This document shows, piece by piece, positions 1 to 64,000 of a stretch of DNA of 64,000 bases. The notes under the pieces were generated by a model. It had not been told where the DNA came from and did no database searches. It saw only the letters and a program-made list of their open reading frames with translations. How positions within the stretch are numbered: the first letter of the stretch is position 1; each line of letters opens with the position of its first letter. The translations under genes and the position numbers were made by a program. The DNA is from Eubacterium ventriosum. GTDB taxonomy: Bacteria; Bacillota; Clostridia; Lachnospirales; Lachnospiraceae. The DNA lies in the NCBI RefSeq assembly GCF_025150745.1, contig NZ_CP102282.1, positions 1,437,501-1,501,500 of the forward strand, read 5' to 3'.

Positions 1-585
1 ATAGTGGATGTTCAGTTATCTTTTGATGTGGATTTGACTAAGATTAAAGAAAATGAACTTTTATTTCTAAATAGCATAATTGGAGGCGGAGATGGCTCAT
101 ATCTTCAAACGGAAATTCGTGAAAATCAGGGCTTGGTTTATGATATTTATTCGTGTGTAGATATTTTTAGTAAGGAATCTATATTGTCTATAATTTTTTC
201 TATAGATAAAAGCAGGCTGCAGTTGAGCATATTGGAGATTATTAAGATTCTAAAGCAGCTTAAGAATATTATTTCTAAAAAAGACGTGGATAGAAATATG
301 GCTTTTTTCACAGAAAATCTATGGTATTGGGCAGAAGAAACTAAAGAATTAAATTTTCAATTAGGTAGTGATTTTCTGAATGATAAAGAAGTGTTAACCA
401 TTGAAGATAGAATTATGGCAAATGAAAGAATTGACTTTCAACGAATGAGAGAGATTTCAGAAATGATTTTTAGAAAAGAAAATATGTCTTTAATTGTAAT
501 CGGACCAACCAAAGGGATAACTGAAAACAAATTAAGAGAACTATTATATGGTAAATACGATAATGAGTACAATGAAAAAGATTAA
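1..585 (+). CDS. M16-family (insulinase-like) peptidase, C-terminal part, truncated by window edge
   Basis: The frame is open from the first base, so the gene begins upstream and only about 194 C-terminal residues are visible. The stretch IIGGGDGSYLQTEIRENQGL, followed by VYDIYS, matches the conserved 'GGG-S-L-xxEIRExxGLxY' segment of the C-terminal non-catalytic lobe of M16 zinc peptidases and peptidase-like proteins. The HxxEH zinc site would lie in the unseen N-terminal half, so I cannot tell whether this is an active peptidase or an inactive partner. The end is followed within 20 bases by the lipoprotein start at 605, which suggests one transcript. Confidence 0.72.
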   Translation: MVDVQLSFDVDLTKIKENELLFLNSIIGGGDGSYLQTEIRENQGLVYDIYSCVDIFSKESILSIIFSIDKSRLQLSILEIIKILKQLKNIISKKDVDRNMAFFTENLWYWAEETKELNFQLGSDFLNDKEVLTIEDRIMANERIDFQRMREISEMIFRKENMSLIVIGPTKGITENKLRELLYGKYDNEYNEKD

Positions 586-604
586 TAAGGAAAAGGGTGA
601 GCAT

Positions 605-2431
605 ATGAGAAAAACAATATTAATAATGACGCTATTATTGGCAGTATCCTTAACAGGATGTGGAACAACACAGAATAAAAACAGTGAAACAACAGTTGCA
701 AAGAGTATGACGGAAAATGATTACAACAAGGCAGTGGAGAAGTTGACGGACAAGTCGGCTTATCAGACTATTGTTGAAGATTTTGATAGTGACAACAATA
801 AGGAAGCATTTGTTTTAACCAGAGAAGGAAAAGATAATGAAGCAGTAGAAGATAAATTTGAATTATGGTTTTCTAATGGTGACAAAACAGAAAAAATTGT
901 TTCAGATTTCATAGCTGACAACAATACATCCATAACATTATTTGAAAGTGGAAAGGATAAATATGTTTTGTTTAACAAGGCGCAAACAACACAAAATGAC
1001 GAAATGGAAGCCAAAATATATGGCGTAAGCAGCGAGAAGCCTGCAGAACTTTTTTCTCAAGGCAGAATGAATATTTTGGTGGAAAAAGGTGAGTTATACA
1101 CATATGATTATACATATTTTGTTTTAGAACCTGAAAGTAAGGATTGGATGAGTCAGTCTGAGCAGAAATACCATCTTAAATGGGATAACGAAAATAAAAA
1201 GTGCAACGAATATAAGGCGAAAGTAATGTCAGAAAAGGAATTTAATAAAATTTCCAATTCAAAAGATGTTAAGAAGAACATAGAAGAGGCATTAAAAAAA
1301 GAATACTCAGATGGAATTAAAAATGTAAAATATACTTATCTGACAAGGGAAGATAACACATTAGACATAAATATGGTTGTAACAGATAGTGAAGGAACGA
1401 AGTATAAAAACTATGTTACGGTATTATATGAAGATGGCAAAATTGGAACAGATGTTGAACTGAAAGAAGGAAACAAGAAAGCTTCAGTGATAAGTGGCAG
1501 TTCTATAAATTTAAAAACTACAAAGGAAGTTAAAGAAAAATTAAGCATACCAAACCCGGAAGAAATTACAGAAGATGTGAATGTAATAATTCACAAATGC
1601 GAATATAAAGAAGGACAAAAAACTCTTTATTGTACAGAAAATGAGCCAACATATGATTTGAAGTTTTTGGGCTTCAAGAACAAGGTATACATTACGAACT
1701 TTGCTTTAGGAAATATAACAGGAGAAAATGAAAGTCTGGCATTAGTTATTAAAGAAAAAGGTGAAGAGTCGGATAATTACGCATATCTTGCCATTTTGGA
1801 TTACAACAATAAAAAGAGCTATGTTACAAAAACAGACATATTGGCAGGTCAGGGGAGAGATGAACAGCTAAATTTATGTGATGTTACAGGAGATGGAAAA
1901 GATGAACTGATTTTGTCAAGTGAACCTAACACAACTATTGATTGGAATTTATATGGGTTTGAAGATGGTGCATTGAAACAAATTTACAGCAATGTGGAAA
2001 AACAGGATTTGGAATCAGAAGGTTTTAAAACAGAGTTACTAGATGATTATAAAGTAAAAGTTACAGGAAATAACTTTAGCCAAACTATTTCGCTTTTGGA
2101 CTTAGGGGTGAAAAAAGATGATTTGGAATACAAAAATCCTAAAGATTTGGATAAATCAGATAATCAGAACGCAAGAGTTTATAAAAACGGAAAATTGTTG
2201 AAGAAATACAAGAATCAATCTAATGTAGTTGAAATTAAAGCTTTAATGGCAAAAGATTGGGATAAAGGTTTTGCTGATTATGATTATTTTAAAAATATTG
2301 ATATGGACAAAGGCATTTGCACACCATTAAGGATAGATTTAGGAGATGCGGAAATTGGAACGTTAAACATTTATCTAAAATATGATAAGGCAGATGATGG
2401 ATTAATGATTTCTAGAGTAGAAGTCAGTTGA
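605..2431 (+). CDS. Secreted lipoprotein with FG-GAP/VCBS-like acidic motifs, unknown function
   Basis: 608 aa. I chose the ATG at 605 because AAAAGGGTGAG precedes it and the protein then begins with a classic lipoprotein signal (MRKT, hydrophobic stretch, lipobox LTGC near residue 20). An in-frame upstream start at 548 would bury the signal peptide. Two acidic Ca-binding-like motifs of FG-GAP/VCBS type are visible: DFDSDNNKEAF near residue 60 and DVTGDGKDELIL near residue 425. The rest is rich in Lys, Glu and Asn, as in exported clostridial lipoproteins. It is probably anchored to the outer face of the membrane. I do not recognise a named family, and the function is unknown. Confidence 0.8.
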   Translation: MRKTILIMTLLLAVSLTGCGTTQNKNSETTVAKSMTENDYNKAVEKLTDKSAYQTIVEDFDSDNNKEAFVLTREGKDNEAVEDKFELWFSNGDKTEKIVSDFIADNNTSITLFESGKDKYVLFNKAQTTQNDEMEAKIYGVSSEKPAELFSQGRMNILVEKGELYTYDYTYFVLEPESKDWMSQSEQKYHLKWDNENKKCNEYKAKVMSEKEFNKISNSKDVKKNIEEALKKEYSDGIKNVKYTYLTREDNTLDINMVVTDSEGTKYKNYVTVLYEDGKIGTDVELKEGNKKASVISGSSINLKTTKEVKEKLSIPNPEEITEDVNVIIHKCEYKEGQKTLYCTENEPTYDLKFLGFKNKVYITNFALGNITGENESLALVIKEKGEESDNYAYLAILDYNNKKSYVTKTDILAGQGRDEQLNLCDVTGDGKDELILSSEPNTTIDWNLYGFEDGALKQIYSNVEKQDLESEGFKTELLDDYKVKVTGNNFSQTISLLDLGVKKDDLEYKNPKDLDKSDNQNARVYKNGKLLKKYKNQSNVVEIKALMAKDWDKGFADYDYFKNIDMDKGICTPLRIDLGDAEIGTLNIYLKYDKADDGLMISRVEVS

Positions 2432-2490
2432 TTTAAAATCAGAGCCAGGCGAAGAAGATTAAGTGAAAGGACGGTGAACAACATAAAGAA

Positions 2491-2547
2491 AACCGTCAAT
2501 GATGTATTGTGAATAATAACGTGATATATCATTGGCGGTTCTTGTTA
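2491..2547 (+). terminator. Terminator-like hairpin after the lipoprotein gene
   Basis: AACCGTCAATGATGTAT (2491-2507) pairs with ATATATCATTGGCGGTT (2524-2540) with a few G-U pairs, followed by CTTGTT. The hairpin ends only about 14 bases before the ATG of the next gene. Confidence 0.6.
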
Positions 2548-2554
2548 AAAATAA

Positions 2555-3700
2555 ATGGACATATGGAAGAGTGAAGTTTGGAAAGATAAATACAAAGACC
2601 ATAATGTTAGAAAAGGTTTACGTTTAAAGTTTGACAGAGGCATTGACGAGAAATTAAAAACAGGGTTTAAGGAATATTGCAGGTGGTTAAGAAGTGAATA
2701 TACATTTCCCATAAGGGTGCCTGTATATGTTAAAAATTTCAAAAAGATAAAGGCAATGGATGGGGAATATGTATTTGGAACTTTTTTGGGACCATTCAAT
2801 TTTCTGGAAGAACCTTATGTAAGAGTTGCAGCAGGAGACTTTAAGGAGTCTTTTGAAGAAATGGGAGAACAGGCGGTTTATCAGTATTTGTGTACATTAA
2901 CCCATGAGTTGACTCATTATTTCCAATGGTTAAATAATTCTGAATTGACACAAATCGGAAAAGAAAGGCAAGCAACAATTACGGCTGATAGAATTGTACA
3001 AAGATATGTTGATGCAAAGTATGAAGAAAAACAACAGTTTCTTCACAAACTAGAGCAAAGTGCAAAACGAAGAGAGATAAATGAGGCGGAAATAGACAAG
3101 CTTAGAAAAATTGCTTTTGAAGATGATGTTAACAATAAAATATTAATTGCAAGAATATTAGAAGAATCCAAGTTAATCGAAAGTGAAAAAATATTATTAC
3201 ATCTTACAAAAGATATAGATGATGTTGTAAGAATGGAGGCATGCAACGCCTTAAGTAATAGTGATTCGCTTGAAGTATATGAAGCATTAAAGGGAATTGC
3301 TTCAAAAGACAGTGTGGGTATGGTAAGAGGTTATGCCATAGTTGCATTAGGCGACGTAGCTGTAGAGATTAATAAGGAGAAGGAAGCAACAAAGTTCTTA
3401 AAGAATTTATTGAAAAGGGAAAAAACTGATTTTGCAATAATTGACATTTGGGCAGTTCTTTATTGTCTGGGAGAAGAAAGATGGCTATCATATCTTTTAG
3501 AAAAGATTGATTCATCAAAATCTTCAGAAAGATGTGAAGTAGCAAATTGCTTATATGGAATTGTTGACGAGGAAAATAAAGAGCAAATAAAAACTATATT
3601 GCAAAAAAGAAGGGAGATAGAAAAATCAGAAGAAGTTATTGAATCAATAGAAGAGGTACTTAATATTATTAAAAAAGATTATAACAAAAAGGGCATGTAG
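2555..3700 (+). CDS. Putative zinc metallopeptidase (HExxH) fused to HEAT-like repeats
   Basis: 381 aa. The N-terminal ~150 residues contain LTHELTHYFQW, an HExxH zincin signature (H117, E118, H121). E137 in the following KERQA segment is a possible third ligand. From about residue 190 to the end the protein is alpha-helical with HEAT/armadillo-like units, for example 'LTKDIDDVVRMEACNALSNS' and 'SVGMVRGYAIVALGDVA'. There is no signal peptide, so it is probably cytoplasmic. An in-frame stop sits immediately upstream of the ATG. No Shine-Dalgarno is visible, because a terminator-like hairpin fills that space. The substrate is unknown. Zincin plus HEAT is my reading of the sequence; the activity is inferred. 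Confidence 0.65.
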   Translation: MDIWKSEVWKDKYKDHNVRKGLRLKFDRGIDEKLKTGFKEYCRWLRSEYTFPIRVPVYVKNFKKIKAMDGEYVFGTFLGPFNFLEEPYVRVAAGDFKESFEEMGEQAVYQYLCTLTHELTHYFQWLNNSELTQIGKERQATITADRIVQRYVDAKYEEKQQFLHKLEQSAKRREINEAEIDKLRKIAFEDDVNNKILIARILEESKLIESEKILLHLTKDIDDVVRMEACNALSNSDSLEVYEALKGIASKDSVGMVRGYAIVALGDVAVEINKEKEATKFLKNLLKREKTDFAIIDIWAVLYCLGEERWLSYLLEKIDSSKSSERCEVANCLYGIVDEENKEQIKTILQKRREIEKSEEVIESIEEVLNIIKKDYNKKGM

Positions 3701-3725
3701 GTTTAAACTTATATGCTCTTTTTTG
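3688..3725 (+). terminator. Intrinsic terminator overlapping the end of the zincin/HEAT gene
   Basis: AAGGGCATGTAGGTTT pairs with AAACTTATATGCTCTTT (G-U pairs included) and is followed by a T-run (3718-3724). The TAG stop of the gene (3698-3700) lies inside the left arm. Confidence 0.75.
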
Positions 3726-3798
3726 TGGTATAATTGTATTAAAACATACTAAACATATATGTTTTGAATAAAAAATATTAAAAATTTCGATTATCCTA

Positions 3799-3827
3799 TT
3801 GACATTGTAGGAAAAAGATAGTAATAT
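3799..3827 (+). promoter_or_regulatory. Sigma-A-type promoter for the cysK-metY leader
   Basis: TTGACA (3799-3804), a 17-base spacer and TAATAT (3822-3827). It lies about 65 bases before the leader peptide start. The short motif CTATAA/TTATAGGAAT just downstream could be an operator, but I cannot assign a regulator. Confidence 0.6.
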
Positions 3828-3890
3828 GCCACTATAAACAAAACCTACTTAACTTATAGGAATTGAATGAATAGGAAAGGAAGCGGTGTT

Positions 3891-3986
3891 ATGAGCAGAA
3901 CAAAGACAGCTTATAATTACAAAATGAGAAAGACTTACTGTTGCAACATAAGTGTAGGAGAGACGGAGCGAATGTGTAGCAGATAG
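3891..3986 (+). CDS. 31-aa cysteine-containing leader peptide upstream of cysK
   Basis: An ATG at 3891 follows GGAAAGGAAG and opens a 31-codon reading frame ending with TAG at 3984-3986. It begins MSRTKTAYNYKMRKTYCCN, contains a tandem TGT-TGC cysteine pair at codons 17-18 and has a third Cys codon three codons from the end. It sits between a good promoter and cysK, with hairpins and direct repeats after it. This is the layout expected of a translation-sensing leader, where scarcity of charged tRNA-Cys would stall the ribosome. That role is inferred from position and codon content. The alternative is a small protein that binds metal or thiols through its cysteines. Confidence 0.55.
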   Translation: MSRTKTAYNYKMRKTYCCNISVGETERMCSR

Positions 3987-3995
3987 TTTTTTACA

Positions 3996-4055
3996 AATGA
4001 TTATAAACTACAGATTCAAAATTATAATGATGATAAGAGAGTTCCAATGAACTCT
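3996..4055 (+). promoter_or_regulatory. Two consecutive hairpins in the cysK leader
   Basis: After the leader peptide stop, ATGATTATAA can pair with TTATAATGAT (about 3997-4032, one mismatch). AGAGTTC (4038-4044) pairs perfectly with GAACTCT (4049-4055) around a 4-base loop. Neither has a strong T-run, so simple intrinsic termination is not evident. Confidence 0.4.
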
Positions 4056-4063
4056 AGAACGAT

Positions 4064-4129
4064 AAAAGTGAAAAACAACTAATCAGTAGGGAAAAATATT
4101 AAAAGTGAAAAACAACTAATTAATAGGGA
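4064..4129 (+). repeat. Pair of 29-bp direct repeats upstream of cysK
   Basis: AAAAGTGAAAAACAACTAAT occurs at 4064-4083 and again at 4101-4120. Each copy is followed by a near-identical YARTAGGGA tail, and the repeat-to-repeat distance is 37 bases. The repeats lie inside the 5' leader and end about 44 bases before the cysK start. They may be protein-binding sites or a recent duplication. Confidence 0.7.
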
Positions 4130-4172
4130 CAATAAAAAATTAGAAAATCAGTTAAATTTGGAGGATATAAAA

Positions 4173-5108
4173 ATGGCAAATATTAAAACAAGCGCAGCAG
4201 AACTTATTGGAAAGACACCTTTATTAGAGGTTAAGAAATTTGAAGCAAAAGAAAACATTACAGATGTTAAGATTTTAGCTAAATTAGAATATTTTAATCC
4301 GGCAGGAAGCGTTAAAGACAGAGTCGCATTAAAGATGATTGAAGATGCAGAAGAAAGTGGAAAGCTTAAACCGGGAGCAACAATTATTGAACCAACATCA
4401 GGTAACACAGGTATCGGTATTGCAGCAGTTGCAGCAGCAAAGGGATACAAAGTAATTATTACAATTCCTGAAACAATGAGTGTTGAAAGAAGAAACATTA
4501 TGAAAGCATATGGTGCTGAATTAGTTCTTACAGAAGGAGCTAAAGGTATGAAGGGTGCTATTGCTAAGGCTGATGAAATTAAGGAAGCAACACCTGGTTC
4601 AATTATATTAGGACAGTTTGTTAATGAAGCTAATCCTAAGGCACACAGAGAAACAACAGGACCGGAAATTTGGGAAGATACAGATGGACAGGTTGATATT
4701 TTCGTAGCAGGCGTTGGTACAGGTGGAACAGTTACAGGCGTAGGCGAATATTTGAAATCAAAGAACCCTGATGTAAAGGTTGTAGCCGTAGAACCAAAAA
4801 CAAGCCCTGTTCTTTCAGAAGGAAAAGCCGGAGCACATAAGATTCAGGGTATCGGGGCAGGATTTGTACCTGACATTCTTAACACAAAGATTTATGATGA
4901 AGTTATTGCAGTAGAAAACGAAGACGCTTTTGCAACAGCTAAGGAACTTGCAAAGACAGAAGGTGTTCTTACAGGTATTTCATCAGGTGCAGCATTATAC
5001 GCAGCAGTTCAGTTGGCTAAGAGACCTGAAAACAAAGGCAAAAATATTGTAGCATTATTACCTGATTCAGGTGACAGATATTATTCAACACCTTTATTCC
5101 AGGATTAA
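4173..5108 (+). CDS. cysK: Cysteine synthase A (O-acetylserine sulfhydrylase)
   Basis: 311 aa, a PLP-dependent beta-family enzyme that makes L-cysteine from O-acetylserine and sulfide. Family marks: [16 protein letters not shown] (the PLP lysine is in SVKDR), [12 protein letters not shown] (substrate/PLP loop), [12 protein letters not shown] (PLP phosphate loop) and [10 protein letters not shown]. The length is normal. I prefer the ATG at 4173, preceded by GGAGGATATAAAA; the in-frame ATG at 4158 has no ribosome site of its own. It is the first enzyme gene of an apparent cysK-metY unit, with a 43-base gap to metY and a long structured leader that suggests control by cysteine or sulfur supply. 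Confidence 0.95.
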
Positions 5109-5151
5109 GTTAATAAGATTAAGAAAAAAGATATTTACAAAGGAGATAATT

Positions 5152-6444
5152 ATGGCAGAGAGAAATTACAAATTTGAAACATTACAGTTGCACGTAGGAC
5201 AGGAAAATCCAGATCCTGTTACAGATGCAAGAGCAGTACCAATTTATCAGACTTCATCTTATGTATTTAGAAATTGCGATCATGCAGAAGCAAGATTTGG
5301 CTTAGCAGATGCAGGAAATATTTATGGACGTCTTACAAACCCAACAGAAGACGTATTTGAAAAGAGAATTGCCGCACTTGAAGGTGGTGTTGCAGCATTG
5401 GCAGTAGCATCAGGAGCAGCAGCTATCGCTTACACAATTGAAAATTTAGCACAGAATGGTGACCACATTGTTGCAGCAAAGAACATTTATGGTGGAACAT
5501 ATAACCTTTTAGAACATACACTTCCAGCTTATGGAATTTCAACAACATTTGTAGATCCATTTAACTTTGATGAAATTGAAAATGCAATTCAGGACAATAC
5601 TAAGGCTGTATTTATTGAAACATTAGGAAATCCTAATTCAGACGTAGTAGATATTGAAAAAATTGCAGAAATCGCACATGCACACAAGATTCCACTTGTA
5701 ATTGACAATACATTTGCAACACCATATCTTGTAAGACCTATTGAACACGGTGCTGACATTGTTGTTCATTCAGCAACAAAATTCATCGGTGGTCATGGTA
5801 CAACAATCGGTGGTGTAATCGTTGACGGTGGAAAATTTGACTGGGAAGCAAGCGGAAAGTTTGAATCACTTACAGCTCCAAACCCAAGTTACCATGGTGT
5901 AAGCTTTACTAAAGCAGTAGGACCTGCAGCTTTTGTTACAAAGATTAGAGCAATCCTTCTTCGTGATACAGGTGCTACAATTTCACCATTCCATGCATTT
6001 ATTTTCCTTCAGGGATTAGAAACACTTTCACTTAGAGTTGAAAGACATGTTGAAAATGCTTTAAAAGTTGTTCAGTACTTAAAGAATCATCCACAGGTAG
6101 AAGCAGTACATCATCCATCAGTATCTGATGATCCTGTACAGCAGGAATTATACAAGAAATACTTCCCTAACGGTGGTGGATCAATCTTTACATTTGAAAT
6201 AAAGGGAGATGACAGAAAGGCTAAAGACTTTATCGATAACCTTCAGTTATTCTCATTATTAGCAAACGTGGCTGATGTTAAATCATTAGTTATTCACCCG
6301 GCATCAACAACACATTCACAGATGACAGAAGAAGAACTTTTAGGTTCAGGAATTAAGCCTAACACAATTCGTCTTTCAATCGGTACAGAAAATGTTGATG
6401 ACATTATTGAAGATTTAGATGAAGCTTTTAAAGCTGTCAAATAA
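5152..6444 (+). CDS. metY: O-acetylhomoserine sulfhydrylase
   Basis: 430 aa, a PLP enzyme of the Cys/Met metabolism family that forms homocysteine from O-acetylhomoserine and sulfide. Seen: [20 protein letters not shown], the PLP-lysine region [17 protein letters not shown], and [18 protein letters not shown] near the C-terminus. The length suits MetY rather than the shorter MetB/MetC proteins. The start at 5152 has AAAGGAGATAATT in front. It lies directly downstream of cysK, so cysteine and methionine synthesis branch from the same sulfide pool here. Transcription likely ends at the hairpin beginning at 6459. Confidence 0.93.
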
Positions 6445-6458
6445 ATATCTTTTTTCTT

Positions 6459-6493
6459 AAAGAGCTTACCTTCGGGTGGCTCTTTGTCATTTT
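6459..6493 (+). terminator. Terminator of the cysK-metY unit
   Basis: AAAGAGCTTACC and GGTGGCTCTTT form a stem capped by a TTCG tetraloop (6471-6474), followed by a T-containing tail (GTCATTTT). Confidence 0.7.
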
Positions 6494-6584
6494 AAGGGGA
6501 AAATTATATAAGACACACTTTTGTGTAAAATAAAAATTATATTTAAAACTTGATTTTGTTTTATAAACGTTTAAGATTATAGGT

Positions 6585-8009
6585 ATGACAAAACTTATTT
6601 GGAAATTATTTAAAATTGTATTGACTTTATTATTGGCGTTTTTAATGTATGTGGTAATTGGTGGCATTGTGCCATTTTTACACCATCCTGATGTGTCGCA
6701 GACGAAAAAGGAGGCAGTTGAAAGCACACAGTTTTATAGTGATAGTGCAGGACCGGATAGGGCAACTATTATTGAAGATAACGAGGAAGCGTTAAAAATG
6801 CGGCTTAGAGTAATAAAGGATGCCAAAAAGACCCTTATATTGTCAACTTTTGATTTTAGAAGTGATGATGCTGGAAAGGATATTTTGGCAGCTTTATTAA
6901 ATGCGGCGGACAGAGGTGTAAAGGTAGAAATTTTTGCCGATGGATTTAATTCGATTATTCAAATGGAGAATAACGACTATTTTTATGCTTTGTCGTCCAA
7001 CAAAAATATAAAAATTATAATTTATAATCAGGTTAATATCCTTATTCCGTGGAATGGTTTAGGACGAATGCATGACAAATATGTAATTGCAGATGACAGT
7101 CTGTATATACTTGGCGGACGAAATACATTTGGTTATTTCCTTGGGGATTATGCAGGTCACAAGAATTATGACAGGGATGTGCTTGTTTATAACACAGGCT
7201 CAAAGGACAGTTCAATTTATCAGCTTAAGGATTATTATAAGAAAATAACTTCCCAGAAATGTTGTTCTGTATTTCACAATAATGAAAGTCTTGGGGAAAA
7301 AGACAGTGTGAAAAAGGCTGGGCAGGAGCTTAGAAAAAGATATGAAAACCTTGAAAATAAATATGGTAAATTTTTGACGGAAAATTATGATTATAAGGCT
7401 AATACTTATGAGACTAACAAAATAAATCTTTTAAGTAATCCCACATCTTTGTATGCAAAGCAGCCTACGGTTTATTATGGTTTAATGTATTTGGCAAAAA
7501 ATGCAAAGAAGGAAGTAAAGATTCATACTCCTTATATAATTTGTAATGACTATATGTATAATGAACTTAAAAATATAAATGTTCCAACAACCATTATGAC
7601 TAATTCTGCAGAGAATAATGGAAATATATTTGGTGCAGTGGATTATCTTAGTCATAAGAAAGACATTATAAACACCGGAGTTACAATTAAAGAATATGAG
7701 GGTGGAATTTCTTATCATGGGAAAAGTATGACCATAGATGATGATATTGCCATTGTAGGATCTTTTAATATGGACATGAGAAGTGCATATATTGATACAG
7801 AGCTTATGCTTGTTATTAACAGTAAGGATATTAATAAACAACTTAAAGCAAGTATGGAAGAGTATGAGAAGAAAGCAGCCACTGTAAAAAATGAAACAGA
7901 GTATAGCCATATTCCTGAGGGAATGAAGATGAAAGAATTGTCAGACAAAAAGAAAAACATTAAAGCGTGGTTTGGTTGGGCGATGAATGGATTAAGATTT
8001 TTGTTTTAA
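6585..8009 (+). CDS. Phospholipase D-family membrane protein (cardiolipin-synthase-like)
   Basis: 474 aa. An N-terminal hydrophobic anchor (about residues 5-30) is followed by two PLD catalytic motifs of HxKxxxxD form: HDKYVIAD with H163 and HGKSMTID with H378. Each is followed by the usual G-S/G-R-N segment (LGGRNTF, VGSFNMD). The family transfers phosphatidyl groups or hydrolyses phosphodiesters; cardiolipin synthases and bacterial PLD-like proteins share this layout. The long insert between the motifs and the single anchor make it unlike standard Cls, so the substrate is uncertain. The ribosome site is weak (GATTATAGG), and there is no close operon partner. Confidence 0.8.
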   Translation: MTKLIWKLFKIVLTLLLAFLMYVVIGGIVPFLHHPDVSQTKKEAVESTQFYSDSAGPDRATIIEDNEEALKMRLRVIKDAKKTLILSTFDFRSDDAGKDILAALLNAADRGVKVEIFADGFNSIIQMENNDYFYALSSNKNIKIIIYNQVNILIPWNGLGRMHDKYVIADDSLYILGGRNTFGYFLGDYAGHKNYDRDVLVYNTGSKDSSIYQLKDYYKKITSQKCCSVFHNNESLGEKDSVKKAGQELRKRYENLENKYGKFLTENYDYKANTYETNKINLLSNPTSLYAKQPTVYYGLMYLAKNAKKEVKIHTPYIICNDYMYNELKNINVPTTIMTNSAENNGNIFGAVDYLSHKKDIINTGVTIKEYEGGISYHGKSMTIDDDIAIVGSFNMDMRSAYIDTELMLVINSKDINKQLKASMEEYEKKAATVKNETEYSHIPEGMKMKELSDKKKNIKAWFGWAMNGLRFLF

Positions 8010-8096
8010 AGTGGATAAATATCATAAGGGATTAAAAACAGTTGTCTATAAAAAAAGACATTAATAGGGATAAATCTTGGAAAAGAGGACATTAAT

Positions 8097-9035
8097 ATGT
8101 TGGCAAACAGAAAAATAGTAATAATAGGAGCAGGGCACGTAGGCTCACATTGTGCATATGCTTTGGCAATACAGGGAATATGTGATGAAATTGTTTTGGT
8201 TGATAAAGACCGGACAAAAGCTAAAAGTCATAGTATGGATATAGCTGACAGTGTAAGTTTTTTTAATAGTTCAGTAATTGTCAGATGTGGAGATTATAGC
8301 GATTGCAAGGATGCAGATATTATAGTAATAAGTGCAGGGGTTCCAAGACTTCCGGGACAGACACGACTTGATGTGTTAGATGGTTCAGTGGAATGTGTAA
8401 GGGACATTGTAAGCAACTTAAATAAAATAGAAATAAAAGGAATAATTATAACAATTACAAATCCTGCGGACATAATTGCAGACTTTGTTAGAAAAGCAAC
8501 AGGATTGCCTAAAAACCGTGTGTTTAGCACAGGAACATCTCTTGACACGGCAAGAATGAGAAGAACAGTAGCAGACCTTTGCAATATTGCACCACAAAGC
8601 GTAATCGGATTTGCAATGGGCGAACATGGTGATTCATCAATGGTGCCATTTTCAAACTTAACAATATTTGGAAAAAACTATAAACATCTAAAAGAAGAAA
8701 ATCCCGAAAGATTTGGAAAGCTAAGCGAAAAAGTTATAACAGACCAAACTCACATGAGAGGTATGGATATTATAGAAGGAAAAGGTTCAACAGAATTTGG
8801 AATAGGCACAGCATTAGCTGATATGGCAAAAGCTGTTCTAATGGATGAACACAGAATTCTTCCGGCATCAACCCTATTAGAAGGGGAATACGGACAAACA
8901 AATGTCCACGCAGGAGTGCCATGTATAATAGGCAGAAACGGAATAGAGCAAGTGGTAGAATTGAAGCTGACAGATGAAGAATTAAAACAATTCGAAAATT
9001 CATGTAATGTAATAAAACAACATATGGTTGAATAA
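8097..9035 (+). CDS. L-lactate/malate dehydrogenase family protein with MDH-like specificity residue
   Basis: 312 aa. N-terminal Rossmann motif VIIGAGHVGSH with Asp36 (LVDKDR), indicating NAD. Catalytic pair D150/H177 (LDTAR, GEHGD) and substrate arginines R90 and R153 are present. Overall sequence resembles L-lactate dehydrogenase. However, the specificity-loop residue that is Gln in LDH (APQKPGETR) is Arg84 here (GVPRLPGQTR), as in malate dehydrogenases. Established knowledge of this family links Arg at that place to dicarboxylates such as oxaloacetate. It may therefore be an LDH-like malate dehydrogenase or a 2-hydroxyacid dehydrogenase. The start follows AAAAGAGGACATTAAT. Confidence 0.85.
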   Translation: MLANRKIVIIGAGHVGSHCAYALAIQGICDEIVLVDKDRTKAKSHSMDIADSVSFFNSSVIVRCGDYSDCKDADIIVISAGVPRLPGQTRLDVLDGSVECVRDIVSNLNKIEIKGIIITITNPADIIADFVRKATGLPKNRVFSTGTSLDTARMRRTVADLCNIAPQSVIGFAMGEHGDSSMVPFSNLTIFGKNYKHLKEENPERFGKLSEKVITDQTHMRGMDIIEGKGSTEFGIGTALADMAKAVLMDEHRILPASTLLEGEYGQTNVHAGVPCIIGRNGIEQVVELKLTDEELKQFENSCNVIKQHMVE

Positions 9036-9262
9036 TCGCAAAATTTTTGTTTTCTCCGCTCATCAGGAAAATTCTATCGCAAACACGTTGATTTTATCAT
9101 TTTGCTCCGCCGCCTATTGTAAAACAAAAATCAAAACTCGCTGACGCTCAGACAGTTGATTTTTGCTTTACGCTATGCTCGCAAAATTTCAAAAATCTGC
9201 CTATTGTTTGCTTCTAGAGTTTTCCTGATGAACGGAATAACAAAACAAAATATTTTGCGATA
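9036..9262 (+). repeat. Structured dispersed element, copy 1
   Basis: It starts directly after the dehydrogenase stop and fills most of the gap to the next gene. Outer arms TCGCAAAAT... (9036) and ...ATTTTGCGA (to 9260) pair; a second helix joins TCATCAGGAAAA (9060-9071) with TTTTCCTGATGA (9220-9231). Inside are two conserved blocks shared with the copies near 55.7 and 56.6 kb: AAACACGTTGATTTT followed by ATTTTGCTCCGCCGCCTAT (about 9081-9118), and CTATGCTCGCAAAATTTC followed by TCTGCCTATTGTTT (about 9173-9209). A central hairpin pairs CAAAAATCAA (9125-9134) with TTGATTTTTG (9156-9165). The helices differ between copies but stay paired. Confidence 0.8.
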
Positions 9263-9306
9263 GAATGAAGTGTTGTAAATATAAGAAAGGAAACTAAAAA
9301 TAAGAT

Positions 9307-10386
9307 ATGGAAAATTATAGTATGCATCTTCCAAGTTATTCAATTGGAAGCAAAGTTTATGATAAAATACCGGAAATTTGTGAACCATACGGAACTAAAG
9401 TTATAGCCATTGGCGGTCATAAAGCTATTAATGCAGCAAAGGACAAGATAGTTAAGGCTTGTGAAAAATCTAATCTGGAGATTTTGGATTTTATTTGGTA
9501 TGGAGGAGAGGCTACATACGAAAATGTGGAAGAGTTAATGAAGAATCCTTTAGTACAGCAGGCAGATATGATTTTTACAATTGGTGGAGGAAAATCTACT
9601 GATACAGGAAAGTCCCTTGGAATTAAAGCGAACAAACCGGTTTTTTCTTTCCCGACTATTGCATCTAACTGTTCAGCGTGTACAAGTGTTTCAATTATGT
9701 ACTATCCTGACGGAAGATTTAAGGAACCATTCTTCTTTGCAGCACCACCGGTACATGCATTTATTGATACAGAGATTTTGGTTCACTCACCATCACGTTA
9801 TATGTGGGCAGGAATGGGTGATACTTATGCAAAATATTTTGAAAGCACTGTGTCTTCAAGAGGTGAAGCGTTAAATCATTATACACAGATGGGCGTTACG
9901 GCAAGCAAGATGTGCTACGAGCCTATTATGAGATATGGAAAAGAAGCTATGGAGTCAAATAATGAAGGAAAGGTTTCATATGCTTACGAGCAGGTTGTTC
10001 TTGCAATTATTGTTTCAACAGGAATTGCTTCTATTTTCCTCACTGCAGAACATATAATTGATTATAATACAGGGCTTGCGCATGCTATTTTTTATTCACT
10101 TACTTCATATCCACATATTGAGAAGAATCATCTTCATGGGGAAGTGGTAAGTTATGGTGTGCTTAATCTTTTACTTGTGGATGGTAATGAAGAAGACTTC
10201 AAAAAAGTATATGAGTTTAGTAAGAGTGTAGGACTTCCAACTAAATTAAAAGACTTAGAGTTTGACAGCTCACAGCTTGAAGAAATAGCAAAAATTGCCG
10301 TTGAAATGAAAGATATAGACCACAATCCATACAAGATAACAAAAGAAATGGTGGAAGAGTCTATTAGAAAACTGGAAGCCATGTAA
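9307..10386 (+). CDS. Iron-containing alcohol dehydrogenase family, glycerol-dehydrogenase-like
   Basis: 359 aa, group III metal-dependent dehydrogenase. The nucleotide-binding GGGKSTDTGKSLG segment and likely metal ligands D172 (MGDTYAKYFE), H259 (GLAHAIFYSL) and H277 (HLHGEVVSYG) are all present. GldA proteins oxidise glycerol to dihydroxyacetone with NAD; related members act on other polyols or hydroxyketones, so the substrate is not certain. The start follows AAGAAAGGAAACTAAAAATAAG. It lies downstream of the dehydrogenase at 8097 but is separated from it by the structured element, so it is probably transcribed separately or attenuated. Confidence 0.85.
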   Translation: MENYSMHLPSYSIGSKVYDKIPEICEPYGTKVIAIGGHKAINAAKDKIVKACEKSNLEILDFIWYGGEATYENVEELMKNPLVQQADMIFTIGGGKSTDTGKSLGIKANKPVFSFPTIASNCSACTSVSIMYYPDGRFKEPFFFAAPPVHAFIDTEILVHSPSRYMWAGMGDTYAKYFESTVSSRGEALNHYTQMGVTASKMCYEPIMRYGKEAMESNNEGKVSYAYEQVVLAIIVSTGIASIFLTAEHIIDYNTGLAHAIFYSLTSYPHIEKNHLHGEVVSYGVLNLLLVDGNEEDFKKVYEFSKSVGLPTKLKDLEFDSSQLEEIAKIAVEMKDIDHNPYKITKEMVEESIRKLEAM

Positions 10387-10463
10387 GAATATAAAAAACT
10401 GTAATATAATAGTTTACTTAGTTTTGTGTTAAAAATAATCAAAATATATATTAAAATTGTGGG

Positions 10464-10492
10464 TTGACGTATAAAAAATACAGAGTTATAAT
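10464..10492 (+). promoter_or_regulatory. Sigma-A promoter for the tryptophan T-box operon
   Basis: TTGACG (10464-10469), 17-base spacer, TATAAT (10487-10492). Near-consensus, and placed just before the T-box leader. Confidence 0.8.
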
Positions 10493-10499
10493 CTTCCCA

Positions 10500-10886
10500 T
10501 AGTTTACAGAAACAATTAAAGATGACCATTAGAAACCGATGATGCGGAGGTAAAAGTGAATCGTGCACTTACAGAGAGTAGGGGATGCTGAGAACCCACA
10601 GAACGCAGCTCACATAAATGGACCGCAGAGGGCATAGAACAAAGCGAGAGATAATTAATCAATGGATGATAGTTCAGGAAAGTTTGTTAATAACTTTAAT
10701 AATTATTTCAGTATTCGTTAGTATTTTGTGACGTGAAGGCATACGTTAGTTGCACAGAGTATGATAGTACTCGTTGAGAGTGTGAGATTTTAATTTCACA
10801 AATCAAGGTGGCACCGCGGAATATATTTTAGTATTTTCGTCCTTGATGATAGCATAGAAGATTATGCTATTGTTGAGGATTTTTTT
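10500..10886 (+). promoter_or_regulatory. T-box riboswitch, tryptophan-specific
   Basis: A long leader contains the hallmark T-box AAGGTGGCACCGCGG (10805-10819). The antiterminator pairs AAGG with CCTT (10841-10844). The competing terminator pairs CCTTGATGATAGCATA (10841-10856) with TATGCTATTGTTGAGG (10863-10878) and ends in seven Ts. In the Stem I specifier region, AAATGGACC offers UGG (10619-10621) as the tryptophan codon. The discriminator bulge TGGC pairs with a tRNA 3' end of GCCA, and bacterial tRNA-Trp carries G73, which agrees with Trp. Uncharged tRNA-Trp would permit expression of the ABC importer that follows. Confidence 0.88.
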
Positions 10887-11007
10887 ATGCAATAAGAAAT
10901 TCCTTTGGAATTCGTGTTACATAAAAAGTACTTTACTCTATGGGTTATCAGAATTGCTCAAAACTTAAAATAACTAGCATAAAGCTACAAGAAAAAGGAG
11001 AAAGAAT

Positions 11008-12021
11008 ATGAGAAAGATGAAAAAAGTTTTAAGTGTTTTAGCAACAGTAGTTATGGTAGCAGCAGCATTAACAGCATGCGGAGGAAATGGAAAGTCAGGC
11101 TCTGCAACAGACAAGAAAGATACTAACGGCGACGGAAAAGTAAAAGTTGGTATTGTTTCAATGATTGAAAATGGAGCTTTTATGGACATGAAAGAAGGAA
11201 TTGTCGCAGAATTAAAGGCACAGGGTTACGAAGATTCACAGATTGATTACAAATGTGCAGCAGGTGATGCATCAGCACTTTCAACAATCGTAACTAATAT
11301 GACAGATGGCACATACGATATGATTTTTTCAATTGCAACACCACCTACACAGGCATTAGTTAACTCAGAAACAGATACACCTGTTTTCTTCTGTGCAGTA
11401 TCAGCGCCAACAGCAGCAGGTATACTTACAGATATGGATAAGCCGGACAAGAATGCAACAGGAACATCTAATGCAATTCCGGTTTCAAAAATTATTGATT
11501 TGGCACAGGCTACAACACCTGTTAAGAAAATCGGTCTTATTTACAGTGGCAATGAAGACAACGCAACAAACACAGTTAAGCAGTGTGAAGAATATTTAAA
11601 ATCAATTAATGTTGAATATATAGAAAAAACAGCAGCTTCATCAAACGATGTTGAAACAGCAACTAACGCTTTAATCGCTGAAGGGGCAGAAGCAATTTTC
11701 GTACCAAATGATTCAATTATTCAGGATGGAGTAAGCAAGTTAACAGAGATTTGTAATGAAAAGAAAATCCCAACATATTGTTCATCAGCAACAACAGTAG
11801 CTTCAGGATGTTTTGCAACACTTGCCATTGATGATAAGGGCATTGGAAAGAAAACAGTTGATATCGCAATGGACTATGTAAACGGAAAAGAAGTTGCAGA
11901 TATTCCTGCACAGGTAGTTGGCATTGATTATTGCTCAGTAAGCAAGTCAGCAATGAAGACATTAGGAATTAGCCAAGACAATATTAAAACAGATTACAAA
12001 CTTAACGTTATTGAAAACTAA
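11008..12021 (+). CDS. trpX: ABC importer substrate-binding lipoprotein, tryptophan-type
   Basis: 337 aa. Lipoprotein signal with lipobox LTACG near residue 23, then a two-lobe periplasmic-binding fold of the 'ABC transporter substrate-binding protein' family (VKVGIVSMIENGAFMDMKEG, IFSIATPPTQALVNSE, KKIGLIYSGNEDNATNTV). In Firmicutes this family with its permease and ATPase is the predicted trpXYZ system. The tryptophan T-box in front strongly supports tryptophan or a precursor as ligand. The start follows AAAAAGGAGAAAGAAT. The permease gene begins 13 bases after the stop. Symbol assigned from context, not from ligand residues. Confidence 0.83.
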   Translation: MRKMKKVLSVLATVVMVAAALTACGGNGKSGSATDKKDTNGDGKVKVGIVSMIENGAFMDMKEGIVAELKAQGYEDSQIDYKCAAGDASALSTIVTNMTDGTYDMIFSIATPPTQALVNSETDTPVFFCAVSAPTAAGILTDMDKPDKNATGTSNAIPVSKIIDLAQATTPVKKIGLIYSGNEDNATNTVKQCEEYLKSINVEYIEKTAASSNDVETATNALIAEGAEAIFVPNDSIIQDGVSKLTEICNEKKIPTYCSSATTVASGCFATLAIDDKGIGKKTVDIAMDYVNGKEVADIPAQVVGIDYCSVSKSAMKTLGISQDNIKTDYKLNVIEN

Positions 12022-12033
12022 AGAGGAAGAGAA

Positions 12034-12969
12034 ATGATAGAATTACAATATTATTTATCCAATGTTCCGGATTGCTTAATTTACGGATTATTGGCAATGG
12101 GAATTTATATATCACTTAGAATATTGGATATACCGGATTTAACTACAGAAGGAAGCTTTGGTTTCGGAGCTGTTATATCAGTTTTGGTGGCACTTGCAGG
12201 TCATCCTATTCTTGCACTTTTTGCAGGAATGATAGCGGGAGGTTTTGCAGGAGTAATAACAGGATTTTTACAGACAAAATTAAAGGTACATCCTGTTTTG
12301 GCAGGGATTATTACAATGAGTGGGCTGTATTCAATTAATCTTGTGTGTTATTCATTAACAGAAAAAGGTGCAACAACTAACTTAAGCTATAATAAGATTA
12401 CAGTTTTTGAAAAAATAAAGCAGTTACTTTTAATAAGAGGTCAGTTTGAAACAAGTATAGTTAAGACTGTAGTTAGTCTGATTATTGTAATTATAGTTTT
12501 GTTAATAGTTATTTGGTTCTTCAAAACACACATTGGACTTTGCATTCGTGCAACAGGTGACAATCCGGACATGGTTAGAGCTTCATCAATTAATGTAGAC
12601 AGAACAAAGATTATCGGATTAATGTTAGCTAATGGTCTTATTGGACTTTCAGGTGCTTTATCATCACAAAGTCTTGGCTATTCAGATGTTAATACTGCTA
12701 ACGGAACTTTGATTTATGGCTTGGCAGCAGTTATTATCGGTGAAGCTATTTTTGGAAAAAGAGGAGCTACTATTGGACTTATTTCAGCAGTGACAGGTTC
12801 TGTTATTTATAAATTAATAGTTGCATTTGTTATAAGAGAAAATCTTTTCGGAGAATTAAGTAGTAACCTTATGAAGTTTACATGTGCGTTAATCGTGGCA
12901 ATAACACTTGCAGTTCCTGCAATTAAACAGAAAATGGCAGAGAATAAGCAAAGAAAGGCGGCAAGATAA
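12034..12969 (+). CDS. trpY: ABC importer permease, tryptophan-type
   Basis: 311 aa, strongly hydrophobic with about eight membrane segments, of the branched-chain amino-acid-like permease family. Seen: ISLRILDIPDLTTEGSFGFG near the N-terminus and GLCIRATGDNPDMVRASSIN, the cytoplasmic coupling segment typical of this group. The ribosome site is AGAGGAAGAG. The last base of its TAA stop is the first base of the next gene's ATG, so translation of the two is probably coupled. Confidence 0.88.
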   Translation: MIELQYYLSNVPDCLIYGLLAMGIYISLRILDIPDLTTEGSFGFGAVISVLVALAGHPILALFAGMIAGGFAGVITGFLQTKLKVHPVLAGIITMSGLYSINLVCYSLTEKGATTNLSYNKITVFEKIKQLLLIRGQFETSIVKTVVSLIIVIIVLLIVIWFFKTHIGLCIRATGDNPDMVRASSINVDRTKIIGLMLANGLIGLSGALSSQSLGYSDVNTANGTLIYGLAAVIIGEAIFGKRGATIGLISAVTGSVIYKLIVAFVIRENLFGELSSNLMKFTCALIVAITLAVPAIKQKMAENKQRKAAR

Positions 12970-13769
12970 TGTTAGATATTCAGAATATTTCAAAAACATT
13001 TGAAAAGGGAACAGTTAATGAACATGTGGCAATTAATAATTTAAGCTTAAAGCTTGAAGACGGGGAATTTGTTACAGTAGTTGGTTCAAACGGTGCCGGA
13101 AAAAGTACTTTGTTTAATGCTATTTGTGGAAGCTTTATGGTAGATGAGGGACACATTTTCTTAGATGATATGGATATTACTTATAAAAGTGAACATTCAA
13201 GAGCAAAGATGATAGGACGTGTTTTTCAGGATCCAATGAAGGGAACAGCTCCTAATATGACAATTGAAGAAAATCTTGCATTGGCATACACAAGAGCTTC
13301 AAAGCAGTCGCCTTTTTCAAGAGCAATAACAAAGAAAAAGATTCAGTTCTTTAGAGAAAATCTCGCCCGTTATAATATGGGAATTGAAGATAGAATGAAA
13401 ACAAAAATCGGGCTTCTTTCAGGTGGTCAAAGACAGGTTGTAACATTATTAATGTGTACATTGTCAATTCCAAAACTTTTGCTTTTGGATGAACACACAG
13501 CTGCTCTTGATCCTGCAACAGCAGAAAAAGTAATGGACATTACAAAAACAATTGTTCAGGAAAATAATATAACAACAATGATGATAACACATAACCTGAA
13601 ACAATCCCTTACAACCGGAACAAGAACAATAATGCTTGATTCCGGCGAAATAATACTTGACCTTTCAGGAGAAGAAAGAAAGAATACAACAATGGAAGAC
13701 ATGATAAAAATGTACTCCATGAAGAAGCAGAAAGAATTTGATAACGACAGAATATTGTTAAGTCAGTAG
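12969..13769 (+). CDS. trpZ: ABC importer ATP-binding protein, tryptophan-type
   Basis: 266 aa. Walker A GSNGAGKST (residues 39-47), signature LSGGQRQ, Walker B LLLLDEHTAALDP and the switch histidine in MITHN. It completes the substrate-binding, permease and ATPase set of one importer. The start codon overlaps the permease stop. A clear terminator follows at 13781. Confidence 0.93.
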   Translation: MLDIQNISKTFEKGTVNEHVAINNLSLKLEDGEFVTVVGSNGAGKSTLFNAICGSFMVDEGHIFLDDMDITYKSEHSRAKMIGRVFQDPMKGTAPNMTIEENLALAYTRASKQSPFSRAITKKKIQFFRENLARYNMGIEDRMKTKIGLLSGGQRQVVTLLMCTLSIPKLLLLDEHTAALDPATAEKVMDITKTIVQENNITTMMITHNLKQSLTTGTRTIMLDSGEIILDLSGEERKNTTMEDMIKMYSMKKQKEFDNDRILLSQ

Positions 13770-13780
13770 AAAGCAATTTC

Positions 13781-13824
13781 ACCACAACATTTTAAAATTG
13801 ATTAGAATGTTGTGGTATTTTTTT
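13781..13824 (+). terminator. Terminator of the trpXYZ-type operon
   Basis: ACCACAACATT (13781-13791) pairs perfectly with AATGTTGTGGT (13806-13816), followed by ATTTTTTTG. Confidence 0.88.
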
Positions 13825-13989
13825 GTGAAATTTAGTTGGTTAATATCACATAGACTATAAAGAATATCTCTGGATACGCAGTCAGCAAACCTTCAACACC
13901 TATCTTAAAATCTAACAAAATCTTCGACTTAATAAAAAATTATACCTACAAAATCAAACAGATGTCTAAAAATACTACAAATATATAAA

Positions 13990-14053
13990 ATGTACATTGA
14001 TATAAAAAAGATACAGTGATATAAAAAATATACAGATGTATAAAAAGTGTAAA
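13990..14053 (+). repeat. Three imperfect ~19-bp tandem repeats upstream of the TetR gene
   Basis: Units ACATTGATATAAAAAAG, ACAGTGATATAAAAAAT and ACAGATGTATAAAAAGTG follow one another about 19 bases apart, ending 32 bases before the TetR start. They contain TATAAA -10-like cores, so they may be promoter and operator combined. The remainder of the 13.8-14.08 kb gap is AT-rich with no gene that I can support. Confidence 0.6.
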
Positions 14054-14084
14054 AACACATTTTAAAACTTGCAGGAGGAGAAAG

Positions 14085-14669
14085 ATGGCAAATTCTAATA
14101 TTACAAAAAAAGCTTTGGCACAAAGCTTAAAAGAATTAGGCTCAACAAAGATTTTGGATAAAATCACAGTGGCTGACATAACAAATCATTGTGGTGTTAA
14201 CAGGCAAACATTTTACTATCATTTTAATGACAAGTATGAATTATTAAATTGGATATATACAGAAGACTTATTCAAGCCTTTAACAAAGGATTTGGATTTC
14301 TTTAATTGGGGAGACAAGTTAGTTGGATTATTAAAGTATATGAAGAATATGAAACCATTCTTTATGAATACAATCAAGTCCTCTAACAATTTTTTCGCTG
14401 AATATATGGACAAGGTTTTAATTGAATTAATGCACAAGGCAATAAAAGACTTGGACTTATACAATCATTTAGGAGAAAAAGAAAAAGATATATATGCAAG
14501 ATTTTTTGCATATGGATTAACAGGTGTAATTGTTGACTGGACAATGGCAGGCATGAAAGAAGATGAAGAAGAATTATCGAAAACTCTTCAGTCAATGGTT
14601 ATTAATACTGAACGTATAGGATACGAATTTTATATGCAACGTAAAAAAGAGAAAGAAGGAATTAAATAA
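14085..14669 (+). CDS. TetR/AcrR-family transcriptional regulator
   Basis: 194 aa. The N-terminal helix-turn-helix reads KITVADITNHCGVNRQTFYY followed by HFNDKYEL, a textbook TetR DNA-binding domain (residues ~25-55). The helical C-terminal ligand domain resembles the DhaS-like TetR_C group. The start follows GCAGGAGGAGAAAG. It stands immediately upstream, on the same strand, of a lipoprotein and an MMPL exporter, which it probably represses. The tandem repeats in its own promoter are likely binding sites. The inducer is unknown. Confidence 0.88.
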   Translation: MANSNITKKALAQSLKELGSTKILDKITVADITNHCGVNRQTFYYHFNDKYELLNWIYTEDLFKPLTKDLDFFNWGDKLVGLLKYMKNMKPFFMNTIKSSNNFFAEYMDKVLIELMHKAIKDLDLYNHLGEKEKDIYARFFAYGLTGVIVDWTMAGMKEDEEELSKTLQSMVINTERIGYEFYMQRKKEKEGIK

Positions 14670-14735
14670 TTCTCAATCAACAAAGTTTTCAAAGTGATTA
14701 ATTTTCTAATACAACAAAAAAAGGAGTAAGCAGTC

Positions 14736-16973
14736 ATGAAAAAGTGTGTGAAGAAAAGTATAGGATTAATGCTTGTAGCATCTATGACAGTTAGCAGCTT
14801 AACAGGTTGCGGAAGTACAGCAGAGGAAAGCAAAGATACAACATCGAAAAACAATGTGGAAAAAACAGACAATTCGAAAACAAGCAATGTAGAAGAAATT
14901 TTGACAAACAAGATGGATACTTCAAAAGACTCAGAAAAGAAGGAATCCGTATATGTTGAAATGGATGCAGAAGGTAATGTTACAAAAACAACTGTAAGTG
15001 ATGAATTAAAAGTAAGTGGAAGTGAAAACATTACAGATTATTCAAACTTAAGTGACATAAAAAATCTTAGTGGAGATGAAAAATTTACAAAATCAGACGA
15101 TGGAAAAATCGTATGGGAAAACAAAGGTAAAAACATTTCTTATCAGGGTACAACAACAGAAGCAACACCAATAAATGTTAAAGTTACATATTATCTTGAT
15201 GGAAAGAAAATTTCTCCAAGCGACTTAGCCGGAAAAAGCGGTGAAGTAAAGATTGTATACAATTATAGCAACACAGCAAAAACAGAAGATGGACAGTTTG
15301 TTCCATTTCTTGCTTTAACGGGAATGGTTTTGGATGACAACTTCAGCAACGTAAAAGTAGATAACGGTAAAGTGGTAAGCTATGATGACTCAAATATTGT
15401 TATAGGTTATGCGGCACCGGGACTTAAAGATCATCTTTTAAATACAATCTATAATGCAGAAGATTATATTAAAGATGCTGATATTCCTGAAGAGGTAACA
15501 GTAACAGCAGACGTTAAGGACTTCTCAATGAATATGACATTAACAGTTGCAAGTTCGGACATTGGGGACATGAACTTAAAAGATACATTAGATTTGTCAG
15601 ATGTTCAGAAACAGATGGACGAATTACAGGATGGAGCAAATGATTTAGTGGATGGTGCTAAGCAGTTAAATGACGGCACAACTAAGTTAAAGACAGGTTC
15701 AAAGAAGATTGATGAGGGGGCAAAAGATTTATCAAAGTACACATTACAGTTAAGCAATGGTACTAAGGAAATGGCAACACAGTATACAGTATTTAACAAA
15801 GCTTTACTTGCCGGTGTAAAATCAGCAAAGAGTGGTGCAGATAAATTATATGCAGGAACTAGGAGCATAAAAACAGCTACAGGAGCACTTGATACCGGAG
15901 CAAAAGGCTTAAAGAAAGGCATTGCTGATGCAAAATCAGGTTCTTCACAGATTTCATCAGGATTAAAGAGTGCAAAAGCAGCTTTTGAAGATACAAAGAA
16001 ATCTCAGGGACTTGTAAATGGTTCAAAAACACTTGCAGCAGGAACAAAAGAAGCTTCAGCAGGTGTTGACCAGTTAGTTGACACATTAAAGAATACACCT
16101 GATTCAATTCAGAAGAATATTGATGAAGTAATAGATCAGGTTAAAAAAGCATCAGGTGGAACAATCGCTTCTGAAAAAGTTTTAAATACAACAGTTGAAA
16201 AAATTAACACAGCAGTTACAAATGGTATGGAATTGTCACAAGTACTTGCAGCTAACGGATTAAATTCAAAAACATATTACCAGTTAGTTCAGGCATATTA
16301 CAGTGTTCAGACTTTGGAACAGGTAAAGAAACAGTTCACAAAACAGATTACAGCAAGTGCTTCAGATATTAAGAAATTAACAGACGGTATGGATGCATTG
16401 AAAACAGGTTCATCAGCACTTAGCACAGGAATTGGAACACTTTATGCAGGAATTAAACAGTTATCAACAGGAGCTGACAGCTTAGATTCAGGAATGTCAC
16501 AGCTTAAGACAGGTTCAACATCACTTGCAGAAGGTACAGGAAAACTTAAGACAGGAGCTTCTGATTTAAACGATGGAATGAAGACTTTAAGTGAAGGTGC
16601 AGGAACACTTTCGAAGAAGATTGGAGATGCAAGTCCTAAGATTAAGGCAGGAATCGGAACAATCGATACAGCAGCATCACAGATTAGTGATGGAGCAAAA
16701 ACACTTGCAAGTGGAACAACTGAATTAAAAGATGGTATTGTTACATTAGCAGATGGAACAAAAGAATTAAAAGATGGAACAATTAAGTTAAATGACGAAG
16801 GTATTAGTAAGATTACTAAGACATTCAAGGAAGACGCACCTGATGCAATTGATAAAATTCAGGAAACATTGAATAATGGAAAGAAGTATAATTCATTTAG
16901 CGGAATCGATAAGAATATGAGCGGAAACGTTAAATTTATTCTTAAGGTTCAGGAAATAAGCAATGATAAATAA
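14736..16973 (+). CDS. Large lipoprotein with L-x-x-G repeats, partner of MMPL exporter (YhgE/Pip-like ectodomain)
   Basis: 745 aa. Signal peptide with lipobox SLTGC (cysteine near residue 26). From about residue 290 to 690 it carries many repeats of the form 'L-x-x-G-x-x-x-L-x-x-G-T', for example KQLNDGTTKLKTGSKKIDEG. The same repeat type makes up the external stalk of YhgE/Pip and related proteins. Here the membrane domain is missing and replaced by a lipid anchor. The next gene, an MMPL exporter, starts 21 bases after its stop. It probably forms an extracellular coiled stalk working with that exporter; this is inferred from context. The start follows AAAAAAAGGAGTAAGCAGTC. Confidence 0.82.
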   Translation: MKKCVKKSIGLMLVASMTVSSLTGCGSTAEESKDTTSKNNVEKTDNSKTSNVEEILTNKMDTSKDSEKKESVYVEMDAEGNVTKTTVSDELKVSGSENITDYSNLSDIKNLSGDEKFTKSDDGKIVWENKGKNISYQGTTTEATPINVKVTYYLDGKKISPSDLAGKSGEVKIVYNYSNTAKTEDGQFVPFLALTGMVLDDNFSNVKVDNGKVVSYDDSNIVIGYAAPGLKDHLLNTIYNAEDYIKDADIPEEVTVTADVKDFSMNMTLTVASSDIGDMNLKDTLDLSDVQKQMDELQDGANDLVDGAKQLNDGTTKLKTGSKKIDEGAKDLSKYTLQLSNGTKEMATQYTVFNKALLAGVKSAKSGADKLYAGTRSIKTATGALDTGAKGLKKGIADAKSGSSQISSGLKSAKAAFEDTKKSQGLVNGSKTLAAGTKEASAGVDQLVDTLKNTPDSIQKNIDEVIDQVKKASGGTIASEKVLNTTVEKINTAVTNGMELSQVLAANGLNSKTYYQLVQAYYSVQTLEQVKKQFTKQITASASDIKKLTDGMDALKTGSSALSTGIGTLYAGIKQLSTGADSLDSGMSQLKTGSTSLAEGTGKLKTGASDLNDGMKTLSEGAGTLSKKIGDASPKIKAGIGTIDTAASQISDGAKTLASGTTELKDGIVTLADGTKELKDGTIKLNDEGISKITKTFKEDAPDAIDKIQETLNNGKKYNSFSGIDKNMSGNVKFILKVQEISNDK

Positions 16974-16993
16974 TGAGAGGCCAGGTGCATAAT

Positions 16994-19060
16994 ATGAAAA
17001 AATTTGGACAATTAGTTGTTAAAGCCAGATATGTGATTTTGATAATAAGTATTTTGTTATTAATACCTGCAGCTTTTGGCTATGTTAACACAAGAGTAAA
17101 CTATGACTTATTGTATTACCTTCCGGATGGAATAGACACAATGACAGGTCAGGATATTATGTTAAATGATTTTGGCTCAGGAGCATTTGGTCTTGTGCTT
17201 GTTGATGGAATGGATGATGAAAATACAGCAAAATTAAAAAAAGAAATTGAAGGCGTAGATCACGTTAAGAATGTTCTTTGGTATGATAGTTTTGCAGACT
17301 TAAAAATTCCAAAGAGTATGTTACCAAAAGATGTTTACAATGCTTTTAATAAAGATGGAAGTACAATTATGATGGTTATTTTTGATGACACAAGTTCAGG
17401 CGACGGAACAATGAGTGCCATTGAAAACATAAGAACATTAACAAAACATCAATGCAAGGTCAGCGGTATTTCAGCAGTAGTAACAGATACTAAAAGCCTT
17501 GTTGAAAGTGAAATGGCAATATATGTTATTATCGCAGTTATAATTTCAATAATAGTTCTTTCAATACTTATGGACTCATGGTTGATACCCTTGTTCTTTA
17601 TGCTAAGTATAGGAATGGCTATTGTTTATAACCTGGGAAGTAACGTTGTTATGGGAGAAATCTCATACTTAACAAAAGCTTTGGCAGCGGTACTTCAGCT
17701 TGCAGTTACAATGGACTATTCAATATTCTTATGGCACAGCTATGAGGAGCAGAAGAAAGTAATACCAAATGACAATAACAAGGCCATGGCAAATGCCATA
17801 ACAGCCACAGTTTCATCAATTGTGGGAAGTTCAATTACAACAGTGGCAGGATTTATAGCTCTTTGCTTTATGACATTTACATTAGGACTTGATATGGGGG
17901 TTGTAATGGCAAAAGGTGTTGTATTTGGTGTAATTGCCTGTGTAACAGTATTGCCTGCAATGGTATTAATATTTGATAAAGCATTGGTGAAGACAAAACA
18001 CAAACCATTAATACCTGATTTTAAGAAACTTCCTAAGTTTATTACAAAACATTATCCGGTATTTATAATCATATTCTTAGTATTGATTTTTCCCGCATTT
18101 TACGGTCAGAAAAATACTAATGTATATTATGATTTAACATTAAGCTTACCTGAAAGTCTTGAAAGTGTTAAAGCTCAGAACGTTATTTCTGAGGATTACA
18201 ATTTAGGTTCAGCTAATATTGTATTAATCAGTTCAGATACACCTGATTACAAAGTATCTAAGTTATTAGATGACATTAAGGGAGTTGACGGTGTTCAGAC
18301 AGCTTTAGGCTTACAGACAGTATTAAACGGCTCAATACCTAATTCATTTATACCTGATGATTTGACTAAAGAGTTAAAGACGGATAAGTATGAAATGCTT
18401 ATATTTATGTCAAAATACAAGACAGGATCAGATGAGGCAAATAACCAGTGCAACGAAATAGAAAAGATAATTAAGAATTATAGCAAAGATGGTATGCTTG
18501 TAGGTGAAGCAGCATGTACAAGAGACTTAATTAAGATAACGGATAAAGACTTTACGGTTGTTAACTCAGTTTCAATTGTTTTGGTATTTATTATCATTGC
18601 TTTAGTATTTAAATCTATTTCAATACCGATTGTTCTTGTAGCACTTATTGAATTTGCAATCTTTATTAATATGGGTATTCCATATTATACGGGAGCAACC
18701 TTACCATTTATTGCATCAATTGTTATTGGTACAATCCAGTTAGGTGCAACAGTTGACTATGCAATTCTTATGACAAACAGATATAAGTCAGAAAGAAGTG
18801 CCGGACATGAAAAGAAGATTGCAGCAACAAATGCACTTCAGGCAACAATGAAATCAATTATCATTAGTGCATGCACATTCTTTGGTGCAACATTTGGTGT
18901 AGGTGCATATTCAAATATTGACATGATCAGTTCATTGTGTATCTTAATGTCAAGAGGAGCATTTATCAGTATGTTCTGTGTAATATGTATCCTTCCTGCA
19001 TTCTTTATAATTTTTGATAAGTTCATTATAAAAGGAAGTTACAAATTCCTTGAAAAATAA
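16994..19060 (+). CDS. MMPL/RND-family exporter
   Basis: 688 aa with two matching halves. Each has an N-terminal helix, an extracellular domain and a block of five or six membrane helices, giving about 12 in all. The charged in-membrane segment AVTMDYSIFLWHSYEEQ in half one and GATVDYAILMTNRYKSER in half two mark the proton relay typical of MMPL proteins. The ATG at 16994 has AGGTG six bases upstream; an alternative ATG at 16973 overlaps the preceding stop but lacks a ribosome site. It likely exports a lipid or amphipathic compound with the upstream lipoprotein, under the TetR regulator. The substrate is unknown. Confidence 0.88.
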   Translation: MKKFGQLVVKARYVILIISILLLIPAAFGYVNTRVNYDLLYYLPDGIDTMTGQDIMLNDFGSGAFGLVLVDGMDDENTAKLKKEIEGVDHVKNVLWYDSFADLKIPKSMLPKDVYNAFNKDGSTIMMVIFDDTSSGDGTMSAIENIRTLTKHQCKVSGISAVVTDTKSLVESEMAIYVIIAVIISIIVLSILMDSWLIPLFFMLSIGMAIVYNLGSNVVMGEISYLTKALAAVLQLAVTMDYSIFLWHSYEEQKKVIPNDNNKAMANAITATVSSIVGSSITTVAGFIALCFMTFTLGLDMGVVMAKGVVFGVIACVTVLPAMVLIFDKALVKTKHKPLIPDFKKLPKFITKHYPVFIIIFLVLIFPAFYGQKNTNVYYDLTLSLPESLESVKAQNVISEDYNLGSANIVLISSDTPDYKVSKLLDDIKGVDGVQTALGLQTVLNGSIPNSFIPDDLTKELKTDKYEMLIFMSKYKTGSDEANNQCNEIEKIIKNYSKDGMLVGEAACTRDLIKITDKDFTVVNSVSIVLVFIIIALVFKSISIPIVLVALIEFAIFINMGIPYYTGATLPFIASIVIGTIQLGATVDYAILMTNRYKSERSAGHEKKIAATNALQATMKSIIISACTFFGATFGVGAYSNIDMISSLCILMSRGAFISMFCVICILPAFFIIFDKFIIKGSYKFLEK

Positions 19061-19096
19061 AAGATGCTTAAAATAAAACACAATTAAAATAACACT

Positions 19097-19134
19097 AAAA
19101 AAGCCCCTTTTAACTTTAAAAAAAGGGGCTTTTG
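19097..19134 (+). terminator. Terminator after the MMPL gene
   Basis: AAAAAGCCCCTTTT pairs with AAAAGGGGCTTTT around a short AT loop, ending in a T-run. Confidence 0.88.
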
Positions 19135-19170
19135 TGATAGAATAATAGTATATTTTAAATAGATTGGGGT

Positions 19171-19317
19171 ATGGAGCAAAATAAAGTTAGTATTTCCACA
19201 GGCATTGTATGGAACAGCAGAATCGAAGATATGGAAGAAACTTTGAAAGAAGCTGACAGATGTATGTATGTGGAAAAAGATAAATATCATAAAATGACAG
19301 GAGGTGTTGTGCTATGA
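19171..19317 (+). pseudogene. C-terminal remnant of a GGDEF (diguanylate cyclase) domain
   Basis: A 48-codon frame starts at the ATG at 19171. It contains VSISTGIVWN and ETLKEADRCMYVEKDKYHK, the last beta-strand and helix of GGDEF domains (the 'LKxADxxMYxxKxxGR' end). The GGDEF active site and the rest of the domain are absent: a terminator lies only about 40 bases upstream. It looks like a deletion remnant. Its TGA overlaps the ATG of the following kinase-like gene (ATGA), so it may still be translated and coupled. Confidence 0.65.
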
Positions 19318-19910
19318 AGCAGATTATTATTGCAATCGGAAGAGAGTTTGGAAGCGGTGGACATCTTGTGGCTAAGAAATTGGCAGAACATTACAATATT
19401 CCATTATACAGCAAGGAACTGTTAGATGAAGTAGCTAAGGATGGAAGATATAGCAAGGAAGTTCTTGAAAGATTCGATGAGAAGCCAATGAACTTCGCTT
19501 TTATTCCTGTTCCTGCAGGGGGAACAACTATTTCACTTGAACAGGACATAGCTATCAGACAGTTTAACTTTATTCGCAAGAAAGCTAATGAAGAAAAAGA
19601 ATCATTTGTTATAGTAGGTAGATGTGCAGAAGAAATCCTTTCAGATAATCCTAACATGATTAGTGCTTTTATCTTAGGCGATAAAGATACAAAGACTAAG
19701 AGAGTTATGGAAAGAGAAGGAGTTGACGAAAAGACAGCTCTTAATATGATGAAGAAGATGGATAAAATGCGTAAAGTTTATCACAACTTCTATTGCGAAA
19801 GCAAATGGGGTGATTCAAGAACATACGATATCTGTATAAAAATAGGCAAGGTTGATGTTGATACAGCAACAGATATGATTATAAAGTATATTGATTCAAG
19901 AGATAATTAA
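19314..19910 (+). CDS. Cytidylate-kinase-like family protein
   Basis: 198 aa. It starts with IIIAIGREFGSGGHLVAKKLAE, the P-loop variant of the cytidylate kinase-like family, and continues with FVIVGRCAEEIL and a C-terminal helical part. Members of this family occur widely in Clostridia in place of, or in addition to, Cmk; the true substrate is not established. AGGAGGTG precedes the ATG, and the start overlaps the stop of a GGDEF remnant. The secB-like gene begins 29 bases after its end, which suggests a small operon. Confidence 0.8.
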   Translation: MKQIIIAIGREFGSGGHLVAKKLAEHYNIPLYSKELLDEVAKDGRYSKEVLERFDEKPMNFAFIPVPAGGTTISLEQDIAIRQFNFIRKKANEEKESFVIVGRCAEEILSDNPNMISAFILGDKDTKTKRVMEREGVDEKTALNMMKKMDKMRKVYHNFYCESKWGDSRTYDICIKIGKVDVDTATDMIIKYIDSRDN

Positions 19911-19939
19911 AATGAAAATAAATTTAAAAGGAGACTTAC

Positions 19940-20356
19940 ATGGGAGAACTAACATTTAAAGGGCTAAAGGTTGACGAATTGGACCTTACAAACAAGATTG
20001 AAGGACAGGTAGAATTAGATATTTCACAGAGAGCATCATTTAATGTGAAGTATTCTAATGACAACCTTCATTGCATGGCTAATCTTACAATTGATATGAT
20101 GGAGAAAACACATCCAATGGATTTCAATTTTAAGATTAGTGCTACAGCATTATTTGACTGTGAGGAAGGAATGGACAAGAAAGAAATTCATAAGAAAGCA
20201 TATGATGAAATTTATCCACATGTGCGTGCACTTGTCATTACATTTATGGTTAATTCAGGACTTCCACCAATCGTTATTCCGAAGGTTAAGATGGATGAAT
20301 CTAATATTAAGATAGAAGAAAATAAGAAGATTGAAGACAATAATTTGTACAGCTAG
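19940..20356 (+). CDS. SecB-like protein-export chaperone
   Basis: 138 aa. The C-terminal segment IYPHVRALVITFMVNSGLPP, followed by IVIPKVKM (from about residue 91), closely matches the 'YPHVR...SGFPPLMLPPINF' signature of SecB. The preceding part is a plausible SecB beta-fold (FNVKYSNDNLHCMANLTIDM). SecB holds preproteins unfolded for SecA in proteobacteria; SecB-like proteins in Firmicutes are much less studied. An acidic, lysine-rich tail (IKIEENKKIEDNN) is added at the C-terminus. The ribosome site AAAAGGAGACTTAC is strong. Confidence 0.7.
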   Translation: MGELTFKGLKVDELDLTNKIEGQVELDISQRASFNVKYSNDNLHCMANLTIDMMEKTHPMDFNFKISATALFDCEEGMDKKEIHKKAYDEIYPHVRALVITFMVNSGLPPIVIPKVKMDESNIKIEENKKIEDNNLYS

Positions 20357-20648
20357 TATCAAAATAGAGTCAAAAAACCGTTTTCATCACTTTCTTGAAA
20401 ATTAAAACATAATAAAAATTAAAAAAACAAAATAAACTATACAAAATGCACAAATACAAAAAAAACAAAGCTAAAAAGTAACTGAAAAGTGTACACTTTC
20501 AACAAAAAAATAAAAAATATTTTTGTATTGTTGCAAAAAACGTTTTTAATTTTTAAACTATAAGAGTATTAGATTTTTAGGTAACATAATAATCTAAACC
20601 CTTTCAATTTTGTGGCACCTCAAATTGAGGTGCCATTCCTGTTTTTAC
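20357..20648 (+). other. Gene-free AT-rich gap with a palindrome and a hairpin pair (possible small RNA)
   Basis: No reading frame is supported here. A perfect 14-bp palindrome AAAGTGTACACTTT sits at 20486-20499. Further on, TAGATT (20570-20575) can pair with AATCTA (20592-20597), followed by a strong terminator whose stem is GGCACCTC/GAGGTGCC (20614-20634) with a TTTTT tail at 20642. The terminator is 258 bases past the secB-like stop, so it may end a separate short transcript. I see no convincing promoter for one. Confidence 0.4.
20614..20646 (+). terminator. Strong intrinsic terminator between secB-like gene and sfsA
   Basis: GGCACCTC pairs with GAGGTGCC around a short AAATT loop, followed by ATTCCTGTTTTT. 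Confidence 0.82.
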
Positions 20649-20710
20649 GATTCAAATTCGTAATCTTCCAAAATCTTAATATTTGAATCCGCAAAGAATA
20701 AGTGTATAAT
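20649..20710 (+). promoter_or_regulatory. sfsA promoter overlapped by an inverted repeat
   Basis: TTGAAT (20683-20688), 16-base spacer, TATAAT (20705-20710). The -35 lies in the right arm of a 9-bp inverted repeat, GATTCAAAT (20649-20657) and ATTTGAATC (20681-20689). This arrangement would suit a repressor or, as RNA, a hairpin. Confidence 0.6.
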
Positions 20711-20745
20711 GGCAACATAGATTAAGAAAAAGGATAAAGCCTAAG

Positions 20746-21435
20746 ATGAAATACAGGAAAATAAAAAAAGGAAATTTTATAGAAAGACCTAACAGATTTA
20801 TTGCATATGTTAATGTGGAAGGGGAAGAGAATAATCCCCAGATAGTACATGTAAAGAATACAGGAAGATGTAAAGAACTATTAGTGGATAATGCAACAGT
20901 ATTTTTGGAAGAATCAGACAATCCCAACAGAAAGACTAAGTATGACCTTGTAAAGGTAATAAAAAACGGCATTCTTATAAACATGGATTCACAGGCACCT
21001 AATAAGGTGGTTAATGAGTGGCTTCTTAATAATGGTTTGTTTAAGAATACTGAATTGGTAAAGCCGGAGAAAACATTTGAGAAATCAAGATTTGACTTTT
21101 ATGTTGAAGGCGATGGCAAGAAAGCCTGGATTGAGGTTAAAGGCGTAACTCTTGAAAAAGACGGTGTGGCCATGTTTCCGGACGCTCCAAGCGATAGAGC
21201 AGTTAAACATATTGAACATCTTATAAAAGCCAAAAACATAGGATATGAGGCATATATTGTCTTTGTGATTCAGATGAAAGGGATTAAATATTTTACTCCA
21301 AACAGGGAAACCCACCCACAGTTTTGTGAGACTCTTATAAAAGCAAACAAGTCTGGTGTAAAAATTTTGGCGTATGATTGCATTGTAACAGAGGATGAAT
21401 TAAAAATAGACCAACCGGTAAAAATACTGTTATAA
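20746..21435 (+). CDS. sfsA: Sugar fermentation stimulation protein SfsA
   Basis: 229 aa, the normal SfsA length. Family marks: RPNRFIAYVNVEG, HVKNTGRCKELL, RFDFYVEG, WIEVKGVTLEKDGVAMFPDA and the C-terminal KANKSGVKILAYDC. The central part resembles a restriction-endonuclease-like fold (D-x(n)-E-V-K), and SfsA proteins bind DNA and may be nucleases; a role in maltose metabolism was proposed from E. coli. The start follows AAAAGGATAAAGCCTAAG. It is apparently transcribed alone from its own promoter. Confidence 0.92.
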   Translation: MKYRKIKKGNFIERPNRFIAYVNVEGEENNPQIVHVKNTGRCKELLVDNATVFLEESDNPNRKTKYDLVKVIKNGILINMDSQAPNKVVNEWLLNNGLFKNTELVKPEKTFEKSRFDFYVEGDGKKAWIEVKGVTLEKDGVAMFPDAPSDRAVKHIEHLIKAKNIGYEAYIVFVIQMKGIKYFTPNRETHPQFCETLIKANKSGVKILAYDCIVTEDELKIDQPVKILL

Positions 21436-21565
21436 CTTAGTAAAAACATATTAACAGAGGAAGGTAAAAAATTACTAAAAAATTTACTTAAAACGCAGAA
21501 AAATATTACCAAAATAATGGACAAAAAATTGTTATAATTGTTTATAAAATAAAGCGTGTAGACTG

Positions 21566-21595
21566 TTGACTAAAAAAGACTAATAGTGGTATTAT
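21566..21595 (+). promoter_or_regulatory. Sigma-A promoter upstream of the P-loop kinase
   Basis: TTGACT (21566-21571), 18-base spacer, TATTAT (21590-21595). Confidence 0.55.
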
Positions 21596-21669
21596 ATAGG
21601 GAAAATGGGGTTTAAAAAAAAGGCTAAAAATTATTAATTTATAAATTTATTTAGAAGAGGTTAGATATT

Positions 21670-22242
21670 ATGAAGAAGTTAATTTTAGTAACATCTCCAC
21701 CAGCATGTGGAAAAACATTTGTAACAAAGAAATTAGCAAAGGCTATGCCTAACTGTGTTTATCTTGATAAGGATTCACTTATCGTATTATCAAAACAGAT
21801 TTTTGTTGTAGCTAATCAGGAATACAACAGAAGCTCAGATTTCTTTGAAGAAAATATCAGAAACTATGAATACGATGCAATCATGGAAGTTGCAAGAGAA
21901 GCATTAGAATATAATGATACAGTATTCATTAACTCACCATTTACAAGAGAAGTTAGAACTCCAGGTTATATGGAGAATCTTAGACAGGATCTTTTAAAGA
22001 TTGGTGCAGAATTAGTTGTAGTTTGGGTACAGTGTGATGTTGAAGTTTGCAGACAGAGAATGATAGCACGTAACTCAGACAGAGATACATGGAAACTTGA
22101 AAACTGGGATGAGTACATTAAGAAGATTAATTTCACAGTACCTGATGGAATTAAGAATTTATTCTTATTTAATAATTCATCTGATGAAGCTTTCAAGAAG
22201 TCATTAGACGAAGCAGTAAAATATTTTAAAAATTTAAAATAG
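21670..22242 (+). CDS. P-loop kinase-like ATPase (AAA_33-type)
   Basis: 190 aa. Walker A is near the N-terminus as SPPACGKTF (residues 9-17), with LDKDSLIVLSK after it and VVVWVQCDVEVCRQRMIARNSDRD later. The R-x-x-x-R-x-x-R-D lid is typical of shikimate/gluconate-kinase-like and polynucleotide-kinase-like small-molecule kinases. The substrate cannot be told from the sequence. It stands alone with its own promoter and terminator; the start follows AGAAGAGGTTAGATATT. Confidence 0.8.
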   Translation: MKKLILVTSPPACGKTFVTKKLAKAMPNCVYLDKDSLIVLSKQIFVVANQEYNRSSDFFEENIRNYEYDAIMEVAREALEYNDTVFINSPFTREVRTPGYMENLRQDLLKIGAELVVVWVQCDVEVCRQRMIARNSDRDTWKLENWDEYIKKINFTVPDGIKNLFLFNNSSDEAFKKSLDEAVKYFKNLK

Positions 22243-22263
22243 TCTTTTAAGACAGTTTACTTA

Positions 22264-22298
22264 AAAAGAGAAGGGACGCCTAAGTTTCTTCTCTTTTG
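22264..22298 (+). terminator. Terminator after the P-loop kinase
   Basis: AAAAGAGAAG pairs with CTTCTCTTTT around a ~15-base loop and runs into TTTTGTG. Confidence 0.78.
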
Positions 22299-22373
22299 TG
22301 TTATAACAAAAAAGTAACAATTTGTTAAAATAAAGTCTATTGAAATATAAAAAATAAGAGTAAAATAAAAAAT

Positions 22374-22421
22374 ATCAAACGAAGAGGAGTTTGATTAGCG
22401 TTTGGTTTTTGATATCCAAAC
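22374..22421 (+). promoter_or_regulatory. clpB leader with consecutive, overlapping hairpins
   Basis: ATCAAAC (22374-22380) pairs with GTTTGAT (22389-22395), and GTTTGG (22400-22405) pairs with CCAAAC (22416-22421). The ATCAAAC arm can instead pair with the GTTTG at 22400. I find no CIRCE element and no clean CtsR heptad repeat, though the TTTGAT/TTTGG spacing vaguely recalls CtsR sites. Confidence 0.45.
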
Positions 22422-22468
22422 TAAATAAATATGAAAAACAAATTTAAATCAAAAGGAGGGATTTCATT

Positions 22469-25045
22469 ATGAACATAAGTAAGTTTACACAAAAATCTGT
22501 GGAAGCTATTCAGAACTGTGAGAAAGTTGCAGCTGAATATGGCAATCAGGAGATTGACCAGGAGCATTTAATCTACAGTCTTATTACATTAGACGACAGT
22601 CTGATTATTAAGTTAATTGAAAAGATGGAAATCCAGCCGGAGCATTTTAGAAATAGGGTAGAAGATTATATAGCAAAAAAGCCTAAGGTGCAGGGTGGAA
22701 ATCCATATGTAAGTCAGGCACTTAATAATGCCTTGATTTATGCCGAAGATGAGGCTAAAAGAATGGGAGATGAATATGTATCAGTTGAACATATTTTCCT
22801 TTCATTAATAGACAGACCTAATAAAGAAGTGGCAGAACTATTTAGAGAGTATGGGATTAAGAGAGAAAGATTTCTTGGAGCGTTGGAGACTGTTAGAGGT
22901 AATGTGAAAGTTACATCTGATAATCCTGAAAGCACATATGATGCTTTGTCTAAGTATGGACAGGATTTGGTTGAAAGAGCAAGAAATCAGAAACTTGATC
23001 CGGTAATCGGACGTGATAGTGAAATTAGAAACGTAATCAGAATACTTTCACGTAAAACAAAAAATAATCCGGTATTAATAGGTGAGCCTGGTGTTGGTAA
23101 AACAGCAGCAGTAGAAGGATTGGCACAGCGTATTGTACGTGGTGATGTTCCTGAAGGACTAAAGGACAAAAAGATATTTGCCCTTGATTTGGGAGCTCTT
23201 GTAGCGGGAGCCAAATACAGAGGTGAGTTTGAGGAGAGATTAAAGGCAGTTCTTGAAGATGTAAAGAACAGTGATGGAAACATTATATTGTTTATTGATG
23301 AACTTCATACAATTGTTGGTGCAGGAAAAACAGACGGAGCAATGGATGCAGGTAATATGTTAAAACCAATGCTTGCAAGAGGTGAACTTCATTGTATAGG
23401 TGCAACAACATTAGATGAATATAGACAATATATTGAAAAAGATAAGGCTTTGGAAAGAAGATTTCAGCCTGTAATGGTAAATGAACCTACTGTTGAAGAT
23501 ACAATTTCAATTTTAAGAGGTTTAAAAGAAAGATATGAAGTTTTCCACGGTGTAAAAATCCAGGATGGGGCATTAGTAAGTGCAGCAACACTTTCAGATA
23601 GATATATAACAGATAGATTTCTTCCGGATAAGGCTATTGACTTAGTTGATGAGGCATGCGCTTTAATTAAGACGGAAATGGACTCAATGCCTACTGAACT
23701 TGATGAACTTAGAAGAAAAGTAATGCAGTTAGAAATAGAAGAGGCAGCGCTTAAGAAAGAAACAGATAATTTAAGCAAAGAAAGATTAGCTGAACTTCAA
23801 AAAGAATTGGCAGAAATGCGTGATGAGTTTAATAACAAGAAAGCACAGTGGGAAAATGAAAAAGATTCTGTAACAAAATTACAGGATTTAAGAGAACAGG
23901 TTGAAAATGTTAAGAAGGACATTGAAAAAGCCCAGAGTGAATACAATCTTGAAAAGGCAGCAGAACTTCAGTATGGTAAGTTACCACAACTTCAGAAACA
24001 GTTAGAGGCTGAAGAAGCAGCAGTTAAGAATAAAGATTTATCATTGCTTAGGGAAAGTGTAACAGATGAGGAAATAGCAAGAATAATATCAAGATGGACA
24101 GGAATTCCGGTAGCAAAACTTACGGAAACAGAAAGAGAAAAAACACTTCATCTTGATAAGCAACTTCACAAACGTGTCATTGGACAGGATGAGGCAGTAA
24201 CAAAGATTACTGAATCAATTATCAGGTCTAAGGCAGGCATAAAGGATCCAAGTAAACCTATCGGTTCTTTCTTATTCTTAGGACCTACAGGTGTTGGTAA
24301 GACTGAATTGGCAAAAGCTTTGGCACAAAACTTATTTGATGATGAAAGTAATATGGTCAGAATTGATATGAGTGAGTATATGGAAAAATACAGTGTGTCA
24401 AGATTAATCGGAGCGCCTCCGGGATATGTTGGATACGATGAAGGCGGTCAGCTTACTGAGGCAGTAAGACGTAAACCTTATTCGGTTGTACTTTTTGATG
24501 AAGTTGAAAAGGCACATCCGGATGTGTTTAACGTACTTTTACAGGTACTTGACGATGGTCGTATTACAGACTCACAGGGTAGAACAGTAGACTTTAAGAA
24601 TACAATTTTGATTATGACTTCAAATATTGGTTCATCATATCTGTTAGAAGGAATTGATGACAATGGCAACATTAAGCAGGAAAATCAGGACCTTGTAATG
24701 AATGATTTAAGAAATCATTTCAGACCAGAGTTCTTAAACAGACTTGATGAAATTATTATGTTTAAGCCTTTAACAAGGGATAACATTGGCGGAATTGTAG
24801 ATCTTGTAATTGACAGTGTTAACGAAAGATTAAAGGATAGAGAGTTACAGATTAAGCTTACTGATGCAGCAAAAACTTATGTTGCAGATAACGGATATGA
24901 TCCGGTTTATGGTGCAAGACCATTAAAGAGATATTTGCAGAAGAATGTTGAAACATTGGCCGCAAGAGTTATTCTTGAAGGTAAGGTTAGTATGGGAGAT
25001 ACAATAACCTTCGATGTTGTTGACGGAAAGCTGGCAGTTGTTTAA
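22469..25045 (+). CDS. clpB: ClpB disaggregase (Hsp100 ATPase)
   Basis: 858 aa, full length. Order: Clp N domain (1-145), first AAA+ with GEPGVGKT (205-212), coiled-coil middle domain (about 400-525) and second AAA+ with GPTGVGKT near residue 605, then the D2-small domain ending [19 protein letters not shown]. The middle domain and absence of the ClpP-binding IGF loop separate it from ClpA/ClpC. It rescues aggregated proteins together with DnaK. The ribosome site AAAAGGAGGGATTTCATT is strong. It is monocistronic, between two hairpins. Confidence 0.97.
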
Positions 25046-25063
25046 AGAGAACTGATTAAATTT

Positions 25064-25111
25064 AATTACACGGATTGCTTTGTGCTTTGCACTCCCGCAA
25101 TCCGTGTAATT
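25064..25111 (+). repeat. Long hairpin after clpB (terminator or small repeat)
   Basis: AATTACACGGATTGC (25064-25078) pairs perfectly with GCAATCCGTGTAATT (25097-25111). The loop carries GCTTTGCACTCCC. There is no immediate T-run. The upper part resembles the hairpin at 30299-30332, which suggests a small dispersed repeat also able to end transcription. Confidence 0.65.
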
Positions 25112-25162
25112 AAAATAATATATTTTTCATATAATGATTAATAAAATATTGTGTGAAGAGTA

Positions 25163-25870
25163 TTGAAAAGAATATTAAATAAAAAAATTTTAGTTGGAAT
25201 ATTATTAATAGGAATGTTAATAATAGGAATGGCATTTATTTACGGCAACTATAGGAACAGTGAAGTTGTTCTTACTAATCTAAATATTACAAATGTAAAG
25301 GATGCCATACCTAAGGTGGCTTTGACTTTTGATGACGGTCCCAGTAGCGTTTATACAAAAATATTGCTTGACGGACTTAAGGAGAGAAAGGTAAAAGCCA
25401 CCTTTTTTCTTGTAGGAGAGAACGTGGAAAATAACAAAAAGCTGACAAAAAGAATTTCAAAAGAAGGTCATCTTATCGGAAATCATACATATTCACACGC
25501 AGACCTTGCAAGGACTAATTACAATAAGGCATCGGTTGAAATTAATAAGACTAATGAGATTATAACAAGTATTACAGGAACTTCTCCAAAGTATATAAGA
25601 CCGCCTTACGGAGATGTGAACAAGAAACTTTTGGAAAATACAGGAATGAGGGTGGTTCTTTGGAATGTTGACCCGGAAGACTGGAAGGACCAGAATGCAG
25701 ACATTGTCGTTAACAGAATTATAAGCCATGTAAGACCGGGAGACATTATATTGCTTCACGATATTTTTAAAAGTTCAGTTGAGGCAGCCTTAAAGACTGT
25801 AGATATTTTGCAGGATAAGGGATATCAGTTTGTTACTGTGGATAAATTAAATAACAGTACAATAAAATAA
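25163..25870 (+). CDS. Polysaccharide deacetylase (NodB homology), membrane-anchored
   Basis: 235 aa with a TTG start preceded by GTGAAGAG. One N-terminal membrane segment (residues ~8-28) anchors the protein outside. The catalytic domain has LTFDDGPS (55-61) with the metal/base aspartates, NHTYSHADL (metal histidines), RPPYGDVN and the C-terminal ILLHD. The family removes acetyl groups from peptidoglycan GlcNAc/MurNAc or other polymers, and several members act in sporulation (PdaA/PdaB-like). I cannot decide the exact substrate. Confidence 0.87.
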   Translation: MKRILNKKILVGILLIGMLIIGMAFIYGNYRNSEVVLTNLNITNVKDAIPKVALTFDDGPSSVYTKILLDGLKERKVKATFFLVGENVENNKKLTKRISKEGHLIGNHTYSHADLARTNYNKASVEINKTNEIITSITGTSPKYIRPPYGDVNKKLLENTGMRVVLWNVDPEDWKDQNADIVVNRIISHVRPGDIILLHDIFKSSVEAALKTVDILQDKGYQFVTVDKLNNSTIK

Positions 25871-25904
25871 AAGTTGAAAAAATAGATTTAACAAATAAAT
25901 GTAA

Positions 25905-25933
25905 TTGAGAAAAGTTATGGATAATGATATACT
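25905..25933 (+). promoter_or_regulatory. Sigma-A promoter for the small membrane protein operon
   Basis: TTGAGA (25905-25910), 17-base spacer, TATACT (25928-25933), 48 bases before the start codon at 25981. Confidence 0.6.
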
Positions 25934-25980
25934 TGTCAGGAACTTGTGTGAAAAATTAGAAAAGTAGGAGAATTAAAAGA

Positions 25981-26463
25981 ATGAATTTATTAAAACATTA
26001 TGTTATGATTTTTTTTGTTTCAATGGTTCCCATTGTAGAACTTAGAGGAGCAATACCAATTTCTCAGGGCTTTGGCTTGCCATTGTTACAATCATATATT
26101 ATTTGTGTAATTGGAAACATGCTTCCTGTACCGGTAATATTCTTTTTCGCAAGAAAGGTACTTATTTGGGGAAAGGATAAAAAGTTTATTGGAGGATTCT
26201 TTACATGGTGCCTTGACAAAGGTGAACGTGGAGGCGAGAAGCTTAAAGAAAAGGCAGGCAAAGGCTTATATGTAGCTTTATTATTATTTGTTGGTATTCC
26301 ACTTCCGGGCACAGGCGCATGGACCGGAACATTGGCTGCAAGCTTTTTGGATATGGACTTTAAGAAGAGCGTTATTGCATGTATGTGTGGAGTATTGTTA
26401 GCCGGCGTTATAATGGGCGTTGGAAGCGTGGCAGGCGTTTCATTCTTTAAGGCATTGTTTTAA
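25981..26463 (+). CDS. Small multidrug-export-like membrane protein (COG2426 family)
   Basis: 160 aa with four or so hydrophobic segments. MVPIVELRGAIPISQGFGLP near the N-terminus and FVGIPLPGTGAWTGTLAASF further on are the conserved re-entrant motifs of the Sm_multidrug_ex/DedA-like group. The name derives from early annotation; transport of drugs is not established for most members. It begins a run of three short genes (25981, 26516, 26938). The start follows AGTAGGAGAATTAAAAGA. Confidence 0.83.
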   Translation: MNLLKHYVMIFFVSMVPIVELRGAIPISQGFGLPLLQSYIICVIGNMLPVPVIFFFARKVLIWGKDKKFIGGFFTWCLDKGERGGEKLKEKAGKGLYVALLLFVGIPLPGTGAWTGTLAASFLDMDFKKSVIACMCGVLLAGVIMGVGSVAGVSFFKALF

Positions 26464-26515
26464 AGAATGAAAACAATTATGGAATTTTTATTATAAAAAT
26501 GAAAGAGAACATAGG

Positions 26516-26899
26516 ATGAGTAATACAAAAAACAAGAATTATTATGGATTTAAACAGAATAAACAGGAAAATCCTTATGGACGTTATACACCGGGTACAG
26601 TTGGCAAGATTGCCATTGCAGTAACAGTACCTTCAGCTATAATTGCTTTTGTGTCAGTAATGATTGCACTTTTGACACCTATGATTCAGGCACTTATGGT
26701 TACATTGATAACATTTATTATATCTTTTGTGGGAAGTGTAATTCTTGCAATAGATATAGTAATATTCAATAGAAAACAGAGCAAAAAAAGTGGCACATCA
26801 GACCAGCCTAAGCAGTTAGACATAATGAGAATCGTGCATTTGATAGTTGGCATTGGTGTGGGAATTATTATCGGATATTTAATCTGGGGAAACAAATAA
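26516..26899 (+). CDS. Small membrane protein of unknown function
   Basis: 127 aa. A polar, Asn/Lys/Tyr-rich N-terminus (to about residue 30) is followed by two adjacent membrane segments (about 31-53 and 56-78), a charged loop and a third segment (about 105-123). It has no recognisable catalytic motif. The tail ends YLIWGNK. Position between the COG2426 protein and DUF4250 suggests co-transcription. The ribosome site is weak (AACATAGG). Confidence 0.65.
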   Translation: MSNTKNKNYYGFKQNKQENPYGRYTPGTVGKIAIAVTVPSAIIAFVSVMIALLTPMIQALMVTLITFIISFVGSVILAIDIVIFNRKQSKKSGTSDQPKQLDIMRIVHLIVGIGVGIIIGYLIWGNK

Positions 26900-26937
26900 A
26901 AAAGTTGGATATGGACAATGAAATAAAGGAGACAGAC

Positions 26938-27117
26938 ATGAACAATCTACCAAAAGATCCTGTAATGCTTCTAAGCGTAGTAAATACTAATCTTCGCGAT
27001 TTCTACAGTAACTTAGATGAATTTTGCAAAGCAAAAGACGCAGATAAACAGGAAATAATAGAGAAGTTAAAAATGATTGAGTATACATATGATGAAGAAA
27101 AAAATCAGTTTGTGTAG
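26938..27117 (+). CDS. DUF4250 family protein
   Basis: 59 aa. MNNLPKDPVMLLSVVNTNLR is the characteristic start of DUF4250, followed by a short acidic helical part and the ending EYTYDEEKNQFV. The ATG at 26938 is preferred because AAGGAGACAGAC stands directly in front; a longer frame from 26905 would add 11 residues without a ribosome site. The function is unknown; it is a small, soluble, apparently helical protein common in Clostridia. Confidence 0.82.
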   Translation: MNNLPKDPVMLLSVVNTNLRDFYSNLDEFCKAKDADKQEIIEKLKMIEYTYDEEKNQFV

Positions 27118-27132
27118 AGAATAAATGAATTA

Positions 27133-27179
27133 AAAAATCCTTGCAGATTCAGAAAATGAAACTGCAGGGATTTTTTTGT
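27133..27179. terminator. Bidirectional terminator between DUF4250 gene and gltA
   Basis: AAAAATCCTTGCAG pairs with CTGCAGGGATTTTTTT. T-runs are present on both strands, fitting the convergent genes on either side. Confidence 0.85.
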
Positions 27180-27208
27180 TGCTATTATCAAAATAAAAAA
27201 TATCTAAT

Positions 27209-28591
27209 CTATCTTTTATCAAGTGGCACATAAACTGCCTTTTTTGCAACGTTCTTATATGCAGGACGTATGATTTTGCCGGCGTTGATTAATTCTTCAA
27301 TACGGTGTGCACACCAGCCGGCCATTCTGGCGGAAGCAAACATTGGAGTGTAAAGTCCGTCAGGAAGTCCAAGCATTGAATAAACGAAACCGCTATAGAA
27401 GTCAACGTTTGCCCCAACACTTTTCTGTCTCTTGTGAGCTTTTGAAATCACTTCAGGAGCAAGTCTTTCAACATTCTGGTATAATGCAAATTCATCAAGA
27501 CGATTCTTTTCAGCAGCAAGGTCTTTTGTGAAAGCTTTAAGAAGCTTTGCACGAGGATCGGAAATGGCGTAAACTGCATGACCAATACCATAGATTAAAC
27601 CTGACTGATCGAAAATACGCTTCTCAAGAAGAGCATTTAAATAATTCTTAATTTCGTCATCATCATTCCAGTCATTGATTGTTTCCTTCATATGATCAAA
27701 CATATGCTTAACTTTAATATTAGCACCACCATGTTTAGGTCCTTTTAATGAACAAAGGGCAGCTGCAATAGCCGAATAAGTATCTGTTCCTGAAGATGAA
27801 ACAACATGGTCTGTGAAAGTTGAGTTATTACCACCACCATGTTCAGCATGAAGAACAAGAGCTAAGTCAAGGATTTTGGCTTCAAGTTCTGTATAAGAGC
27901 TGTCAGGACGTAAAAGTCTTAAAATGTTTTCGGCAGTTGACAGGTTAACATCAGGATTAATAATATATAAATTATCACCATGATGATAATGTCTGTGAGC
28001 CTGATATCCGTAAACGGATATAAGTGGAACTCTGGCAATAAGGCTTAAGCTCTGTCTTAAAACATTAGGAATTGAAGTGTCATCAGGATTTTCATCCCAT
28101 GAATAAAGTGAGAGAACACTTCTTGCAAGAAGGTTCATCATATCTCTACTTGTAGCTTTCATAATAATATCACGGACAAAACTTGGTGGAAGAGTTCTAT
28201 ATTCGGCAAGAACTTTGTTGAAATTAGCAAGTCTCTTTTCAGATGGAAGTTCGCCGAAGAGAAGAAGATAAGTAACCTCTTCAAAACCAAAACGATTCTC
28301 TTTTAAGAAACCATGAACAATATCTTCTACATCAATACCTCTATAAAAAAGCTTTCCTTCAACGGGAACAACTTTACCGTCAATAGTTTCATATGAATGA
28401 ACATCACCGATTTCAGTTAAACCGGTAAGAACACCCTTGCCTGTATTTCTATCACGAAGACCACGCTTAACATCAAATTTATCGTAGAGATTTGGATCAA
28501 TACATGAATTATTAATACATCTGTCTGCATATTTATTAATCTGAACTGTAAGTGGATCGTCGAACTGTTCTTCTTTTTCATTTAATAACAT
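27209..28591 (-). CDS. gltA: Citrate synthase
   Basis: 460 aa on the minus strand. Catalytic segments: LALVLHAEHGGGNNSTFT, KGPKHGGANIKV and GIGHAVYAISDPRAKLL, with the histidines and the arginine of si-citrate synthase. It condenses acetyl-CoA and oxaloacetate. The protein is longer than the ~370-aa Bacillus type because of an N-terminal extension of about 60 residues, as in several Clostridia. With gdhA at 60 kb it would supply 2-oxoglutarate and glutamate in an organism that may lack a full TCA cycle (inference). The start has GGGAGG upstream. Confidence 0.92.
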   Translation of the reverse strand: MLLNEKEEQFDDPLTVQINKYADRCINNSCIDPNLYDKFDVKRGLRDRNTGKGVLTGLTEIGDVHSYETIDGKVVPVEGKLFYRGIDVEDIVHGFLKENRFGFEEVTYLLLFGELPSEKRLANFNKVLAEYRTLPPSFVRDIIMKATSRDMMNLLARSVLSLYSWDENPDDTSIPNVLRQSLSLIARVPLISVYGYQAHRHYHHGDNLYIINPDVNLSTAENILRLLRPDSSYTELEAKILDLALVLHAEHGGGNNSTFTDHVVSSSGTDTYSAIAAALCSLKGPKHGGANIKVKHMFDHMKETINDWNDDDEIKNYLNALLEKRIFDQSGLIYGIGHAVYAISDPRAKLLKAFTKDLAAEKNRLDEFALYQNVERLAPEVISKAHKRQKSVGANVDFYSGFVYSMLGLPDGLYTPMFASARMAGWCAHRIEELINAGKIIRPAYKNVAKKAVYVPLDKR

Positions 28592-28618
28592 AAGAAAACC
28601 TCCCTTTTATGAGTGTAA

Positions 28619-28647
28619 AGTCTACCACATAACTTAATTTTCTACAA
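28619..28647 (-). promoter_or_regulatory. gltA promoter
   Basis: On the minus strand: TTGTAG (28647-28642), 17-base spacer, TAGACT (28624-28619), just upstream of the gltA ribosome site. The -10 is preceded by ATGTGG, the same run that precedes the rarA -10. Confidence 0.55.
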
Positions 28648-28892
28648 TAAAACCATATCTAAACATAATAAAATAAAGCAAATAGTATATTTTGTTAAGA
28701 CAAAACATTAAAATATTAGGCAAATAATAATGTGAATGTTTTTTAAAAATTAATGCATAAATATTTGCAATGAGCATATTTGATAGGATGATATAAACAA
28801 TAATCTGTACTATATATCTATGGCAGTAAAGCTACTTAGTGCTAATTATTTAGAATTTAATTTTATCTATTATACAAAATAAATGTGAAATG

Positions 28893-28901
28893 TGGTAGAA
28901 T
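28893..28901 (+). promoter_or_regulatory. Extended -10 promoter candidate for rarA
   Basis: TGGTAGAAT: a TGn-TAGAAT extended -10, without a good -35. The surrounding ATGTGGTAGAAT is nearly identical to the gltA promoter segment in opposite orientation. Confidence 0.4.
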
Positions 28902-28952
28902 AAAAGCCAAATATGTTGTTATAAGACAGTTAATAGAGGTTTAATAGATATA

Positions 28953-30272
28953 ATGGATATTTTTGATTACGCAAGAAGTGTTAACAGTGAGAAGGAATCG
29001 CCGTTAGCAAGCAGATTAAGACCTAAAACTTTAGACCAGGTTGTAGGACAGGAACATATAATAGGAAAAGACAAATTACTATATAGAGCAATAAAAGCAG
29101 ACAAAATTAGTTCAATTATTTTTTACGGTCCTCCGGGAACGGGAAAGACTACATTGGCTAAGGTTATTGCCAATACTACAAGTGCAGATTTTATGCAGTT
29201 AAATGCAACTGTGGCAGGAAAGAAAGATATGGAAGACGTGGTTGCAAAGGCTAAACAGAATATGGCAATGAGTGGTAGGAAGACTATTCTTTTTGTAGAT
29301 GAAATTCATCGCTTTAATAAGGGACAACAGGACTATCTTCTTCCTTTTGTTGAAGACGGAACGGTTATACTTATTGGGGCAACAACAGAGAATCCATATT
29401 TTGAAGTTAACTCAGCTTTAATATCAAGGTCAATTGTTTTTGAATTACATCCTTTAAGTGTGGAAAACATTAAGACACTTATACTAAGGGCAGTAAATGA
29501 CAAAACTGACGGAATGGGAATTTATAACGGAGTAATTGATGATGATGCGGTTATGTTTTTGGCAGAGATTTCAAATGGGGATGCAAGAACAGCGTTAAAT
29601 GCAGTAGAGCTTGGTATTTTGACTACAGATCCGGCACAGGATGGCAAGATACATATTACATTGGAAGTAGCACAGCAATGTGTTCAGAAGAGAGCATTAA
29701 AATATGACAAGTCAGGAGATAATCATTACGATACAATTTCTGCATTTATAAAAAGTATGCGAGGTTCTGATCCTGATGCGGCAGTGTATTATTTATCAAG
29801 AATGCTTTATGCAGGGGAAAGCGTTGACTTTATATCAAGAAGAATTTTGATTTGTGCGGCAGAAGATGTTGGCATGGCAAATCCACAGGCGTTAGTTGTT
29901 GCCAATGCAGCAGCCCAGGCAGTTCATCAGGTTGGTATGCCTGAAGCCCAGATAATATTGTCGGAGGCAGTTATTTATGTGGCTTCATCGCCAAAGAGCA
30001 ACTCAGCCTGCAATGCAATTTTTGCAGCAAATGAAGTGGTAAGAAGTACTGTTACGGCAAAGGTTCCGGCACATTTACAGGATGCACATTATAAAGGCTC
30101 AGCCAAGCTTGGTCACGGAATCGGATACAAGTACGCACACGATTATCCAAATCATTATGTGAAACAACAATATCTTCCTGACGGTTTGGAAGATAGCAGG
30201 TTCTATGAACCGGGAGATTTAGGATACGAAGTAGAAGTTAAGAATTACTTTAAAAAGATAAAGGAAGATTAG
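28953..30272 (+). CDS. rarA: Replication-associated recombination protein A (AAA+ ATPase)
   Basis: 439 aa, the MgsA/WRNIP1 family. Seen: SRLRPKTLDQVVGQEHIIG, Walker A GPPGTGKT (59-66), Walker B FVDEIHRFNKGQQD, sensor ATTENPYFEVN and the C-terminal tetramerisation part with KYAHDYPNHYVKQQYLPDG. It acts at stalled replication forks, linked to SSB and RecA. The length is normal. The upstream ribosome site is poor (ATAGAGG, eight or so bases further up). Confidence 0.94.
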   Translation: MDIFDYARSVNSEKESPLASRLRPKTLDQVVGQEHIIGKDKLLYRAIKADKISSIIFYGPPGTGKTTLAKVIANTTSADFMQLNATVAGKKDMEDVVAKAKQNMAMSGRKTILFVDEIHRFNKGQQDYLLPFVEDGTVILIGATTENPYFEVNSALISRSIVFELHPLSVENIKTLILRAVNDKTDGMGIYNGVIDDDAVMFLAEISNGDARTALNAVELGILTTDPAQDGKIHITLEVAQQCVQKRALKYDKSGDNHYDTISAFIKSMRGSDPDAAVYYLSRMLYAGESVDFISRRILICAAEDVGMANPQALVVANAAAQAVHQVGMPEAQIILSEAVIYVASSPKSNSACNAIFAANEVVRSTVTAKVPAHLQDAHYKGSAKLGHGIGYKYAHDYPNHYVKQQYLPDGLEDSRFYEPGDLGYEVEVKNYFKKIKED

Positions 30273-30298
30273 TATAAAATATCCAAATCCGGATTAAA

Positions 30299-30332
30299 AG
30301 GATTGTGAACTGCTTTGCATTTCCATAATCCT
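30299..30332 (+). repeat. Small hairpin after rarA, similar to the one after clpB
   Basis: AGGATTGTG pairs with CATAATCCT (one G-U) around a loop containing GCTTTGCATTTCC. GGATTG, GCTTTGCA and AATCC occur in the same order as in the hairpin at 25064-25111. It may work as a terminator, but lacks a T-run. Confidence 0.6.
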
Positions 30333-30360
30333 AAGAGAGTTAAAATCAGAGGTGAAATAA

Positions 30361-33300
30361 TTGAAGACTTTAATTGACAAGTTAGCAGCAGGAGTTTCAA
30401 CATATGAAATGCCTGATGCGGAAGTTTTAGAAAACAGAATAGCCGTAGAGCTGGAAACAGGGGATTACAAACGGGGAGAATTAAACATAAAAAGTAAAAA
30501 CAATCTTCCTATAAAAGGAGTTGTATTTTCTACTGATAATCATATAACTTTCGAGAACAATCAGTTTAACGGCATTAACAATGTGATTAGATATAGCGTA
30601 AGCAGTAAGAATCTGGAGCAGGGACAGATCTGCAACGGAACAATAAGCATGGTTACAACTGCAGGAGGTTTTGACATTCCTTTTGCAATAACAATAAAGA
30701 AAAGAGAGCTGGAATCAACAATAGGAATGATTGGGGGTTTTAATGATTTCTTAAGACTTATTAATGAAAGTTATGACGAGGCATTAATATTATTCCTTTC
30801 AAAAGAATTTAAGGAGTTTTTCCTAAAAAACGATAGTTTCGGCTCTACATTGTATGACATGGTGCTTCATAACAGTAACCGTGGAATTGCAATGGAAGAG
30901 TTTCTTGTGGGAATGGGACTAAAAAAGAGAGTTGCCATTAGTACAAAGGAGAATTATAGAGAATATTCCAATATTAAAGAGAACTATGCAGACACGATTA
31001 ATCTTGAAAGAAGTTGTCTTGGATATGCGGAAATAAATGTTACAGTTGAAGGTGATTTCCTTTATAACTGCAAGTCACAGGTTAAGGGCGATGATTTTAA
31101 TGGCAAAGTTGCAGAATATGAATTTTATATTAATGCAGCCAGACTTCACGGAGGAAGTAACCACGGCAGATTAATTTTTGAGACAACTAACGAAACAATT
31201 GTTTACGACATTGTAATAGTAAATGAAAAAGACGAAATTAACGATTACATAGAAGAAAAGAAGAACAACATAGGTCTTATAAAGAACTATCTTGACTTTA
31301 GAACCGGTGTTATTGATGGTAAAAAATGGATTAATGAAATGTCAAAAATGGCACAGGAACGACTGGAAAAGAACGAAGACGACCTTGTTGGTATTTTGGT
31401 TAAGGCTCAGGTGGCAATTGCCGAAAATAATACAGAGGAAGCTACATCATATCTTGACAGGGCATCTAAGCAGATGGCAATAAAGGACAAAAATAATGTA
31501 GAAGAATACTGTTACTATCTGTACTTAAAAACATTACATAAAAACAATCCTAATTATACTAACGAAATAAAGGCAGAAATCAAGAAATACTTTGAAAGTG
31601 GTCATGACACATGGCAGTTATTGTGGCTTCTATTTTACATGGATGAAAGATATGACGAAAATCCGAGCTTAAAATATACAATGATTAAGCGAATGTTTGG
31701 AGAAGGATGTTTCAGTCCGGTTATGTATTTTGAGGCGGCAAATATTTTAATTAATCAGCCTGAACTTTTAAGAATCCTTAACAGTTTTGAAATTCAGGTA
31801 TTAAACTTTGCGGCAAAATACAAAATCGTGACAAAAGACCTTGCCAAGCAGACAGCAGAGCTTATGATTAAGGACAAGGCATATAATGAAGGATACTTTA
31901 ACATACTTGAAAGATTTTATGAGCAGACTAAGGAAGAAGAGGTTCTTACATGTATATGTACAATGATTATTAATGGCAATAAGTTGGACCACAGCTATTC
32001 CAAGTGGCTTACAGAAGGTGTCAGGGAAGAACTTAGAATTACTAATTTGTATGAATATTATATTTATACAATTAATACTTCTAATTATAAGCCATTGGAG
32101 AAGTCAGCATATAAGTATTTTTCTTACGGAACAGATACTTTAATGTATAACAAAGATTATTTTTACGCAAATCTGTTAACTAACATTAGTATGTTAGAGG
32201 ATGAATATTTAAAATTCCGTGACGGCGTGGAAAAATATGCAACAGAACAATTACTTAAAGGCAACAACAATGACCATTTAAGACTGATTTACTCTAAGTT
32301 AATAACAGATGATTTTCTTGTAGGTAATATGCAGCAGGCAATGCCACAGGTTCTTAATACTTACAAGATAACAGTAAAAAATGAAAAAATAAAAACAGTT
32401 GTTGTACGTCATAAAGAAACAGAAAATATTATTACATCAACTGTGAATAACGGAGTGGCTTACGTAAGATTATATACAAAGAATCCTGTTATTTTATTTA
32501 TGGATAACAAGGGCAGATTTATTTGGGAGTCTGACTATCAGATAAAACATTTAAAAATTGAAGCTCCAATTACAAAAAAAGGAAGCAGTAATCTTACTAA
32601 GCTTGTGGAAACAGAAAAGATTCTTGAACATCCTAATATGTACAAAGGTAAGGTTCAGGAATTAAAGGAAACAGTGGAAATTCCTGAATTATCAAAGCAA
32701 TATCGTAATTCACTAAAGGAATTTATTGTGGATTATTATTACAAAGGCTACGATTTGGGAGAAATGGACATTTATATTATGCAGTTTAATCTGGCAGAGT
32801 TATCCAAAGTTTCCCGAAAGAAGATAATGGAGATTTTAATAGAAAGAAATCTTATGGAAATGGTTTATCCACATATTGCCAAGTATGGTTATGAAAGTAT
32901 AAAGGTAAGCTTGCTTGAAAAACTTTGTGTGGAATTGGTTAAAGAGCCTGAGTTTGACAAAAACGAAATTCTTATAGAGATGTGTGCCGAATCTTTCAGA
33001 AATGGTTGCAGGGATGAGAATGTTCTTAAGTTCTTAGGCAAGTATTATGATTCAGGTTCCCTTGAATTATATCAGATGTTTTTGGCGGTTCAGTCAAGAA
33101 ATATTAATGATAATACATTGGCTGAAAAGTTGTTGGTACAGCTTATTTTTGAAGGCAGTGTTGATAAGTCTATTTATGAAATATATGAAGAATACATTAA
33201 GGGACCAACATCTTCAGTTATAAGAAGGGCATTTTACACATATGTTTCTTATAATTATTTTATTAAAAAAGTTCAATGTCCTGAAAGAGTATGGGAAATA

Positions 33301-33897
33301 GTCGAACAGGAATTGGAAAACGGATTTGATGTAACATTAATTACAAAAATCGCTTTTGTGGAAGTAATGTCACAGAAAGATAAGCTTACTGAAAATCAAA
33401 TTAAAATAACAAAGAACTTAATTGATACTTTAGTTAAGAGCAATGTTAATTTTGAATTTTATAAGAAGTTTAATAAATGGTACAAGATTCCGTTTAATCT
33501 TTTAGATAAGACAATTATAGATTTTAGAACTAATCCGAAACATAGAGTTGATATTACTTATGAGATTAAAAATCAGGAAGGAAAAACCGGAAAAGTTACA
33601 GAAGAAATGGGAAGCATTTATCCGGGAATTTTCTCAAAAGAAGTAATAATGTTCTACGGTGAGGAAATAGATTACAGTATAAAGGAGTATTCTAATGAAT
33701 ATCCGGAAGGTAAGGTTGTTGATAACTATTCAGTGAGAATATCAGAGAAGAATGCTTACAACGACGAAAGCCGTTTTGGAATAATTAACAGTATGATGAT
33801 TTGCAAGGCTTTAGGCGAGGATGATGCAGCAAGAGATATGATGCAGACTTACGAACTTTGCAAGGAAGCAGGAAGAAAATTATTTAGATTATTGTAA
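30361..33897 (+). CDS. DUF5717-type giant protein, first gene of an uncharacterised three-gene operon
   Basis: 1178 aa. A TTG start is supported by AGAGGTGA six bases upstream. The N-terminus (about 25-115) is a beta-rich, Ig/MSP-like segment (ENRIAVELETGDYKRGELNI). A second one appears at about 215-300 (GYAEINVTVEGDFLYNCKSQ). From about 330 to 1060 the protein is almost purely helical, with TPR/solenoid-like character (KAQVAIAENNTEEATSYLDR). A beta-rich tail precedes the end. There is no signal peptide or membrane helix. It resembles the Lachnospiraceae DUF5717 family, whose function is not known. The next gene, an Hsp70-like protein, follows after 30 bases. Confidence 0.75.
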   Translation: MKTLIDKLAAGVSTYEMPDAEVLENRIAVELETGDYKRGELNIKSKNNLPIKGVVFSTDNHITFENNQFNGINNVIRYSVSSKNLEQGQICNGTISMVTTAGGFDIPFAITIKKRELESTIGMIGGFNDFLRLINESYDEALILFLSKEFKEFFLKNDSFGSTLYDMVLHNSNRGIAMEEFLVGMGLKKRVAISTKENYREYSNIKENYADTINLERSCLGYAEINVTVEGDFLYNCKSQVKGDDFNGKVAEYEFYINAARLHGGSNHGRLIFETTNETIVYDIVIVNEKDEINDYIEEKKNNIGLIKNYLDFRTGVIDGKKWINEMSKMAQERLEKNEDDLVGILVKAQVAIAENNTEEATSYLDRASKQMAIKDKNNVEEYCYYLYLKTLHKNNPNYTNEIKAEIKKYFESGHDTWQLLWLLFYMDERYDENPSLKYTMIKRMFGEGCFSPVMYFEAANILINQPELLRILNSFEIQVLNFAAKYKIVTKDLAKQTAELMIKDKAYNEGYFNILERFYEQTKEEEVLTCICTMIINGNKLDHSYSKWLTEGVREELRITNLYEYYIYTINTSNYKPLEKSAYKYFSYGTDTLMYNKDYFYANLLTNISMLEDEYLKFRDGVEKYATEQLLKGNNNDHLRLIYSKLITDDFLVGNMQQAMPQVLNTYKITVKNEKIKTVVVRHKETENIITSTVNNGVAYVRLYTKNPVILFMDNKGRFIWESDYQIKHLKIEAPITKKGSSNLTKLVETEKILEHPNMYKGKVQELKETVEIPELSKQYRNSLKEFIVDYYYKGYDLGEMDIYIMQFNLAELSKVSRKKIMEILIERNLMEMVYPHIAKYGYESIKVSLLEKLCVELVKEPEFDKNEILIEMCAESFRNGCRDENVLKFLGKYYDSGSLELYQMFLAVQSRNINDNTLAEKLLVQLIFEGSVDKSIYEIYEEYIKGPTSSVIRRAFYTYVSYNYFIKKVQCPERVWEIVEQELENGFDVTLITKIAFVEVMSQKDKLTENQIKITKNLIDTLVKSNVNFEFYKKFNKWYKIPFNLLDKTIIDFRTNPKHRVDITYEIKNQEGKTGKVTEEMGSIYPGIFSKEVIMFYGEEIDYSIKEYSNEYPEGKVVDNYSVRISEKNAYNDESRFGIINSMMICKALGEDDAARDMMQTYELCKEAGRKLFRLL

Positions 33898-33927
33898 TCA
33901 GGGCAGACAATATAGGAGGATGAAACT

Positions 33928-35163
33928 TTGGGAAAAGGAATAATATTGGGAATCGATTTTTCCATAGACTTTACGCAAATGGCTGTGTTGGATGATGAAA
34001 TTAATCCAAGATCCATTAGTATAGGAACAGAAGATAATTTTTTGATACCGTCTGTTGTATGTTATAACAGCGAATTAAATGAATGGTCAGCAGGTGACGA
34101 GGCTGTTAACAAAAGCAGATTAAATAATAGCACTGAATATAGAAAATTGCCGGAGATTTTAAAGCAGAACTATGGGGAAGATTTAACAAAACAGATTATT
34201 ACAACGTATATGTCATATCTGCTAAAGGTTGCAGTAAATTACAGCAATGGCAAATTAATCAAAAATGTTCTTGTAACTTTAAATGAAGTTACACCGGAAA
34301 TGATTGAATTAATTACAACCTCTTTTACTAATTTAGGTTACAATGCAAATGATATTAAGATAATAAGTCATTCAGAAAGTTTTGTATATTATGTTTTAAA
34401 TCAGGGAAAAGATATTTGGATTAATCAGGTTTACTTCCTTAATTTTGACAGAAATGATTTTTCCTGCAGAAAGCTTAATGTTATAAAAGGCAAGCAGGTT
34501 CATGTGGCAGATGTTACAGTTGAAGACTTAAATGACAGGATGACATATGATTCGGTAAAGAATAACATGGATATGGCAGATGAAATTGTGGCAGATTATA
34601 TGGAAGACCAGCTTAAGAAAAATGTTGTATCAGGTGTGTTTTTGTCAGGTGAAGGTTTTTATGCAGAAGGCTGGGCGAAAACTTTACAGACTATATGCAG
34701 AAACAGAAGAGTTTTTAAGGGAAATAACTTAATTGTAAAAGGTGCAGCTTATGCGGCAAAAGAGTTCTTTTATATGAAAACCCTTAAGGATTACATTATT
34801 TCATGTAAGGGCAGAACAAGAGTAAGAGTTACAATGTCTGTTAAACACAAAGAAAGAGACAGTATGGTAACATTGTCAGATATTGGTGATTATTGGTATC
34901 AGGCAAAATCAAAAACAGAATGTATAATGGAAGAACCTACAGAAGCTGTTTTTGAAATTCATAATATTATGAAACATACAACAGAAGAGTTTAGAATTGA
35001 TTTGACGGAATTTCCAAAAAGACCACCGAAAACAACAAGAATCAGTGTTGATTTTAAATATTTATCAGAAAACAAATTCCAGATTACAATTACGGATTTA
35101 GGTTTTGGAGAGTTCTTTAAATCATCGGGAATGTCAGTTACAAAGGAAATAGAGATTGGCTAA
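33928..35163 (+). CDS. Degenerate Hsp70-like protein (DUF5716 type)
   Basis: 411 aa, TTG start behind TAGGAGGA. The order follows DnaK: GIDFSIDFTQMAVL (8-21, DnaK GIDLGTT), IPSVVCYNSE (40-49), NVLVTLNEVTPEMIELITTS (113-132), YFLNFDRNDFS (169-179, DnaK DLGGGTFD), VFLSGEGF (237-244), KGAAYAA (271-277), then a substrate-binding-like beta domain with FRIDLTEFPKRPPKTTRISV (355-374) and FQITITDLG. The helical lid is missing. Phosphate-binding residues are replaced (GTT to SID; GGGT lost), so ATP hydrolysis is doubtful. It probably works with the adjacent giant protein and TPR protein; this is inferred from the operon. Confidence 0.75.
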   Translation: MGKGIILGIDFSIDFTQMAVLDDEINPRSISIGTEDNFLIPSVVCYNSELNEWSAGDEAVNKSRLNNSTEYRKLPEILKQNYGEDLTKQIITTYMSYLLKVAVNYSNGKLIKNVLVTLNEVTPEMIELITTSFTNLGYNANDIKIISHSESFVYYVLNQGKDIWINQVYFLNFDRNDFSCRKLNVIKGKQVHVADVTVEDLNDRMTYDSVKNNMDMADEIVADYMEDQLKKNVVSGVFLSGEGFYAEGWAKTLQTICRNRRVFKGNNLIVKGAAYAAKEFFYMKTLKDYIISCKGRTRVRVTMSVKHKERDSMVTLSDIGDYWYQAKSKTECIMEEPTEAVFEIHNIMKHTTEEFRIDLTEFPKRPPKTTRISVDFKYLSENKFQITITDLGFGEFFKSSGMSVTKEIEIG

Positions 35164-35177
35164 AGGAGTAAATGAAT

Positions 35178-35957
35178 ATGAATGACATAACATTATGTAC
35201 AATGCATACGGAAAAGCCTTATTATATTAAAGAAATTAACAAGAATATATATTCTATAGAAGAATTAAGTTATTACTTATTTAATTACCTTTATTTAATT
35301 GATGACCAGTTTTTCAGTGAAGGCTTAATTGATTATATTGAAAACGAACTTAAGCAACCTCACATTGCATCAGGTATAAGACAGATTAATGCCAACAAAG
35401 GAGCTTTGGGAGAAAAGATTTCTTTTCTTATAAAAAACGCCGGTTACTATACTGAGCGTGAAGCAGAAAAATTAGAAAACCATCTTGTTATGCTTAGTTC
35501 AAAAACAGCAGCAGAAAGAATTAAGGCTAAGGCAGATATTTTGATGGAAACAGACAAGTATAATATGGCAATTAATTACTATAATAGTATTTTAAGTAAG
35601 TCCATTAATACTGATTTGCCTGAAAGATTTTATGGTGATGTTTATAACAATCTTGGTGTGGCTTACGCAAGATTGTTTGAATACGACCAGGCTGCAACAG
35701 CTTTTAGATGTGCTTACAGGCTTAATGCTTCGGCAGAGTCTTTGGAATCAATAATAATGTGCGACCTTATTACTGATAATGAGAAGCGACTAAAAATGGA
35801 TAAGGACAAATATGGTGTTTCTGACACTGTTATCAACAGAATTAAGACAGAAATAATTAAGCTTAATGCTGAAATTAAAACAGGTTGGAACAAAAAACAG
35901 GAAGATCAATATATGCAGCAGTGCAAGAAAGAATATATTGTAGAAATAAACAGTTAA
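35178..35957 (+). CDS. TPR-containing protein of the DUF5717/DUF5716 operon
   Basis: 259 aa. The N-terminal ~100 residues are an unrecognised helical domain (LCTMHTEKPYYIKEINKNIY). Residues ~110-190 contain tetratricopeptide-like helix pairs (RFYGDVYNNLGVAYARLFEY, then DQAATAFRCAYRLNA). The tail is charged coiled coil. AAAGGAG stands nine bases before the ATG at 35178; an ATG at 35172 is too close to it. The gene follows the pseudo-Hsp70 by 14 bases. TPR proteins often act as co-chaperone adaptors, so a role with that protein is plausible but unproven. Confidence 0.7.
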   Translation: MNDITLCTMHTEKPYYIKEINKNIYSIEELSYYLFNYLYLIDDQFFSEGLIDYIENELKQPHIASGIRQINANKGALGEKISFLIKNAGYYTEREAEKLENHLVMLSSKTAAERIKAKADILMETDKYNMAINYYNSILSKSINTDLPERFYGDVYNNLGVAYARLFEYDQAATAFRCAYRLNASAESLESIIMCDLITDNEKRLKMDKDKYGVSDTVINRIKTEIIKLNAEIKTGWNKKQEDQYMQQCKKEYIVEINS

Positions 35958-35974
35958 ATGTTTTGTGAACATAG

Positions 35975-36003
35975 TTGACAAACCAATTTAAAATCATTAT
36001 TAT
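35975..36003 (+). promoter_or_regulatory. Sigma-A promoter for the valS T-box
   Basis: Consensus TTGACA (35975-35980), 17-base spacer, TATTAT (35998-36003). Confidence 0.8.
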
Positions 36004-36011
36004 TAGTTCAT

Positions 36012-36280
36012 ATATGGAAATGCGTAGAAGAAAAGGAGTAGCAGATAACCTTTTAAAGAGAGAGAGGGACGGTGGAAGCCTCTTAAAGCAGTGTCTGTGA
36101 AGGTAGTTTTGGAGCAGAGATGATGAATTGAGTAGTTGTCTACGGTTCGTCCCCGTTACAGGATATGATAAGTGAAAGATAAAGGTGGTACCGCGAGCAA
36201 TCGCCCTTTATGCGGTACCGGCATTATACATAAGAAAGTCGTGCTGATACTGCAAAGGAGAGCACGACTTTCGTATTTGT
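36012..36280 (+). promoter_or_regulatory. T-box riboswitch, valine-specific, upstream of valS
   Basis: T-box AAAGGTGGTACCGCGA at 36181-36196; the antiterminator pairs AAAGG with CCCTTT (36204-36209). The discriminator TGGT fits a tRNA ending ACCA (A73), as tRNA-Val has. In the specifier region, GAAGGTAGTTT offers GUA (36103-36105). A strong hairpin follows: GAAAGTCGTGCT (36234-36245) and AGCACGACTTTC (36261-36272), but its T-run is weak (GTATTTG). GGTACCGC within the T-box also pairs with GCGGTACC at 36212-36219, a second way to hide the T-box. Confidence 0.87.
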
Positions 36281-36384
36281 TAACGAAAATCCGGTGCGTA
36301 TTAAGAAATGTTAATAAATTAAAAAATAGGACTTAATATGTTAATAACATATCCTATGAAAACGGTTACGATTGGAGAAGAAAG

Positions 36385-39024
36385 ATGAAAGAGATTGAAA
36401 AGAATTACAATCCGGCAGAGATTGAAGACAGATTGTACAGTAAGTGGCAGGAAAAGAAATACTTCCACGCAGAAGTAGATAGAAGTAAGAAACCTTTTAC
36501 AATTGTTATGCCACCTCCAAATATTACAGGACAGCTTCATATGGGACATGCCCTTGATAATACAATGCAGGACATTCTTACACGTTTTAAGAGAATGCAG
36601 GGTTACGAAGCTTTATGGCTTCCTGGAACTGACCATGCATCAATTGCTACAGAAGCCAAGATTGTAGAAAAAATGCGTGAAGAAGGCATTACAAAAGAAG
36701 ATTTAGGAAGAGAGAAATTCTTAGACAGAGCTTGGCAGTGGAAAGCACAGTACGGTGGTCGTATTGTTTCACAGCTTAAGAAGATAGGTTCTTCATGTGA
36801 CTGGGATAGAGAAAGATTTACAATGGATGAAGGCTGTTCAAAGGCAGTTAAGGAAGTATTTGTAAACTTATACAACAAGGGACAGATTTACCGTGGTGAA
36901 AGAATCATTAACTGGTGTCCTCATTGTCTTACATCTATTTCAGATGCAGAAGTTGAATATGAAGATCAGGCAGGCAAGTTCTGGCATTTAAGATATCCTT
37001 TAACAGATGGTTCAGGATATATTCAGCTTGCAACAACAAGACCTGAAACATTACTTGGTGATACAGCAGTAGCAGTTAACCCAAATGATGACAGATATAA
37101 AGACTTAGTGGGAAAGACTCTTACACTTCCTTTAGTTGGAAGAGAGATTCCTATTGTGGCAGATGATTATGTAGGTATTGACTTTGGTACAGGTGTTGTT
37201 AAGATTACACCTGCACATGATCCTAACGATTTTGAAGTTGGACTTCGTCATAACTTACCTGTTATTAATGTACTAACAGATGATGCTAAGATTGTTGATG
37301 ATTATCCTAAGTATGCAGGTATGGACAGATATGAAGCAAGAAAAGCAATCGTTGAAGATTTAGATAAAGAAGGATACCTTGTAAAGATTGAAGACCATGA
37401 ACATAATGTAGGTACATGTTACAGATGTCATACTACAATCGAACCTAGAGTATCAAAACAGTGGTTTGTAAAGATGGAAGAAATTGCAAAACCTGCAATT
37501 GAAGCTGTTAAAAATGGTGACACTAAGTTTGTACCACCTCATTTTGACAAAACATATTTCCATTGGTTAGAAAACATCCGTGACTGGTGTATTTCACGTC
37601 AGTTATGGTGGGGACACAGGATTCCTGCATTCTATTGTGATGATTGTGGGGAAATGGTTGTTACAAAAGAAGATCATGCAGTATGTCCTAAGTGTGGTAA
37701 GGAAATGAGACAGGATCCTGATACACTTGATACATGGTTCTCATCAGCATTATGGCCTTTCTCAACACTTGGATGGCCTGACAACACAGAAGAATTAGAT
37801 TATTTCTATCCTACAAATGTACTTGTTACAGGATATGACATTATTTTCTTCTGGGTAATCAGAATGATGTTCTCAGGACTTGAACATACAGGAAAAGTTC
37901 CTTTTGATACAGTTTTGATACATGGACTTGTTAGAGATTCACAGGGACGTAAAATGAGTAAGTCTCTTGGAAATGGTATTGATCCATTGGAAGTTATTGA
38001 CAAATACGGTGCTGACGCATTAAGATTTACACTTATTACAGGTAATGCACCAGGTAATGATATGAGATTCTACTGGGAAAGAGTAGAAGCTTCAAGAAAC
38101 TTTGCTAACAAAGTTTGGAACGCATCAAGATTTATTCAGATGAATATGCCTGAAGAAGGTATTGATGTGAAGAACAAACCTGAAAATCTTACAGATGCAG
38201 ATAAGTGGATTTTATCAAAAGTTAACACTTTAGCCAAAGATGTGACAGAAAATCTTGATAAATTTGAGTTGGGTATCGCAGCAGACAAAATTTACGAATT
38301 TATTTGGGAAGAATTTTGTGACTGGTATATTGAAATGGTTAAGCCAAGATTGTACAATGATGATGACGATACTAAAAAGGCAGCACTTTGGACACTTAAG
38401 AAGGTATTAATCGATGCATTAAAACTTTTACATCCATATATGCCATTTATTACAGAAGAAATTTTCTGCAATTTACAGGATGAAGAAGAAACAATTATGC
38501 TTTCAAAATGGCCTGAATTTACAGAAGAATATGATTTTGCCAAAGAAGAAAAAGCAGTTGAAACTATTAAAGAGGCAGTTAGAAATATTAGAAATATCCG
38601 TTCAGAAATGAACGTTGCTCCAAGTAAGAAAGCTAAAGTTTTCGTAGTTTCAAGTGAAGAAGAAATTAAGACCATTTTCGAAAATGGTAAAGTATTCTTT
38701 GCAACATTAGGTTATGCAAGTGAAGTTATTATTCAGGATGACAAGTCAGGTATTGGTGATGATGCCGTATCAGTAGTTATTCCAAAGGCTACTATTTATA
38801 TGCCTTTTGCTGAATTAGTTGATATTTCAAAGGAAATCGAACGTCTTAATAAGGAAGTTGAAAAGCTTAATAAAGAATTAGCAAGAGTTAACGGTATGTT
38901 AAGCAACCCTAATTTTGTAAGCAAGGCTCCTGAAAAGAAGATTAATGAAGAAAAGGCTAAACAGGCTAAATATCAGCAGATGATGGATCAGGTAAAGGAA
39001 CAGTTGGCAAGATTACAGAAGTAG
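36385..39024 (+). CDS. valS: Valyl-tRNA synthetase
   Basis: 879 aa class I synthetase. HIGH motif in [15 protein letters not shown] and KMSKS motif in [14 protein letters not shown]. The editing (CP1) domain includes [19 protein letters not shown]. Two CxxC pairs ([16 protein letters not shown]) sit after the editing domain. The tail (about 810-879) is the valine-specific coiled-coil arm, [20 protein letters not shown]. The ribosome site is GGAGAAGAAAG. It is controlled by the valine T-box upstream and followed by a 47-aa gene. Confidence 0.97.
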
Positions 39025-39036
39025 GAGGAAACGACC

Positions 39037-39180
39037 ATGATAAATTTTGAAGAGGAAATCAAGAAGTTTCACCCAAGTCTAGAAATAGAAGAAGCAGAGG
39101 ATGCCATTTACAATAATAACATTTCTGATATTACAGATGTTATGATTCAGATGGTTGAGGAACTTAAAGGCGACAAATAA
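39037..39180 (+). CDS. 47-aa acidic protein downstream of valS
   Basis: ATG at 39037 with AGGAGGAAAC in front, overlapping the valS end region, and TAA at 39178-39180. It begins MINFEEEIKKFHPSLEIEEA and is acidic and helical throughout, with no cysteine or membrane segment. The strong ribosome site and tight spacing (12 bases after valS) make it a real gene. I do not recognise a family and offer no function. It is followed after 22 bases by the zinc-ribbon/TPR gene. Confidence 0.7.
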   Translation: MINFEEEIKKFHPSLEIEEAEDAIYNNNISDITDVMIQMVEELKGDK

Positions 39181-39202
39181 AAGGCAAAGGATGGGTGTAT
39201 AA

Positions 39203-40693
39203 ATGATATGCTACAATTGTGGAAATGTCTTAACTAACAGTGATTATTGCAGTCATTGTGGTATGGACGTAAGCGTATACAAAAGAATAGTAAAATTATC
39301 AAATACCTATTACAATGCCGGTCTTACAAAAGCAAAAAACAGGGATTTGTCAGGTGCAGCAGATACTCTTAGAAGAAGTGTAAAACTTAACAAGAGAAAC
39401 ATTGATGCAAGAAATCTGTTAGGTCTTGTTTATTTTGAAATGGGTGAGACTGTTCAGGCATTTTCAGAATGGGTAATGAGTACAAATATTCAGCCGGATA
39501 ATAACCCGGCTGAGAAATATCTTGTTGCAATACAGCAGGATAAAGGTAAGGTTAGCGAATTAAATCATACAATTAAGAAGTTTAATATTGCTCTTGATTA
39601 TGCCAAAAGCGGTACAGATGACATGGCAATTATTCAGCTTAAGAAAGTATTGAATCAGAATCCTAACTTTATAAAAGCATACCAGTTGTTGGCACTGTTG
39701 TATTTAAAAGGCGGACAGTATGAGCGTGCAAAAAAATCCATAAAAAAATCTATGAAAATAGATAAATGTAATCCTCTTAGCATAAGATATTTAAGAGAGA
39801 TTAACGAATATATGGATGAAGAGAAGAAAACTGATCCGGACAAGCGAATGGAAAGAAGAAGAAACCTTCGTGGAGTTATGGTAGACAGAGAATATCTTAG
39901 CGGAAATGATGTTATCATTCCTAAGAATAACTTTAAGGAAGCCATAACAGGAGCACAGAGTATTCTTCATATTGTTATTGGTTTGCTTTTAGGTGCAGCA
40001 TTGGTTTACTTTATTGTAACACCGGCAAGAATGTCACATCTGACAGATCAGGCTAACAATGTAGGTGTTGAATACAATCAGAAGATTGCAATAAAAAATT
40101 CAACAATATCTGAATTAGAGAATCAGGTTGATACATTAAAAACAGAACAGAAGAAACTTAAATCAGACTTGGCACAGTATACAGACACAGGAAATACAGT
40201 TGCATCAAACTACAGTAACCTGTTAAAATCAGTAAATTATTATTTAAATGATGACTATAAGAACGCGGCAACAGCTTTAAGTGATGTTGATAGTAAGCTT
40301 AAGATGGACTCTGAAGACTTTACAACTGTTTATAAATGGTTAAGCAGTAAATTATCAAAACGTATTTCAGAAGAAGCTTACAATGCAGGAATGACAGCAA
40401 GAGATAAGGCAGATTATGACACAGCAATTAAGCAGTTTAAAAAATGTATTGAAGCTGACTCAGGTAATGTAGACGCAATATACTATCTTGCATGGAGTTA
40501 CAAAAACAAAGGCGATTCAAAGAATGCCAATAAGTACTTCAAAGAGATATACGATAACTTCCCTAATTCATCACACTATGACACAGCAAAGAGCCAGCTT
40601 AACATAGATGACAGTAGCAGTAGTGGAGATAATGGAGACAACGGCGATAATGGAGATAATGGAGATAATGGCGACGGTGGCACTTCAGAATAA
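39203..40693 (+). CDS. Zinc-ribbon, TPR and single-pass membrane protein
   Basis: 496 aa. N-terminal zinc ribbon CYNCGNVLTNSDYCSHCG (two CxxC pairs, residues 3-20). TPR helices run over about 30-200, then one membrane segment near 255-275 (ILHIVIGLLLGAALVYFIVT), a coiled coil, and a second TPR group over about 330-475. The tail is a (GDNGDNGDN) run. Soluble parts therefore lie on both sides of the membrane. It is probably a scaffold protein; the function is unknown. It is likely co-transcribed with valS and the 47-aa gene and lies just before the spoIIA operon. Confidence 0.8.
   Translation: MICYNCGNVLTNSDYCSHCGMDVSVYKRIVKLSNTYYNAGLTKAKNRDLSGAADTLRRSVKLNKRNIDARNLLGLVYFEMGETVQAFSEWVMSTNIQPDNNPAEKYLVAIQQDKGKVSELNHTIKKFNIALDYAKSGTDDMAIIQLKKVLNQNPNFIKAYQLLALLYLKGGQYERAKKSIKKSMKIDKCNPLSIRYLREINEYMDEEKKTDPDKRMERRRNLRGVMVDREYLSGNDVIIPKNNFKEAITGAQSILHIVIGLLLGAALVYFIVTPARMSHLTDQANNVGVEYNQKIAIKNSTISELENQVDTLKTEQKKLKSDLAQYTDTGNTVASNYSNLLKSVNYYLNDDYKNAATALSDVDSKLKMDSEDFTTVYKWLSSKLSKRISEEAYNAGMTARDKADYDTAIKQFKKCIEADSGNVDAIYYLAWSYKNKGDSKNANKYFKEIYDNFPNSSHYDTAKSQLNIDDSSSSGDNGDNGDNGDNGDNGDGGTSE
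40625..40678 (+). repeat. 9-bp tandem repeat encoding GDN units
   Basis: About six units of GGAGATAAT (variants GGAGACAAC, GGCGATAAT, GGCGACGGT) encode the Gly-Asp-Asn tail of the TPR protein. Copy number could vary between strains by slippage. Confidence 0.85.
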
Positions 40694-40751
40694 GGGATAA
40701 AGATTACAATTGATAATACTAGAATCTAGTTAGATTTTAGAAAAGATTTAC

Positions 40752-40790
40752 GAAAGAGAAGAGCGAAAGCTCTTCTCTTTCTGCGTTTAA
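40752..40790 (+). terminator. Terminator-like hairpin before spoIIAA
   Basis: GAAAGAGAAGAGC and GCTCTTCTCTTTC form a perfect 13-bp stem with a GAAA loop (40752-40781). The following CTGCGTTTAAG has only a weak T-run. It lies 25 bases before the spoIIAA start, so the spoIIA promoter must be upstream of, or overlap, this hairpin. Confidence 0.65.
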
Positions 40791-40806
40791 GAATAAAGGG
40801 GGATTT

Positions 40807-41136
40807 ATGGAAGTTTTATATGAAGTAAGAGGCGAGAATCTTTTGATTTATCTGCCGGAGGAACTTGATCATCACAATGCGAAAACAATTACAGAGCAGT
40901 CAGATTGGTATATTGTTTCAAACCAGATTAAAAACATAATTTTTAATTTTAAGCGAACAATGTTTATGGATAGCTCAGGCATTGGAGTGATAATGGGCAG
41001 GTATAAGCTTGTAAAAAAGAGAGGTGGAAGCATTACAGTTACAAATATTAACAATTCAATTGACAGAATTTTTACTATTTCGGGGCTTTACAAAATAGTG
41101 AGCAAAACGGAAACACCCAGCTTGGTGAAATGGTAA
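40807..41136 (+). CDS. spoIIAA: Anti-sigma F factor antagonist SpoIIAA
   Basis: 109 aa, STAS domain. MDSSGIGVIMGRYK (from residue 54) contains the phosphorylated serine of the family (S57). When dephosphorylated by SpoIIE, SpoIIAA binds SpoIIAB and frees sigma F in the forespore. It is the first of three tightly spaced genes in the classic spoIIA order. The ribosome site is AAAGGGGGATTT. The adjacent genes place it in the sporulation programme with high certainty. Confidence 0.95.
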   Translation: MEVLYEVRGENLLIYLPEELDHHNAKTITEQSDWYIVSNQIKNIIFNFKRTMFMDSSGIGVIMGRYKLVKKRGGSITVTNINNSIDRIFTISGLYKIVSKTETPSLVKW

Positions 41137-41148
41137 TTGGAGGGACGC

Positions 41149-41733
41149 ATGGAAAATAAAAGTAAGGAAAACAATATGACTTTGGAGTTTGATGCAAAGT
41201 CCGAAAACGAAAGTCTGGCAAGAATTGCAGTTGCTTCTTTTTTGACGGAGATTGATCCAACCATTGAAGAAATTAATGATATTAAAACGGCAGTATCAGA
41301 AGCAGTAACTAATTCAATTGTTCATGGCTACAATGAGGGACCGGGGAAAATAACTTTAAAGTGCAAGCTTGTATGCAATCAGTACGAAAAGCAGGATACA
41401 TATACGGTTAGTAGTTTTATTACCATTGAGATAAAAGATTTGGGAGTTGGTATAACAAATATTGAAAAAGCAAGAGAGCCCTTGTTTACCACAAAACCGG
41501 AATTTGAAAGATCCGGAATGGGATTTATGTTTATGGAAATGTTTATGGATAAAGTAGATGTGATTTCAGAGCCGGGGAAAGGCACAACAGTTATAATGGA
41601 GAAAAAACTTAAAAAAGTTATAGAAAAAAACAGCATAAAAAGTAGTCAATATAATAGCAAGTTGATGAGCCACACTAATTCTAAATCCATTGGGCTAGTT
41701 AATTTGAAAGAAAAGTCCGGCCAGAGGGCATAA
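41149..41733 (+). CDS. spoIIAB: Anti-sigma F factor SpoIIAB, with C-terminal extension
   Basis: 194 aa, GHKL-type serine kinase and anti-sigma factor. N-box EAVTNSIVHGY, G1 DLGVGITN and G2 RSGMGFMFMEMFMD are seen, then the usual end near KGTTVIMEKKLK. The ATG at 41149 follows GGAGGG. B. subtilis SpoIIAB has 146 residues; here about 40 extra residues follow the fold (Ser/Asn/Lys-rich, NSIKSSQYNSKLMSHTNSK). The stop overlaps the sigF ATG by one base, so the extension lies in a coupled gene pair and is unlikely to be a sequencing artefact. Confidence 0.94.
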   Translation: MENKSKENNMTLEFDAKSENESLARIAVASFLTEIDPTIEEINDIKTAVSEAVTNSIVHGYNEGPGKITLKCKLVCNQYEKQDTYTVSSFITIEIKDLGVGITNIEKAREPLFTTKPEFERSGMGFMFMEMFMDKVDVISEPGKGTTVIMEKKLKKVIEKNSIKSSQYNSKLMSHTNSKSIGLVNLKEKSGQRA

Positions 41734-42446
41734 TGGATACGCTAACTTTGATAAACAGGGCTCATCAGGGAGATAAGTTAGCAAGAGATAAAATATTAAT
41801 TGAAAATACAGGTTTGATATGGAGCATTGTCAGAAGATTTTTAAACAGAGGGCACGAAGGCGAAGATTTGTTTCAAATCGGATGCATTGGGATGCTAAAA
41901 GCAATAGACAGATTTGACACGGAATTTGATGTGGCTTTTTCAACCTATGCAGTTCCAATGATAGCAGGAGAAATCCGAAGGTTTATAAGAGATGATGGCA
42001 TTGTAAAAATCAGCAGAAAAATAAAAGAAAATCAAATGAAAATAATGCACCAAAGAGAAATTTATATAAATGAAAAAAAGCAGGAGCCAACCATAGAAGA
42101 GCTTGAAAAGGTCTGTGATTTGACAAAAGAAGAAATAGTAATGGCGATGGATGCCTCAAGAAATGTTGAGTCAATTGACAAAGAAATGTATTCAAAAGAT
42201 TCAGCATACACACTAATGGATTTGGCGGAGGATGACACTAATATAGAAGAAACGGTTTTGAATAAAATTATGGTTCAACAATTAATGGACATGCTGGAAA
42301 GTAAGGAGCGAAAAATCATAAATTTGAGGTATTTTAAAAATAAAACTCAAAGTCAGGTAGCAAAAGAAATGGGAATGACGCAGGTTCAGGTGTCAAGACT
42401 GGAAAAGAAAATTTTAAACTCAATGAGAAATGAAAAAAGTACATAA
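41733..42446 (+). CDS. sigF: RNA polymerase sigma F factor (sporulation, forespore)
   Basis: 237 aa. Region 2: EGEDLFQIGCIGMLKAIDRF then FSTYAVPMIAGEIRRFIRDD. Region 4: KNKTQSQVAKEMGMTQVQVS followed by RLEKKIL. These match sigma F/sigma G, and the SpoIIAA-SpoIIAB neighbours settle it as sigma F. The ATG shares its A with the SpoIIAB stop. It directs early forespore genes. The transcript probably ends at the hairpin beginning at 42474. Confidence 0.96.
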   Translation: MDTLTLINRAHQGDKLARDKILIENTGLIWSIVRRFLNRGHEGEDLFQIGCIGMLKAIDRFDTEFDVAFSTYAVPMIAGEIRRFIRDDGIVKISRKIKENQMKIMHQREIYINEKKQEPTIEELEKVCDLTKEEIVMAMDASRNVESIDKEMYSKDSAYTLMDLAEDDTNIEETVLNKIMVQQLMDMLESKERKIINLRYFKNKTQSQVAKEMGMTQVQVSRLEKKILNSMRNEKST

Positions 42447-42473
42447 ACAAAAAATAGTTGTTATTGTAAAAGG

Positions 42474-42525
42474 AAAAAGTGCAGTGAAAGTTTAGAAATC
42501 AAATGTTCATTGCACTTTTTATTTA
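42474..42525 (+). terminator. Terminator after sigF
   Basis: AAAAAGTGCAGTGAA (42474-42488) pairs with TTCATTGCACTTTTT (42506-42520), followed by ATTTAATTT. Confidence 0.83.
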
Positions 42526-42610
42526 ATTTAGAATAATTAAAATAAAAAATTGCATAATAAAAGCATAGAAGTTTAAATTTTCTAAAAAATAAAAATTTTT
42601 GGAGGTCTAA

Positions 42611-42730
42611 ATGAAAGTATTAAAAATGGTGGCAATAATAGCAGTGATAATAGTGGCAATAGGCATTGGCTTCTACATGTGCAACGACACATATCAAGTG
42701 GAAGAAATACAGGAAGCAGTGATGATATAA
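42611..42730 (+). CDS. 39-aa single-pass membrane microprotein between sigF and spoVAA
   Basis: ATG at 42611 behind a perfect GGAGGTCTAA; TAA ends at 42730. It begins MKVLKMVAIIAVIIVAIGIG, one strong hydrophobic helix, followed by FYMCNDTYQVEEIQEAVMI. There is no lipobox. It lies after the sigF terminator and 71 bases before spoVAA. GCATA at 42552, 14 bases before GTTTAAATT, loosely resembles a sigma F/G-type promoter, but the spacing is short. Its sporulation role is inferred from position. Too short for most gene finders. Confidence 0.68.
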   Translation: MKVLKMVAIIAVIIVAIGIGFYMCNDTYQVEEIQEAVMI

Positions 42731-42801
42731 AAGGTTGATAAGATTATATTTTTAAAAAAGTAATAATCCATATTAAACAATATGGGATAGAAAGGACATA
42801 A

Positions 42802-43428
42802 ATGAGTGACACATTATATATAAAAATGGACCAGGCAGTGGAGATTACGAAAAAGCAGGTAACAGTTGGAGATGTTGCAAAACTTCAATGCAAAAACAAA
42901 AATATAACAAACAGGCTAAAATCAATGAAATTGTTGGAGGATACAACAAAAGGAAAAAAGCGATATATAGTTTCAATAATGAAAATTATCGAAATGGCAG
43001 ATCAAACATTTCAGAATGTAGATATACAAAATATAGGGGAAACAGAATGTGTTGTTGAATTTAAGACACCCAAAAAAGATGACGGACCAATGGCAATAAT
43101 TAAAACAACAATAATATGTTTGATTTTGTTTTTCGGAGTGGGATTTTCCATAATGTCATTTAACAACGATGTGTCAATAGATGATATGTTTTCAAAAATA
43201 AGCAAGCAATTTACAGGGGACAAAGAGCAGGGCAGAAAAATACTTGAGTATTGTTATTCAATAGGATTGGGTGTGGGAATCATCATCTTTTATAACCATT
43301 TTGGACCGAAAAAATTAACCAATGATCCAACGCCCATTGAGGTTGAAATGAGAAAATACGAAAGAGACATAAACCAGACTTTAATAGATGGGCATAACAG
43401 AGATGACGGAAAGGTGGATGTAAAATAG
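42802..43428 (+). CDS. spoVAA: Stage V sporulation protein AA
   Basis: 208 aa. An N-terminal soluble domain of about 95 residues starts SDTLYIKMDQAVEITKKQVT, followed by KLQCKNKNITNRLKSMKLL. Two membrane segments follow (about 98-118 and 152-170). This layout and the following spoVAB/spoVAC genes identify it. SpoVA proteins sit in the inner spore membrane and move calcium dipicolinate in during sporulation and out at germination. A CCATATT/AATATGG hairpin (42768-42785) stands just before the ribosome site AGAAAGGACATAA. Confidence 0.85.
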   Translation: MSDTLYIKMDQAVEITKKQVTVGDVAKLQCKNKNITNRLKSMKLLEDTTKGKKRYIVSIMKIIEMADQTFQNVDIQNIGETECVVEFKTPKKDDGPMAIIKTTIICLILFFGVGFSIMSFNNDVSIDDMFSKISKQFTGDKEQGRKILEYCYSIGLGVGIIIFYNHFGPKKLTNDPTPIEVEMRKYERDINQTLIDGHNRDDGKVDVK

Positions 43429-43466
43429 AAGCAGTGGCGAAATATGAAAGGTAGAATTGGAACAAA

Positions 43467-43898
43467 ATGATAGGAAAAATAATTCTTGCAATTACAGGAA
43501 TCGGGGCAGGTTTCATAATCTCTGCAGGAGTTTTTGCATTAATAACATCAACAGGAATAATAACAAGATTTGCAGACAAAACCCATACTGCAAAAAGTAT
43601 ACAATTATATGAAACAATAGTAATTGCAGGGGGAATACTTTGGAATATATTCTGGGTAATGGAATCCCATTTCAAATTCACGGGACAGCCGGCAAAAATA
43701 TTTCAGGGAATCATGGGACTATGTCAGGGTATATTCGTAGGTTGCCTTGCAGTGGCACTGGCGGAGGCCCTAAACGGAACAGCAATCTTTGCACGAAGGG
43801 CAAAACTGCAAATGGGGCTAAGTTTCATAGTGTTATCAGTAGCGGTAGGCAAAGTCCTTGCATCGTTGCTCCAATTTTACAACGACTGGGTGAACTAA
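43467..43898 (+). CDS. spoVAB: Stage V sporulation protein AB
   Basis: 143 aa, four membrane segments. GIGAGFIISAGVFALITSTG and GIMGLCQGIFVGCLAVALAE are typical SpoVAB segments. It starts 38 bases after spoVAA; the ribosome site is poor (GGTAGAATTGGAACAAA). It belongs to the DPA channel gene set. An overlapping +1-frame reading (43640-44029) is a shadow. Confidence 0.85.
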   Translation: MIGKIILAITGIGAGFIISAGVFALITSTGIITRFADKTHTAKSIQLYETIVIAGGILWNIFWVMESHFKFTGQPAKIFQGIMGLCQGIFVGCLAVALAEALNGTAIFARRAKLQMGLSFIVLSVAVGKVLASLLQFYNDWVN

Positions 43899-43940
43899 TG
43901 CTTTTGAATATGCTGTTGTGCCGGAAAATTATTTCTCGCA

Positions 43941-43981
43941 AAATACAACCGTTGGTGAGCAAGCTCTCCACGTCTGTATTT
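43941..43981 (+). other. Nested hairpin in the spoVAB-spoVAC gap
   Basis: AAATACA (43941-43947) pairs with TGTATTT (43975-43981); inside it GGTGAGC (43954-43960) pairs with GCTCTCC (43963-43969, one mismatch). The 143-base gap is otherwise featureless. Its GC content is higher than that of the neighbouring spacers, and it may be a degraded structured element. Confidence 0.4.
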
Positions 43982-44041
43982 CGTCCTGAATATGCATCAC
44001 TTGTAGGAACGCGTAAATATATAATTTAATGGAGAATTGAT

Positions 44042-44500
44042 ATGGAAAGTGAAGAAAAGAAGAAGGCGTACAACGAATACGTTGAAAGAATTACGCCAAA
44101 TAACAGTTTGACAAAGGATATGTGGAATGCTTTTTGGATAGGCGGTCTGATTTGTGTTATGGGACAGATTTGGCTTGAGCTGTTTATGTATTTTGGAGTG
44201 GATAAGGAGGACAGCGCAAGTTACACTACTTTGATTTTGATTTTGGAAAGTGCAATTCTAACGGGGCTTAATGTTTACCCGAAGATTGCAAAAAAAGGTG
44301 GCGCAGGCTGTCTTGTCCCAATAACAGGATTTGCCAACGGAGTTGTGTCTCCGGCAATTGAATTTAAGGCGGAAGGTCACATATTCGGAATTGGAGCGAA
44401 GATTTTTACCATAGCCGGACCGGTTATTCTTTATGGTATTTTTTCAAGTTGGATAGTTGGAATTATTTATTTGATTTTGAAGGGGATAGGGATAGTCTGA
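44042..44500 (+). CDS. spoVAC: Stage V sporulation protein AC
   Basis: 152 aa. YVERITPNNSLTKDMWNAFW and IGGLICVMGQ near the N-terminus, then GCLVPITGFANGVVSPAIEF and AEGHIFGIGAKIFTIAGPV, are SpoVAC hallmarks; about four membrane segments. SpoVAC forms a channel for DPA. In the usual gene order spoVAD follows directly. Here it does not: the next gene is an unrelated sulfatase and spoVAD is about 14 kb away. The ribosome site is GGAGAATTGAT. Confidence 0.93.
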   Translation: MESEEKKKAYNEYVERITPNNSLTKDMWNAFWIGGLICVMGQIWLELFMYFGVDKEDSASYTTLILILESAILTGLNVYPKIAKKGGAGCLVPITGFANGVVSPAIEFKAEGHIFGIGAKIFTIAGPVILYGIFSSWIVGIIYLILKGIGIV

Positions 44501-44830
44501 CCGGATGTCAAAAAATTAAAACAAAAAATAGTCAATTGAAGTTTTGTGTCATAAAAAAACTAAAGAAAAATGAAAAATAATACTGATAGTATTTTATTAG
44601 TTGAACAATTAAGTCTTTGTGATATAATGATGAAGAATTGTAAAGAAAAGGTTAAATTTAAATAAAGAATATAAATTTTATTGCAATAAATATTTAGATT
44701 TAAACGTTTTATAAAATGTATTCCAATTATATGGAAAAATGAAAAAAATTAAAGGATTTGTTTTAATTAATAATTTAGTTTAATTGTTTTCAATACTAGA
44801 ATACGGAAATCAGGAGAGTGAGGAAAACAG
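44501..44830 (+). other. Long AT-rich gap between spoVAC and the LTA-synthase-like gene
   Basis: No gene and no clear terminator for spoVAC. It holds one good promoter (TTGAAC at 44601-44606, 16-base spacer, TATAAT at 44623-44628) and then a roughly 200-base AT-rich 5' leader without an obvious fold. Confidence 0.6.
44601..44628 (+). promoter_or_regulatory. Sigma-A promoter for the LTA-synthase-like gene
   Basis: TTGAAC (44601-44606), 16-base spacer, TATAAT (44623-44628); the coding start is 200 bases further on. Confidence 0.62.
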
Positions 44831-46942
44831 ATGAAGAAAAAGAATGTGATGGGGGAAAACGTGGAAGCAGGAACAAATGCAGAATCAGATGAAAAAGCAG
44901 GAACAAAAATAAATAAAGAATCAGATGCAAAGAAAAGTAAGAAATTTAGAAAAGAATTCCTTAGTCAGAAACAGAAAGACACAACTTTTCTTGTAATTAA
45001 GATTATCTTAGTTTGTATGTTTGCAGGTGCATATTCAATGCTGTATATTTGGGATTTGTATACTTTTAAGGGAAAAGTTTATCCTATGAGAATTGTAGTT
45101 CCAACATTGTTGTTTGTAAGTTCTTCAGCATTAATGTTTGTAAAAATAAAAGTTAACAGATGGGTTAATTTTGTCATATCTATTTTGGTAAGCTTAATTT
45201 TAATATATGGAAACTTTGTAATGTTACAGAAGTCTCAGGGATACGAATATAAGCTTGAAGGGGATTATGTTAAATACAATATTATGGTTTTATTTATGAT
45301 TTTTATGGTTATATTTGCAGTTACTAACAGTTTTAAAGTTGCAATTATAACAATGAACATTGTAAATATTGTTATGGGACTTGCAAATTTCTATCTTGTA
45401 CAGTTTAGAAACTCAGGATTTTTGGCAGCAGATATTGTAAATATAAAGACTGCGGCAAATGTGGCAGGCGGATATTCTTATAGAATGAATTATAGAGTTT
45501 ATCTGTTCCTTATAAGTTCCATTGCAATATGTTTTTTTGCAACTAAGTTAGGCAAGAACGTGGTAATTAAGAAGTTCTGGAGACTTATTCCTATGGCATT
45601 AGCACTTTTAATGGTGATTAATGTTAATGACTTAGTTCAGTCAAAGGAATATGTTAAAATATTGAAAGTCAAATATTTTAAGCCACAGGAAACATTTAAT
45701 ACTAACGGTTTTTACATAACATTTGCAAGAAGTATTAACGACCTTCAGGTTAAGAAGCCTAAGGATTATTCTGTTCAGAAAGTTGAAAATCTGGCAGAGC
45801 AGTTTAAGGGTACTAAAACTACAGTTTCTAATGATAGGAAACCTAATATTATAATGATAATGAGTGAGGCATACACTGATTTTATGTCTTTTGCGGATGT
45901 ACCTTTAAGCGAAGACAATATGCCTTTCTTCCATAGTTTAAAGAAGAATACATTAAGCGGTCAGATGTTTGTATCAGTTTTTGCAGGAGGAACAGCATCA
46001 ACTGAGTTTGAAGCCTTAACTTCTAACTCAATGGCATACATTCCTAATGGCATAACAGCATATACTACATATATCAACTCACCTATGACTTCTCTTGCGT
46101 CAACTTTAAAGGCACAAGGATATGGTGGAATAATAGCAATGCACCCTTACAAGGGAACAGGATACAAGCGTAACAAGGTTTATCCTTTATTGGGATTCAA
46201 CAAATTCCTTACAATGGATGATTTTGCAGAAGACACAGAAAAATACGGACTTCATATTTCTGACAAAGCAGATATGGAACGAATTATTTCAGAATATGAA
46301 AACTATAAGAAGAACAACGATAAACCGTTCTTTATGTTTAATGTAACAATGCAGAACCATAGTCCTTTTGATGCAGCAGGAGTATCTAAAGATATAAAAC
46401 TTGGCTACAATATTAATTCACCACAGGCAGTTCAGTACTTAAATATGTTAAGAAAGTCAGATGATGCATTAAAAGAACTTGTTACATATTTTAAAAATGT
46501 AAAAGAGCCAACATTAATAATCTTCTTTGGTGACCATGAGCCAAAGATAGAAGAATCATTCTATGAGGAAATAGAAAAAGACTATAAGCTTGATGAAATT
46601 TATGAGAACCTAATGAAGAGAAACACTCAGTTCGTTATATGGGCAAACTATGACATGAAATCAGATAACAATATGTATATAAGTGCAAACAGAATGAGTT
46701 CACTTGTACTGGAAACAGCAGGACTAGCACAAAACGGATATCAGCAGTTCGTATCAGAGTTTAGCAAAAAAGTGCCAATCATAACAAAAAAAGGCTACAT
46801 TGGTGAAGATGGAAACTTCTACAAAACAGGAGACAAAACATCACCATACTATGAATGGATACATAATTACGACATCATACAGTACAACAACATTTTTGAT
46901 ACAAAAAACAGAGTACAGGATCTATACAAAATAGCACAATAA
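44831..46942 (+). CDS. LTA synthase family sulfatase (phosphoglycerol transferase)
   Basis: 703 aa. A charged N-terminal tail of ~50 residues, five membrane helices (about 50-265), then an extracellular sulfatase domain. KPNIIMIMSEAYTDF starts the domain; the catalytic threonine is T388 in FAGGTASTEFEAL; FFGDHEPKIEESF carries metal ligands near the end. The family polymerises glycerol-phosphate from phosphatidylglycerol or modifies other surface polymers. The length exceeds a typical LtaS by about 50 residues, mainly at the N-terminus. The start follows AATCAGGAGAGTGAGG. Confidence 0.88.
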   Translation: MKKKNVMGENVEAGTNAESDEKAGTKINKESDAKKSKKFRKEFLSQKQKDTTFLVIKIILVCMFAGAYSMLYIWDLYTFKGKVYPMRIVVPTLLFVSSSALMFVKIKVNRWVNFVISILVSLILIYGNFVMLQKSQGYEYKLEGDYVKYNIMVLFMIFMVIFAVTNSFKVAIITMNIVNIVMGLANFYLVQFRNSGFLAADIVNIKTAANVAGGYSYRMNYRVYLFLISSIAICFFATKLGKNVVIKKFWRLIPMALALLMVINVNDLVQSKEYVKILKVKYFKPQETFNTNGFYITFARSINDLQVKKPKDYSVQKVENLAEQFKGTKTTVSNDRKPNIIMIMSEAYTDFMSFADVPLSEDNMPFFHSLKKNTLSGQMFVSVFAGGTASTEFEALTSNSMAYIPNGITAYTTYINSPMTSLASTLKAQGYGGIIAMHPYKGTGYKRNKVYPLLGFNKFLTMDDFAEDTEKYGLHISDKADMERIISEYENYKKNNDKPFFMFNVTMQNHSPFDAAGVSKDIKLGYNINSPQAVQYLNMLRKSDDALKELVTYFKNVKEPTLIIFFGDHEPKIEESFYEEIEKDYKLDEIYENLMKRNTQFVIWANYDMKSDNNMYISANRMSSLVLETAGLAQNGYQQFVSEFSKKVPIITKKGYIGEDGNFYKTGDKTSPYYEWIHNYDIIQYNNIFDTKNRVQDLYKIAQ

Positions 46943-46943
46943 G

Positions 46944-46985
46944 AAAAAACAGAGTTCTTAAAAACAAAAAGAACTCTGTTTTTTG
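46944..46985 (+). terminator. Terminator after the LTA-synthase-like gene
   Basis: AAAAAACAGAGTTCTT pairs perfectly with AAGAACTCTGTTTTTT. Confidence 0.9.
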
Positions 46986-47202
46986 TCACATATATAGTAA
47001 TTGTCAATAGACGTAAAATTATACTTGTGATACAATGTGGAACTATAGCACAAAAATGTAAAAAATAAAGAACAAAAAAAACATACAAAACAAAATAAAA
47101 GTATAAGAATCAACTGAAAAAGAGATTGTGATATTATATAAAAAAAATACTCTTATTACGAAGCTATTTATTTAAATAATGAAGAAAAAGGAGAGTTTTA
47201 AC

Positions 47203-49755
47203 ATGAAAAAATCCTTCCAGATTTTTAAACGTGACATAGGCAGATTATCCAAAAACATAGTTGCACTAATAGTTGTAATCGGCGTGTGCATAATCCCTTC
47301 GTTGTATGCATGGTTTAACATAGCTGCCAACAAGGACCCATATGGCAACACAGCTAACATAAAAATAGCTGTGGCTAATAATGATGCCGGAACAGAAAAT
47401 GATATGCTTGGAAACCTTGATGTAGGCGGTCAGATAGTTGATACATTAAAAGAGAATGACAGTTTAGGCTGGGTTTTTGTAAGTGAAGACAAGGCAATAT
47501 CAGGGGTTAAGTCAGGAGAATACTATGCAGCAATAGTTATTCCTGATAATTTTAGTGAATCAATGGTAAGTTTTTTGTCAGGAAAAATAGAACAGCCGGA
47601 GTTTGATTATTATCTTAATGAAAAGAAGAATGCCATTGCACCAAAGATAACTGACACAGGTGCAAATACAATTCAGCAACAGGTTAATACAGAGTTTGTG
47701 TCAGCGGCGGCAGGCACAGTTGCGGACATACTTAACGGTTCAGTTTCAGAAATTGGAACTAAGCTTGATGACGTTCAAAATGACATTTTAACAAAGATTA
47801 GCACAGTGTCTGATAATCTTAAAGAATATGAAAAGGCACTGGATTCTTTTAACAAAACAGTGGATAGCAGTAACAAGCTAATTGAAAAATCAAAAAAATC
47901 AATGGCTACAGTGAAAAGCAACGCTAATTCCGGTGTAAATAGCATAAAGAATGGAACAGACAGTTTAACACTTGTACGAAATGACATAGCAGATTTTGCA
48001 AACGATTTAGGTACGGGAATATCTAAGGCACAGAATAGTTTGGCAAAGGTAAATACTAAATCAGGAATAAATCTTGGAAAAATAAGTTCAAAAACTGAAA
48101 GCATTCACGGACAGTTTCAGGAAATGATAACTTCCGTAGAATCTATTATTGATAAAAATAGCGAAATGCTTATAACTTTAAAGGAAATTAACAAGAAATA
48201 CCCTTCAGATTCATTAACTAATCTTATTAATGAATTAGACAGTCAGAATAGTAAGTACAAGACTATTTTACAAAAATTAAGAACAGGAAGCAATTCTATA
48301 AATGATGCTACAACAACATCTGTTAAGGCAGTAGAATCTATTTCTAAAATTATCGAAAAGAATACAAAAGACATTCAGAGCTCAAAGGGAACTGTTGAAA
48401 ACGGAATAATGACAGGTCTAAATACAAGCCTTGATACTTTTTCAAGCATTCAGGGGACACTTTCAGGAATTTTAAAAGGTGTTGGACCTGCAACAGATAA
48501 TGTTGTAACTTTAATGGACCAGTTAGAGAACAGCCTTGACAGTGCAAAGAAAGCACTTAGTTCAACAGGTTCTTCCATTAAGAAAGTTCAGGAAAGATTA
48601 GACAAGGCTAATGTGGACATTAGCGTTGTTAAAACTTCAAAGATATATGAAAAACTTAAGGATATGACAAATTTAGACTCAGATAAGGTTGCATCTTTTA
48701 TGTCATCTCCTGTTAAATTAAAAACAGAAACTTTCTATTCAGTTGAAAACTATGGAACAGCAATGACACCATTCTATACTAACCTTGCAATATGGGTAGG
48801 TGGAATTGTTCTTATTGCTATTTTCAAAATGGAAGTTGATAAAAGTGAAAAAATTAAAAATTTCACTCCAACACAGGCTTATTTTGGAAGATGGATGCTT
48901 TTCATCTTAGTAGGATTTGTGCAGGCGTTAATTATATGTTTAGGTGATATTTTTATCTTAAAAATAAAGTGCCAGCATCCGGTACTGTTTGTTGTGGCAG
49001 GATTGGTAGCAGCATTTGTATATGTAAATCTTATTTATGCCCTGTCATTAACATTTAAGCATATAGGAAAAGCAGTAAGTGTAATTCTTGTAATTTTGCA
49101 GATTCCGGGTTCAGCGGGAACTTATCCTATTGAAATGACGCCGGGATTCTTCCAGGCAATTCATCCGTTACTTCCTTTTACTTATGGAATAAATGCCATG
49201 AGAGAAGCAATTGCGGGAACTTACGGACATTATTATGTAAAAAATTTAGTTATTCTTTTAATTTATGTTCCTATTGCCTTGTTTATAGGACTTGTCCTTC
49301 GTAGATTATTGTTGAATTTAAATAGTTTATTTGACAAAAAACTTGAACAGACAGGACTTATGATTTGTGAAGAGGAAGGAATAACCAGGGAAAGAGTAAG
49401 ACTTTTAACTACTGTGAAAATACTTGCAGGAGAAAAGCAGTTTAGAGATGAGATAAATAAGAAAGTCGAGCAGTTTGAAATATGTTATCCAAAACTAATA
49501 AAGGGTGGATTTTTTGCAATAGTTATTATACCGATTGTATTTTTGATTTTAATGTTTAGTATCACATCAAAAATGGTATTTCTTGTATTGTGGATAGTGT
49601 CTATTATATTAATCGCCCTATATTTGATTTGTGTTGAGTTTATCCATGAGAACCTGCTTAACAAGCAAAAAATGGCTGAAATGACCGGTGATGAGCTTAT
49701 AGAGCAGTTAAAGAAACGTGGTAGAAAGAACAGTAAGGAAGGAGATGAGGACTAA
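47203..49755 (+). CDS. YhgE/Pip-family membrane protein, first paralogue
   Basis: 850 aa. N-terminal membrane helix and signature SLYAWFNIAANKDPYGNTAN, then VAVANND-type beta strands. A long extracellular helical stalk (about 170-510) follows, then a C-terminal ABC-2-like block of six membrane helices, then an extra cytoplasmic/membrane region ending KKRGRKNSKEGDED. Pip was named as a phage receptor in Lactococcus; EsaA-like relatives act in type VII secretion. The ATG at 47203 follows AAAAAGGAGAGTTTTAAC. Its stop overlaps the start of the second paralogue, so the two are probably made together. Confidence 0.87.
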   Translation: MKKSFQIFKRDIGRLSKNIVALIVVIGVCIIPSLYAWFNIAANKDPYGNTANIKIAVANNDAGTENDMLGNLDVGGQIVDTLKENDSLGWVFVSEDKAISGVKSGEYYAAIVIPDNFSESMVSFLSGKIEQPEFDYYLNEKKNAIAPKITDTGANTIQQQVNTEFVSAAAGTVADILNGSVSEIGTKLDDVQNDILTKISTVSDNLKEYEKALDSFNKTVDSSNKLIEKSKKSMATVKSNANSGVNSIKNGTDSLTLVRNDIADFANDLGTGISKAQNSLAKVNTKSGINLGKISSKTESIHGQFQEMITSVESIIDKNSEMLITLKEINKKYPSDSLTNLINELDSQNSKYKTILQKLRTGSNSINDATTTSVKAVESISKIIEKNTKDIQSSKGTVENGIMTGLNTSLDTFSSIQGTLSGILKGVGPATDNVVTLMDQLENSLDSAKKALSSTGSSIKKVQERLDKANVDISVVKTSKIYEKLKDMTNLDSDKVASFMSSPVKLKTETFYSVENYGTAMTPFYTNLAIWVGGIVLIAIFKMEVDKSEKIKNFTPTQAYFGRWMLFILVGFVQALIICLGDIFILKIKCQHPVLFVVAGLVAAFVYVNLIYALSLTFKHIGKAVSVILVILQIPGSAGTYPIEMTPGFFQAIHPLLPFTYGINAMREAIAGTYGHYYVKNLVILLIYVPIALFIGLVLRRLLLNLNSLFDKKLEQTGLMICEEEGITRERVRLLTTVKILAGEKQFRDEINKKVEQFEICYPKLIKGGFFAIVIIPIVFLILMFSITSKMVFLVLWIVSIILIALYLICVEFIHENLLNKQKMAEMTGDELIEQLKKRGRKNSKEGDED

Positions 49756-51947
49756 TGCTGAATATTTTTAGAATATTTATTGGGGATTTGAAAAAAATCA
49801 GCAGAAATGCAATAGCGTGGATTGTAGTGTTAGGACTTACTGTAGTTCCATCTCTTTACGCATGGTTCAATATTGCTGCAAGCTGGGATCCGTATAGCAA
49901 TACCGACCAGTTAAAAGTTGCAGTGGCAAGCGTTGATAAAGGCTATGAGGGTGACATTATTCCAATAAGCTTAAATCTTGGGAATCAGGTTATATCAGCT
50001 CTTCGTGAAAATACTCAGCTTAATTGGGTGTTTACTGATAAAGAAGATGTAATTGACGGTGTAAAATCAGGAAAGTATTATGCTTCAATTGTAATTCCAA
50101 AGAATTTTAGTACCGATATGATGAGCCTTTTCTCTGATAATGTTTCTCATTCGGATATTATTTATTATCTTAATGAAAAGGAAAATGCCATTGCTCCAAA
50201 GATAACTGACAAGGGAGCAAGCGCAGTTCAAAAGCAGATTGATCAGGTTTTTACAAAGACAGTTTCAGAGATTTCAATAAGCGTGCTTGATCAGTTGTCA
50301 GATGTTATGGATGATGATACAACAAAAACTGTAATGAACAAGGTTCAGTCTAATGTGCAGCAGATTGCAGATGACTTAAATGATGCAAAACAGACTGTTT
50401 ATGCTTTTGCTGACCTTACAGGTTCTTTGGAAGAAATGTTAGACAGTACATCAACATTATTAAAAACGTCAGGAGACAGCACAAAGGATAGCGTTAATAC
50501 TTTAAAAACTTCAAGTACTGATGTAACAGATTTGAAAGATGCCTTAAGTGGAACAACTGATGGAATAAACAAGGCGTTAAATCAAAGCGAATCTGCATAT
50601 AATCAATTATCAAAAGAAGTGGATAATATTTTTGACTCAGTGTCCACAAGTGCAGACACAGCATCAAAAGGTTTAAGTGGTCTTGCAACTCAGGTAGATG
50701 ACATAACAAAGAAGTACACTGAATTTAAAGAAAGCCTTCAGAAAGTGCAGAATGCATTGCCGGCAAATGAGAAAGTGTTAAGAACTGAAATTGACAAAAT
50801 TATTGGTAAAATAGACCAGTCAATTATTCAGCAGAAGGAAATTAGAACAAAATTAAAAAACGCTTCTGATGATATAACATTGGTATCAGGAACGACAACT
50901 TTATATAGAAAAGACTTAAAGAAACAGATAAAACAAAGTGCAAAGGATATATCTTCTATTCAGGATTCTTATGAAAAGAAGGTTCAGACTAACTTAACTA
51001 AGTTGGTTAATTCACTTACTGTAAATAATGGCTCAGTATCAAAAGTTGTAAACAATTTAAATCAGGGAACAAGTGATGTAAGTAAGCTTGCAGGAGATTC
51101 AGGAGCACAACTTGGACAGTTAAAGAAGATTCTTAAAAATTCAGGTAAAGCACTTGGAAAGGCATCCAAAAATGTAAGCAATATTTCATTTAAATTAGGC
51201 AATAGTGAAAACAGCGATGCAACAGAATTGCTTAAAAACATATTAAGCAACAGCCCTGACACATTAAGTTCATTCTTGTCATCACCTGTAAAGATGAACA
51301 CAAATGTTATATACAAAGTAGATAATTATGGCTCTGCAATGGCACCATTCTACTCAACACTTGCAATATGGGTAGGTGGTATTGTATTAGTAGCAATGAT
51401 GAAAGTAACATTAGAGGAAGATCGAAAGAAACAACTATTCAATGTGAAAAACTATCAGATATATTTAGGACGTTATATTCTGTTTATGATAATAGGATTG
51501 TTCCAAAGTGGATTAATCTGTTTGGGAGATTTGTATTTCTTAAAGATACAATGTGAGCATCCGTTCCTGTTCCTATTAGCAGGCTGGATATCAAGCATAG
51601 TATATGTAAATATAATCTACACATTAACAGTATCCTTTGGTGATATAGGAAAAGCAATCTGTGTAATATTTCTTGTAGTACAGGTAGCAGGTTCAGGTGG
51701 AACATTCCCAATAGAAGTAGCACCAAAATTCTTCAGAACAGTATACCCATTACTTCCATTTAACTACAGCATGGGAGCAATGAGAGAAACAATAGCCGGA
51801 ATGTATGGAAACACATACTGGACAGAAATATCCAAACTACTATTATTCCTAATACCGTCACTAATACTGGGATTAATACTAAGAAAACCAATAATAAAAC
51901 TAAACAACTTCGTAATAGAAAAACTAGAAGAAACAAAACTCATGTAA
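49755..51947 (+). CDS. YhgE/Pip-family membrane protein, second paralogue
   Basis: 730 aa. Same architecture as the gene before it, and clearly homologous: SLYAWFNIAASWDPYSNTDQ at the N-terminus, YLNEKENAIAPKITDKGAS, an extracellular stalk, NYGSAMAPFYSTLAIWVGGI at the first C-terminal membrane helix and VAGSGGTFPIEVAPKFFRTV further on. It lacks the extra ~100-residue C-terminal region of the first copy. The ribosome site GGAGATGAGG lies within the first copy's end. The two may form a heteromeric complex. Confidence 0.87.
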   Translation: MLNIFRIFIGDLKKISRNAIAWIVVLGLTVVPSLYAWFNIAASWDPYSNTDQLKVAVASVDKGYEGDIIPISLNLGNQVISALRENTQLNWVFTDKEDVIDGVKSGKYYASIVIPKNFSTDMMSLFSDNVSHSDIIYYLNEKENAIAPKITDKGASAVQKQIDQVFTKTVSEISISVLDQLSDVMDDDTTKTVMNKVQSNVQQIADDLNDAKQTVYAFADLTGSLEEMLDSTSTLLKTSGDSTKDSVNTLKTSSTDVTDLKDALSGTTDGINKALNQSESAYNQLSKEVDNIFDSVSTSADTASKGLSGLATQVDDITKKYTEFKESLQKVQNALPANEKVLRTEIDKIIGKIDQSIIQQKEIRTKLKNASDDITLVSGTTTLYRKDLKKQIKQSAKDISSIQDSYEKKVQTNLTKLVNSLTVNNGSVSKVVNNLNQGTSDVSKLAGDSGAQLGQLKKILKNSGKALGKASKNVSNISFKLGNSENSDATELLKNILSNSPDTLSSFLSSPVKMNTNVIYKVDNYGSAMAPFYSTLAIWVGGIVLVAMMKVTLEEDRKKQLFNVKNYQIYLGRYILFMIIGLFQSGLICLGDLYFLKIQCEHPFLFLLAGWISSIVYVNIIYTLTVSFGDIGKAICVIFLVVQVAGSGGTFPIEVAPKFFRTVYPLLPFNYSMGAMRETIAGMYGNTYWTEISKLLLFLIPSLILGLILRKPIIKLNNFVIEKLEETKLM

Positions 51948-52115
51948 CTCACCAACCCCCGGAACTTTCAAGGCACCTGTGCTTGCACAAAGGTGCCTTG
52001 AAAAGTTTCGGGGGTGCCTTATTATGAGCATAAAAGGGCGACGAAGTCGCACGATATGCGAATAATAAGGACAGATTGCGGGAGCGGGAAGCGCGTAGCA
52101 ATCTGAGGTGAGTTA
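51945..52115 (+). ncRNA. Multi-helix structured element (possible RNA or dispersed repeat)
   Basis: A closing helix TAACTCACC (51945-51953) with GGTGAGTTA (52107-52115) encloses three arms. Arm 1: CCCCCGGAACTTTCAAGGCA (51956-) pairs with TGCCTTGAAAAGTTTCGGGG (to 52014), one bulge. Arm 2: CCTTATTAT (52017-52025) with ATAATAAGG (52062-52070), holding GCGAC/GTCGC (52038-52050). Arm 3: CAGATTGC (52072-52079) with GCAATCTG (52098-52105). The closing helix begins at the stop codon of the YhgE gene. Arm 1 may also stop transcription. Whether it acts as RNA or DNA is open. Confidence 0.6.
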
Positions 52116-52145
52116 TTTAATCTCGATTCCTTACTGACTTCCGAC

Positions 52146-52230
52146 TTAAGTCAATCAATAATTTTTTTCTTGACTTAATGTACAAAATAGTATATATTAC
52201 TGAAATAAATAGTTCACAATGTAAACTATT
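52146..52230 (+). promoter_or_regulatory. marR promoter with two inverted-repeat operators
   Basis: TTGACT (52170-52175), 17-base spacer, TATATT (52193-52198). TTAAGTCA (52146-52153) and TGACTTAA (52171-52178) form an inverted repeat across the -35. AATAGTT (52208-52214) and AACTATT (52224-52230) form another just past the -10, a normal spot for MarR autorepression. Confidence 0.65.
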
Positions 52231-52317
52231 CTGGGATGCTATCTTGTATTGAACAGGAAACCTTTAATGGCATTTATAATTAGAAAATATAAAACAAAAA
52301 TAGGAAGTAGAAGAAAA

Positions 52318-52749
52318 ATGAAAGATAAAAAATGGAAAGACATGATAGAAAAACATGGCGAGCTTAGATTCTTTAGTAGCATGGCAATAAAGAAATCACA
52401 CAAAGGTCAGGGTACATCTGCACAGGAATTGGACATGCTGTTTAGAGTCGCCTTGTCCAAAGAAAAAGTAACACCCGGTTACTTAAAAGACGCAATGGGC
52501 ATAAGCAAAACAATTATAAGCAGATTAATAGAACAACTGGAAAACAAGCAGCTCATAGAAAAAATCCGCACAAATGAGGATAAAAGAAGTTATACATTGA
52601 TAATAACTGAAAAAGGGAAAAAAGAAATTGATGATATGTATTACTACTATTTAAACCCTCTATATACGTTAAAGGAAAATATGACAGAGGAAGATTTTGA
52701 ACAACTATTTAAATTAATAAGGCAGGCAAACAAGATATTGGCAAAATAA
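52318..52749 (+). CDS. MarR-family transcriptional regulator
   Basis: 143 aa. Winged-helix domain with GYLKDAMGISKTIISRLIEQ then LENKQLIEKI, and the wing TNEDKRSYTLIITEKGKKEI. The ATG at 52318 follows AGGAAGTAGAAG; a longer frame from a TTG at 52249 would add 23 residues overlapping the leader and is less likely. It stands directly upstream of a FUSC-type membrane protein with a 47-base gap. It probably controls itself and that gene, and possibly the YhgE pair. Confidence 0.88.
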   Translation: MKDKKWKDMIEKHGELRFFSSMAIKKSHKGQGTSAQELDMLFRVALSKEKVTPGYLKDAMGISKTIISRLIEQLENKQLIEKIRTNEDKRSYTLIITEKGKKEIDDMYYYYLNPLYTLKENMTEEDFEQLFKLIRQANKILAK

Positions 52750-52796
52750 AACTGTCAACAATATATAATCAAAAATATAAATGAAAGGAACAGAAG

Positions 52797-53861
52797 ATGA
52801 CGTTTTATCAGGAATTACAGTTAAGCTCAACAGGCTCAAAACAATTAATAAAAAACACAACAGACAAAAAAGAAAAAACAAGACACATTTTAATTTACAA
52901 TTTCAAAGTATATTTAGTTGTGGCATTTTGTTTTTTGGTAGTAACAGCATTTAGTATGATTTTTGGAAATGACAATAGCGTGCCGGGAGTTGTGGTACTA
53001 CTTGCAATACTTGTGTTGCGACAGGCAGATTTTGGCATAAAAACAACCCACGGTCTAATCTCAATAGCCGGGATATTTGCAATATTAATAGTCGGTCCAA
53101 GGTTAAGCAACATGGTTGATCCGTTTATAGCCTTTCTTATTAATATTGTTTGCATATTTTTACTAATGATGTTTGGATGCCATAATGTAATAATGTACAA
53201 TCATTCAACTTTTGTACTGGGATATTTATTACTTCAAGGTTACGATGTGGCAGGAAAAAGTTATCAGTTACGTGTAGTCAGCCTTGTTGTAGGTATGCTA
53301 ATTTGTATGGGGGTTTTTTATAAAAATCAGAAAAACAGACCTCATAAAAGAGGTTTTATGGATATTTTTAGAGAATTCAATATACACTCTTCTAGAAATA
53401 ACTGGTATTTAAAATTAACACTTACAGTTTCAACAGCAATGTTAATTATTAATCTTTTAAATATACCAAGGGCAATGTGGGTAGGAATTGCCTGCATGTC
53501 AGTATGTGTTCCATTTTCCAGTGACATTGCACCAAAGGCAAAGAAAAGAGCACCATTTAACATTGTGGGCAGCTTAATATTTGTTGCCCTTTACTATGCC
53601 CTCCCTAAATGGGTACATCCATACATTGGAATTATAGGTGGAATTGGTGTTGGTTATTCAGCTGGCTATTCCTGGCAGACGGTTTACAATACATTTGGAG
53701 CGTTGTATATTGCATCGGGAATTTTCGGTGTAAAAACAGCAGTATTGTTAAGAATTTGTGCAAATATTTTTGCTTCATTATATACAGTTTTGTTTGACCA
53801 TGTATTTAATAATGTATTTGCGTTTATAAAAAACAGAAAAGAAAATTTAATAACAGAATAG
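52797..53861 (+). CDS. FUSC-family membrane protein (aromatic-acid-exporter-like)
   Basis: 354 aa. Two groups of membrane helices (about 30-175 and 205-340) separated by a short cytoplasmic stretch (KNQKNRPHKRGFMDIFREFN). The second group begins LNIPRAMWVGIACMSVCVPF, the conserved 'RxxWVxxxxxxV' segment of FUSC proteins. The family includes exporters of aromatic acids and similar compounds. It forms a likely two-gene unit with the MarR gene. The start follows AAATGAAAGGAACAGAAG. Confidence 0.82.
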   Translation: MTFYQELQLSSTGSKQLIKNTTDKKEKTRHILIYNFKVYLVVAFCFLVVTAFSMIFGNDNSVPGVVVLLAILVLRQADFGIKTTHGLISIAGIFAILIVGPRLSNMVDPFIAFLINIVCIFLLMMFGCHNVIMYNHSTFVLGYLLLQGYDVAGKSYQLRVVSLVVGMLICMGVFYKNQKNRPHKRGFMDIFREFNIHSSRNNWYLKLTLTVSTAMLIINLLNIPRAMWVGIACMSVCVPFSSDIAPKAKKRAPFNIVGSLIFVALYYALPKWVHPYIGIIGGIGVGYSAGYSWQTVYNTFGALYIASGIFGVKTAVLLRICANIFASLYTVLFDHVFNNVFAFIKNRKENLITE

Positions 53862-54243
53862 CAATGCTTAAAACAAAAAATATAGATGCATAACTAAGAA
53901 ATTTAAGAGAAAAATTCTAACTGCAATACATAAATTTTTTTGTGGAAAGTTTAAGTGATATTGACAGAGTTATATTTGTAAAAAGATATTTCTTTTTGCA
54001 AACAACAACCGAAATTTCAAATAAAATCTTAAAAAAATAAAATGGCAAAAATGGCTATAGCAGCCTGTTTGATAGGAGCTATAGTGTTGGTTTGGGGAAG
54101 AAAAGAAATAGTAAATGAAAAGTCTGCAAAAAATGAAAAAGTTATTGCGACACAAACAATTGAAATTCAGGAAAATGAGAGATTACATCTTTCAGTGGGG
54201 GCAGATGTCGGACAAACAATATTTTGGAGTCCAAGCCTAAAAG
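53862..54243 (+). other. Gap after the FUSC gene with one doubtful small frame
   Basis: No terminator is obvious after the FUSC gene. A frame from 54042 to 54305 (87 codons) starts with a hydrophobic stretch (IAACLIGAIVLVWGRK) followed by a polar part, but has no ribosome site and its end runs through the pbuX terminator into pbuX on the other strand. It may be a chance frame or the remains of a small membrane protein. Confidence 0.35.
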
Positions 54244-54267
54244 GAAAAGCCCCATCTCAGGGGCTTT
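54244..54267 (-). terminator. Terminator of pbuX
   Basis: On the minus strand, AAAAGCCCC and GGGGCTTTT form a perfect 9-bp stem, followed by CCTTTTA. On the plus strand it could also stop transcription from the left. Confidence 0.82.
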
Positions 54268-54279
54268 TAATATTAAATA

Positions 54280-55623
54280 TTATTTATTTTCATTATCTTC
54301 CTTAGGAACAACTGTTTCCATATTTTTTGGAAGAACAAGATTTAAAATAATTGATACGATAAATACTACAGCAACACAGTTTTCTGCAAATACATTTTCG
54401 ATAATCTTAGGGAAAATGCTAAAGATTTCAGGAACCTGTGTGAAGCCGATACCAATACTAAGTGAAAGTGCGGCAATTGTAATATTACGCTGTGAGTAAC
54501 CGCAGTTGCTAATCATCTGAAGACCGCTGATTACGATTGTACCAAACATCATAAGTGTACATCCACCAAGTACTGCGTCAGGAAGTGTTGCAAGTAAAGC
54601 ACCAAAGAATGGGAAGATACCTGCAATAATCATAATAATTGCACCTGTTGCAATAGCAAATCTGTTAACTACTTTAGTCATGGCAACAAGACCTACATTC
54701 TGGCTGAAAGATGTAATTGGTAAACATCCGAAAACAGAAGATAAAGCACTGATGAAACCGTCACAGGCAATAGAACCTGAAGTTTCTTTTGTTGTTACGT
54801 CCCTATTTAAGCCTGAAGCTGCAAGAGCAGAAGTATCTCCGATAGTTTCAGTAGCAGAAACTAAGAAAATTAAAATAACAGAGAAAATTGCGTTAGCATT
54901 AAATTCAGGTTTAAAAGGCATTAATGAAGGTACTGCAACAATAGAAGTTTCTGAAAGTGAAGAAAAATCAACAACTCCCATAAATACAGCAACAATATAT
55001 CCTACAATAAGTCCAAACAAAACAGAAAGCTGTTTGAAATATGATTTTGCCAAAATATTAAAAATAATACATGAAAGCAATGTTATAGTTCCGAGAATCC
55101 AGTTTGTAGCTGAACCAAAGTTTTCGCTTCCGCTTCCTCCACCGAAAGAGCTTGCTCCAACAGAGAGAAGAGAAAAACCAATGGAAGTAACAACGCTGGC
55201 TGCAACGATAGGAGATATAAGTTTAATCCAGTATTTTGCAAAAAGACCAAGAACACCTTCTACAATACCGCCAACAAGAACAGCACCTACAATGGCATTA
55301 TATCCGTAAGTTGGTCCGATATAACAAAAAATAGAAACAAAAGTAAAACTAATACCCATAACAATTGGAAGACCTGAACCGATTTTCCATAATGGGAATA
55401 ACTGAATTAAAGTACCAATACCTGCAATAATCATTGCACTCTGGATAAGACGTGCAGTCTGTGCAGATGAAAGACCGCTGGCACCGCCAACAATAATAAT
55501 AGGAGCAATATTGGCAACAAACATAGCCAAAATATGCTGCAAGCCAAAAGGAATGGCTTTTCCAACGGGAACTTTTCCGTTGAGTTTGTAAATGTTTTCA
55601 ATTGATGAATTTGAGCTACTCAT
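54280..55623 (-). CDS. pbuX: Nucleobase:cation symporter-2, probably xanthine permease
   Basis: 447 aa, about 12-14 membrane helices. The family signature QNVGLVAMTK fits Q-N-x-G-x-x-x-x-T-[RKG], typical for purine (xanthine/urate) rather than uracil members. GLQHILAMFVANIAPIIIVG is at the N-terminus. The start at 55623 (MSSSNSS) has AAAGGA about 8 bases upstream; the frame could begin 18 bases earlier without a ribosome site. It lies downstream of xpt on the same strand, as in the xpt-pbuX operon of Bacillus, but is separated from it by a terminator and a structured element. Confidence 0.85.
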   Translation of the reverse strand: MSSSNSSIENIYKLNGKVPVGKAIPFGLQHILAMFVANIAPIIIVGGASGLSSAQTARLIQSAMIIAGIGTLIQLFPLWKIGSGLPIVMGISFTFVSIFCYIGPTYGYNAIVGAVLVGGIVEGVLGLFAKYWIKLISPIVAASVVTSIGFSLLSVGASSFGGGSGSENFGSATNWILGTITLLSCIIFNILAKSYFKQLSVLFGLIVGYIVAVFMGVVDFSSLSETSIVAVPSLMPFKPEFNANAIFSVILIFLVSATETIGDTSALAASGLNRDVTTKETSGSIACDGFISALSSVFGCLPITSFSQNVGLVAMTKVVNRFAIATGAIIMIIAGIFPFFGALLATLPDAVLGGCTLMMFGTIVISGLQMISNCGYSQRNITIAALSLSIGIGFTQVPEIFSIFPKIIENVFAENCVAVVFIVSIILNLVLPKNMETVVPKEDNENK

Positions 55624-55660
55624 TAGTAAATGTCCTTTCATAATTTAAATATATTGTGTA

Positions 55661-55894
55661 ATAGCAAAACAAAATTTTTCTTCCTTCTATTCCACAGAAT
55701 TGTATAACGCAAACACGTTGATTTTCTTATTTTGCTCCGCCGTCTATGGCAAATCGAAAAGTGAAACTCGTCTACGGCTTGGACAGTCACTTTTCGACTT
55801 GCACTATGCTCGCAAAATTTCGAAAATCTGCCTATTGTTTGTTTTCATACAATTCTGTGGAATATAAGATGATATATAAATTTTGTTTTGCGAT
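55661..55894 (+). repeat. Structured dispersed element, copy 2
   Basis: Same orientation as the copy at 9036. Outer helix TAGCAAAACAAAATTT (55662-) with AAATTTTGTTTTGCGAT (to 55894). The second helix is a perfect TATTCCACAGAATTGTAT (55688-55705) with ATACAATTCTGTGGAATA (55847-55864). Conserved blocks AAACACGTTGATTTT plus ATTTTGCTCCGCCG, and CTATGCTCGCAAAATTTC plus TCTGCCTATTGTTT. Central hairpin GCAAATCGAAAAGTGA (55749-55764) with TCACTTTTCGACTTGC (55787-55802). Helix sequences are unlike copy 1, yet pairing is kept. It fills the space between xpt and pbuX. Confidence 0.85.
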
Positions 55895-55945
55895 TAAAAA
55901 ATATAAACTATAAGAAACGTGGTGTTTCTCATAGTTTATGATTTT
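55893..55945. terminator. Terminator of xpt, usable in both directions
   Basis: AAACTATAAGAAAC and GTTTCTCATAGTTT form a 14-bp stem (one mismatch) around GTGGT, with A/T-runs on both sides (AAAAAATAT left, ATGATTTTTT right). Confidence 0.85.
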
Positions 55946-56527
55946 TTACTGTTCACGGAATGTGATTGTTCCGTTTTCTGCATCCATGCTATCAACGATA
56001 GCAAGTGATTCCAAGTGATATCCAAGGTTACGGATTGTACGTCCGCCTGACTGAAATCCTTTTTCAATTGCAATGCCGATTCCTTCTACAGTACCGCCTG
56101 CATTTGATACGATGGAGATTAATCCCTGAAGAGCACAACCGTTAGCAAGAAAATCGTCTATAATAAGAACGTGGTCATCAGGACCTAAAAATTTCTTTGA
56201 TACGATTACCTGGTTTTTGCATTTATGCGTAAATGATTCAACTTCAGCAACATACATTTCACCATCAATGTTTATACTTTTTGATTTCTTTGCAAAAACA
56301 ACTGGTGCATCGAAGTATTTTGCAACGATGCAGGCAATGCCGATACCTGATGCTTCTATTGTAAGAATTTTGTTGATTGGGGCATTAGCGAAACGACGCT
56401 TAAATTCTTCGCCCATTTTTTCGAAAAGTGAAATGTCCATCTGGTGGTTTAAAAAGCTGTCTACTTTTAAAACATTTCCTTCTTTAACGATACCATCTTT
56501 TTGAATACGTTCTTCTAAAAAATTCAT
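55946..56527 (-). CDS. xpt: Xanthine phosphoribosyltransferase
   Basis: 193 aa, the Bacillus Xpt length. PRPP loop [18 protein letters not shown] with the acidic pair, [30 protein letters not shown] near the N-terminus and [20 protein letters not shown] near the end. It converts xanthine and PRPP to XMP for purine salvage. The start has AAAGGAGACAG upstream on the minus strand. No purine riboswitch is visible in front of it, unlike B. subtilis; the leader is occupied by the structured element at 56553-56762. Confidence 0.94.
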
Positions 56528-56552
56528 TTCTGTCTCCTTTGTAAAAATTAAT

Positions 56553-56762
56553 TACCTTTTCAGACTCCGCTCACGCAGAAATTTCTAAAAGGAAACAATA
56601 GGCAGAGTTTTGAAATTTTGCGAGCATAGTGTAAAGCGATAAACCTACTGTTCGAGCCTTTAGGCGAGTTTAGGTTTTCGCTTTACAATAGGCGGCGGAG
56701 CAAAATAATAAACTCAACGTGTTTACTTTAGAAATTTCTGCGTGAGCGGAATGAAAAAGTGC
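56553..56762 (-). repeat. Structured dispersed element, copy 3, inverted
   Basis: Opposite orientation to copies 1 and 2. The long helix is a perfect TCCGCTCACGCAGAAATTTC plus TAAA (56566-56589) with its complement (56727-56750). The conserved blocks appear on the minus strand (AAACACGTTGAGTTT, ATTTTGCTCCGCCGCCTAT, CTATGCTCGCAAAATTTC, CTCTGCCTATTGTTT). Central hairpin GTAAAGCGATAAACCT (56631-56646) with AGGTTTTCGCTTTAC (56672-56686). It lies between putP and xpt, 25 bases upstream of the xpt start. Confidence 0.85.
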
Positions 56763-56777
56763 TTTGTTTTTATTTGA

Positions 56778-58298
56778 TTAATAATTTTTTATTGATTCAA
56801 ATTCGTCTACGATTTCTTTTTCAGGTGCAGGTGTAAGTAAGCTTACTATTACGATGAAGATTGAAGCTACAATGAATGCAGGTAAAAGTTCATAGATTCC
56901 AAGTACGCCACCCATTGGACGAACTAAGAATTTCCATACGAATACCATGATTCCACCGGCTACCATTCCGCTGATTGCACCGTATTTGTTTGAGCGCTTC
57001 CAGAATAATGCAAAGAGCATTACAGGGCCGAATGTGGCACCGAAGCCTGCCCAGGCAAATGATACTATCTGGAATACTGAGCTGTTAGGATTACTAGCAA
57101 GAAACATAGCAATTATTGAAATGATAATTACTGAACCTCTGGCAACTACGATTTTTACTCCTGCTGAAAGGTTTAAATTTAACACGCCTTCAAGTAAGTT
57201 TTCTGAAACACTTGAAGATGCAGCAAGAAGCTGTGAATCTGAAGTTGACATTGTTGAGGCAAGTATACCTGCAAGGATAACACCTGCAATTATGGCAAAA
57301 ATAATGCCGTGTGTACTTAATACGTGGGCTATCTGAACGATGATTGTTTCAGAATCCTTTAGGTTAGGAATAACTCCTTCTGCTGACATTGCATAACCGA
57401 TTATACCAATTGAAACTGCAACAGACATTGAAATAACAACCCAAACACTGGCAACACGTCTTGAAAGTTTTAATTTCTTTGTGTCTTCAATAGCCATAAA
57501 TCTTAAAAGAATATGTGGCATGCCGAAGTATCCAAGTCCCCAAGCAAGTGTTGAGGCAATTGAAAGAACACTGTAAGGCGTTGCTGTATTAGTTGCACCA
57601 TCATGTGTTGAAGTTATTGAAAGGAATCCCTTAAGGTCGCCAACGTGAGCTACGACTCCGTCAAATCCACCAACGGAAATAATTCCATAACTTAAAACTA
57701 TAACTAAGGCAATTGACATAATAATACTCTGAATAAAGTCAGAAGTACTTGCGGCAAGGAAACCACCAAGAGTAGTATATGCAACAATAACAATTGCACT
57801 AATAATCATTGCTGTTAAATAATCAACTCCAAATAAAGAATTAAAAAGTTTACCACATGCAGCAAATCCTGAGGCTGTATATGGCACAAAGAAAATAATA
57901 ATAATTATAGCAGATACACACTTTAACATTTTAGGATCTCTATATCTGTTAGCAAAAAAGTCAGGTATAGTGATTGCACTGCAAACGTCACTGTAAGTTC
58001 TAAGTCTTTTGGCAACAATAAGCCAGTTAACGTATGTTCCAACAGCAAGTCCGGCAGCTGTCCAGAATGCATCACAAACACCTGTAACATAAGCAACACC
58101 CGGAAGTCCCATTAATAACCAGCTACTCATATCTGATGCTTCAGCACTCATAGCAGTAACAAGAGGACCAAGCTTTCGTCCACCAAGGTAAAAATCATTT
58201 GTGGTACTGTTTTTTTTGGCAAAATATACACCAATACCAACAACGCCAACCATATAAACAATGATGGCAATTAAAATTCCAATTTCTGATGTAGTCAT
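56778..58298 (-). CDS. putP: Sodium/proline symporter
   Basis: 506 aa, solute:sodium symporter family with about 13 membrane helices. FYLGGRKLGPLVTAMSAEAS then DMSSWLLMGLPG is the conserved PutP N-terminal region; STSDFIQSIIMS and STMSTSDSQLLAASSSVSEN carry the sodium-site serines/threonines typical of proline carriers. The start at 58298 follows AAGAAGGGAAAAAAA on the minus strand. It is divergent from spoVAD and lies upstream of xpt on the same strand, with a structured element between the two. Confidence 0.92.
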   Translation of the reverse strand: MTTSEIGILIAIIVYMVGVVGIGVYFAKKNSTTNDFYLGGRKLGPLVTAMSAEASDMSSWLLMGLPGVAYVTGVCDAFWTAAGLAVGTYVNWLIVAKRLRTYSDVCSAITIPDFFANRYRDPKMLKCVSAIIIIIFFVPYTASGFAACGKLFNSLFGVDYLTAMIISAIVIVAYTTLGGFLAASTSDFIQSIIMSIALVIVLSYGIISVGGFDGVVAHVGDLKGFLSITSTHDGATNTATPYSVLSIASTLAWGLGYFGMPHILLRFMAIEDTKKLKLSRRVASVWVVISMSVAVSIGIIGYAMSAEGVIPNLKDSETIIVQIAHVLSTHGIIFAIIAGVILAGILASTMSTSDSQLLAASSSVSENLLEGVLNLNLSAGVKIVVARGSVIIISIIAMFLASNPNSSVFQIVSFAWAGFGATFGPVMLFALFWKRSNKYGAISGMVAGGIMVFVWKFLVRPMGGVLGIYELLPAFIVASIFIVIVSLLTPAPEKEIVDEFESIKNY

Positions 58299-58431
58299 TT
58301 TTTTTCCCTTCTTATTATATGTAATTTTTGAATTTCCTTCCTATTGTATAAAAAATATGTCAAATAGGCAAGTAAAAACGTATACATATTTATAACAAAA
58401 AAGTAAAAACTAAGAAAAAAGGAGGATTTTT

Positions 58432-59442
58432 ATGGGACGAATGATTGGTAGTAGCAGTATTTCCTTTGATAAGCCACCGTTTATTATTGAAGGAGCTTCA
58501 ATTGTAGGTCAAAAAGAAGGTGACGGACCTTTAGGAAAATTGTTTGATGTTGTGGAACAGGATCCTATGCTTGGACAGGAAACGTGGGAAGAGGCAGAAA
58601 GTTTGTTGCAAAAAGAGGCAATTCAGAAACTTCTATTTAAAGCAGGGATGAGCAAGGAAGAAATCAGGTATATTTTTGGTGGGGATTTACTTGGACAGTT
58701 AATTGCCACAACTTTTGGAATTTTGGAGTTCGAGGTTCCCTTTTTCGGATTGTACGGAGCCTGTTCAACAATGGGTGAAGCGTTAAGTCTTGGGGCTGTA
58801 ATGGTTGAAGCAGGAAATGCAGACAATGTTATTGCAATGGCATCAAGTCATTTTGCCAGCGCAGAAAGACAGTTTAGATTTCCTTTGGCTTACGGAAATC
58901 AAAGACCTTATGCGGCAACCTGGACTGTAACCGGTTGTGGGGCAGTAATAATTAGCACAAAAAAAGGTTTTGCAAAAATAACAGGAATTACCACGGGAAA
59001 AATCGTTGATTTTGGAGTAAAGGATGCTCAAAATATGGGTGCCTGTATGGCACCGGCTGCGGCAGATGTTATTTATCAGCATTTTAAGGATTTTAACAGC
59101 ACACCGGCAGATTATGACAAAATCATAACGGGTGACTTGGGATTAATAGGAAAAAGTATTTTATTTGAACTACTTAAGGAAAAAGGCTATGACATTTCGG
59201 CGGTTCATATGGATTGCGGCGTGGAAATGTTTGATGCCAGTGAACAGGACACTCACGCAGGTGGAAGTGGCTGTGGCTGTAGTGCCACAGTTCTTGCAGG
59301 CTATGTTTTTAAACAGCTAAAAAAAGGGGCATTTAAGAAGATTCTTTTTATTCCAACGGGAGCATTAATGTCCCCGGTAAGTTTTAATGAAGGAAATAGC
59401 GTGCCGGGAATAGCTCACTGCGTGGTGATTGAAAAGAATTAA
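58432..59442 (+). CDS. spoVAD: Stage V sporulation protein AD
   Basis: 336 aa, thiolase-like fold, soluble, binds DPA in B. subtilis. IEGASIVGQKEGDGPLG, FGLYGACSTMGEALSLGAVM and HAGGSGCGCSATVLAGYV are diagnostic. AAAAAAGGAGG precedes the ATG. It is the largest part of the SpoVA machinery. It stands next to spoVAE but is displaced from spoVAC by about 14 kb, and must therefore have its own promoter in the 133-base gap shared with putP; I could not identify a convincing sigma G site there. Confidence 0.95.
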   Translation: MGRMIGSSSISFDKPPFIIEGASIVGQKEGDGPLGKLFDVVEQDPMLGQETWEEAESLLQKEAIQKLLFKAGMSKEEIRYIFGGDLLGQLIATTFGILEFEVPFFGLYGACSTMGEALSLGAVMVEAGNADNVIAMASSHFASAERQFRFPLAYGNQRPYAATWTVTGCGAVIISTKKGFAKITGITTGKIVDFGVKDAQNMGACMAPAAADVIYQHFKDFNSTPADYDKIITGDLGLIGKSILFELLKEKGYDISAVHMDCGVEMFDASEQDTHAGGSGCGCSATVLAGYVFKQLKKGAFKKILFIPTGALMSPVSFNEGNSVPGIAHCVVIEKN

Positions 59443-59470
59443 TGATTGCAATTAAAGAAAGGAATTTAAG

Positions 59471-59824
59471 ATGATTTTTTTAAAAGCGTTTATTGTTGGG
59501 GGAATAATCTGTGCTCTTGTTCAAATTGTAATAGACAAGACCAAGGTAACGCCTGCAAGAATTATGGTAAGTCTTGTTTGCATTGGGGTTGTTCTTGGTG
59601 CGATTGGAATTTATGAGCCTTTGACTAAGTGGGCAGGTTGTGGCGCAACAGTGCCTTTACTTGGCTTTGGCAACAATCTTTGGAAGGGAATGAAAGAAGC
59701 CATAGATGAGTCAGGTTTTTTGGGATTGTTTAAAGGTGGTTTTACGGCAAGTGCCGTGGGAATTTCAGGAGCTTTAATATTCGGATATTTGTCTGCACTA
59801 ATTTTTAAATCAAAAATGAAATAG
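59471..59824 (+). CDS. spoVAE: Stage V sporulation protein AE
   Basis: 117 aa, three or four membrane segments. FLKAFIVGGIICALVQIVID near the start, TPARIMVSLVCIGVVLGAIG and AGCGATVPLLGFGNNLWKGM match SpoVAEb of Bacillus. It follows spoVAD by 28 bases (ribosome site AAAGAAAGGAATTTAAG). No SpoVAF or SpoVAEa follows; the next gene is gdhA. Confidence 0.93.
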   Translation: MIFLKAFIVGGIICALVQIVIDKTKVTPARIMVSLVCIGVVLGAIGIYEPLTKWAGCGATVPLLGFGNNLWKGMKEAIDESGFLGLFKGGFTASAVGISGALIFGYLSALIFKSKMK

Positions 59825-59921
59825 TCAAAATTAACTATGTTTTAAAAATTCAGCCCGAACTTAATATAATTAAGTAAAAACAGCTTTATCATTACAAAAT
59901 TAAGAATAACACTATTAAAGG

Positions 59922-59950
59922 TTGATAAAATTAAGAAGATACTATATAAT
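59922..59950 (+). promoter_or_regulatory. gdhA promoter
   Basis: TTGATA (59922-59927), 17-base spacer, TATAAT (59945-59950). Confidence 0.75.
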
Positions 59951-59973
59951 TTCTTTAGTGTATTAAAGTGTTA

Positions 59974-60000
59974 GTGCACTTGTTTAAGTGCGGCCTTTTT
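59974..60000 (+). promoter_or_regulatory. Terminator-like hairpin in the gdhA leader (possible attenuator)
   Basis: GCACTT (59976-59981) pairs with AAGTGC (59986-59991) around GTTT, followed by GGCC and five Ts. It lies about 25 bases after the promoter and before the gdhA ribosome site, so full termination would silence gdhA. I do not recognise a known riboswitch in the leader. Confidence 0.5.
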
Positions 60001-60013
60001 AGGAGAAATATAG

Positions 60014-61399
<1,386 letters not shown>

Positions 61400-61426
61400 T
61401 TATAGTTATAGTTAATAATTAATATA

Positions 61427-61460
61427 TAAAGGTGTATCTCACTATGGGATACACCTTTTG
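61427..61460 (+). terminator. Terminator after gdhA
   Basis: AAAGGTGTATC pairs with GATACACCTTTT around a CACTATG-like loop. Confidence 0.88.
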
Positions 61461-61597
61461 TGATATATGGAATATAAATTCTAAATAGGGGGAAAATATA
61501 TAGGTAGTCTTGTGAAAAATGTTAATATTGTTTATAATAAGTCAGAGATTGGAAAACTATCACAATATTATTTAATAATTATTTTATGGAGAATAGA

Positions 61598-63193
61598 ATG
61601 GACGAGAATTTAAAGAAGGAAATAGAAAACAGACGAACATTTGCGATTATTTCACATCCCGATGCAGGAAAGACTACTTTAACAGAAAAGTTTTTACTCT
61701 ATGGAGGTGCTATTAATACAGCAGGTTCAGTAAAGGGAAAGGCCAATTCTAAGTATGCAGTGTCTGACTGGATGGGAATTGAAAAAGAAAGAGGCATTTC
61801 AGTTACATCTTCAGCACTTCAGTTTAACTATGAAGGATATTGCATTAATATTTTGGATACTCCTGGACATCAGGACTTCTCAGAAGATACTTATAGAACG
61901 TTAATGGCTGCAGATTCAGCAGTAATGGTTATTGATGCTTCAAAGGGTGTTGAGGCACAGACAATTAAGCTTTTTAAGGTTTGTGTTATGAGACATATTC
62001 CTATTTTTACTTTTATTAATAAGATGGACTTGGAAGCAAGAGATCCATATGAACTTCTTGAAGAAATTGAAAATGTTCTTGGAATTAAAACATGTCCTAT
62101 TAACTGGCCAATTGGTTCAGGTAAAAGATTTAAAGGTGTGTATGACAGAGATACTAAGAAGATTTCAATGTTTAAGGCAGTTTCAGTTGGTGGTTCAAAA
62201 AGTGCTGCGGAAACAACATATGAGTTGGACAACGAAAACTTTAAGGCAGAAATAGGTGATGAATTGTATGATCAGCTTGTAGATGACACTGAACTTCTTG
62301 ACGGAGCAAGCGAACCATTTGATCAGGAATTGGTTGATAAAGGTGAATTGTCACCGGTATTTTTCGGCTCAGCGTTAACAACTTTCGGTATAGAAACATT
62401 TTTGGAACATTTCTTAAGAATGACAGAATCACCACTTCCAAGGATGTCAGATCAGGGATTAATTGATCCTATTGAAGAACCATTTTCAGGATTTGTATTT
62501 AAGATTCAGGCTAATATGAACAAGGCACATCACGATAGAATTGCTTTCCTTAGAGTTTGTTCAGGAAAGTTTGATGCATCTAAGGATGTGTATCACGTAC
62601 AAAGTGGTAAGAAAATGAAACTTTCAAGACCTCAGCAAATTATGGCTCAGGACAGAAAGGTAATTGATGAAGCTTATGCGGGAGACGTAATCGGTGTATT
62701 TGATCCGGGTATTTTTTCAATAGGTGATACAATCTGTACACCGGGCAAAAAATTTGTTTATGAAGGAATCCCAACTTTTGCACCTGAACATTTCTGCAGA
62801 CTTGTGGCACTTGATTCAATGAAACGTAAACAGTTTATGAAAGGTGTTACACAGATTGCCCAGGAAGGTGCAATTCAGATTTTCCAGGATTACAATCTTG
62901 AAATGTCAGAAATTATTGTAGGTGTTGTAGGTACACTTCAGTTTGACGTTTTGAAGTATAGAATGGAAAACGAATATGGCTGTGATGTGAGATTGGAGCC
63001 ATTGCCTTATGGACACATCAGATGGGTAAAAGATACAACAATAGATTTAAATAATGTTAAATGTCCAAGCGATGCCAAGAGAGTAAAGGATATGAAGGGC
63101 AATCCATTAGTATTATTTACAAACCAGTGGTCAATTAAACTTCTTTTGGAAAGAAATGAAGGCATTGAATTTGAAGAATTTAGCAGAAACTAA
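61598..63193 (+). CDS. prfC: Peptide chain release factor 3
   Basis: 531 aa translational GTPase. G1 SHPDAGKTTLTEK, G2/G3 region EKERGISVTSSALQF and DTPGHQDFSEDTYR, G4 FINKMDLE. The C-terminal part FDVLKYRMENEYGCDVRLEP is typical of RF3 rather than EF-G. It recycles RF1/RF2 after termination. The ATG at 61598 has GGAG suitably placed; an in-frame ATG 12 bases upstream has none. The next gene starts 38 bases after its end. Confidence 0.94.
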   Translation: MDENLKKEIENRRTFAIISHPDAGKTTLTEKFLLYGGAINTAGSVKGKANSKYAVSDWMGIEKERGISVTSSALQFNYEGYCINILDTPGHQDFSEDTYRTLMAADSAVMVIDASKGVEAQTIKLFKVCVMRHIPIFTFINKMDLEARDPYELLEEIENVLGIKTCPINWPIGSGKRFKGVYDRDTKKISMFKAVSVGGSKSAAETTYELDNENFKAEIGDELYDQLVDDTELLDGASEPFDQELVDKGELSPVFFGSALTTFGIETFLEHFLRMTESPLPRMSDQGLIDPIEEPFSGFVFKIQANMNKAHHDRIAFLRVCSGKFDASKDVYHVQSGKKMKLSRPQQIMAQDRKVIDEAYAGDVIGVFDPGIFSIGDTICTPGKKFVYEGIPTFAPEHFCRLVALDSMKRKQFMKGVTQIAQEGAIQIFQDYNLEMSEIIVGVVGTLQFDVLKYRMENEYGCDVRLEPLPYGHIRWVKDTTIDLNNVKCPSDAKRVKDMKGNPLVLFTNQWSIKLLLERNEGIEFEEFSRN

Positions 63194-63231
63194 TTTTGTA
63201 CAAGATTAAATATAGAAGGGAATGAGTTATC

Positions 63232-64000
63232 ATGGAAAGAAAGAATGCATGGAATACTTATGGTAAGAGAGAAATAAGTGAGTTGGAAGAATTAAATTCT
63301 AACTATATTGATTTCCTGTCAGACTGTAAAACAGAAAGAGAATGTGTTAAGGAAACTGTAAGACAGGCAAGGGAGAAAGGCTACAAGTCTTTAGAAGAAG
63401 TAATTGAAAAGGGCCAGCCTTTAAAACAGGGGGACAAAGTTTATGCTGTTTGTATGAATAAGACAGTAGCACTTTTTAACATTGGAAAGATTCCAATGGA
63501 ACAGGGAATGAATATTTTGGGAGCACATATTGATTCACCTAGAATGGACATTAAGCAGAATCCACTATATGAAAGCAACAATATGGCATACCTTGATACA
63601 CATTACTATGGCGGAATTAAGAAGTATCAGTGGGTTACACTTCCACTTGCAATTCATGGCGTTGTAGTTAAGAAAGACGGAACAAAGGTTGAAGTTAACA
63701 TTGGTGAAAAAGATACCGACCCTGTATTTTGTGTAACCGACCTTTTAATTCATCTTGCAGGACAGCAGATGGAAAAGAATGCAGCTAAAGTTATTGAAGG
63801 CGAAAACCTTGATATTCTTGTTGGAAGCATTCCACTTGAAGACAAAGAAAAAGATGCTGTAAAAGAAGGAATTATAGGTATTTTAAAAAACACCTATGAA
63901 ATGGAAGAAGAAGATTTTATGTCAGCAGAATTAGAAGTGGTTCCGGCAGGAAGAGCAAGAGAAATGGGATTTGACAGAAGCATGATTATGGCATATGGTC
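63232..64000 (+). CDS. M18-family aminopeptidase, N-terminal part, cut by window edge
   Basis: 256 codons to the end of the window with no stop. The start follows AGAAGGGAATGAGTTATC. The region NILGAHIDSPRMDIKQNPLY holds the first zinc ligands (His, then Asp) of M18 aspartyl-aminopeptidase-like enzymes. DTHYYGGIKKYQWVTLPLAI is also typical. The family removes N-terminal acidic residues from peptides in the cytoplasm. The rest of the active site lies beyond the edge. Spacing suggests co-transcription with prfC. Confidence 0.88.
   Translation, partial: MERKNAWNTYGKREISELEELNSNYIDFLSDCKTERECVKETVRQAREKGYKSLEEVIEKGQPLKQGDKVYAVCMNKTVALFNIGKIPMEQGMNILGAHIDSPRMDIKQNPLYESNNMAYLDTHYYGGIKKYQWVTLPLAIHGVVVKKDGTKVEVNIGEKDTDPVFCVTDLLIHLAGQQMEKNAAKVIEGENLDILVGSIPLEDKEKDAVKEGIIGILKNTYEMEEEDFMSAELEVVPAGRAREMGFDRSMIMAYG

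Follow-up and report, generated by a model that had tools for sequence, protein, structure and literature searches.

REP elements are mobilized as folded single strands, and the ends of MITEs consist of shared inverted repeats with target duplications. One REP superfamily is marked by a GTAG tag at the foot of the hairpin, as described in PMC3733652, and inverted repeats and target duplications are both named in a review on bacterial MITEs (PMC10969869). The attC-like motif OTH-22-1 has been reported from several phyla, according to its description in PMC8632094. Hairpins are also subject to a mutation process referred to as template switching. As presented in PMC8604942, template switching between inverted repeats leads to arm homogenization and spacer inversion together, and PMC8794818 argues that hairpins, those of RNA genes included, can arise and persist through this process.

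The window considered here, a 64,000-nucleotide stretch of the Eubacterium ventriosum genome (contig NZ_CP102282.1, positions 1,437,501 to 1,501,500), possesses three hairpin elements. Copies A and B are located on either side of xpt (xanthine phosphoribosyltransferase; 55946-56527, - strand) in opposite orientation, which confirms a preliminary description of two ~210-230-bp elements flanking this gene. Copy A is placed between the end of xpt and the start of a xanthine permease gene (54280-55641, -). On the other side, the start of xpt and the 3′ end of a PutP-like symporter gene (56778-58298, -) enclose copy B. The third copy in the window that had been mentioned at that stage was found at ~9036-9261 (copy C). 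The features are as follows.

55661..55897, + strand: copy A, whole hairpin element, from inverted-repeat and fold evidence; its core, 55709-55842, is a covariance-model match (genome 1493209-1493342, +)
55684..55705, + strand: left outer arm of copy A, pairing with 55847-55868 (95%)
55847..55868, + strand: right outer arm of copy A, pairing with 55684-55705
55764..55787, + strand: tip of copy A, AAACTCG..CTTGGACAGT, a variant of the tip motif, from sequence and alignment
56550..56762, - strand: copy B, whole hairpin element, outer limits set by eye; its core, 56591-56726, is a model match (genome 1494091-1494226, -)
56566..56589, - strand: outer arm of copy B, pairing with 56727-56750 (100%)
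56727..56750, - strand: other outer arm of copy B, pairing with 56566-56589
56647..56671, - strand: tip of copy B, AAACTCG..CTCGAACAGT, a variant of the tip motif, from sequence and alignment
9036..9261, + strand: copy C, whole hairpin element, outer limits set by eye; its core, 9079-9211, is a model match (genome 1446579-1446711, +)
9134-9156, + strand: tip of copy C, AAACTCGCTGACGCTCAGACAGT, from sequence

Copies A and B each form one long hairpin with internal loops and are about 210-237 bp in size. All four of the internal blocks previously quoted as nearly identical are present in both copies, and the outer helices do differ between copies while remaining paired: they comprise 22 nt at 95% complementarity in A and 24 nt at 100% in B, with unlike sequences. 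RNA folding yielded z-scores of -10.95 (A) and -11.92 (B), none of 200 shuffles being equally good for either copy, and the corresponding DNA values were -9.90 and -9.79. Allowing up to 2 mismatches, the sequence ATTTTGCTCCGCCG is matched 3 times in the window, versus 0.21 expected. The only matches at Rfam gathering score in the window are a Clostridiales-1 RNA (51947-52113, +) and a T-box leader (36016-36211, +). A short, near-perfect hairpin with runs of A and T (55896-55946), located between copy A and the end of xpt, is probably the xpt terminator.

The element is short, non-coding and multicopy. In the window's own genome (G000; a single contig of 2,856,089 bases), a covariance model with a core of ~135 nt has 33 matches, with E-values down to 1.5e-39; 3 of these are short or broken and weaker. 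The model (R1) was built from an alignment (A1) of 25 own-genome copies. A simple pattern occurs at 32 places in this genome versus 2 for the reversed pattern, and 29 of the 30 places retrieved were judged by eye to be real copies. Omitted from A1 are four short or broken copies (L010, L018, L021, and L028), one place that is not a copy (L029), and copies later found by the model. By eye, two of the short or broken copies seem to have arisen by deletion between CTAT repeats located in the internal loops. When 60 genomes, the own included, were searched with R1, matches were obtained in 7, and the expectation that a covariance-model search would reveal more copies was thereby borne out, with 33 in the genome and further ones in 6 others. 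Under strict filters, 5 of 22 congeners, many with incomplete genomes, had 1-2 matches each and 17 had none; G032, from another genus, had 3.

Elsewhere, xpt occurs independently of the element. Seven strong xpt matches were found in six congener genomes (G003, G009, G011, G018, G020, and G021), all of which are without a match to the element model, and no purine riboswitch reached gathering score in the window or at the eight xpt loci scanned (the own and the seven of congeners). The suggestion of a barrier or insulator around xpt is not supported, given these seven congener matches in genomes devoid of model matches, nor is the notion that the element takes the place of a guanine riboswitch, since the congener loci lack the element and show no purine riboswitch that reaches gathering score. 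A special tie to xpt also has to be corrected: of the 33 matches in the genome, three are in the window and just two flank xpt. The gene is an incidental neighbor, and the flanking pair would represent two insertions among 33.

The tip of the hairpin, AAACTCG-[2-14]-CTCARACAGT, has a much wider distribution. It was found in 12 of 200 genomes of the family (one per genus), with 96 matches versus 2 for the reversed pattern. Two genomes from another genus of the same family, G061 and G246, possess 36 and 20 tip matches, respectively. A scan of species genomes gave at least 117 stretches with the tip, 80 of them titled. The ten bases flanking the tip on each side pair at ≥7 positions in 88 of 122 genome matches among those listed, compared with 5 of 63 viral-contig matches and 20 of 2000 cross-paired controls under the same rule; this count is of unselected matches, excluding those with <10 nt of flank. 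By stretch, 84 of 117 among the matches listed pass the rule, 56 of which are titled. The titles include Nitrospirae, Bacteroidetes groups (Pontibacter, Rufibacter, Cellulophaga, and Elizabethkingia), Firmicutes groups, Proteobacteria, desulfobacterial groups, Leptotrichia, Gastranaerophilales, and Gracilibacteria/Parcubacteria, which we take to represent about eight phyla. Single taxon assignments may be wrong, since many of the genomes are metagenome bins; several are isolates. Judged from their tip and layout, these hairpins may form one superfamily of a single lineage.

In 81 elements, the six positions next to the tip are without sequence preference; preferences occur at positions 7, 9, and 11 on the left and 7 and 10 on the right, and pairing falls from about position 9 outward. 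The preferred positions are probably those of the next internal loop, about one helical turn away. As these elements, and the 92 from the wide scan and family search, were picked for paired flanks, the high pairing adjacent to the tip is partly due to selection. The median arm length is 75 nt in the 92 elements from the wide scan and family search. A second family of giant hairpins was noticed by eye in G061 and G246 (L356, L357, L358, and L401), with a tip region of GAAAAGCCGGGTTCAGG...CCTGAACCCGGCTTT or close variants. Its members stand partly on similar lower stems, at sites matching first-family copies, and L356-L358 have no Rfam match at threshold.

Likewise, no family of Rfam 15 matches any element at its threshold, in the window or at the further loci scanned, and the element is thus unclassified in Rfam, as had been supposed. 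A single weak match was obtained, for the relic hairpin of L359, with mir-6794 (27.2 bits against a threshold of 74, E 0.29). Among the matches listed in a search of open full-text papers outside bioRxiv, no description of the element was found, nor was any paper found that contains one of six exact tip strings.

The pairing of the stems is maintained despite changes in sequence. In A1, 96.8% of cells are paired and 22 of 42 pairs change on both sides. There are 111 double-changed cells, versus 31.6 ± 5.0 in shuffles (0 of 500 as high), and covariation, raised earlier as a mark of the element, is therefore statistically supported. One-sided standard changes, i.e., those of the G-U type, account for only 4 cells.

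The kind of mismatch is informative here, as an RNA should favor G-T mismatches on one strand. Isolated stem mismatches number 58 G-T and 82 A-C in 63 of the 92 wide-scan and family elements (those above a score cutoff; ten family loci, L073-L082, are among the 92), 51 and 65 in 55 elements of G061 and G246, and 23 and 38 in 30 elements of the own genome. Pooled, this amounts to 132 G-T and 185 A-C (p 0.003), for three sets that overlap slightly in sharing at least two elements, one from the own genome and one from G061. For comparison, a small sample of 24 tRNAs from the fetched loci, read by geometry, had 12 G-T and 0 A-C mismatches; an ARAGORN-based control excludes mismatches by construction, and the geometry count was used instead. 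The A-C excess would fit a weak bias toward the opposite strand, yet it is far from the tRNA pattern.

A similar coupling is observed in the outer arms. In 29 of 30 own-genome copies, complementarity within the copy exceeds the 95th percentile seen for cross-copy pairs, as it does in all 32 of the 55 G061/G246 elements that have a recognized boundary. Between copies, the arms are scarcely conserved: identity is 0.49 versus 0.43 for shuffled arms in the own genome, where the cores are 0.835 alike, and 0.60 versus 0.52 over the outer 45 nt in G061 and G246, where the cores are 0.882 alike.

By comparison of flanks, eleven loci were found to be shared by G061 and G246 (for four of these, a single flank aligned), and a twelfth (L303/L332) was added. 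Eight orthologous element pairs, seven from G061/G246 and one from the window's genus, contain 727 unchanged base pairs, 64 that are changed on both sides and still paired, 32 with a single change (5 G-T, 5 A-C, and 22 other), and 5 that are doubly changed and unpaired; G246 is listed with 7% contamination. The resulting double/single ratio of 2.0 compares with 0.02-0.15 in ten mis-registered controls with partners shifted by 1-8 bases. The doubly changed pairs represent 7.7% of those compared, which is of the same order as the single-site divergence of the flanks (5-20%). An excess of double changes is what one would predict where single-step copying carries a mutation from one arm to its partner. 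The effect is most evident at L293/L335, with 15 double and 0 single changes in 120 pairs. It rests on the other genus, since L065/L069, the sole contribution of the window's genus to the total, shows 0 double and 3 single changes in 65 pairs. Kept outside the total were L291/L344 (40 gapped pairs), L313/L318, L353/L294, L295/L338, and the more distant comparisons with L068, which gave 6-7 double and 12-13 single changes. The L303/L332 locus, lost by de-duplication from the eleven-locus comparison, contributes no changes to these counts. It is 98.7% alike over 2.6 kb between G246 and G061, with an element identical over 240 nt, compared with 81-95% for most of the remaining shared loci; either transfer or misplacement of a contig could account for this likeness.

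Two other origins of the outer arms were considered and rejected. The idea that they are pre-existing terminators arose from one locus where, by eye, several relatives have a plain terminator-like hairpin and three species have the element. Several copies are, by eye, without a T run, and L061 has a perfect outer arm of 54 bp. The idea that they are inverted target duplications was dropped because the arms in G061 and G246 retain a weak shared pattern, about half of the elements share ends, and the site in G061 that corresponds to L305 is not empty but holds a relic retaining portions of both arms.

In several cases the core of the element is inverted at a fixed locus. At L301/L342 and L293/L335, the core is inverted against its flanks, the copies being 0.947 alike one way and 0.713 the other at the former, and 0.960 and 0.753 at the latter. 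The window's genus provides a further example, in which the flanks of L068 (G008) align one way with those of L065 (G004) and L069 (G010) and the element aligns the other, with core identities of 0.867 versus 0.66-0.68. Inversion is less sure at L306/L398 (0.753 vs. 0.64), where the G246 copy is without an exact tip, and L295/L338 is ambiguous (0.72 vs. 0.61) since the copies differ. Orientation is kept at nine other G061/G246 loci and at L065/L069. Taken together, the covariation, the double changes in orthologs, and the core inversions point to arms that copy each other in DNA, rather than to a selected RNA.

As for mobility, no clean empty site was found among the part of the copies compared in both directions between G061 and G246, and insertion is for this reason deduced from copy numbers. 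The compared sites held relics (L359; L396, with the core gone; L397, with the tip lost), other giant hairpins (L358 and L400), and unalignable DNA. L396 is a palindrome with perfect arms of ~60 bp where the relative has a full element. No target duplication was seen at a few ends read by eye. No transposase was recognized in the best 15 protein clusters near 89 loci, the largest of which consists of ABC-type ATPases (13 loci). A blastn search of plasmids and phages with the core of copy A, from which records near the own genome may have been excluded, gave no match.

Shared ends are nevertheless apparent in about half of the 55 G061/G246 elements, with [AG]GGGCCGG on the left in 28 and CT[AG]C[TA][TC]T on the right in 30, outside or at the foot of the hairpin. 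Such ends argue for defined units and leave a REP-like kinship open. Read from the opposite strand, the right end forms a GTAG-like foot in about half of these copies; by eye, this tag was not noticed in the window copies. A Y1 transposase, the enzyme type associated with REPs, is encoded by 6 of 13 carriers of the element; the other 7 lack a match, among them the own genome with its 33 copies. Of 15 non-carriers, 9 possess one. G061 and G246 have one Y1 gene each, ~2.7 kb from an element (L310 and L299). Within 3.3-3.4 kb around these genes, neither an inverted repeat with a 12-nt exact arm nor a tip was found. The Y1 genes of G237 and G032 (L410 and L411) have short palindromes containing GGGGACGGAG nearby, and together these likely represent an ordinary REP system.

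With respect to neighboring genes, 23 of 30 own-genome copies lie between tandem genes, 4 between convergent genes, and 3 between divergent genes. At the 23 tandem sites, the motif strand has the same sense as the genes in 8 and the opposite sense in 15, and this mixed orientation excludes a fixed sense in the own genome. The orientation classes are -- 11, -+ 9, +- 7, and ++ 6 in G061, and -- 9, ++ 8, and +- 3 in G246. The mixed-phylum set (++ 25, +- 22, -- 12, -+ 7, and 27 unplaced, where +- is convergent and -+ divergent) leans towards gene ends. None of the cores of the 30 own-genome copies lies inside an ORF of ≥90 aa, although two abut one. ORFs of ≥100 aa cross the tip in 5 of 36 G061, 5 of 20 G246, and 6 of 93 mixed elements, and are perhaps chance frames. 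A preference for one replication strand was set aside: by hand count in the own genome, the motif strand is on the lagging side in 20 cases and on the leading side in 13, which is not far from even. The short copies L018 and L021 were counted along with the model matches, of which two near skew switches were omitted, leaving 31 of 33.

These observations are best accommodated by a family of non-coding giant DNA hairpins that behave as REP/MITE-like, non-autonomous mobile DNA, with arms coupled in DNA and loops read by a protein, a reading to which a probability of roughly 0.6 may be given. Of the three options in the preliminary description, the non-autonomous mobile element with a hairpin core is thus the best, with insertion deduced from copy numbers. 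In each unit, the tip (AAACTCG-stem-CTCARACAGT) and the internal loops are conserved, and the sequence of the helices that hold them is free. During replication, one arm would template the other by template switching, such that the arms change together, and the same process could also invert the core. Arm copying should erase the internal loops, and their persistence suggests that something reads them; a protein that does so would keep both the loops and the tip. That the element is abundant in one species and nearly absent from its sisters suggests spread, which probably would proceed via the folded single strand. Since no mobility gene was recognized near the 89 loci, the mobilizing enzyme would be encoded elsewhere and act in trans, and it may have been lost from the own genome. 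A bacteria-wide superfamily of such mobile hairpins, with protein-read tips and loops and with helices all free to vary because one arm can rewrite the other at every replication or transposition, forming a new class beside REPs, MITEs, and attC, is a more tentative proposition that we consider doubtful at present.

An explanation in which the hairpin acts in a transcript, as a structured non-coding or cis-regulatory RNA whose loops bind a protein or ligand, would account for the strong covariation, the conserved loops, the RNA fold z near -11, and the near avoidance of ORFs by the own-genome cores (two of 30 abut one). Genes of the mixed-phylum set also run more often with the motif (++ 25) than against it (-- 12), and template switching alone does not exclude RNA function, because the process also acts in RNA genes, as presented in PMC8794818. 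The unclassified structured RNA of the preliminary description, and with it selection for a folded RNA, is nonetheless not supported by the changes themselves: one-sided standard changes of the G-U type are nearly absent (4 cells vs. 111 double), and A-C mismatches are at least as frequent as G-T. Moreover, sense at own-genome tandem sites is mixed (8 same and 15 opposite of 23), no fixed neighbor gene was seen, no Rfam family matches at threshold, and cores flip at fixed loci, which together render an RNA rather improbable. It is also unlikely that the elements are a DNA structure useful to the host, such as a device for chromosome organization, a bidirectional transcription end, or a signal for replication or recombination, preserved by its function and only slow to spread. 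A tip common to several phyla, intergenic placement, the greater number of gene ends than starts facing the element in the mixed-phylum set, and the locus with a terminator-like hairpin in several relatives and the element in three species (by eye) are in keeping with such a role, and loops and pairing could likewise be preserved by selection if the DNA structure had a role in the cell. Against it stand a patchy distribution (12 of 200 genomes, one per genus; 17 of 22 congeners with none), a copy number that varies widely between relatives, and the absence of conservation around xpt.

The mobile hairpin might instead be a giant relative of REPs that is moved by the REP-associated tyrosine (Y1) transposase. 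The shared ends (28 left and 30 right of 55), the GTAG-like foot, and the single Y1 genes of G061 and G246 at ~2.7 kb from an element would suit this idea, which is very improbable given the 33 copies in a genome without a Y1 match, the 7 of 13 carriers that lack the gene and 9 of 15 non-carriers that have it, the lack of any such hairpin directly beside the Y1 genes of G061 and G246, and the other, short palindromes beside those of G237 and G032. Finally, chance or an alignment artefact, i.e., AT-rich palindromes with look-alike blocks, would have nothing in its favor except the low G+C of the region, and with 0 of 200 shuffles folding as well, 33 matches with E down to 1.5e-39, and reversed-pattern controls of 2 vs. 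32 in the own genome and 2 vs. 96 in 200 family genomes, it can be neglected.

A DNA hairpin with one and the same tip, present in genomes titled from about eight phyla, sometimes in dozens per genome, and unmatched in Rfam, represents a gap in the catalog of bacterial repeats. It also holds a warning for those who hunt for RNAs, in that textbook covariation can come from arms that copy each other in DNA. Signs that separate DNA from RNA in such cases are the lack of G-U steps, mismatch parity, orthologous double changes without singles, and flipped cores. A protein that reads the tip, once found, would make the mechanism testable.

In comparison with known systems, the elements resemble REPs and REPINs with their RAYTs in being extragenic, multicopy, non-coding palindromes, as these are described in PMC2817692, PMC3116915, and PMC3733652. 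REPs, however, are 20-40 bp long, whereas the present hairpins are ~190-350 nt and conserved at the tip and internal loops, not along the stem; and REP/RAYT systems carry a Y1 transposase, whereas the window's genome is without a Y1 match. With the bacterial MITEs reviewed in PMC10969869 they share a short, non-autonomous, hairpin-forming nature, but unlike MITE terminal repeats their outer arms differ between copies (0.49 vs. 0.43 shuffled in the own genome). As with attC and OTH-22-1 (PMC8632094), a folded DNA strand is at issue; the hairpins described here differ in their length and in having several internal loops. The inverted repeats of the template-switching literature are alike in arm homogenization and paired changes, and in spacer inversion as reported in PMC8604942, but in PMC8604942 and PMC8794818 template switching is presented as a mutation process in yeast genes and RNA genes, whereas here it would act on a repeated, conserved element. 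The hairpins appear to be a previously undescribed form of non-autonomous palindromic repeat, with a real chance of constituting a class of their own.
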